A stretch of 28,548 bases of DNA from a virus. Both the position numbers and the translations under genes were made by a program. Positions within the stretch are counted from its first letter, which is position 1; every line of letters starts with the position of its first letter. This document shows positions 1-28,548 of this stretch, in pieces. The notes under the pieces were generated by a model. That model was given only the letters and a program-made list of their open reading frames with translations. It was not told the DNA's origin and did not search any database. Location: positions 1 through 28,548 of the IMG/VR virus record IMGVR_UViG_3300038696_000293; one strand, written 5' to 3'.

Positions 1-309
1 CTCGACAATATCGATGCGAAAGCCCAAAGCACCAAGAGCCAGAGCAACGGATTGGCGGGTGCCTTTCATCCGGTGAACCTCAACCGAGTGGCGGATCACG
101 TCACGCTTGATCTGTTCAGACCACGCGGGATCCCATACATCGACGGAAAACGCCCAGGCCAGCCAGCCCAGCAGATGCGCTGGGCAGGTGTCGGGGTTCA
201 TCAAGGCAGCCACCGGCGTCAGATCCGGCGTACTCGTGCGGATAGCCTCCTCGATGGCGCGATCATGCCGGGTGGCGTTCGGCTTCAGGATCGATAGCGG
301 CTCAGACAT
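1..309 (-). CDS. Phage tail protein I (P2 gpI-like), 3' end cut by the window edge
   Basis: Translating the complement from ATG at 309 gives an open frame of 103 codons running off the left edge. The protein begins MSEPLSILKPNATRHDRAIE and contains a W-x-L-A-W-A-F-S-V-D-V-W segment and an R-x-S-V-E-V-H-R-x-K-G-T stretch. Both are characteristic of the P2-type tail protein I family, which forms part of the baseplate wedge with gpJ. The start lies inside the last codons of gene J, an 8-base overlap. P2 gpI is roughly 175 residues, so about 60 percent is present. The gene order V-W-J-I supports the call. Confidence 0.9.
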   Translation of the reverse strand, partial: MSEPLSILKPNATRHDRAIEEAIRTSTPDLTPVAALMNPDTCPAHLLGWLAWAFSVDVWDPAWSEQIKRDVIRHSVEVHRMKGTRQSVALALGALGFRIDIVE

Positions 310-1210
310 CGCGCCCTCCGACCGTAATGCCCAAGTCTTCGAAAGCGCAGAACGCGGCCTCTGACGGCCCGACGACGATGTCATCTGCGGGCTCGGCAAT
401 CACAACCTTCTGGACACCCGGCTGGTGCAGCGCGCCGTAGAGGCCAGAGAGCGTGATATCGTGACCCAAGGCATGATGCGTGGTGATGTAGGTTTTGAGG
501 GCGCCTTCAGCCGCACTCTCCACGGTATCGGCGTCAGGCCCCTCATAGAGCGTCAGGGTCGCCTCGACCTGGTAGGGCAGGATCGTGGCGGCTTGCACAG
601 TGACATTGTCGGTCAGCGGGCGGACATCATCGGCGTTCAAGGCGGCATCGACCTGGTCAAGCAGCGCGCTTGAGGGCACGCCGTCGCCATCTTGCGACAG
701 CACGGTCACCACGACCTCACCCGGCGTCGGGCTTTGCAGACTGACGTCCTTGACCAGGCCCGATGCGGAGAGCGCCCAGAACAGGTAGGACCCGCGTGAC
801 CCTGCAGTCGTGTGGCCTTCAAGCGAAAGCTGGATGCGCTTGCGCAATGCGGTGTCACTCTCGGAAATTTCCGGGATCGGCGGCGAGACGCTGGTATCAG
901 CCGCCTGCACGATCAGCCTTTGGACGCCCCAGAATGCACCGAGGTTATCAAGGTTGGTTCCGGTCGAGTGCGCCAGCATTACGGCTCGCGCGCCGTCGTT
1001 GAATTTGAGACGGTCAAGCATCCGAAAGTAGGCGCAGACGCGCAGAAGCTGCGTTGTGGGTTCGCTCTCCAGCGCGAGATACGTCGCCAGTTCCGGCATA
1101 TAGGCGATGGCCGCGACCTTCATCTCGGCCAGCAGATCATCAAACCCCACGGTTTCGATCACTGCGGGCGCAGGCAACTTGCTCAGATCAATTGCTGTGA
1201 ACCCGCTCAC
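302..1210 (-). CDS. Baseplate assembly protein J (gpJ / Mu gp47 family)
   Basis: A 302-residue protein, close to the length of P2 gpJ. The N-terminus has the typical pattern of the family (DLSKLPAPAVIE, then a DDLLAEMK segment). The middle contains L-x-R-C/V-AYFRMLDR and the conserved H-S-T-G-T-N-L-D-N-L-G motif around residues 80 to 92. The segment from about residue 119 (SDTALRKRIQLSLE, then GSRGSYLFWALSA) is typical of the J superfamily fold. It builds the baseplate wedges of contractile tails. The start overlaps the end of gene W by 4 bases (ATGA), so the two are translationally coupled. Confidence 0.92.
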   Translation of the reverse strand: MSGFTAIDLSKLPAPAVIETVGFDDLLAEMKVAAIAYMPELATYLALESEPTTQLLRVCAYFRMLDRLKFNDGARAVMLAHSTGTNLDNLGAFWGVQRLIVQAADTSVSPPIPEISESDTALRKRIQLSLEGHTTAGSRGSYLFWALSASGLVKDVSLQSPTPGEVVVTVLSQDGDGVPSSALLDQVDAALNADDVRPLTDNVTVQAATILPYQVEATLTLYEGPDADTVESAAEGALKTYITTHHALGHDITLSGLYGALHQPGVQKVVIAEPADDIVVGPSEAAFCAFEDLGITVGGRDV

Positions 1211-1548
1211 GCCACCGCCTCCTGGCTCAGATCGATTGGCAAGGGAATGACCTGTCCATCGGCATCGATCAGTTCGAATTCGGCGTAGCCTGGGCGCGCG
1301 GTGACAAGTTGGATGCGGGCAAGAGTGATGCGCGGCTCCCAGAGGTCCAGAGCCTCGGCCGTCGCCAGATAGGCATCGACAACGGTTTCACCGTTCAAGG
1401 GCTGGTCGATGATGTCCGGCAGATCGGAGCCGTAGTCGCGCAACATGACCAAAGACCCTTTGGGCGTCGTCAGAATATCGTTGATCGATTGCGCAAGATG
1501 CGCAGCCCCCCCGATCTGACGACCCGTATATCGGTCCATACCGCTCAC
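1207..1548 (-). CDS. Baseplate protein W (gpW / T4 gp25 lysozyme-like family)
   Basis: A 113-residue protein (110 from the second ATG at 1539, MDRYTGRQIGG). It carries the GPW/gp25 hallmarks: I-N-D-I-L-T-T-P-K-G-S near residue 24, then the M-L-R-D-Y-G-S motif, where the conserved arginine and tyrosine-glycine occur in nearly all members. The product is a small baseplate wedge component, related to T4 gp25, that helps anchor the sheath. It sits between a small gene of unknown function and gene J. The length matches P2 gpW. Confidence 0.92.
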   Translation of the reverse strand: MSGMDRYTGRQIGGAAHLAQSINDILTTPKGSLVMLRDYGSDLPDIIDQPLNGETVVDAYLATAEALDLWEPRITLARIQLVTARPGYAEFELIDADGQVIPLPIDLSQEAVA

Positions 1549-1811
1549 TACGCTTCGCTGCCCGCACCGGGCTCGCCCGCATCGGTATCCGCAACCGGAG
1601 CCTCGGTGCTTGCCTTGTCCGTGGCGTTGTCGTCACTGGCCCGGCGCTTGGGTTTGTTGCCGCTCTTGGGCTTTGGAGCACTCTTGGTTTTGGCTGTGAC
1701 ATTTTCGTACTTCGCAGCAGCGGGCGACAGGGTCACCGTGCTGTCCTTGGCGCGCCAGCGGCCCGCAACAAAACCGTCCGAGTTGACGGTATAATCATTT
1801 GTCGTTTTCAT
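1548..1811 (-). CDS. Small hydrophilic protein between baseplate genes V and W
   Basis: An 87-residue protein I do not recognise. Residues 1 to 35 (MKTTNDYTVNSDGFVAGRWR) look folded. Residues 36 to 87 are low complexity, rich in Lys, Pro, Ala, Asp and Glu, and probably disordered. It starts with ATGA overlap on gene V and ends just before W, so it is translated with the baseplate genes. Its N-terminus has the style of small tail accessory proteins that begin with a short strand-rich segment, but I cannot assign a function. It is not present between V and W in P2 or between gp45 and gp46 in Mu. The coupled start at each side supports it as a real gene. Confidence 0.75.
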   Translation of the reverse strand: MKTTNDYTVNSDGFVAGRWRAKDSTVTLSPAAAKYENVTAKTKSAPKPKSGNKPKRRASDDNATDKASTEAPVADTDAGEPGAGSEA

Positions 1812-2242
1812 CTGTTGGGCTCCCCTGTATTGTCCAGTCCCGCCGCGACTTCCTTATGGGTGTGGTGGACCAGGCTGACACCGCTGGCGATCACATCACC
1901 GGTCACTTCCAGCGTGCCGTTGACGATCATCGTGCCGCCAGCCAGGTTGATTTGCGGAACAGCGGCGTCGGCGCTCGGCGCATTACCGGCGTAGATTGAC
2001 ACGACGATCACGCCCTGGGCGATATCCCCGCCCTCACAGGTGACGAGAACCTGTTCGCCGACGGTCGGCATCCACCAGAACTGCAGGGCGCCCGCCCGGA
2101 GCTGACCCGCCGGAAGCGGCGGGGAGATCAGACCGCCAAAATCCACGACCGCTCTGGCAGACCCGGCGTCCACCGATACGATCTTGCCGACCCGCACCAA
2201 GTTTGCCAGAAGGCGTGACTGTTCTGCTTGTTCGAACGACAT
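1808..2242 (-). CDS. Baseplate spike protein V (P2 gpV / Mu gp45 family)
   Basis: A 144-residue tail spike. Residues 16 to 85 form the OB-fold-like base (V-G-K-I-V-S-V-D, then W-W-M-P-T-V-G-E-Q-V-L-V). Residues 93 to 125 are the repetitive strand region (I-V-N-G-T-L-E-V-T-G-D-V-I-A-S-G-V-S-L) that forms a trimeric beta-helix. The H-x-H tip motif at residues 127 to 129 (HHTHKEV) binds an iron ion at the apex of known gpV-type spikes. The product would pierce the outer membrane at infection. It follows gp37 with only a one-base overlap, so the sheath and tube genes of Mu do not precede it here. It is shorter than P2 gpV (about 210 residues). Confidence 0.93.
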   Translation of the reverse strand: MSFEQAEQSRLLANLVRVGKIVSVDAGSARAVVDFGGLISPPLPAGQLRAGALQFWWMPTVGEQVLVTCEGGDIAQGVIVVSIYAGNAPSADAAVPQINLAGGTMIVNGTLEVTGDVIASGVSLVHHTHKEVAAGLDNTGEPNR

Positions 2243-2787
2243 CAGGATGCCCCTCCTATTTGAACGTAATCGTCTTCGCTGGCCGCCCCGACATGCGGCG
2301 CCTGTCCGACGAAAAGTTGCAGGTCCACCGGCGCGCTGACCTCGGATGCATCAATGGTGCAGGGCTGCGTCCAGGTCACGGCCCAGAGACTGGCGGCCGA
2401 CTTGAGGAACCCCGAGGTCACGACCGACTGACCGCGCACATCGCGGGCCTCACCGCAGGCGCTTTCTCCCCAGCGGCGATCCGGGACGTAGGCGGCGATG
2501 GCCGTTGTGATGATCGCTGCGGACTCGTCGCGCTTGAGGCCCAGCTGATCCTTGGTCACGACAAACGCAGCCATGCTCAGATCAAAAAAATGAATTGGTC
2601 CGGCGGCACCGGCCACCTGCTTGAGATCGAGGATCGACACAAGGATGCCAGGCGTCGTCACGCTCTCGGACTTGAGACGATCCAGATTGAAACGACCGGC
2701 AATGCCCCTGCACTCGCGCGCATCCGGCACCAGCACCCTGAGGCTGTCGGCAACGGCGCCCGGAAGGCGATGCAGTAAGCGGCTCAT
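2242..2787 (-). CDS. Mu gp37-like protein (DUF1834), probable tail/neck component
   Basis: A 181-residue protein in the position and style of the Mu gp37 / DUF1834 family: an N-terminal segment on the scale LLHRLPGAV...LRVLVPDA, then T-T-P-G-I-L-V-S-I-L-D-L in the middle, and an alpha/beta C-terminus with GESACGEARDVRG and APVDLQLFVG. The family is thought to act at the head-tail junction or tail terminus; this is inferred from position. It starts 4 bases inside the end of the gpG-like gene and ends on the start of V. In Mu, gp38, L (sheath) and M (tube) would come next. Here V comes instead. Confidence 0.78.
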   Translation of the reverse strand: MSRLLHRLPGAVADSLRVLVPDARECRGIAGRFNLDRLKSESVTTPGILVSILDLKQVAGAAGPIHFFDLSMAAFVVTKDQLGLKRDESAAIITTAIAAYVPDRRWGESACGEARDVRGQSVVTSGFLKSAASLWAVTWTQPCTIDASEVSAPVDLQLFVGQAPHVGAASEDDYVQIGGAS

Positions 2788-3236
2788 CGCATCAGCCCCG
2801 CGAGATCACCTTCGATCAGATCCCGGATATCGCGCCGATCCGCGTCAGAGACGCCAAGATACGGCCGTGCGGGCAAGGCAGGTTTACCCACGCCTGCGCC
2901 GCCGAACTGGTGAATGGCGCCGTAGACCAGGTTGGTCCCGACCTCGGCCACCGGCCCACTGGAATAGTTCTGGATGCTTTCCAGAAGACCCGGATTGCCT
3001 TCTCCGATCAGAAGCGAATGCCTTGATTGACGCGTCGCGGCATAGGCTTGAGACCATTCTGCCCAGGGCTCGCCGTCCGGTGCTGCCTTTTCCGTGGCGA
3101 TGCGTTCCTTGGTCGAGCTCTCCAAAAGCTGCCCGATGTTGTAGGCAAGCTCGTCCATGCGCCAGGCATCGACCCCGGCCAGGAACCGAACCACGTCGGC
3201 GTCATCGACGACGATATCCATTGAGACGCCTGACAT
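2784..3236 (-). CDS. Phage virion morphogenesis protein (Mu gpG / P2 gpS family)
   Basis: A 150-residue protein when started at ATG 3236, which overlaps the stop of the gp36-like gene by one base (TGATG). Family marks are the N-terminal D-I-V-V-D-D-A segment, the helical region with L-L-E-S-S-T-K-E-R-I, the P-D-G-E-P-W-A-E-W-S motif, and the strongly conserved C-terminal pattern Y-G-A-I-H-Q-F-G-G followed by L-P-A-R-P-Y-L-G-V-S near residue 110. The family is needed for head-tail joining or tail completion. In Mu, gene G follows F directly. Here it sits between gp36 and gp37, a reordering. An alternative ATG at 3221 would remove five residues. Confidence 0.92.
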   Translation of the reverse strand: MSGVSMDIVVDDADVVRFLAGVDAWRMDELAYNIGQLLESSTKERIATEKAAPDGEPWAEWSQAYAATRQSRHSLLIGEGNPGLLESIQNYSSGPVAEVGTNLVYGAIHQFGGAGVGKPALPARPYLGVSDADRRDIRDLIEGDLAGLMR

Positions 3237-3664
3237 CAGAACCCCCGCATCTTTTCGCGGCTGAACAGCCGAGGAGGTCCACCAATGGTCACCGGGTTTG
3301 GACCGGACTCGCTTGTGTCCTCGCCAGGCTCGGCTGCGATGTTCAGACGTTTCTTGCCGGTCGCGATGTCCGCGAGGCCCTTCATCGCATCCTCGTACCG
3401 CTGGCGCAGTTCCTCTGTCATCGTCGCCGAAGACCCCGCCAGGCGGTAAAGCGCGATATCGACGCAATACTGCGTCAGGATATCGTGGGTGCCAGCAAGG
3501 GGCAGATCGTATCGCACCGCCAGCGAGGCATCGATCTCGGATGAGGCCGACGACAACGCGCGCGTGATGGCTGCCGCATCCGGCACACCGTCTCCGTCGC
3601 GGTCGGCAACCACCAGGGCGTCGGAGGTGTAGATTGTGACGATGTCATCTTGACTGGCGTACAT
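3236..3664 (-). CDS. Mu gp36-like protein (DUF1320)
   Basis: A 142-residue protein beginning MYASQDDIVTIY. The Y-A-x-x-x-D-I start, the D-R-D-G-D-G-V-P-D loop, the A-S-S-E-I-D-A-S-L-A-V-R-Y-D-L-P-L segment and the C-D-I-A-x-Y-R-L run are typical of DUF1320, a small head-completion or connector-type family in Mu-like phages. It follows gp35 after an unusually long 195-base gap and overlaps gpG by one base. Residues 105 to 142 are a less conserved tail. Confidence 0.9.
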   Translation of the reverse strand: MYASQDDIVTIYTSDALVVADRDGDGVPDAAAITRALSSASSEIDASLAVRYDLPLAGTHDILTQYCVDIALYRLAGSSATMTEELRQRYEDAMKGLADIATGKKRLNIAAEPGEDTSESGPNPVTIGGPPRLFSREKMRGF

Positions 3665-3859
3665 GGTGTCCTCGGATGTGAGTTGGGGGGCGACCCTCCC
3701 CCCTGACCTTCGGGTTCACCACCGGGATGAACTGTGCATTTACGCGGGGCACGAAGGTTTCCCCTGGTATTCCTGCCCGCATCCGACGCTGCCACGGATG
3801 CGGGGCTGGGTTGGCCGTGGCCCCTCGAAGAGCGCACGGCCAGACCTCTTGCCCGGGGC
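3665..3859 (-). other. 195-base gap in the head operon with two inverted repeats
   Basis: A gap inside an otherwise overlapping operon, between gp35 and gp36. It contains a perfect 10-bp inverted repeat with a 9-base loop (arms 3776-3785 and 3795-3804, CCCGCATCCG and its complement). A second 8-bp pair (TGGCCGTG with CACGGCCA) lies at about 3813 to 3844. Neither is followed by a clear T-run on the minus strand, so they could be an attenuator, a processing site or a weak terminator. A small minus-strand frame of 45 codons (3645 to 3782) crosses the gap but has no ribosome-binding site. Confidence 0.5.
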
Positions 3860-4267
3860 TTAGTCCGGGTTTTTCGAAGGCTGCTTGAAGCCCCCTTCAA
3901 TCAGCCTTTCCATCGCCGCATCGCGGGCGGCGGCTGTGACCAGCTTGGGCTCGACATCCACGGCAGCCCGCAGCCTGGCCATGTCCGGCAGGCCCTTCGC
4001 GGTGAAGTCCGTGTCGTCCAATTGAGGAATGGCCGCGAGCAGGGCGTCGATCACTTCGGCCTCGCTCAAAGCTGCGGCCGCAACCTGCGTCGCGGCGATC
4101 TCCGCCTCGGTGGCCTCGCGCACTTTCAGGTTCGGCTCTTGCTCGATCGCCCGGAGCCCGGCTTGGGTGAAGTCCTCGGGATCGACGACACTGCCGACCT
4201 TGATCCACATCCGCCCGGCCCGAAAGAAGGTGCCGGACTTCGTGGTTGCCTGAACAAATAGTTTCAT
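3860..4267 (-). CDS. Mu gp35-like protein (HI1506 family)
   Basis: A 135-residue protein. Residues 1 to 60 match the style of the Mu gp35 / FluMu HI1506 domain: a short strand, then K-S-G-T-F-F-R-A-G and I-K-V-G-S-V-V-D-P-E-D-F. The rest is Ala/Glu-rich helix containing two repeats of a D-F-T-x-x-G-L pattern (about residues 32 and 87). The gene directly follows head protein T, as in Mu, and has a near-perfect Shine-Dalgarno, AAGGAGGT, 8 bases upstream of the ATG, so it is probably strongly translated. Its exact role in the head is not known. Confidence 0.8.
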   Translation of the reverse strand: MKLFVQATTKSGTFFRAGRMWIKVGSVVDPEDFTQAGLRAIEQEPNLKVREATEAEIAATQVAAAALSEAEVIDALLAAIPQLDDTDFTAKGLPDMARLRAAVDVEPKLVTAAARDAAMERLIEGGFKQPSKNPD

Positions 4268-4279
4268 TGCGCGACCTCC

Positions 4280-5194
4280 TTACACGGCCCAGTCGTCAAC
4301 GACGATCTCGACCTTGTTGTAGTGTTTGTTGTCCCCGCCATTGGGCAGCGACCGCACCGCGAAGATGTCCTCGGCAGCCGATTGGTTGTCGGCGTTCACA
4401 ACGATCATGTTCGGAGCGATCCCCAACGGACGACCGCCGTCTGCGGTGAACTTGCGCATCGCCGTGCGTGCCGCTTCAAAGTTGGCGGTGGTCAGCGGCT
4501 GCTTGGAACAGAGCGCCATCTGCCAGAAACCAAATCCCGCCTCGCAGCGATAACGGATGCCCCACTGGAATTGATCGGCCTTGAAGACGGTGTCCGATGT
4601 CTTCGGGTCCATCTTCATTTCCAGTTCAGGCTTGGTGCGCTCCTGGAAAATGAAGGGCTTGAGCACCTTGCGTGTATCCAGCAGAAACCAAGCAGGCTCG
4701 ACGCCATCGATGTAGTTGGCCACGGTGCTGAACGCGCCGGTGCCATCGACATTGGCATAGACCGGGTGGTCGACATCGAAATAGTTCTGGCCATCATAGC
4801 AAAGCGACGCCGTACCTTGTGACATCAGGTCAGAGATAAGCCGATCGGGATGCTGCGCCGCTTCCTGCCCCATATGAGACGCGATCGGCGAATAATGGCC
4901 GTACTGATCATCCTCGATCGCGGTGCGTTGAACGCCCAGCGTGCTTTCGAAAAGGCGGTTGGTGATCTCGTAGCCCTGGCTTTTCATGTCTTTGACGACG
5001 CGGTCGCCAATCCACTCGCGTAGTTGTGGAAAATCTTGCAGCCAGCCGTAGGTGTTGGAGGCGGTCGAGGACGGCACGAGCGTCGCGACCTTTTTCCAGA
5101 ACGGCTCTGCGGCCATCTGGGCGTAGGCATCCTTGTAAGCTTTCTGGATCGACGTGTTCAGCGCCAACAGCAGTCCGGGGGTGATGATTGCCAT
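4280..5194 (-). CDS. Major head protein T (Mu gpT family)
   Basis: A 304-residue protein, the length expected for Mu gpT. The N-terminus M-A-I-I-T-P-G-L-L-L-A-L-N-T-S-I-Q-K-A is typical. It also shows Y-G-W-L-Q-D-F-P-Q-L-R-E-W-I-G-D-R at about residue 49, an E-D-D-Q-Y-G segment and the C-terminal L-G-I-A-P-N-M-I-V-V region that places it in the HK97-type fold group. The ATG has a strong site, AGGAGGT, that overlaps the end of the protease/scaffold gene. This fits with the very high expression needed for the main capsid subunit. Confidence 0.95.
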   Translation of the reverse strand: MAIITPGLLLALNTSIQKAYKDAYAQMAAEPFWKKVATLVPSSTASNTYGWLQDFPQLREWIGDRVVKDMKSQGYEITNRLFESTLGVQRTAIEDDQYGHYSPIASHMGQEAAQHPDRLISDLMSQGTASLCYDGQNYFDVDHPVYANVDGTGAFSTVANYIDGVEPAWFLLDTRKVLKPFIFQERTKPELEMKMDPKTSDTVFKADQFQWGIRYRCEAGFGFWQMALCSKQPLTTANFEAARTAMRKFTADGGRPLGIAPNMIVVNADNQSAAEDIFAVRSLPNGGDNKHYNKVEIVVDDWAV

Positions 5195-5198
5195 TGTA

Positions 5199-5684
5199 TT
5201 AAACCTCCTGCTCGGCTTTGGCCTTGGCGAAATCCGCCAGGGTCATACCAGTTGCGCGCGCCACTTCGACTTCCTCGGCAGTCAGGGCACCGGTTTTCTT
5301 GCCGGGGTCCTTTTTGTCCAACGCCGACGCGCCACCGACGATGACGGGCATCTGCTCGACCGTGGCGGTGAAGGCTTCGACCCCGACGGCTTTGGCCATG
5401 GCGAGGTATCCGTCCTTGGCGGCCGGGGCGATCTTGCCCGCCTCGACCCCGGCATCGACCGCATCAGCGATCACCTTTTCGGCGCGCGCCGTTTCGGCCG
5501 CTTCGAGAGCGGTGATTTTGGCATTGGCCGTATCGAGCTGGGCTTTCGCTACCCAGACTTCCGGGTCCGGCGCCCTGGCGCTGGCGGTCTGGACCTCCAT
5601 CTTGAGGTCCTTGATCTTGGCCACAACGGTGGCGGCAGTCGCGTCTGAGCTTAACCCAAGCGCGTCGAGGACAGCTTTGTCCAT
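5199..5684 (-). CDS. Nested scaffold protein Z, same frame as protease I
   Basis: An internal in-frame ATG at 5684 (MDKAVLDALGLSSD) is preceded by AGGAG at about 5694 to 5698, spacing about 9 bases. It would give a 161-residue product identical to the C-terminal half of protease I. In Mu, scaffold Z is made from a nested start inside gene I, and the same arrangement is common in tailed phages. The segment is a predicted coiled coil, rich in Ala, Glu and Lys, with no cysteine. The sequence shows the start and its site; the nested product is inference by analogy. Confidence 0.8.
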   Translation of the reverse strand: MDKAVLDALGLSSDATAATVVAKIKDLKMEVQTASARAPDPEVWVAKAQLDTANAKITALEAAETARAEKVIADAVDAGVEAGKIAPAAKDGYLAMAKAVGVEAFTATVEQMPVIVGGASALDKKDPGKKTGALTAEEVEVARATGMTLADFAKAKAEQEV

Positions 5685-6164
5685 AGTGTCGTTCTCCTGT
5701 GTATCGCCCATCTTCGCGAGTTCGGGCATCTTGAAACCGGGGGTGTTGGTCAGACCGACCGAGAGCAGCTGGGTGATTTCACCGGTGTCATCTTCGACGC
5801 TGTACCCGACCGACAAGAACTTGTAGGCCTTGGACGTCACCCAGGCGGCGCCCTGCTCGTTCCACTCGACGCGACCCCAAAGGGCACCGTCGCGCAGCTC
5901 TATTTCCCGCACCCATCCGTATGCCGGGGCATCCAGCCCCTGAGGCGCGCGGACATGCGTGGCATGTTCGACATCGATCGGCAGCGGATGGCCGCGCTGC
6001 TTGAACGCCGCGATAACCTGCTCCGGGCGCGACAGCCGGTGCATGCGTCCGTCGGTGGCGGCAAGCATCGGCCCTCTGGGCGTCAGCTGAACCCATTCGG
6101 GCGCAGCTTTGCCACTGGTGGCCAATTCTACCGGGGTAAGATGAAGGGTGCAGGCGTTGTTCAT
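5199..6164 (-). CDS. Prohead protease I (Mu gpI family) with a scaffold domain
   Basis: A 321-residue protein from the ATG at 6164 (MNNACTLHLTPVE). Residues 1 to about 150 are the protease: W-V-Q-L-T-P-R-G, then P-L-P-I-D-V-E-H-A-T, then G-W-V-R-E-I-E-L-R-D-G-A-L-W-G-R-V-E-W, and K-F-L-S-V-G-Y-S-V near residue 125. These are typical of Mu gene I. The C-terminal half (residues 160 to 321) is Ala/Glu/Lys-rich coiled coil and corresponds to scaffold. The open frame extends upstream to 6278, but that part reads like non-protein and contains the late-promoter palindrome, so 6164 is preferred. No good ribosome-binding site precedes it. It precedes T, as in Mu. Confidence 0.92.
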   Translation of the reverse strand: MNNACTLHLTPVELATSGKAAPEWVQLTPRGPMLAATDGRMHRLSRPEQVIAAFKQRGHPLPIDVEHATHVRAPQGLDAPAYGWVREIELRDGALWGRVEWNEQGAAWVTSKAYKFLSVGYSVEDDTGEITQLLSVGLTNTPGFKMPELAKMGDTQENDTMDKAVLDALGLSSDATAATVVAKIKDLKMEVQTASARAPDPEVWVAKAQLDTANAKITALEAAETARAEKVIADAVDAGVEAGKIAPAAKDGYLAMAKAVGVEAFTATVEQMPVIVGGASALDKKDPGKKTGALTAEEVEVARATGMTLADFAKAKAEQEV

Positions 6165-6492
6165 AGCCCGGACCATGCCGGGTTGCGCCACGCGATGCGC
6201 CTTGGAACGCATTCCATGGCACCGGGTCTGTTTCGAAGCGTTTGGAACAGAGGCGCTGAGCGGCCCGGGTAGCGCCATCCCGCCTCTAGACTAGTCCGAC
6301 CCGTGAATATCCGGCAAGGGTATTAAAAAGGTATTTAACGGCGGGCTGTGGGCGCAATTCATCTGAACCCACGCAGGACACCTGCGCGGCCCTTGAATTT
6401 GCAGCTTCCAGCGGGTATTCATGTGCACACACCCGAGCAATTTCGGTCAGCCGGTCCATGTGATCGCGGAGGAGTACCGGCCTCCCGGGTGT
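6165..6492 (-). promoter_or_regulatory. Gap upstream of gene I with late-promoter-like palindrome
   Basis: This 328-base stretch between gp30 and protease I is one of few gaps in the late region. It carries TGGAACGCATTCCA at 6203-6216, about 40 bases before the ATG of gene I. The same palindrome, apart from one base, occurs upstream of the lysin gene. Mu has an activator-dependent promoter here (PI), so a late promoter is likely. A small stem (CGCAGG, 3-base loop, CCTGCG) lies at about 6371-6385. I see no rho-independent terminator for the upstream genes. Confidence 0.6.
6203..6216 (-). promoter_or_regulatory. Candidate Mor/C-type activator site, PI copy
   Basis: TGGAACGCATTCCA is a palindrome with one mismatch at the centre, flanked by CC-T and T-GG, which extends the symmetry to 20 bases. 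In the transcribed direction both copies share GCGTTCCAAGGCG. It lies 38 bases before the gene I start. A good -10 is not obvious, as expected for an activator-dependent promoter. Confidence 0.5.
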
Positions 6493-7701
6493 TTACTCTC
6501 TTATCACAGTCGTCGTCGAACGCCGGATCGTGCTTTTCCATTTGCGCAGCTCAGTGCGGTGCATGGTGCTGACCCAAATCTCGTTGTGCCCGGGCAGCAC
6601 CTTGAGCACGAAACGCCAGGGCTTCTCCGAGCGCTCGAAGACGATCAGACTTTCCGCGCCATTAACGATTTCCCGTGCGATCCGCCCCTCGTGCAATGCG
6701 TCCGAGAGAACCGCGAGCGTCTCGACCGATACCTCGCGTGACTTTGTCTGAAACTTTTGCCCGTAGGCGCTGGTCATCTGCACCACACGCGTGCGCGTGC
6801 CGATGATGTCTGCGACGTCGTCCGGCAAGACCCCGATCGGCACGGCACCTGGCGCCCGACCTTCCAGAACACGCCGCGCGCGCCAGCTGGTGGCGATGTC
6901 GCGGGCCGCGACGCGGGCGGCAGGCTCGGGCAGACTCTCGAGCTTGTCGTTGAGCATGCGCTCCATCGCGCGGCGGCGCAGGACGCCGGGATTGCGCTCC
7001 CACCCTGGATCGATCCCGACCGGCACCGGCTTGACCTCGCCGGTCCTCCGGTTCGTCCATTCGCGCGTTTCGACCGGCGGGCTGTCGTCGATACCCAACT
7101 CCTCGGCCGCGCGCCGTGTGATCTGTTTCACCCAGCACTTGCAGCCCCAACCGTTCGGCGGATACCAGGTGCTCCAGAACGGATCGTCCACCGGCAGGAC
7201 CAGAAACTCCTTGGACGCGTGATGCGGCCTGTGACGTTCGCTCGGACCCAACCGGTACTGGAGATACGGCATGGCGGTCTTCGTGCGCTGGATGCGGTCC
7301 CATTGACCGGCAGCGCGCGCCGAGCGCAGGTTGGCGTCATAGATCGTGCGCAGCCTGCGCGGGGTGCCAAGAATGCCAGGCCGCGCGTCGCCGCCTTTAC
7401 CCGGGTCCGCAACCTTGCCCACCCCCCACCAGCCACGCGCCTGAAGGCGCGGCTTGAGACGCTTCTGGAACTCCGCAAAGGGCAGACCCTCGTCCAGGGC
7501 CGCTTGCACCTCTTCACGGATGTCGGTCAGCACATCGATGCTGGTGGCCTTGGCCACGCTGAAGGCGACGGCGTGCTCTTCCGGCTCTACATCCAGCCAG
7601 CTGAACGCGGGCTGCCAGCCTTTATTGCGCAAGAACCGCGATGCCTCCGGCGGTGGCCCGGGCTTGAAGCTGTAGTCGGGCCGGTCGTCGTCATCAGCCA
7701 T
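6493..7701 (-). CDS. Head morphogenesis protein, Mu gpF/gp30 family, with a C-terminal nuclease-like extension
   Basis: A 402-residue protein starting at ATG 7701 with GAGG before it. Residues 30 to 170 are the minor head domain, with P-F-A-E-F-Q-K-R-L and R-L-R-T-I-Y-D-A-N-L-R-S-A-R-A-A-G-Q-W near residue 120. It ends at the Cys motif P-P-N-G-W-G-C-K-C-W-V, typical of the SPP1 gp7/MuF group. After that about 215 residues follow. The last about 105 residues (T-R-V-V-Q-M-T-S-A-Y, S-V-E-T-L-A-V-L-S-D, then R-F-V-L-K-V-L and the ending T-x-H-R-T-E) resemble the PBECR barnase/RelE-like domains known to be fused to MuF proteins. That part is my inference and low confidence. It overlaps the portal gene by several bases. 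Confidence 0.88.
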   Translation of the reverse strand: MADDDDRPDYSFKPGPPPEASRFLRNKGWQPAFSWLDVEPEEHAVAFSVAKATSIDVLTDIREEVQAALDEGLPFAEFQKRLKPRLQARGWWGVGKVADPGKGGDARPGILGTPRRLRTIYDANLRSARAAGQWDRIQRTKTAMPYLQYRLGPSERHRPHHASKEFLVLPVDDPFWSTWYPPNGWGCKCWVKQITRRAAEELGIDDSPPVETREWTNRRTGEVKPVPVGIDPGWERNPGVLRRRAMERMLNDKLESLPEPAARVAARDIATSWRARRVLEGRAPGAVPIGVLPDDVADIIGTRTRVVQMTSAYGQKFQTKSREVSVETLAVLSDALHEGRIAREIVNGAESLIVFERSEKPWRFVLKVLPGHNEIWVSTMHRTELRKWKSTIRRSTTTVIRE

Positions 7702-9238
7702 CCTCAACATCCCCGGCGGCGCGGGCCGTGAACATGGCCTGTACCAGCTGGTCGATCATCCGCGACGACGGCATACCCTCGATCGCCTTGAGCGATGCCA
7801 GCGCCGTCTCGTAGCTGTCAGCCTCCGCGATGGCCTGCGTGAACGGGGCCATCAGATCGTCCATCACCGGTTCCCAGTCCGACAACATCTCTTGTCGGAT
7901 ATCCTCGATCGTGTCGATCTCGCCACCGTCGCGCGCAAGGTGGACATGGCGGGCGGTCTGGGGCGGCGGGCTTGGCGCGGGCGCCCCGCCGAACACCTCA
8001 TCGTCATCCGTCGGATCTGCCATCCGCACGATGGCCCGCGCGTCAGCGGCCTTGAACGACACGCCAGCTCCGGCCAGAGCCACGATCCCATCGACCTTGG
8101 TCTTGATGTCCTCCGGTTCGTCCACGGTGATCATCACCTTGGGGAAACCTTTGACCGGACCAAAGTTCAGCATCACGCAGGGCACCACCAGGTCGCGGTT
8201 GATCGTACCGCTGATACCCCGTGCATCAGCAGCCGCCACGTCGTGACGAACCTCGTTGTGGACATTGGCCTGCGCCTGGCTGGACCCGTCGTCCGTGGTC
8301 ATCGTCTGGCCGAGGACCGCCTTGCTGATCTGCTCGTCCACATAGCGCGCCAGGTTTTCAAAGATGGGCATGCTGCCACTGCCGGAGGTGTTCTGTACGA
8401 ATTCGATATCCATGTGTTTGGGGATGACGGCCGCTGCGTCCGTCCCGATATTTGCCACGGCGCGAAACAGGACCGCGACGTCCTTTGCGGTCGCGGCCTT
8501 GTCGTATCGGCCCAGGCGCAGAGGCAGGCCGTAGGTTTCGACGAAGGCCATCCAATCCTTGACCGTGTAGGCCTTGCACATCCAGCTGAAGGCAACAACA
8601 CGGGCAATTCCACCCCGAAACGGCTGTCCCGTCTTCAGCTTGGCGGTGTGCACAATGAAATGAAACGGCTTGAGAGGAACGCCATCGACCGGGTCCGACT
8701 CGTCGCGCAGCCTGATCTTTCGACCTGTTTCCTTGTCGAACTGGAAAAACCGTTGGGTGCGATCCTTGAACGCCCTGGGGAACCAGGCGTTTTCGTTGGT
8801 CTGCCAGTCGGTTTCCACGACGGCAAAACCCTTTCCCACGGCATCCATCAGATCCTCGACCAGGTCGGCGAACATGTCATGGCCGGTCACGTGCTGCTCG
8901 ACCCACTTCGCGATCTCGATGTCCTTCGCCTCTTCCGAGAACGGCTTCACCGTCGCCCTGATACCCGACACGGCGCGTTTTCGCTGGCCAAGGACGGAGG
9001 CATAGTGAGGATCGCGTTCCTCCATCTCTTCGGCCAATGTCATGAACGCGTCGATATTGCCCTGATCGCAATCGCGCAGGATCCCCGCCAGGGCTTGCGG
9101 CGTCAGCCCGCTGGCCACCGACTCCACCCAAGCTTGCCGCACGCCCGTCATCCCGCCCTCGGCCTGCACCTCGACCAGGTCCGCTTTACGAACCAATTGG
9201 CCCCATGCGTCGCGCAATACGTCCCTGATGCTCACCAC
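7694..9238 (-). CDS. Portal protein (Mu gp29, DUF935)
   Basis: A 514-residue protein, the usual length for gp29. Marks include I-L-R-D-C-D-Q-G-N-I-D-A-F-M-T-L-A-E-E-M-E-E-R-D-P-H-Y (about residue 50 to 76), then V-L-G-Q-R-K-R-A-V-S-G, and D-M-F-A-D-L-V-E-D-L-M-D-A. The G-L-P-L-R-L-G-R-Y-D and Q-T-M-T-T-D-D-G-S-S-Q-A-Q-A segments are highly characteristic. It forms the dodecameric portal ring. Start is GTG at 9238 or, more likely, the adjacent GTG at 9235, which overlaps the terminase stop (GTGA). Confidence 0.95.
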   Translation of the reverse strand: MVSIRDVLRDAWGQLVRKADLVEVQAEGGMTGVRQAWVESVASGLTPQALAGILRDCDQGNIDAFMTLAEEMEERDPHYASVLGQRKRAVSGIRATVKPFSEEAKDIEIAKWVEQHVTGHDMFADLVEDLMDAVGKGFAVVETDWQTNENAWFPRAFKDRTQRFFQFDKETGRKIRLRDESDPVDGVPLKPFHFIVHTAKLKTGQPFRGGIARVVAFSWMCKAYTVKDWMAFVETYGLPLRLGRYDKAATAKDVAVLFRAVANIGTDAAAVIPKHMDIEFVQNTSGSGSMPIFENLARYVDEQISKAVLGQTMTTDDGSSQAQANVHNEVRHDVAAADARGISGTINRDLVVPCVMLNFGPVKGFPKVMITVDEPEDIKTKVDGIVALAGAGVSFKAADARAIVRMADPTDDDEVFGGAPAPSPPPQTARHVHLARDGGEIDTIEDIRQEMLSDWEPVMDDLMAPFTQAIAEADSYETALASLKAIEGMPSSRMIDQLVQAMFTARAAGDVEDG

Positions 9239-10797
9239 AGCCCCTCTCGCGCGCCAAAGCCCGCCGTTGTCGATACGCGCCGTCCTTCGTCCGTTTTGCG
9301 CCCGCCGCGCGGCACGCGGGCGTAGGTGTGAACCTGGTATTCCGTCTTAAGGGCCGCGAGCAGCAGCATGAGCGCCACAAAGGCGTCGCCATGCCGCCCC
9401 TTGTTGCGGGCGTCGGGAATGGTCGGGATGCCGCGCACCAGCTTGACCACGCGCATGTCGTCGCGCACATCGACATCATTCGCGAGGCTTATGGTCTGGT
9501 CCTCGAAATGCTTTTTCACCCGTGGGCCGTTCTCAAGGTAATAGCCCTGGCTCAGTTTGACCGCCTCGATGCGCTCAAAACCGAATGCCTCCTGGCATCG
9601 CTCTGCCAGTCCCAGGCCGTTGCCGGTCGCGTCGAACTTGGCCCCGAGGAACCGCGACAACCGACTGATGATGAAGCTGATCACCTGGAACTGCTGTTCG
9701 ATCGGCATGTTCTTCAGTTCGACCATCAGCGGCACCACCACCGACAGGTCGCGTTGCTCCTGCCCGATCGCCAGAATTGTCAGGTCCGAGCTGCGCCCGA
9801 AATCTTCCCCAAAGGCGGTCAGCCGCTCATCGTCCAGCCGGTCCAGGTGCGGCGCGACTTCACTGTCCAGAAAGGCCTGCACATAGGCCGTTCGCTCATC
9901 AGCGGGGCGCAACTCGAACCCCTGCGGAGCGGACAGCCGCGCGACGTGATGCGCATCCGTCATGCAGGCCTCGACAGCGGCTGCCGAGATGTAGGCGCCG
10001 CTACCTTTTTTCGGAATGCAGTACAGCTCTTCCTCGGCGTCTTCGCCGTAGAAGGCCATTGTGTCCGCGATTTTCGCAGCCTTTGCAGCGCTCGTTTGGG
10101 GCCAGCCCAGGACGAGCCCCATATGTTCATACCAGCCGTCATTGATGGCGTCGTCGAACGTCACTCTCAAGACGAAGCCTTTGCGTTTGCCCGAGCGAAT
10201 ATCGCCGATCAGCCGGTTGAACGAATTGTCAGCCCCGTCATGTGTGCTGATCACCAGAACTTTGCCATCCAACATGAGCAGCGCCATCGCCGCCTTGAGC
10301 ATCTCGTCCAGCTCGTCGTGGAATGCCGCCTCGTCGAAGATCACAAAACCCTGACGACCGCGCAACGAGCGCGGCTTGCTGGTCAGCGCAACGATATCGA
10401 ACCCGCTGGCGAATCGGATTTTAAAAGCATTTATGGATTTTTCGGCCCCGTCCTCGGTTTGCTCCTTGAACAGGAATTCCTCGACCGCACCGGCGGCAGG
10501 CATGAACGCTTTGGCCCACATGGCGCAGACGTCGATGAACTCCTGCGCCATGTCGAGATTGAACCCGATATAGAGCACGTCCATACCGCCCGCTGACTTC
10601 TGGGCACCCGCCGTCAACACCGCGTCCGATCCGATGCCCCACGTCATGCCGATCCGGCGCGATTTCTCACAGACCACAAACTGGTGGGCGGCCGTCGCCT
10701 CTAACAACCGTGCCTGGTAGGGTATCAGGACCGATGGCAGATCACCTTGCTCGGCAAGCCGCTCGGGCAATTGGTGTTTCGAGGCGGGCGCGTTCAC
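9232..10797 (-). CDS. Terminase large subunit (Mu gp28)
   Basis: A 521-residue terminase. The ATPase part has a Walker A-like C-E-K-S-R-R-I-G-M-T-W-G (residues 43 to 54), in which R-R-I-G replaces the usual glycine-rich loop as in other gp28 proteins, and Walker B F-V-I-F-D-E-A (residues 151 to 157). The nuclease part begins with F-G-E-D-F-G-R-S-S-D-L-T (about 329), where the aspartate is the probable first metal ligand. It packages DNA by headful cleavage. GTG start overlaps the gp27 stop (GTGA). Confidence 0.95.
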   Translation of the reverse strand: MNAPASKHQLPERLAEQGDLPSVLIPYQARLLEATAAHQFVVCEKSRRIGMTWGIGSDAVLTAGAQKSAGGMDVLYIGFNLDMAQEFIDVCAMWAKAFMPAAGAVEEFLFKEQTEDGAEKSINAFKIRFASGFDIVALTSKPRSLRGRQGFVIFDEAAFHDELDEMLKAAMALLMLDGKVLVISTHDGADNSFNRLIGDIRSGKRKGFVLRVTFDDAINDGWYEHMGLVLGWPQTSAAKAAKIADTMAFYGEDAEEELYCIPKKGSGAYISAAAVEACMTDAHHVARLSAPQGFELRPADERTAYVQAFLDSEVAPHLDRLDDERLTAFGEDFGRSSDLTILAIGQEQRDLSVVVPLMVELKNMPIEQQFQVISFIISRLSRFLGAKFDATGNGLGLAERCQEAFGFERIEAVKLSQGYYLENGPRVKKHFEDQTISLANDVDVRDDMRVVKLVRGIPTIPDARNKGRHGDAFVALMLLLAALKTEYQVHTYARVPRGGRKTDEGRRVSTTAGFGAREGLW

Positions 10798-11375
10798 GAT
10801 GGCACTCCCAGGATACTGGCGCGAATCGCCTGTACGGTGTCGTCGGTGAAGCCGTAGGTCTTGGCATTCTTCGTCAGGTCGTCGGCGACGGCGGCCTTGG
10901 CCTCCTGGGCGGCGCGCTCGGCGATCCGGCGCTCCTGATCGGCCGACATCTTTTCGCGCATACCCGACGAGCTCATCACATCTTTCAGCATCTTGCCCAG
11001 AAAGTGCAGCTCCTGCGGATTGATCGCGTCGCCTTCCTTCAGCATCTGCGACTTCATGACCTTGAAGGCCAGCGTCGTGATCATCTGGAACAGCACGTTG
11101 TGGCGTTTGGCCTCCTCTTCGAGGCCGTTGCCTTCCATCCAGCTCACGGCCCAGGCACTCGCCTCTTCCTGCGCCTGGGCCATCTTTTCATACTCCTGCC
11201 CGAAGGAATGCACCGCCGACTTGCTCAGCCGGACCTCGAAGCCTTCCTCGTCGAGCTTTGCGTTCAGCGCATCCGTGATGCCTTCATAGTCCGCAAAGCG
11301 TTGTGCCTTCAGCAGGTCCTGTAGCCAGAGCCGCAGATCGTTCGACAATAAATTGATCTTGCGCTTGGGCGGCAT
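10794..11375 (-). CDS. Mu gp27-like protein (DUF3486), probable small terminase subunit
   Basis: A 193-residue protein from ATG 11375 (MPPKRKINLL). The open frame begins further upstream at 11462, but that extension is non-conserved and overlaps the preceding gene; ATG 11375 lies two bases after that gene's stop. DUF3486 marks are S-K-I/L-N-L-L-x-x-D-L-R-L-W-L-Q, the H/D-A-L-N-A-K-L segment, S-K-S-A-V-H-S-F-G-Q-E-Y and a long helical C-terminus. The family is the likely small terminase subunit by position before gp28. Translationally coupled to gp28. Confidence 0.9.
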   Translation of the reverse strand: MPPKRKINLLSNDLRLWLQDLLKAQRFADYEGITDALNAKLDEEGFEVRLSKSAVHSFGQEYEKMAQAQEEASAWAVSWMEGNGLEEEAKRHNVLFQMITTLAFKVMKSQMLKEGDAINPQELHFLGKMLKDVMSSSGMREKMSADQERRIAERAAQEAKAAVADDLTKNAKTYGFTDDTVQAIRASILGVPS

Positions 11376-11376
11376 G

Positions 11377-11670
11377 TCAACGCCGGGCCGACGGGCGCTT
11401 GACGCCGGGGTGCACAACACGGCCCATTGCCACGTCCGCGCCCCGTGAGGTGGCAGTGGCAATCACGACATGCCCATGGTCGGTCATTTCGACCAGTTCG
11501 GCTTCACCAAGCCAGGCAAGCGCTGCGCGCATTTGATCTTCCGACGTGGCGATCCCGACACCGCGAACCACGTCGATCAGGATCGAGGCGTTCGAGGTGT
11601 AGTCCGACGAGCGTTCGAGGTGGCGCAGAATGGCCAGGCGGCGATGTTCGGTTTCCGGGTTCGCGGGCAT
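11377..11670 (-). CDS. Small winged-helix-like protein, paralogue of its upstream neighbour
   Basis: A 97-residue protein of the Mu gp26-like position. It shows R-R-L-A-I-L-R-H-L, N-A-S-I-L-I-D-V-V-R-G-V-G-I, S-E-D-Q-M-R-A-A-L-A-W-L-x-E-A-E-L-V and ends PGVKRPSARR. The alternation looks like a winged helix-turn-helix. Its neighbour at 11694 follows the same pattern, including the VA-x-G and PGV-x-RP tail. The role is not known; Mu-like phages often encode one or two such proteins before gp27. An unusual start context: ATG after GCGCGGGC... with no obvious ribosome-binding site was found. Confidence 0.75.
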   Translation of the reverse strand: MPANPETEHRRLAILRHLERSSDYTSNASILIDVVRGVGIATSEDQMRAALAWLGEAELVEMTDHGHVVIATATSRGADVAMGRVVHPGVKRPSARR

Positions 11671-11693
11671 TTGAAGCCTCCTTCAATCAGGCT

Positions 11694-12005
11694 TTAAGGG
11701 TCTGGCCGCATGACACCCGGTACCGACCGGCTGCCCTCTGCGACCTCTTTTCCGTTTTGGGTGACACGGGCGATAATTTCGTCGGTATGTCTGCGCACAG
11801 TGATCAGCTCCTGCTCCTGGAGCCATTGAACGGCCGCGACGATCTGATCCATCGTGGACGGCACGCCCAGGCGCTCGCAATTCAGCCGCAGGAGTGACGC
11901 CGCCGCCTCGTAACGCGGCATGCAGGAAAGATACTGCAATATCTCAAGGCGACGCTTTTCCGTTTCGATCCGCAGCACCGCGTTGGCCCATTCCTGGAGC
12001 ATCAT
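11694..12005 (-). CDS. Small winged-helix-like protein of the gp26-type position
   Basis: A 103-residue protein with an N-terminal R-R-L-E-I-L-Q-Y-L segment, L-L-R-L-N-C-E-R-L-G-V-P-S-T-M-D-Q-I-V-A-A-V-Q-W-L-Q-E-Q-E-L-I and the tail GVMRPDP. It follows DUF2730 with overlap (ATGATG junction). It aligns by eye with the next gene along almost its full length. I infer a recent or ancient tandem duplication. In Mu-like phages this place, after gp25 and before gp27, is taken by small DNA-binding-like proteins, possibly terminase partners. Confidence 0.78.
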   Translation of the reverse strand: MMLQEWANAVLRIETEKRRLEILQYLSCMPRYEAAASLLRLNCERLGVPSTMDQIVAAVQWLQEQELITVRRHTDEIIARVTQNGKEVAEGSRSVPGVMRPDP

Positions 12006-12385
12006 TCCTTCCTCTCGGCGATACCGACAACGCCGCGATAAAGACTGTCCACCATTCGGCTTGTCGCATTCCCTGTCGCTTTGACTTCAGCCAGAGAAAT
12101 GGCGAGCCGTGAGACATCCTCCTTGGTGGCCAGTGAACCGATCTGACCTTCGAGCTTTGACAGATGCGTGTCGATCCTACGCACATCGTCCTTCATTGAG
12201 GTTTGCTCTTGTTCGACTTCACCCAGCCGACGCTTGATGTCGTCATGCCCCGAAGTCAGTCCCGACAGATTGTATTTCACCCGGCTCGACACGCGCCCCC
12301 AAAACCAGCGCCCGACCAGTCCAAGCAGCGCAATGGCCGCGAGCACGAGGCCAAGAAGCTCATTTCCGCCGTTAACCCAATCCAT
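12002..12385 (-). CDS. DUF2730 protein (Mu gp25-like), one transmembrane helix and coiled coil
   Basis: A 127-residue protein from ATG 12385 (MDWVNGGNELL), with GAGG about 10 bases upstream. Residues 9 to 29 are a membrane helix (L-L-G-L-V-L-A-A-I-A-L-L-G-L-V-G). Residues 48 to 110 are a long heptad-like helix with R-R-L-G-E-V-E-Q-E-Q, D-V-R-R-I-D-T-H-L-S-K-L-E and a repeat of the L-x-x-L-x-x-E pattern. DUF2730 proteins occupy this place in Mu-like phages, next to the lysis genes, so a spanin-like or membrane role is possible but not shown. Confidence 0.82.
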   Translation of the reverse strand: MDWVNGGNELLGLVLAAIALLGLVGRWFWGRVSSRVKYNLSGLTSGHDDIKRRLGEVEQEQTSMKDDVRRIDTHLSKLEGQIGSLATKEDVSRLAISLAEVKATGNATSRMVDSLYRGVVGIAERKE

Positions 12386-12575
12386 CACCAAAGACCTCGC
12401 GACAAACAAATGTAGTCAGTATTGAGAAATCTGCGCCGAAGGCCGAACGCGCGACGGGCCAAAGAGCCCCCGGGATTGCCGTCCTGCCCACGCAGCTTGC
12501 ACCCCGAAGGATCATCGCCGTCACGAGGACACCAGACACAAGGCAATATGCCCGGCGCGCGTGACGGCAGACCAT
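12372..12575 (-). CDS. Possible small membrane/lysis accessory protein
   Basis: A 67-codon frame filling the gap between the holin and DUF2730. Residues 9 to 30 are moderately hydrophobic (A-Y-C-L-V-S-G-V-L-V-T-A-M-I-L) and end near a cysteine (G-A-S-C). This could be a degenerate signal or lipobox as in an Rz1-like spanin, but the match is poor. There is no good ribosome-binding site at 12575 and the 3' end overlaps the start of DUF2730 by 14 bases. The region may instead be simply leader DNA. Confidence 0.3.
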   Translation of the reverse strand: MVCRHARRAYCLVSGVLVTAMILRGASCVGRTAIPGALWPVARSAFGADFSILTTFVCREVFGDGLG

Positions 12576-12592
12576 TCAGGCGGCATGAAGTC

Positions 12593-12811
12593 TCAGCCGT
12601 TCAGGGTGATGCGATTTCTGGCGCGAATACGCCCGTAGAGCGCCACGGCCCCGGACACCAGAGTGACCGCAGAGATGACCAGATCGCGGGCCTGCGAGAC
12701 GTCATCCGGCGAAACAGTGACGCCCACCAGACCGGCCAGGCCGACGAGAACGCCACCGGCGCCGCCGAGAACGCCAAGAGATTTGAGTGGGGATTTATAG
12801 CCGTTGAGCAT
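12593..12811 (-). CDS. Holin-like small membrane protein
   Basis: A 72-residue protein starting at ATG 12811, two bases after the amidase stop. Two hydrophobic stretches, residues 12 to 32 (L-G-V-L-G-G-A-G-G-V-L-V-G-L-A-G-L-V-G) and 44 to 60 (V-I-S-A-V-T-L-V-S-G-A-V-A-L-Y-G), are joined by an acidic turn (S-P-D-D-V-S-Q-A-R-D). The C-terminus is basic (R-I-R-A-R-N-R-I). This topology, size and the position next to the lysin fit a two-helix holin that opens the inner membrane for the amidase. Confidence 0.85.
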   Translation of the reverse strand: MLNGYKSPLKSLGVLGGAGGVLVGLAGLVGVTVSPDDVSQARDLVISAVTLVSGAVALYGRIRARNRITLNG

Positions 12812-12812
12812 G

Positions 12813-13685
12813 TCAGGACCTTTCAGTTGGTTTTGATGTTTTTTTCGTGTAGCGGCGCACGACCCAGCCCTCCTGGCCGTCGTAGAGCACACAGAGCCAT
12901 TCGGTTCCGCTGAACACCCCGTCACGCAGGACCGGCACTTCCGCACCATTTGGGATCGCCGTCAGGACGTTCGGATTGAAGCTTGGCCAGCGCCGCATGT
13001 TGAGGCCGCTGCCCCGGGTTTCGATCTGCACCCACGACCGGATCGCGCCGGTGTCCGCATCGTCCTTCGGCTCAAGTTCCGCCCGGTCCTCGCGACCCAG
13101 AACCCTGGCGCGCAGGCTCTCGAGCGGGAACAGCGGATTGGCGTCGGTCTTGCGGCCAGGCGAGATGTACCAGTGCGCCTGGATATCCTTGAGCGTGTCG
13201 ATACCCCGAAACAGGGCTTGGCAAAGCTGGAGCGTCGTTTCGATCTGTTCGGGCGTGTAATCCATCCAGTACCCAGCGCCGTGTTCAGGCGTCGTGATCC
13301 GATGAATGCCGTATTCTTCCACCCCGAATGATTGTTTGAACCAGGTTCTGGCGCGACCCGGCCCGTCGTAGGTCATCTTGCCCGGGTTCACGATCTCGAT
13401 CCCGATCGAGAAGCCGTTGCAGTGTCGCCGACCGTGGTACTGCGAGGTCCCCGCGTGATTGGCCCGGCGGTTGGTCGGCACCTGCTGGATCAATGACCCA
13501 TCGCGCTCGACAACAAAATGGACAGAAACCCTGGCGGGATTGTCACGCAGATACCGCGCCGCCGAGCCCTCGTCCAGCCTGCTGGCAGTGTCGTGCACGA
13601 CAACCAGCGTCGGCGTGATGGCCCCGCCGATGGCCTTCGCAGGCTGATAAGGGGCCGCGTCGATCTTGTGGGATTTGAGGCGCAT
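12813..13685 (-). CDS. Endolysin: N-acetylmuramoyl-L-alanine amidase with SH3-like domain
   Basis: A 290-residue lysin. Residues 20 to 185 are an Amidase_2 domain with the expected zinc ligand pattern: V-V-V-H-D-T-A (H31), A-N-H-A-G-T-S (H77) and A-H-W-Y-I-S-P-G-R-K-T-D (H171, with K179 and D181). It cleaves the bond between muramic acid and the stem peptide. Residues 220 to 282 are an SH3b-like cell-wall binding domain (S-G-L-N-M-R-R-W-P-S ... G-W-V-V-R-R-Y). No signal peptide is seen, so release needs the holin. It is the first gene after the Mor-like activator and is preceded by the palindrome at 13750. Confidence 0.93.
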   Translation of the reverse strand: MRLKSHKIDAAPYQPAKAIGGAITPTLVVVHDTASRLDEGSAARYLRDNPARVSVHFVVERDGSLIQQVPTNRRANHAGTSQYHGRRHCNGFSIGIEIVNPGKMTYDGPGRARTWFKQSFGVEEYGIHRITTPEHGAGYWMDYTPEQIETTLQLCQALFRGIDTLKDIQAHWYISPGRKTDANPLFPLESLRARVLGREDRAELEPKDDADTGAIRSWVQIETRGSGLNMRRWPSFNPNVLTAIPNGAEVPVLRDGVFSGTEWLCVLYDGQEGWVVRRYTKKTSKPTERS

Positions 13686-13693
13686 GAGGATGT

Positions 13694-13716
13694 CCCGGAA
13701 AACATGAAGTTCCGGG
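13694..13716 (-). promoter_or_regulatory. Inverted repeat in the lysin leader
   Basis: CCCGGAA (13694-13700) and TTCCGGG (13710-13716) form a 7-bp perfect stem with a 9-base loop. In the minus-strand mRNA the downstream arm ends 8 bases before the lysin ATG and includes the only G-rich stretch that could bind the ribosome (GGGA). The hairpin could therefore limit lysin translation. Confidence 0.4.
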
Positions 13717-13749
13717 CCAAACTGTCATGTGGAGCGGATCGCATCGCCT

Positions 13750-13763
13750 TGGAACGCGTTCCA
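13750..13763 (-). promoter_or_regulatory. Candidate Mor/C-type activator site, Plys copy
   Basis: TGGAACGCGTTCCA is a perfect 14-bp palindrome, with CC and GG flanks that extend the symmetry to 20 bases. It lies 64 bases before the lysin ATG, while the copy at 6203 lies 38 bases before gene I. It is the only perfect copy I found in the window. Confidence 0.5.
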
Positions 13764-13828
13764 GGGCGGCGGGACTGGTGGGCCGTTCCCCACCGCGTGG
13801 AGACTTTGGCAGACAGGTTCGCGGTCTG

Positions 13829-14218
13829 TCAAAAGAGAAATTGCGACTGGTCCGGCGGACCCTGATCGCGCAGCTCGGCGCGGTACTGCGACGCTGTGCG
13901 CACAGCGATGTCACACGCCAGCGCCACTTCGCGCAGCGACTTGCCATCCTCCAGCATCGCAATCGCCCTCCTTTTCTTCTGAAGGCGGCTCGCGTCGCGA
14001 CCGCGCATATGCCCGCACGGCAGGTCGATATTGCCGGGTCCGATCTCGTCAATCAACTTTTCGGTGGCCTGCTCACCGATGATCCCGGCCAGCAGAGTCC
14101 CCCGCGCGGTCGCGGGAATTTTTACCACAGTACCGCCCCGGGCCTTGAGCAGCTTTACCGTCAGTTCCAGCCCGATGGTTTGCTCTATCTCGCCTGCGAC
14201 GCCGGGTAACTGGGTCAT
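13829..14218 (-). CDS. Mor/C-like transcription activator of middle/late genes
   Basis: A 129-residue protein, the same size as Mu Mor. The first 90 residues (I-G-x-E-x-T-V-K-L-L-K-A-R-G-G-T-V-V-K-I-P, then I-G-E-Q-A-T-E-K-L-I-D-E-I-G) match the Mor dimerisation half in style, with the conserved G-G-T-x-x-x-I-P strand. Residues 77 to 118 form the helix-turn-helix (R-A-I-A-M-L-E-D-G-K-S-L-R-E-V-A-L-A-C-D-I-A-V-R-T-A-S). It starts with ATGA overlap on the methyltransferase gene, so it is made from the early-middle transcript. Mu has two such proteins (Mor, C). Only one is seen here, and it lies where C lies in Mu, just before lysin. Confidence 0.82.
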   Translation of the reverse strand: MTQLPGVAGEIEQTIGLELTVKLLKARGGTVVKIPATARGTLLAGIIGEQATEKLIDEIGPGNIDLPCGHMRGRDASRLQKKRRAIAMLEDGKSLREVALACDIAVRTASQYRAELRDQGPPDQSQFLF

Positions 14219-14778
14219 CCGAACGCCTCCGTTTGGTTGCCCCAGACGTCGCGGCCTTCCCAGCTCTCGCGGGCAAAAAGCTCACACCCCCAAACGTCCG
14301 GGAGCAGCTTGTCGATCATCTCCCGCGCCTCGGGCGGCTTGCGGGAATGCTCGCGGCGCTCCGACTCGATCAGGTTGCGCACGGAGCGCGACCGGTACTT
14401 GGGTGCGCCGATGGTGCCGATCAGGTAGGGTTCTGTGGTGGATCGCAGGATGTATCCGGTGCCGAAACACCGCTTCCCGCTGGCGGTTGTCTTGGTCCAG
14501 GACCCGCCGGTTTTATAAGTAAAGCCCCAGGAGGCCATGAGCGACTGCGCCTGAAAGAGGTGCGGCCAGGTTGCCCACATGAAGATCATGCAATCCGGGG
14601 CGGCAAGCTGGCCGACGGGCAGCGCCTGCAACTCCTGCGCAGTCATCGTGTCATAGTGCCTGCCGGGCGACTTGGTCTTCCCGGCGTCCGAACGCATCAC
14701 GTGGTCCCACGGCGGGTCGCAAAGGATCGCGCCGTATTTGAACGGCACCAGATCACCAAAAGGCCAAGGCTCCGTCAC
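14215..14778 (-). CDS. MT-A70 family adenine-N6 DNA methyltransferase
   Basis: A 187-residue protein with GTG start at 14778, overlapping the upstream stop (GTGA); the frame extends to 14856 without support. The catalytic motif D-P-P-W at residues 21 to 24 (I-L-C-D-P-P-W-D-H) and the paired I-F-M-W-A-T-W and G-x-G-Y-I-L-R-S-x-T-E-P-Y-L motifs identify the MT-A70-like class. It would methylate adenine in DNA, probably of phage and host, and protect against restriction. It takes the same defensive role as Mom in Mu, but Mom makes a different modification. No partner restriction gene is seen. Confidence 0.92.
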   Translation of the reverse strand: MTEPWPFGDLVPFKYGAILCDPPWDHVMRSDAGKTKSPGRHYDTMTAQELQALPVGQLAAPDCMIFMWATWPHLFQAQSLMASWGFTYKTGGSWTKTTASGKRCFGTGYILRSTTEPYLIGTIGAPKYRSRSVRNLIESERREHSRKPPEAREMIDKLLPDVWGCELFARESWEGRDVWGNQTEAFG

Positions 14779-15011
14779 GGTTTGGTCCTCGCGCCCTTGC
14801 TCCAATGCACGCCGGTCACCGTGACAACGACACCGTTCCGAATTCGATAGCGCCAACCAGATGACACAACGGCCGTGCAGCCCGGGTGCTCGGACGCAAA
14901 GGCGACGCGGTCCGCCATCTCCGCGCGGACAGCGTCTACATCCAGCCCGCGCACGCGTTCCAGATACCTCAGGACAGCATGGTCCGTGATGCCGATCCGC
15001 CGCTTGCTCAT
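14775..15011 (-). CDS. Small conserved phage protein of unknown function (DHAVLRYLERV motif)
   Basis: A 78-residue protein starting at ATG 15011, overlapping GemA (ATGA). It begins with basic residues then G-I-T-D-H-A-V-L-R-Y-L-E-R-V-R-G-L-D-V-D-A-V-R and a short beta-rich C-terminus with W-R-Y-R-I-R-N-G-V-V-V-T-V. The D-H-A-V-x-R-Y-x-E-R motif is seen in many small phage proteins of this size, but I cannot give a function. The fold may resemble RelE-like or double-psi proteins; this is a guess. It precedes the methyltransferase. Confidence 0.7.
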   Translation of the reverse strand: MSKRRIGITDHAVLRYLERVRGLDVDAVRAEMADRVAFASEHPGCTAVVSSGWRYRIRNGVVVTVTGVHWSKGARTKP

Positions 15012-15448
15012 CGCTCGGTTTTCACCCCGACGCGCTTGCACCAATCTTTCAGGGCGCGGGTCACGTCGTTGATCTGGCCAGCATCCCGAAGGGCGTCGAT
15101 GTCGATCGGCACGCTTTTCCAATGGCCTTCAAAGCGGCTTCGAACAAAGCTGTTCAGGCCAGCCCGCCCCGGTTTTTCCAGTGCGCCCGCTTCACCCAGC
15201 AGCCGCCAAAGAACGTGGATGTAGCGCACATCCGCGCGCGGGGCAGCTTTGTGTTTGCGTTTCGCCGATGGGCCGACTTCAAACCCCTTTGCCTTCAACG
15301 CGCTGATCACAAGTTTCAGATCGGCCGGGTTCATGTCGGACATGCTTGCCTTGCCGGTGGTGAGCAGCTGAAGGTCACGGCGCGTTTCGGCGTCGATCCC
15401 CAGCTCGCGGCATCCCACATGGATCAGCTTTTGCAGATCGCGGGTCAT
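15008..15448 (-). CDS. gemA: GemA-like regulator (Mu gp16, DUF1018)
   Basis: A 146-residue protein. The N-terminal L-Q-K-L-I-H-V-G-C-R-E-L-G-I-D-A-E-T-R-R segment is diagnostic of the DUF1018/GemA family, followed by L-K-A-K-G-F, H-V-L-W-R-L-L-G-E-A-G-A-L and a C-terminal helix with D-x-x-x-A-R-A-L-K-x-W. In Mu, GemA modulates expression of host genes and the host cell. A strong inverted repeat lies immediately upstream of the start, and the ATG has no clear ribosome-binding site outside that repeat. Confidence 0.9.
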   Translation of the reverse strand: MTRDLQKLIHVGCRELGIDAETRRDLQLLTTGKASMSDMNPADLKLVISALKAKGFEVGPSAKRKHKAAPRADVRYIHVLWRLLGEAGALEKPGRAGLNSFVRSRFEGHWKSVPIDIDALRDAGQINDVTRALKDWCKRVGVKTER

Positions 15449-15451
15449 GTC

Positions 15452-15475
15452 GCGGCCCCCCGAACGAGGGGCCGC
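15452..15475 (-). promoter_or_regulatory. Strong hairpin before the GemA start
   Basis: GCGGCCCC (15452-15459) and GGGGCCGC (15468-15475), an 8-bp GC stem with an 8-base loop, ends 3 bases before the GemA ATG in the mRNA. It would hide the G-rich stretch that could act as a ribosome site. No T-run follows, so it is more likely a translational element than a terminator. Confidence 0.4.
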
Positions 15476-15481
15476 AAACGA

Positions 15482-15685
15482 TTATTCCTTAGGTTGGTAG
15501 CCCTGTACTTCCCGTGCGGCTGGGCCCAGACGGTAATGGAAAAGTCGCAGCAGAGCGGCGACACCGCTACCGTCAACGTTTTCGGAATTGGAATGTTCTG
15601 TAAGCAGGCTGGCCAAACCCCAAATAGCGGCTTCCGCATCCATAATGTCGTCGCGCGGATCGGTAATCGGTCCGTGCTCACACAT
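15482..15685 (-). CDS. Small hypothetical protein between ORF6N and GemA genes
   Basis: A 67-residue protein whose ATG lies within the end of the ORF6N gene (8-base overlap). It is acidic at the N-terminus, has a helix with A-A-I-W-G-L-A-S-L-L-T-E-H and ends RLGPAAREVQGYQPKE. An internal ATG at 15643 (MDAEAAIWG) is possible. I do not recognise the family. Support is by position and coupled start only. Confidence 0.55.
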   Translation of the reverse strand: MCEHGPITDPRDDIMDAEAAIWGLASLLTEHSNSENVDGSGVAALLRLFHYRLGPAAREVQGYQPKE

Positions 15686-16277
15686 CGAAGAGGTATTCCT
15701 GCATGCCCTTGGGCAGACGCTGGATGATCTGCATGGCGCGCAGCTCGCGTGCTGCCGCCTCCAGCTTCCACTTGGGATAGTTGGAGGCGCGCCACATCGC
15801 GTCCAGCGCCAGACCGGCGTTCAGCGACATTTCCACATAGGCGTAGATCGGTTTCTTGCGCAGCATGTCGATCCGCAGCTTGAGAACCATGTCCTGCGCG
15901 TCGCGGATCGCCTGCTCTTCCATCGCCGCAAAGGCGCGGTGAACAATCACTGAAACTTCCGCCGCCACCGGTGTCTTGAGCACTGCCGAAAGCATCAATG
16001 CGCCCGCATGAGTGAAGACGACCGGATCGAACCGAACTTTGGTCGATATCGAGTTTGCGGTCACAGATTGTGACCGCAAATGCATGAGGTCGGCCTCGCC
16101 AAGTCGGAACGTAAAGTCGTTCGGAAAGCGCGCGGAATTGCGCTTCACCGCTTGGTTGATCGCCTTGACAGACGTCCCATAGGCTTCCGCCAGATCGGCG
16201 GAGACTATGAAAGGGGGTCTGTCCGTGATTTTGAATATGCGGGCTTTGATGCCCGAAACTGTTTCCAGTGTCGTCAT
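15678..16277 (-). CDS. ORF6N-domain protein, possible antirepressor
   Basis: A 199-residue protein with an ORF6N domain at residues 15 to 100: R-P-P-F-I-V-S-A-D-L-A-E-A-Y-G-T, K-A-I-N-Q-A-V-K-R-N, F-P-N-D-F-T-F-R-L and T-H-A-G-A-L-M-L-S-A-V-L. The domain is a KilA-N relative that binds DNA in antirepressor-type proteins. The C-terminal half is helical and unlike common companion domains. It starts with GAAGGAG before the ATG and a strong hairpin at 16302-16318 upstream. It is the first gene after a strand switch, so it may have its own promoter. Confidence 0.88.
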   Translation of the reverse strand: MTTLETVSGIKARIFKITDRPPFIVSADLAEAYGTSVKAINQAVKRNSARFPNDFTFRLGEADLMHLRSQSVTANSISTKVRFDPVVFTHAGALMLSAVLKTPVAAEVSVIVHRAFAAMEEQAIRDAQDMVLKLRIDMLRKKPIYAYVEMSLNAGLALDAMWRASNYPKWKLEAAARELRAMQIIQRLPKGMQEYLFDV

Positions 16278-16566
16278 GGTGGATCGCTCCTTCGGTTACG
16301 GGGGGCACGTTGCCCCCGGGTGTTAGCAAGACCGCCGAAGGCCAGTCCCCACATGCCTTTAGGCCGAAGCCCTGGACATACGCATGCGGCACCCGGAGAT
16401 GGATCGGTTCGATGGAACCGCCGTGTCGGGGCGTAACCGCCTTCGGTGTCTTGGTTCGGGTGCTTGCTACGGCAGGACCGAACAACTCCAAAATGGGGCG
16501 GTTCGCCAGAATTGTCAAATGGTGATCGGAATGGTTTGATGAGGTTTGATTCCGCTGGAGGAAATG
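16278..16566. promoter_or_regulatory. Divergent intergenic region with a strong hairpin
   Basis: A 289-base stretch separating the ORF6N gene (minus) from a plus-strand gene. GGGGGCA and TGCCCCC with a 3-base loop form a hairpin at about 16302-16318, between any promoter and the ORF6N ribosome site. No strong -10/-35 pair was found by eye for either side. The divergent layout makes it the likely place of promoters for both genes. The composition is slightly lower in GC than the surrounding genes. Confidence 0.45.
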
Positions 16567-17022
16567 ATGCTGAGAAAACTGTTTGGTGGGGGACCCAAAG
16601 TTGTCGTCGTTGACAACGACAGGGAAATTGATCTGCTGCCCTTTGCAAAGAAAGTACTCAAACACGCCCCTGCGCCATGCGGCATGGACGCTGAACGTTT
16701 GGCAATATTGGCCAAAAAGTCTTATTTCGGGCGGCGTTTGAAGGTAAGCGAGTTTCCCGCCGACATTGACCGAGACTACGCTAAGATAGTGATCGGTCGC
16801 GTGATAAGCTGGTCTCGCTGGCGCCGCACTATCGATGGCGCTAGACGTGCGGCAGGCCTGCACTATTTCTGGGTTGCCGGAAACGATGCGTGCAAGGCGA
16901 TGTTGAAGCTTCACGGCAAACCCGCGAATTTTGCCAAAGCCGGGCCGTTGCCACGCCCGGACTGCTGGAAACATTGCCACTGTAGGCTCGGGTGCAAAGT
17001 TAAATGGCCTCATAAAAGCTAA
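16567..17022 (+). CDS. Plus-strand orphan gene with a C-terminal cysteine cluster (moron candidate)
   Basis: A 151-residue protein from ATG 16567, which has GGAGGA 4 bases upstream; the frame also has ATG 16564 and TTG 16546. It faces the early genes and its stop overlaps the DUF3164 stop by 3 to 4 bases, tail to tail. The C-terminus (residues about 105 to 148) has W-V-A-G-N-D-A-C-K-A-M, a short loop, and P-L-P-R-P-D-C-W-K-H-C-H-C-R-L-G-C, which has the look of the Cys cluster found at the end of MuF-type proteins and of small bacterial PLP-x-C-x-x-C-x-C proteins. It could bind a metal. No relation to phage growth can be inferred. Likely an independently expressed accessory gene. Confidence 0.7.
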   Translation: MLRKLFGGGPKVVVVDNDREIDLLPFAKKVLKHAPAPCGMDAERLAILAKKSYFGRRLKVSEFPADIDRDYAKIVIGRVISWSRWRRTIDGARRAAGLHYFWVAGNDACKAMLKLHGKPANFAKAGPLPRPDCWKHCHCRLGCKVKWPHKS

Positions 17023-17660
17023 GCCTTCGCCAGATCAATGGTGATCGGCTCCCAGGCCGCATCGAACTTTTTGCGGTGGTAGCAGCGCACGTAGGTCTTT
17101 GAACCGACGGCGCGTTCGGCATCCGTGATCGCCTGCATGGCCCTTTTCCAGCGCGGGTCCTCTATCGCGAAACGCTTTATCCGCGCGATCTCGTAGCGAT
17201 TGATCAGCCCGGCCTTGTCGGTATTGAAGGCGCGGGTCACGAACAAACGAAGCTCGGCTGCGGCACCTTCCGTCAGTTCGTTGAGGTACTCGTCTACAAG
17301 AGCCTTGGCGATCTGCAACTCCGGGCCGTAATCGATGTGCTCGGCGATCTGGACAATGACTTTCCGCAGGCCATCCACGCTCATCAGTGTCTTGTTGCCC
17401 TTCGGGCCACCCAGCTTGGCGTCGTATTCCTGCGCCAGAATGGCATCGACGCTGTTGATATCCTCGAAGGTGTGCTGCTTGAAGCGCGCCACCTGTTCGC
17501 TGAGAGGCAAGGCATAGCCGATGATCTTGCGCACGACCTCGTCCTCCAGCATGTGTTGGGGCTTGACCAATCTGACCGGCTGCCAGCCGCCCTTGCCGTC
17601 TCCGATATGCTCTTCGCCGTCGATGATCCTGCGGCCGTGGGGGGGTGTCATTTCATTCAT
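17019..17660 (-). CDS. DUF3164 family phage protein
   Basis: A 213-residue protein from ATG 17660 (MNEMTPPHGRR), 4-base overlap with the upstream gene. It has the DUF3164 pattern: an N-terminal D-G-K-G-G-W-Q-P-V-R-L-V-K-P, then L-P-L-S-E-Q-V-A-R-F-K-Q-H-T-F-E-D-I, a strongly conserved A-E-H-I-D-Y-G-P-E-L-Q-I-A-K and the final R-C-Y-H-R-K-K-F-D-A-A-W-E-P-I. This family is common in the early region of Mu-like phages and has no proven function. Sometimes annotated as a sulfate transporter by mistake. Confidence 0.9.
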   Translation of the reverse strand: MNEMTPPHGRRIIDGEEHIGDGKGGWQPVRLVKPQHMLEDEVVRKIIGYALPLSEQVARFKQHTFEDINSVDAILAQEYDAKLGGPKGNKTLMSVDGLRKVIVQIAEHIDYGPELQIAKALVDEYLNELTEGAAAELRLFVTRAFNTDKAGLINRYEIARIKRFAIEDPRWKRAMQAITDAERAVGSKTYVRCYHRKKFDAAWEPITIDLAKA

Positions 17661-17908
17661 CTGAAGTCTCCATTTTCGCGCGGGAGAAGGACGCCGGACA
17701 GCACAAGCATACCGGCCATCGCTTCGATTTCGTTCATCGTGCACAGCGTGATGCCGCGCGGGCCCAGCAGATCGACCTTTCTGACACCTGCCCTTGCAAG
17801 CGTCAGCAATTGTTGCGGCGTCCAGATCTCTGAAACAGAGGTCTGGCGCACCTGGTCGATGGCCCTGTCCACGATGTCATCGAGGGTTGGGGGTGTGGGT
17901 TCGGTCAT
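17657..17908 (-). CDS. Small phage protein of unknown function
   Basis: An 83-residue protein starting at ATG 17908 with GAAGGAGA upstream, a strong ribosome site. It has L-D-D-I-V-D-R-A-I-D-Q-V-R, then P-Q-Q-L-L-T-L-A-R-A-G-V-R and N-E-I-E-A-M-A-G-M-L-V-L-S-G, so it is mainly helical. The sequence is acidic-to-neutral and lacks membrane segments. Family not recognised. It is coupled to DUF3164 (ATGA). Confidence 0.7.
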   Translation of the reverse strand: MTEPTPPTLDDIVDRAIDQVRQTSVSEIWTPQQLLTLARAGVRKVDLLGPRGITLCTMNEIEAMAGMLVLSGVLLPRENGDFR

Positions 17909-17918
17909 GATTTCTCCT

Positions 17919-18293
17919 TCACGGCTTGTCTTGTTCACGCTGATAGATCGGGCAGGCTTTGCAGGCCTTTCGCATGTGCACCCGGTGGCTGTTGAAGCCG
18001 TAGAATTCACGCGCGCGCGCGCGCCAGAGCTGGCATTGGTCCGTCGACAACTCGCCCAGCACGGGGCAGGACACGACGGCGCTCATGTAGACGCCGCGCA
18101 CGCGCTCCTCGACCGCGGCCATGTCGCCCGCGTACTTGCCGCGCAGGACATTGCTGACCAGCGATGGCGAGCGGTCCAGCTTTCTTGCAACGCGGTTCTG
18201 GCTCGTTCCCGCACAGGCCTGGGCCAAAGCCAGAACCCAATCTGGCACCTCCGGCCCCCACGCCCTTTTGGCCACTTCGACAGGATTGCTCAT
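17919..18293 (-). CDS. Helix-turn-helix protein with a four-cysteine C-terminus
   Basis: A 124-residue protein from ATG 18293, coupled to the previous gene (ATGA). Residues 24 to 51 (A-C-A-G-T-S-Q-N-R-V-A-R-K-L-D-R-S-P-S-L-V-S-N-V-L) are a clear helix-turn-helix. The C-terminal half contains C76-P-V-L-G, C87, then C111-K-A-C114, spacing C-x10-C-x23-C-x2-C, which fits a zinc or iron-sulphur site. This family occurs in many alphaproteobacterial phages. A regulatory role is likely but the target is unknown. Confidence 0.82.
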   Translation of the reverse strand: MSNPVEVAKRAWGPEVPDWVLALAQACAGTSQNRVARKLDRSPSLVSNVLRGKYAGDMAAVEERVRGVYMSAVVSCPVLGELSTDQCQLWRARAREFYGFNSHRVHMRKACKACPIYQREQDKP

Positions 18294-18901
18294 GACGTTC
18301 CCTCGACCGGATAGGCTTTCTTGGTATTGGGATCGAACACCTGCTTGGTCCGCTGGATCATCGGCGGGTTTGGTCCGCTGTTGCGGATCAGGCGATAGAC
18401 GGCCTGCCTTTTGGGCGGCAAAGCCTTCGTGACCACCCTCAAAAACCCCGCGCGCAAAAGAGTGCTGCAATAGGACTTGGCGGTCGTTTCGTTGACGTTG
18501 ATCAGATCCGTGGTTGAATGCGCTGCCAAATCGCGGGGGGTGAACTGCTGCAGCATGCGCATGGTGCGCCACATGTTCTCGACACCGCCCCCCTGGGTGA
18601 CCGGCTCGCCCTTTCGGTTCAGACGCGGGGCGTTATAGGGTGCCGGATCGACGATGATGCGGAACCGGATCGCGGCGTCGGCACCACGGGCGTCTGTGTC
18701 GGGCTCAATGCGCTCGACATACTTTGCCAGAACCAAGGCGGACAGGTAGCTCCGGATCGTGTGGCGGCTGACGTAGGTCGCATCGAAGATATCGGTGATT
18801 GTGAACACCGCGCCTTCAAACTTCACCATCTCGTCCCAGAGAGGCTGACGTCCTTCGGGCTCGTGCGAGGCGGCGGCGGCTGTCGCAGATTTGCGGCTCA
18901 T
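18290..18901 (-). CDS. Tandem winged-helix-like protein of unknown function
   Basis: A 203-residue protein directly after transposition protein B (ATGA overlap). Two similar helix-turn-helix-like regions are seen, around residues 30 to 63 (F-T-I-T-D-I-F, then S-R-H-T-I-R-S-Y-L-S-A-L-V-L) and 117 to 152 (F-T-P-R-D-L-A-A-H, then N-E-T-T-A-K-S-Y-C-S-T-L-L-R-A-G-F). This suggests a duplicated winged helix. A role in transposition or replication is possible from the position, but not shown. Confidence 0.72.
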   Translation of the reverse strand: MSRKSATAAAASHEPEGRQPLWDEMVKFEGAVFTITDIFDATYVSRHTIRSYLSALVLAKYVERIEPDTDARGADAAIRFRIIVDPAPYNAPRLNRKGEPVTQGGGVENMWRTMRMLQQFTPRDLAAHSTTDLINVNETTAKSYCSTLLRAGFLRVVTKALPPKRQAVYRLIRNSGPNPPMIQRTKQVFDPNTKKAYPVEGTS

Positions 18902-19641
18902 CGTGGAGCCCTCCGCGCCGCCGGGGCCTCACCGGTAAACATCGGACGATTATCCCAGTCCGACAGCAAGACAGATTTCAGATTCCGGGTCTGGGCAAAC
19001 TCCTTGACCCTTTCGAGATTGATCGAGATGCGTCGGATCGAGTGATGCGAGTTCTTGAGGATAAGCGCCTTCAGATCATCGCCCAACGCCACACCGGGGC
19101 AATATATCTCCGAAAGGTATCCTACGTCGTCGATGGTGCCCTCTTCTGCCGCCACCCAATCCAGGATGCGACCATGGACACGCTCCCAGGCTTTCAGTTT
19201 GGCGGGCAGCTTCTCTTCACCGATCAGGATGATGGTGGCGCCCGAGCTTTCATAGATATCGCGCACGATCTCGATCATGTTTCGATCAACGAGGTGGTCG
19301 ATCTCATCAATGATCAGCGGGCGGTCGCTGCGCGCCAGCTCCTGCGCGATCTGATCGACCATATCCGAAACCGTCTTTGCGGGGGAAACACCCATGTCGC
19401 GCAGGATTTCAGTGCAAAGCTTCTTTTTGGTCCAGACCGATTTGACCTCGACCTGATAGGCCCGAAAACGGTTCGCGCAGTATATCGCCGCCGTCGTCTT
19501 GCCGTAGCCGGACCAGCCGTAGAATACGCCCAAACCCGGTAGACGCGGGCCACGCTGGTCGATCCGTTCGATAAGTTCCACCAAAGCCACGACATTGCGC
19601 AACGGTGCAACTGAGTTGTTTTTCCTGTGTTCTTCTGCCAT
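18898..19641 (-). CDS. Transposition protein B (Mu B-like AAA+ ATPase)
   Basis: A 247-residue ATPase. Walker A is Y-G-W-S-G-Y-G-K-T-T (residues 41 to 50) and Walker B is P-L-I-I-D-E-I-D-H-L (residues 108 to 117), with a sensor-like I-L-I-G-E-E-K near residue 145. Mu B selects target DNA and activates the A transposase. Mu B is about 312 residues with an N-terminal DNA-binding domain; this one starts close to the ATPase fold, so it appears to lack that domain. It follows A with a 64-base gap. The similar TniB/IstB proteins are alternatives, but the context favours Mu B. Confidence 0.92.
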   Translation of the reverse strand: MAEEHRKNNSVAPLRNVVALVELIERIDQRGPRLPGLGVFYGWSGYGKTTAAIYCANRFRAYQVEVKSVWTKKKLCTEILRDMGVSPAKTVSDMVDQIAQELARSDRPLIIDEIDHLVDRNMIEIVRDIYESSGATIILIGEEKLPAKLKAWERVHGRILDWVAAEEGTIDDVGYLSEIYCPGVALGDDLKALILKNSHHSIRRISINLERVKEFAQTRNLKSVLLSDWDNRPMFTGEAPAARRAPR

Positions 19642-19705
19642 CTTATCCTCACTTCACTTTACTTCTCGTCGCCGGTGGGCATGCAGGCCCCCGGCGACAC
19701 GCCTT

Positions 19706-21847
19706 TCAGCCGAACATCGCCCAGCTGAAATCTTCAAAAACCTTCATGTGCCCGATGTATTCGGGCTGGCGCTTGTACGCCTCCAGCGCTTGGCGCTCTG
19801 CCTCCAGAACCAGCTCACCGGCCTTGATCCGGTGCTCCAGCACGAGGAACCGCCGAAAGCGCTCCTTGGGTGTTTCCGGTTTCACCAGAACCTCGGCACT
19901 CTGTTTGTGATCGGCGCGCAGCGCGGCCAGCGCATCGTCCGACACACGGCTCTGCTGCGGGGCCTTCGGCGGCGCACTCGAGGCATCGCGCGCCGCGTCC
20001 AGGGCGGGGGTCGTGTGAACCTCGCGCACCTTTGGAAACGCCACCATCACTCCGGCCTTCTCGGCAGCATCCCGGCGCATGGCGTCTGCGACATCCCGCT
20101 TGCCGATCTTGCGACTGGCGCGGCGAATGTCGGTCAGCTTTTCGGTCTCATAAGCGCGCTGCATGGCCTTGGCCTTGGCGACAACTTCCGCCGGGTTCAG
20201 ACCGGCGAGGTCTGCGTTCAGCGCCTCGCCCAGATAGGCCTCGGTCTCGGGATGGAACAGCATGATCCGGCCCATGTCCGCCGGGTCCATGCGCACAAGC
20301 ACATCATCGCCGGGCAGCACCGACATCGGCAGATAAAGCGCACCATCGACACGGACGCCCTGCTTGGTCACACGGCGCAAACCACCGCCCGATGCGAGCG
20401 GGGCCAACAGCACGTCCAGCGCGGCCTCATGCTCAACCTTGCGGATGGTGCCGGCATAGGTGGCTGCCATCTCGAACGGGGTGCGGTTGCCGATGCCGGC
20501 GTGCCTGTCGCGCCCGTACATGTCCGCCGCCCAGACATCGCACCAGTCCTGGAACTCCGCATAATCCATCTCGACGCCATAAAGCGCATCGACGGTGGCT
20601 CCCAAACGCTTGTCGAAGGACTTGCGGTGCTCGATCACCTTCCGGTCAGCGACAGAATGCCCGATAAAGCCGGGGCAGACCGGCAGATCGCGCTGGAACG
20701 TGCCTATGGTGCGCTCCACGATGCCCTTGTCCTTTGGCTCATAGGGCTTGCTCAACTCGACCTCGATCTCCAATGCGGCGAACAGACGTTTGGTTTGATG
20801 GGCCACAAAATCCGATCCGTTGTCCGTGTGAATACGCTCGGGAACGCCCCACGCGATAATGCACTTGCGGATCAGCAACCCGACGGCAGAGGCGCGCGGC
20901 GTCTTGCTGACCAGGACAATGGCGCGGCGGGAATAGACATCCACGGCCATGTAGATCGCGTGCCGTCCGCCATGCAGCATGACATCGGCAGGGGACGCAT
21001 CGACCTGCCAGACCTCGTTCAGGCGCGCAGCGCGCTGACTGCCCGTCGCGGTGTATTCGACGCTCGAACGGTACCGGTCGGGATCGGTCAGACGCATCAG
21101 CTCGTTGCGGTACTCGTCTCTCCAGCGCGATATCACCGTCTGGAACACCCGAATGCTGGGCAAGGCGGCGGTTCTGACGCTGCCGGATTTGGCGCAGACA
21201 GCCTCCAGCGTCTTGCCGAATTTGTCCTTCACCAGAATGCGCAGATGCTTGGCGGACAAAAACGGCTGCTTCGCGATCGCCGCCAGGATCATCGCCCGGA
21301 CCTGCCCATTCTCGGCAACATCCAGAATGCCGGAGCCTTTCGGGCGTCCGCGCCTTGCCGTCTTGCCCCCCGCCACAGCCGCCTTGCGCCAGCGCGCCAG
21401 GGACCGGGCGGACAGGCTCGGGACAGCCACTGTGATCCAGTCTGGAAGGGCGATTGAACCGGACGTGAACAGCTCCGCAAACATCGCATCCGCCGCCGTC
21501 TGGGGCAGGGCATTCTCGATCTGGAACTTCTGCGCCAGATGCAACAGGATCGTGTGGGCATCCGCGACATCGTCCCGCGTCGTCTCGCGCAGCGCAGGCC
21601 TCAGGTCGCGCTCCGCAACCGTCAGATGGCTGGCCAGCCAGGCCGCCCGCGCCGCAACCGGCAGGACATCGATGTGGTATTCCAACCCGCCACCGCCGTC
21701 GCGCCCCGCGCGCAAACGGCCCAATCTGGCCTCGGCCCAGCCTTCGCGGTCGGCGAGCGCGTTCACGCGCCGCTTGGTCGTCGGCAGACCGGGCATAAGC
21801 CCCGCCGCCGCCGCATCCGCAATCTGCTGTGCCGAAAGCCAGAGCAT
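19706..21847 (-). CDS. DDE transposase A (Mu A-like)
   Basis: A 713-residue transposase. Residues 1 to about 75 are the Mu-type N-terminal winged helix (S-A-Q-Q-I-A-D-A-A, T-K-R-R-V-N-A-L-A-D-R-E-G-W). Residues about 275 to 400 are the RNase H-like core with the three acidic residues D283 (W-Q-V-D-A-S), D342 (H-T-D-N-G-S-D-F) and E378 (G-I-V-E-R-T); the D342 to E378 spacing of 35 is the classic DD(35)E pattern. A beta-barrel follows at about 480 to 550. The Lys/Arg-rich C-terminus fits the B-contact domain. It starts in overlap with the ParB-like gene (TAATG). Intact. Confidence 0.96.
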   Translation of the reverse strand: MLWLSAQQIADAAAAGLMPGLPTTKRRVNALADREGWAEARLGRLRAGRDGGGGLEYHIDVLPVAARAAWLASHLTVAERDLRPALRETTRDDVADAHTILLHLAQKFQIENALPQTAADAMFAELFTSGSIALPDWITVAVPSLSARSLARWRKAAVAGGKTARRGRPKGSGILDVAENGQVRAMILAAIAKQPFLSAKHLRILVKDKFGKTLEAVCAKSGSVRTAALPSIRVFQTVISRWRDEYRNELMRLTDPDRYRSSVEYTATGSQRAARLNEVWQVDASPADVMLHGGRHAIYMAVDVYSRRAIVLVSKTPRASAVGLLIRKCIIAWGVPERIHTDNGSDFVAHQTKRLFAALEIEVELSKPYEPKDKGIVERTIGTFQRDLPVCPGFIGHSVADRKVIEHRKSFDKRLGATVDALYGVEMDYAEFQDWCDVWAADMYGRDRHAGIGNRTPFEMAATYAGTIRKVEHEAALDVLLAPLASGGGLRRVTKQGVRVDGALYLPMSVLPGDDVLVRMDPADMGRIMLFHPETEAYLGEALNADLAGLNPAEVVAKAKAMQRAYETEKLTDIRRASRKIGKRDVADAMRRDAAEKAGVMVAFPKVREVHTTPALDAARDASSAPPKAPQQSRVSDDALAALRADHKQSAEVLVKPETPKERFRRFLVLEHRIKAGELVLEAERQALEAYKRQPEYIGHMKVFEDFSWAMFG

Positions 21848-22731
21848 TACAGGGTCCAGCCCTGCTTGCGGGCGTGGTCCAGGAACTCGCGCTGATGCGC
21901 GGCGATAAAGGCACGGCGGCTCTGGATCGACATCCGCGACCAGGTGGCCGTGACTCGCTGATAATGCTTGTCGTCGGTCTTGGGCAATGCCCGGCCCTCG
22001 GCCAGCAACAGCGCATCCGCCACGCTGCCCGCCTCGGGCGGGTCGGACAACAGCGCATCGCAGGCCCGCTCCTGAACCCCTGCCGCCACCTTTGACAACG
22101 CCTGCAATCCCGCCTGATGATCCGCGATCCAGGTGTCGCGGATGCGCTCTTTGGTGGCAGGGGACAGGCCTTTGACGATTTCAATGGCGATGAAGAATGT
22201 GCGGCGGGAAAGCCCGACATGCTCGGCGATGTCGGAACAAAGTGCAAAAACTGCACTTTGATTTTCCTCTGCGTTTTCAGCATCTTTTACCAGACGCACC
22301 CGCGCGCTGCGCCGGTCGCCGCCATGCCGTGCCGCCGGGTTCATCGCCTCCCAGGTGGCTTTCAGCGCCGCCAGATGCTCGGCCCGCTCCAGCTTGGTCA
22401 GCTCCTCTCGGTCGATGTTCTCCATGATCTCGGCAAAGCGCAGATCGGCGTCAGGCGTATCTTCGGGCAGAACGGTTGCCGGGATTTCGACCCAGCGCAG
22501 CGCCCGCACGGCCTCAAGCCGCTGCAAACCGGCCACCAGGCGGTATTTCTGCCCCTGGCGCACCACCAGAATGGGATGCGTCAGACCGGTGCAGTCGATA
22601 TCCTGTTTCAGCGTCTCGATGCGCGCCGCCCGCGCCGGGCGCATGCGGTCGGCCACTTCGATCAGGGCAACCGGGATCGGGCGCACATCGTGCTGTCTTT
22701 CAGGCTGTGCAGGCGTTGGTGTGTCGGTCAT
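21847..22731 (-). CDS. ParB/Spo0J-like domain protein next to the transposase
   Basis: A 294-residue protein with ParB-type N-terminal boxes: G-L-T-H-P-I-L-V-V-R-Q-G-Q-K-Y-R-L-V-A-G-L-Q-R-L-E-A (residues about 51 to 75, box I) and E-I-M-E-N-I-D-R-E-E-L-T-K-L-E-R-A-E-H (about 100 to 118, box II), followed by a helix-turn-helix-like G-L-S-R-R-T-F-F-I-A. Known ParB boxes bind CTP; the family partitions DNA or regulates genes. No ParA is encoded in the window. Its fixed position just before A suggests a part in transposition or early regulation. Overlaps the small gene upstream by 4 bases (ATGA). Confidence 0.85.
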   Translation of the reverse strand: MTDTPTPAQPERQHDVRPIPVALIEVADRMRPARAARIETLKQDIDCTGLTHPILVVRQGQKYRLVAGLQRLEAVRALRWVEIPATVLPEDTPDADLRFAEIMENIDREELTKLERAEHLAALKATWEAMNPAARHGGDRRSARVRLVKDAENAEENQSAVFALCSDIAEHVGLSRRTFFIAIEIVKGLSPATKERIRDTWIADHQAGLQALSKVAAGVQERACDALLSDPPEAGSVADALLLAEGRALPKTDDKHYQRVTATWSRMSIQSRRAFIAAHQREFLDHARKQGWTL

Positions 22732-22991
22732 TTCGGCTCCGATTGCTCTTGGGTCAGGTCAGGGGTGATCTCTTGCGCAGGCGGCGTCATCGTGTAGAAA
22801 AAGATGCCCTTGCCGTTGATCGTGTGGCGCTCGCAGACGATATCGGCGCCGCGAACCCGCAACTCGGCGACGCAGGAACTGATGGCGCAGACCCGCGCCC
22901 GGCGCATGATGTCCCGCGTCGAATGCGGCTTTCCGTCCGACAACAGCCGCGCGACACGCCGCAAACGGGCAGAGGCCATCGTGGGCGGCAT
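22728..22991 (-). CDS. Small winged-helix-like early protein
   Basis: An 87-residue protein whose middle (R-R-V-A-R-L-L-S-D-G-K-P-H-S-T-R-D-I-M-R, then S-S-C-V-A-E-L-R-V-R-G-A-D-I) is a typical winged helix-turn-helix in phage early genes. The wing has the I-V-C-E-R-H and Y-T-M-T-P pattern. The last 15 residues are acidic and probably disordered. ATG 22979 (MASARLRR) is an alternative start. Family not named. Confidence 0.7.
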   Translation of the reverse strand: MPPTMASARLRRVARLLSDGKPHSTRDIMRRARVCAISSCVAELRVRGADIVCERHTINGKGIFFYTMTPPAQEITPDLTQEQSEPK

Positions 22992-22994
22992 GCA

Positions 22995-23447
22995 TCACGG
23001 CCACCCTCCCGCAAACAGCACGCACCCGGCCAGAAGGATGGCCATGCAGATGCCGCCCACGACCATTCCGATCGGGCTGTCGCTGAACCTGTCGTCCCAT
23101 GCCATCACACGGTGCCAAACCCGTGCCCAGGCCGCACACCGGGAGGAGGTGGCGCGCGACCCGGACATCCCCTGGCGCGTATGTGCGCCAGAGTAACGAT
23201 CCCCATAGGATTGTTGAGTGGTGGCGGGGATCGTCGGACCTGTTGTGTCAGGCGCCCGCAAGCCATCTGACAAAAGCATTTCGGCGTGATTATCTATAAA
23301 CCGCACAGCACTGCGCAGGGTGAGCCAGCTGTCCGGCTGCTTTGCGTCCAGGATCAGGCGCGTACCGAGGGCGATGCGCTCCACTTCCGTCAGCCCTTTG
23401 GCTGCCGCCTCGGCAGCGCGCGCGGTGTCCTCATGCGACAGCAGCAT
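22995..23447 (-). CDS. Early protein with C-terminal membrane anchor
   Basis: A 150-residue protein starting at ATG 23447, in TGATG overlap with its upstream neighbour. The open frame continues upstream to 23756 but the added part is a shadow of two other genes. The first 70 residues are helical (S-H-E-D-T-A-R-A-A-E, W-L-T-L-R-S-A-V-R-F-I). Residues 127 to 148 are a membrane helix (G-M-V-V-G-G-I-C-M-A-I-L-L-A-G-C-V-L-F-A-G-G). Function unknown; a superinfection or host-membrane role is possible but is a guess. Confidence 0.65.
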   Translation of the reverse strand: MLLSHEDTARAAEAAAKGLTEVERIALGTRLILDAKQPDSWLTLRSAVRFIDNHAEMLLSDGLRAPDTTGPTIPATTQQSYGDRYSGAHTRQGMSGSRATSSRCAAWARVWHRVMAWDDRFSDSPIGMVVGGICMAILLAGCVLFAGGWP

Positions 23448-23683
23448 CACCGCAGTCCCCGCTGAACCATATCGGCCTGTGCCATCTGCGCGGCGGTATC
23501 CCGGGCAACCCGTTCCAGCCGCAGCAGGTGAAACCGCGACCGGGGCAGCGATGCCGCATTGGCGATCTCGATCGCAAGGGCCAGCCTCTGCTCTTCGGTC
23601 ATCCGCGCGGCGGCGTCGCGCGCCATCTGCAAGTCGATGGGCACCTCGGACGTCGTCGTTTCTCTTGGGGGATGATCTCGCAT
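23447..23683 (-). CDS. Small early phage protein
   Basis: A 78-residue protein. GTG at 23686 is directly followed by ATG at 23683; the ATG gives the usual TGATG overlap with the Ner-like gene, so it is preferred. It is helical and rich in Arg and Ala (M-A-R-D-A-A-A-R-M-T-E-E-Q-R-L-A-L-A-I-E-I-A). Similar Ala/Arg-rich helical genes often follow Ner in Mu-like phages, but I cannot name one. Confidence 0.6.
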   Translation of the reverse strand: MRDHPPRETTTSEVPIDLQMARDAAARMTEEQRLALAIEIANAASLPRSRFHLLRLERVARDTAAQMAQADMVQRGLR

Positions 23684-23928
23684 CACGCAGCGTCCTTATT
23701 TTTTGAGGGACGGGAGATTTTGGCGGGCCACTGCAAATCTTCTGGCCAGTTTTCATCGAACCACTTCACGACGCTGGCAGCGGTGCGCAAAGTGCAACTA
23801 GCTCCGGCCTCCAGCCGGATGAAAAACTTTCCGTCGTTCGCGGCGTATGTGCCAACAGTTGAGAGCTTTAGCCCCTCGTGCGCGCAGTAAGTCGCAGACA
23901 ACTGCTTAATATCTTCGATGTTCGCCAT
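23683..23928 (-). CDS. Small Ner/Cro-like early regulator
   Basis: An 81-residue protein, the first gene of the leftward early operon, divergent from the repressor. It has a compact helical pattern (I-K-Q-L-S-A-T-Y-C-A-H-E-G-L-K-L-S-T-V-G-T-Y-A-A-N-D-G-K-F-F-I-R-L-E-A-G) compatible with a small helix-turn-helix. Its position is that of Mu Ner, which represses the early and repressor promoters. The resemblance to the repressor's own N-terminus (helix, then a glycine-rich turn) is a further hint. I did not find a named family. Confidence 0.7.
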   Translation of the reverse strand: MANIEDIKQLSATYCAHEGLKLSTVGTYAANDGKFFIRLEAGASCTLRTAASVVKWFDENWPEDLQWPAKISRPSKNKDAA

Positions 23929-23940
23929 GCTCGCCCCATT

Positions 23941-24013
23941 CGGGTTTTCTCCCTATATCGTTAACCGGGTAATTGCCCGATTGTCAAGCGTGTAAAATTC
24001 GGGCATTTTCCCG
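23941..24013. promoter_or_regulatory. Three-site operator between repressor and early operon
   Basis: Three CGGG-N6-CCC(G/T) sites with centres 25 and 34 bases apart: CGGGTTTTCTCCCT at 23941-23954, CGGGTAATTGCCCG at 23966-23979 and CGGGCATTTTCCCG at 24000-24013. The second is palindromic except for the two positions flanking its central AATT; the first is the weakest. They fill the gap between the divergent genes and are the probable binding sites of the repressor, and perhaps of the Ner-like protein. Confidence 0.7.
23953..23987 (-). promoter_or_regulatory. Probable early promoter (Pe-like) for the leftward operon
   Basis: On the minus strand a perfect -35 TTGACA sits at 23987-23982. A 17-base spacer, which contains the whole central operator, leads to TTAACG, or with a longer spacer to ATATAG, as -10 candidates. 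Repressor bound to the operator would block it. The exact -10 is uncertain. Confidence 0.5.
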
Positions 24014-24017
24014 ACTC

Positions 24018-24776
24018 GTGGACAATAGAAGAAAACCCTTTTTTGAAACCATTAAGCAGCGCTTGGATGAACTTCATCTTAGCGCTTTTGCTGCCGAGCA
24101 AAGGTTCGGTTTGCCTGCGGATGCACTGAGATCAATACTTAGGCCCGACGATAGACGTGCGGTTCCGCGTTTAGATCGAGCGCAAGATATTTGTGAGGCG
24201 CTGGGACTAGAGCTGTACATCGGCCCTCCACGCCCGCACGGCTCAGTGGATCACGAAAAGATCGCCGGTTCAGCTGACGATCCCCAGGCACGAAACGACT
24301 TCGCACTGATCAATCGCTTCGACGTGAATTTGTCCGCTGGTCCTGGTGCGGCAAGTGACAATGCCAGACCGCTGGCGCCGGTCGCCTTCCGAAACGACTG
24401 GCTGATTGCCCAAGGCCTGCGGGCGGATCGATGCGTGGTCTGCACCGCCACCGGCTACAGCATGGAACCGCTCCTGTTCGATGGGGATTTGGTGCTCCTC
24501 GACAGAACCGTATCCGCCGTGCGGGACGGTCAGGTCTACGGTGTGGTCGATGTTGAAGGCGACACGCGAATCAAGCGGATCGAGAAAATCTACGGCGGCA
24601 TCGTGTTGCGCTCGGACCACCCCGGAAGCCCGACAGAGGCGCGCATGGGTGACGATGCCAACCGGGTGCGCATCATCGGACGGCTCGTCTGGTCCGGCCA
24701 CAGCCATGATGCTATCAAACAGACACCGGCGCGCCAGTTGCCGCGCCGGTCCACGTTCAAACACCAGTGGATTTGA
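24018..24776 (+). CDS. S24-type phage repressor (HTH plus LexA-like autoprotease)
   Basis: A 252-residue protein from GTG 24018. The frame reaches 23973, but an upstream start would put the operators and the -10-like TAAAAT (23993-23998) inside the gene, so GTG 24018 is preferred although no ribosome site is seen. Residues 5 to 65 are a DNA-binding domain (I-K-Q-R-L-D-E-L-H-L-S-A-F-A-A-E-Q-R-F-G). The S24 part has the catalytic pair S148 (T-G-Y-S-M-E-P) and K186 (T-R-I-K-R-I). An Ala-Gly at 107-108 (L-S-A-G-P-G) is a possible self-cleavage site, as in LexA and lambda CI, so induction by RecA after DNA damage is likely. It keeps the lysogenic state. Confidence 0.92.
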   Translation: MDNRRKPFFETIKQRLDELHLSAFAAEQRFGLPADALRSILRPDDRRAVPRLDRAQDICEALGLELYIGPPRPHGSVDHEKIAGSADDPQARNDFALINRFDVNLSAGPGAASDNARPLAPVAFRNDWLIAQGLRADRCVVCTATGYSMEPLLFDGDLVLLDRTVSAVRDGQVYGVVDVEGDTRIKRIEKIYGGIVLRSDHPGSPTEARMGDDANRVRIIGRLVWSGHSHDAIKQTPARQLPRRSTFKHQWI

Positions 24777-24800
24777 CTAATTCAGAAAAAGGAGTTCGAC

Positions 24801-25226
24801 TTGCGTAATCGATTTTGGGCAGCGGCATTTGCCGTAGTTATCGGTACCCTCCCCGCTGCTGCGGAAAACAGATACATCTCAGACGTCAGCGTTTTTGATC
24901 CGCAATTGGAAGTGGCGATCGGATGCCAAAGGCGCGTTGATGTCTTCTACCATGAAGGTATGTTCGAATCAGCAAAGCAAAAGTTTCAGAGCAGCGGCGT
25001 ACCAGTCGATCCTGCCATCTTTGACCGACTGGCTGAAGATGGATGTGTTGCAGCAGCGGAGGGATCCCACGGCGACCTTTACATAGACCCCCAAGGCGAT
25101 CCGGTTGTGGACCTGCGGACCTTGGTTCGCATCGATGGTTCGAACGCGAGCGATCTTGGACTGCTTTACTTTCGTCTCAAAGCATTGCGCAACAGCGACG
25201 GTGTAATGATCGATGTCCCCTACTGA
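24801..25226 (+). CDS. Secreted protein encoded behind the repressor
   Basis: A 141-residue protein with TTG start at 24801 and AAAAGGAG about 6 bases upstream, 24 bases after the repressor stop, so it is probably in the same transcript and expressed in the lysogen. Residues 1 to 21 are a signal peptide (R-N-R-F-W-A-A-A-F-A-V-V-I-G-T-L-P-A-A-A) with cleavage after AAA. The mature part has two cysteines (near residues 42 and 82) that could form a disulphide in the periplasm. No family recognised. It lies between the repressor and the phage left end, a common place for lysogenic-conversion genes. Confidence 0.8.
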   Translation: MRNRFWAAAFAVVIGTLPAAAENRYISDVSVFDPQLEVAIGCQRRVDVFYHEGMFESAKQKFQSSGVPVDPAIFDRLAEDGCVAAAEGSHGDLYIDPQGDPVVDLRTLVRIDGSNASDLGLLYFRLKALRNSDGVMIDVPY

Positions 25227-25308
25227 CAATTCACTATACCCGGTGCCGTTATAAAACACCCTGGGCATCGACTAGGCCGTTTACAGGACCGTTAAACGCC
25301 ATTTGAAA

Positions 25309-25422
25309 CGTCCCACCTTGGCGGTCTCCGGAAATCACGCCATCCGCGTCAAACCCCTTATTTGTAGGGCGTTCAACAAGGTGGGACGCGAAACGCGAAA
25401 ACCCGGTTTAGCGTCCCACCTT
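25309..25422. repeat. Three copies of AAGGTGGGACG, probable transposase-binding end sites
   Basis: The 11-bp unit AAGGTGGGACG occurs as complement at 25309-25319 and 25412-25422 and directly at 25378-25388. The two at 25378 and 25412 share 16 of 17 bases (AAGGTGGGACG-C-x-AAAC) in inverted orientation. Mu's left end likewise has three A-protein sites, L1 to L3, unevenly spaced with the outermost close to the terminus. Confidence 0.7.
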
Positions 25423-25426
25423 ACGA

Positions 25427-25428
25427 CA
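25427..25428 (-). other. Proposed left terminus of the prophage (TG end)
   Basis: In phage orientation the sequence reads TGTCGTAAGGTGGGACGC, so a TGT begins five bases or so before the outermost repeat. Mu itself starts TGT, and the first A site begins at about base 6. The host would begin at 25429. The 5-base target duplicate, expected to be CCGCG beyond the other end, cannot be seen here. Confidence 0.5.
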
Positions 25429-25836
25429 CCGCGACCGTTGATTTCATTGAGTTTTCCACTTCGCACCCTTGCCAGCCTGCCAAGGGTGCGAAGTTTAATT
25501 GGCACTGCTCACCGTCGGCCATTTTTGCCGCACTAACCGTCAACGCCCTTATTCTTATACCAAATCGTCCATCCGGCATAGTCCGCCATCACCCGGCCTC
25601 ATCCGGATAAAAACCCCAGTTTCTGCCAGCATTTCCTTCGCGTTACAGATCGCGACTCTCTGAACACAACTTCGCGGACACTCGTATCGCGCAAAACCCA
25701 ACCTCAGACTTTGGGGCATATTGCGAGTTATCTGCGGGGTACGGAGGGTCTGCATCCGGTGTGCATCCCGATAACCCACGGAAATAAGGCGACTATCGGG
25801 ACGGACAGTCGAATCGTCTGCTTTTGACTGAGTGTC
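25429..25836. other. Host intergenic DNA between phage end and tRNA-Gln
   Basis: About 400 bases with a strong inverted repeat at 25458-25494 and a 74-codon minus-strand frame (25555-25779) that I do not consider a gene: it has no ribosome site, is Arg/Cys-rich and has no family look. It could be a remnant of an older element placed behind the tRNA. Nothing else found. Confidence 0.5.
25458..25494 (+). terminator. Likely rho-independent terminator with a 14-bp stem
   Basis: ACTTCGCACCCTTG and CAAGGGTGCGAAGT form a perfect 14-bp stem with a 9-base loop, followed on the plus strand by TTTAATT. It may stop transcription from the phage's plus-strand genes into the tRNA region. Read in the other direction it is preceded by AATTAAA, and downstream there is a TTTTCC-type run only as complement, so bidirectional use is possible. 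Confidence 0.6.
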
Positions 25837-25911
25837 TGGCTGGGATGGTAGGATTCGAACCTACGATCTACTGTACCAAAAACAGTTGCCCTACCGCTAG
25901 GCCACATCCCA
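25837..25911 (-). tRNA. tRNA-Gln (anticodon UUG)
   Basis: The complement reads a full cloverleaf of 75 bases including an encoded CCA. The acceptor stem TGGGATG pairs with CATCCCA. The anticodon stem ACTGT/ACAGT encloses the loop TTTTGGT, giving anticodon UUG for CAA. The T arm is GTAGG-TTCGAAT-CCTAC and the discriminator base is G. The mature gene ends with CCA at 25837. Confidence 0.96.
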
Positions 25912-25972
25912 ACACTGGACAGCTAACTAGTCTGCCGCCGCATTGCACGCAAGCCCCTATTGGGCAAAAAAC

Positions 25973-27304
25973 TCATTCCTTCGGGGCGTGTGGTGTAAGC
26001 AAATCGGGTGTGTCGGGGTCGTTGCGTTCGGCTGCGACCAGACGGTCCAGTGCGGCTTCGGAAATGTCGCTGACATCCGCAACGTCGGTTTGTGGTGCTG
26101 CGGGGCGTGCGACCGCCTGCGGGCCTTGCGCCTGGGGCACGGCACCGTCGCCGACCATCTGGATGCGGTAGGTGGTGTCGGGCACTTCGATCCCCGAGGC
26201 TTCGACGGCGTTCTTGACCAGCCTCAGCGCCTCGCCCTTGGCACGGACAAGCGATGTGGCGCGTTGATCGATCCAGCCGGTGACAACAAGGATGATCGCG
26301 CCGTCACCGATCCGTTCGATCCAGGTCATCGGTGCCGGCTGGCGCAGCACAAATGGCAGCTTGCCTGTGGTCTCTTCAACCAGAATGCGGACCTCTTCAA
26401 GGTTTGCGTCCGAGCTTACGCCGATCTCGAAATCGAACCGGCGCTCGGGGTTTTCGGTGAAATTGACGATCCGGCTTTTGAACACCACGGCGTTGGGAAT
26501 GCGGATATGGTTCCCCTCAAGGCTGAGCAGGATCGTGGCCCTGCTGGTCAGTCGAATGACCTTGCCGATGTCGCCTTCGATCTCGACCAGGTCATTGGGC
26601 CGAAACGGCTGCCGGATCGACAACATGATCGAGGCGATGAAGTTCTCGACCGTGTCGCGGACCGCAAAGCCGATGGCCAGACCGGCGATGCCCGCAGCCC
26701 CCAGAATGGTCCCCAAAAGGGCGGTGGCCCCCAAAATATCAAGCGCGATGACAAAGCCGCCCACGACGAAGATCAGTCGGATGACCTGACGGTAAAGGTC
26801 CGCGATAAAAGCATTGGGCGCGATCGCATCCCACGGAGAGCGCATGCGCGCCAAAAATATTCCCGCCAGCAGCACGACGACAAACACGCCGACCGCCACC
26901 GCCGCCAGAGGCAGGAACGCGATGGCCTGTTCGACCCGCGCCTGAAAGCGGTCGACCGCGGGGTTCAGCCGCGCCGCGATATCGGTTGTTTCGGTGACCT
27001 TGTTTTCGATGGCCACAACGCCTTGAACCCGGCCCACGATTTCATTCAGCCGATTGACGGCTTCGGTATCGAGGGTGGTGCCGCGCAGGGTGACGATGCC
27101 GGATGAAACGGTAACTGTGACATTGTCGAACCGCTCCAGCTCGCGCAGGATGTTTCGGATGCGCACCGCGATGGCCGCGTCTTGCGCGGCGCTGTCCTCG
27201 ACGGTGATTTCGCCCTGCGGCTGCTCGGTGGTTTGCGCCCAAAGCGGTGCGGACCACAAAAACGCAGACGACAGACATAACGCAATGACCAGCGCGCGCA
27301 TCAT
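25973..27304 (-). CDS. MscS-type mechanosensitive channel with BON domain
   Basis: A 443-residue host protein. Residues 1 to 24 are a signal peptide (M-R-A-L-V-I-A-L-C-L-S-S-A-F-L-W-S-A-P-L-W-A-Q). Residues about 40 to 110 are a BON domain (I-R-N-I-L-R-E-L-E, V-T-V-S-S-G-I-V-T-L-R-G-T). Membrane helices follow at about 140-160 and 185-205, then the conserved pore helix G-A-A-G-I-A-G-L-A-I-G-F-A-V-R-D-T-V-E-N-F near 225, and the MscS beta domain. It protects against osmotic downshock. It begins with ATGA overlap on the oxidoreductase stop, so the two are one operon. Confidence 0.93.
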   Translation of the reverse strand: MMRALVIALCLSSAFLWSAPLWAQTTEQPQGEITVEDSAAQDAAIAVRIRNILRELERFDNVTVTVSSGIVTLRGTTLDTEAVNRLNEIVGRVQGVVAIENKVTETTDIAARLNPAVDRFQARVEQAIAFLPLAAVAVGVFVVVLLAGIFLARMRSPWDAIAPNAFIADLYRQVIRLIFVVGGFVIALDILGATALLGTILGAAGIAGLAIGFAVRDTVENFIASIMLSIRQPFRPNDLVEIEGDIGKVIRLTSRATILLSLEGNHIRIPNAVVFKSRIVNFTENPERRFDFEIGVSSDANLEEVRILVEETTGKLPFVLRQPAPMTWIERIGDGAIILVVTGWIDQRATSLVRAKGEALRLVKNAVEASGIEVPDTTYRIQMVGDGAVPQAQGPQAVARPAAPQTDVADVSDISEAALDRLVAAERNDPDTPDLLTPHAPKE

Positions 27305-28293
27305 GACTGCACATCAACCAGAATTGCACCGGTGCGCCCGCCTGCCTCAACCGCCGCATGGGCCTGTGCGCAGGCCTGCAACGGGTAGGTGGCGGCCACC
27401 GGGCAGATCAGCGCGCCCTGGGTCAGTGCGCTGTGCAACCTTTCGATTGCGGCATTCCGTTTGGCCTTGGGCAGCAGATAGATCAGCAAGATGTCGATGG
27501 TCGCCGCCTTGTACAAAAGCGCGCCGAAGGGTAGTTCGGGGGTCATGGACTTGGCAGAGCCGTAGGCGGCGATGGTGCCGTTGGGCGCGATGACCTGTGC
27601 GTCGGTGGCCGCGTTCAGGCCAAATTCGACCTCGACGATCCGGTCGATCAGCTGGCCGTCATTGGCGGCGATGATCCGGGCGGACAGATCCTCGGCGCCG
27701 TAGTCGAGCACGGTATCCGCGCCTGCATCGGTTGCCGCTGTCGCCCCGGCGCGGCCAGTGGTTGCGATGACCCGTGCGCCGCCCCATTTGGCCAGTTGCA
27801 CCGCCAGCAATCCGACCGTGCCCGCACCCCCCTGGATCAGCAGGGTTTGCCCCGCGATGTCGCCGCCGCCAAAGACCGCGTGACAGGCCGTAAGACCCGG
27901 TATGCCAAGACTTGCCGCCGTCTCGAACGACACCGGCGCAGGCATCGCCACCGCTTGCTCTGACGGCAGGCAGATATGGGTGGCGGCGGTGCCGAAGGGG
28001 CGCTGCCATTGCCCGTTCCAGATCCAGACCTGCGTGCCGATCCGCTCTGACGCGATCCCGATTCCCACGGCGACAATGGTGCCCGACCCGTCGCTGTGCG
28101 GCACGATCCGGTCAAAGGCCGGTTTCGTCACCCCGGGCCGCGCCCCGGCGCGTGCTTTGACATCCGACGGGTTCACGGCGGAAAATGCCAGCTCGACCAG
28201 CACTTCGCCGGGGCCGGGTTCGGGCGTCGGCAAAGTGACGGGCTCCAGCACGTCTGCGGCGGGGCCAAATCGGGTGTAGGAGATTGCTTGCAT
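27301..28293 (-). CDS. NADPH:quinone oxidoreductase-like, zinc-independent MDR family
   Basis: A 330-residue protein from ATG 28293 (MQAISYTRFG); the frame extends to 28386 but the usual family start and length favour 28293. The N-terminal GroES-like domain has P-x-P-G-P-G-E-V-L-V and A-F-S-A-V-N-P-S-D-V-K. Coenzyme binding is shown by G-G-A-G-T-V-G near residue 147, typical of NADPH-binding quinone oxidoreductases. No structural or catalytic zinc cysteines are present. It reduces quinones or related enones with one or two electrons; substrate unknown. Confidence 0.92.
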   Translation of the reverse strand: MQAISYTRFGPAADVLEPVTLPTPEPGPGEVLVELAFSAVNPSDVKARAGARPGVTKPAFDRIVPHSDGSGTIVAVGIGIASERIGTQVWIWNGQWQRPFGTAATHICLPSEQAVAMPAPVSFETAASLGIPGLTACHAVFGGGDIAGQTLLIQGGAGTVGLLAVQLAKWGGARVIATTGRAGATAATDAGADTVLDYGAEDLSARIIAANDGQLIDRIVEVEFGLNAATDAQVIAPNGTIAAYGSAKSMTPELPFGALLYKAATIDILLIYLLPKAKRNAAIERLHSALTQGALICPVAATYPLQACAQAHAAVEAGGRTGAILVDVQS

Positions 28294-28386
28294 GAGGGGG
28301 CTCTTTTTTTCGGGTTCTGCGGTGACAGGGCTGGCCCGCAGGATGGGCGCCCCAAGCGTGTGACTATCCGAAAACGAGGGCGCCAT

Positions 28387-28548
28387 GATAGCCCTGTAGC
28401 GCTCTGATAGCGTATTTACGGGTCCGGCGGGATACGATCGTGGTCCGCACTGTGCGAAGATTGCCCAACGGCTTGGCGGTGCATCGGGCGTGCAGTGTGA
28501 CCAGTCAGACCATTTTCCCTCTGCGCGCAGTTGATCGACCTCAATCCG
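28387..28548. other. Host intergenic end of window
   Basis: About 160 bases, no frame of gene-like quality. Probably the promoter region of the oxidoreductase operon, but no clear -35/-10 was picked out. Confidence 0.4.

Follow-up and report, generated by a model that had tools for sequence, protein, structure and literature searches.

The window, i.e., the whole stretch of DNA that was analysed, corresponds to an entire IMG/VR record (28,548 bases) and covers most of a Mu-like prophage with flanking genes. The late genes of this prophage lie on the minus strand, and the window ends beyond gene J. Four minus-strand genes are central here: a Mor-like late activator of 129 amino acids (13829-14218), identified by its match to the phrog_836 profile, an N-acetylmuramoyl-L-alanine amidase acting as lysin (12813-13685; PF01510, E 4e-23), the F gene (6493-7710) and gene I, encoding the Mu-like head maturation protease (5199-6164; PF10123, E 1e-48; phrog_328). 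Further relevant genes in the window encode the terminase large subunit, the portal and capsid protein T. The activator gene shares the 4 bases at its start with a gene for an MT-A70 type DNA methyltransferase (14215-14856).

Two 14-bp palindromes occupy gaps between these genes. Site A, the predicted activator site of the lysis promoter, is TGGAACGCGTTCCA at 13750-13763 (minus strand, read 13763-13750); it is located between the Mor-like gene and the amidase lysin, the first gene after it. With its flanks included, site A reads CGCCCTGGAACG joined to CGTTCCAAGGCG, a dyad of 24 bp in which one pair is mismatched. Site B, the predicted activator site of the gene I promoter, is TGGAATGCGTTCCA at 6203-6216 (minus strand, read 6216-6203), between F and protease I, and has its dyad in common with site A. 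An earlier note on this DNA had placed both 14-mers here, and exact matching bears this out: nothing else in the window matches them, whether exactly or with up to two mismatches. The strand-specific common block it had described was likewise recovered, since the 13-base GCGTTCCAAGGCG occurs exactly twice on the late strand of the window, in the same orientation. The gene coordinates also agree with its reading that the copies precede the first lysis gene and gene I, with the Mor-like gene upstream of the first copy. Scored for a shared dyad, the two gaps reach 31; when both were dinucleotide-shuffled 20 times, the highest value was 24, and none of 990 random same-phage segments scored 31 or more.

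Site words in related phages

Relatives were found via the terminase. When close relatives were sought with only the Mor-like protein, almost nothing was retrieved. The sample consisted of 80 genome loci and 80 viral loci among the matches listed; the Mor-like gene is present in 145 of these loci and both gaps in 114. The highest-scoring shared dyad exceeds every one of 20 shuffles in 73 of the 114 loci. In 99 dereplicated relatives, the gap that separates the Mor-like gene from the lysis genes was set against the one before gene I. A shared-dyad score of 28 is reached by 53 of these 99 phages; among pairs made across phages the share is 5.3%, and among random segments taken from the same phage 0.5%. 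When dyad and -10 element are counted together, 60 of the 99 pass a threshold that 0.3% of random segments attain. With the shared-dyad method, approximately 30-40% of the relatives give no clear dyad pair, and the C sites of Mu itself are not recovered as a shared dyad, so that it cannot be taken as a general-purpose detector.

Out of 18 positions, 16.1 are identical between the two sites of a given phage and 6.7 between sites of different phages. Each phage thus tends to carry its own dyad word, the same at both places. This is well visible among the close relatives, in which the place of the palindrome is kept by an equivalent dyad with a different word; the loss from these places that the earlier note had named as refuting its reading is not seen. 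In the lysis gap, L024 and L025, both from Loktanella strains, carry GGTGAACGCGTTCACC, which recurs in their gene I gap (with one base changed in L025), L027 and L053 have CCTAGAATGCGTGCAGG and CCCTGAACGCGTGCAAGG in the two gaps, and L026 has CCCTGAACGCATTCGAGGG in the lysis gap, its contig stopping before gene I. A literal word search is misleading in this situation because the exact word of the window is private to its phage: when all viral contigs were scanned for it, 18 matched, none of which encodes the window proteins, and these were set aside as unrelated. The same comparison bears on the reading that the palindrome has no function and is present twice by chance or through a recent duplication. 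Just two copies in one window could suit such an origin, but the position is kept while the sequence changes in dozens of phages, and the comparative data refute this reading, to which we give practically no probability.

Promoter geometry and the start of gene I

For the promoter geometry, 51 dereplicated pairs were aligned on the dyad centre. They had been chosen by their shared dyad with nothing downstream used, the window and one weaker close relative being retained by hand. An A at +34 from the dyad centre is found in 41 of the 51 lysis sites and 37 of the 51 I sites, and a T at +38 in 39 and 37, respectively. Both occur together as A-N3-T in 35 lysis and 32 I sites, while any other tested offset gives at most 8. 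From this enrichment we read A+34 and T+38 as the -11 A and the -7 T of a -10 hexamer, which would put the dyad centre at about -44.5. In the window, the predicted -10 elements are CAGTTT for the lysis promoter (13719-13724, minus strand, offsets +33 to +38) and CATGGT for the gene I promoter (6172-6177, minus strand). The earlier note was mistaken in finding no obvious conventional -10, as both hexamers lie at a fixed spacing from the dyads, even though they agree with TATAAT at few positions. No sigma-70 -35/-10 pair was found in the window between 5900 and 14400. The features of a Mor/C-type promoter are present in the form of a dyad of about 5-bp repeats, with a centre deduced from the -10 to be at about -44.5 and so near the -43.5 of such promoters, and a -10 without a -35.

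Dyads between operons may also act as intrinsic terminators, the likeness of the two copies then being incidental. A T run indeed follows the dyad in 8 of 47 lysis sites and 7 of 47 I sites, mainly in Rhodobacteraceae phages. However, both window sites lack a T run and neither is reported by a terminator scan, for which reason the terminator reading was rejected for them. Moreover, terminators require neither the same word twice nor a -10 at a fixed distance, and most phages show both. We consider it very improbable that termination explains the dyads. In L044, L078, L080, L082 and L118 (both gaps) and in L084 (lysis gap), a terminator-like T run after the dyad coexists with the same -10 spacing. 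The dyad may have a dual use as site and terminator in these mainly Rhodobacteraceae phages.

Returning to the dyads as promoter elements, their spacing to the start codon of gene I is conserved as well. The gene I ATG lies at +43 to +47 from the dyad centre in 39 of the 51 phages and at +45 or +46 in 32. That of the window (6164) is found at +46 and coincides with the predicted transcription start. A Shine-Dalgarno match of at least 4 nt precedes 13% of the gene I starts versus 92% of the starts of capsid gene T in the same phages, and none is present before gene I of the window. With its ATG on the predicted transcription start and without a Shine-Dalgarno sequence, the gene I mRNA is probably leaderless. 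In the lysis gap, starts show only a weak concentration, 8 of 47 being at +45 or +46. The lysis-operon transcript of the window is predicted from the position of the -10 to start at 13711-13712 (minus strand), approximately 27 nt upstream of the lysin ATG (13685). The unequal site-to-ATG distances pointed out in the earlier note (64 versus 38 bases) can thus be accounted for by a lysin leader of about 27 nt and a gene I that probably has none, since it begins at its predicted transcription start.

The Mor-like activator and its recognition helix

By profile comparison, the window activator is a phrog_836 protein and a distant relative of Mor and C. It matches phrog_836 over residues 3-126 of 129 (E 1.2e-18), a family that Mu Mor and Mu C match as well. 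With 12.3 bits against a gathering cut-off of 24.9, it is not a member of Pfam Mor (PF08765); hhalign aligns it to Mu Mor/C with 95% probability (E 4e-8), and the family profile matches the PDB structures of Mor (1rr7, E 2.8e-4) and, weakly, C (9l0x, E 0.0096). The protein is built from two alpha-beta (GG..IP) units followed by a helix-turn-helix (HTH) with a recognition helix at about residues 101-112. Within residues 6-72, the alpha-beta GG..(Y)IP unit that is single in Mu Mor/C is duplicated in tandem: units 1 and 2 match each other in hhalign (97%, E 2.4e-11), and each also matches Mu. An AlphaFold model (pLDDT 85, pTM 0.53) contains two helix-strand units, and Foldseek with this model retrieved HTH parts only, not Mor.

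The site words follow the recognition helix. In a set of 47 phages, the distances between sites correlate with those between recognition helices (Mantel rho 0.48) more than with those of the terminase (0.17) or I (0.21), and the correlation with the helix persists when the terminase is held constant (partial 0.46, p 0.001). V102, R103, S106 and Q107 of the window protein are among the most informative columns. Particular helices pair with particular words: ERTA with TGTCAG, TD.(T/S)VR.(W/Y)L with TTGCGGG and related words, and ARRT(V/I)QYW with TTGCGCCC. As the words track the recognition helix far better than the terminase, the site is tied to the activator, and we infer that the word of each virus is matched to its own activator.

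This covariation also bears on whether the dyads are operators at which an S24-type repressor or a host regulator silences the late genes in the lysogen. A repressor could make use of a palindrome in such a position, immediately before a -10. Yet, among the phage proteins tested, it is the Mor-like recognition helix that the word tracks best, the window has no copy near its repressor/early region, and a repressor would find no -35 to control. Altogether, we regard the operator reading as quite unlikely.

Late control and its relation to known systems

The position, symmetry and conservation of the dyads, their spacing to the -10 and to the start codon, and their covariation with the recognition helix are what the sequences display, and we propose with considerable confidence that the palindromes are the activator-binding sites of two late promoters, at which the Mor-like protein would bind as a dimer and activate sigma-70 transcription from the -10. 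The late-activator regulon put forward in the earlier note is thus supported by dyad, -10 spacing and helix covariation, and the pattern of paired sites is present in about 60% of 99 distinct prophages. In this model, the only Mor-like protein of the phage (13829-14218, minus strand), encoded by the last gene before the lysis region, would bind both sites, docking as a dimer at about -44.5 with TGGAAYGCGTTCCA as candidate target. The bound activator would substitute for the missing -35, allowing host sigma-70 RNA polymerase to use CAGTTT and CATGGT. The promoter at site A would then serve the lysis and packaging genes, and the one at site B gene I and the head and tail genes, with an mRNA that probably starts at the I start codon.

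We also consider it fairly likely that this organization extends to a large, mainly alphaproteobacterial group of transposable phages, characterized by a single Mor-like activator in which the alpha-beta unit is duplicated. In this group, helix and word would have diverged jointly, giving dozens of pairs that are private to their phages and possibly insulated from one another, gene I transcription would start on the start codon to give a leaderless mRNA, and the dyad would double as terminator in some lineages. Since each phage brings both an activator and two or more copies of a private site, the group would offer a natural specificity code. Its dozens of activator/word pairs can be tested in one assay and could be used as orthogonal switches. 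The analysis predicts leaderless translation of a head protease and provides a binding-site prediction for the widespread phrog_836 family. No published binding site for this family and no report of these late-gene sites were found in the literature searched, a coverage that leaves out most subscription papers, and late control in these phages has so far been read only by analogy with Mu.

Two described phages are of interest here. Phage vB_PeaS-P1 (L057, KT381865.1) has been described as lacking Mor (PMC5488378) and carries a gene of the phrog_836 activator family (ALF02122.1, 11678-12121, E 1e-19). Its two gaps have GAAACTGCTTCCCCGGG / GAAACTGCATCCCCGGG in common, with a dyad score near background. 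The phrog_836 late transcriptional activators, to which the window protein belongs, include orf19 of Pseudomonas phage D3112. In D3112, GTTGAACCCCTTCC occurs at 5698 and 14742, after the phrog_836 gene and before I, each copy being followed by a -10-like CA(GG/CC)AT and an ATG at about +44, again with a dyad score near background. The shared-dyad matches in D3112 and B3 are leads only.

In Mu, the C activator acts at Plys and PI (PMC4461284), and Mor binds inverted repeats centred at -43.5, in place of a -35 (PMC4390567). Similar to Mu Plys/PI (PMC4461284), the window has an activator site before a weak -10 upstream of the same two genes and a phage-encoded activator related to Mor/C. In contrast, there is one activator gene here instead of Mor plus C, the words are phage-specific, and gene I is probably leaderless, whereas Mu I has an annotated RBS. 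The late regulon also differs in extent. Mu has sites at lys, I, P and mom, while a scan of ten whole prophages among the relatives gave the lys and I sites only in eight and a third site in two, at 30448 in L183 (G010) and at 31944 in L154 (G012), both ahead of later genes and the only extra sites in this set. The third site of L154 precedes an ORF with its ATG at +44, itself before a large tail-region ORF; judged by position and sequence inspection, the ORFs after this site are probably tail genes. In comparison with the Mor site of Mu Pm (PMC4390567), the window sites likewise consist of 5-bp inverted repeats with a dyad centre at about -44 and a recognizable -10 without -35, yet, their spacer is 4 bases rather than the 6 of the Mu Mor site, and they would drive the lysis and head genes, whereas Pm drives the middle operon with C.
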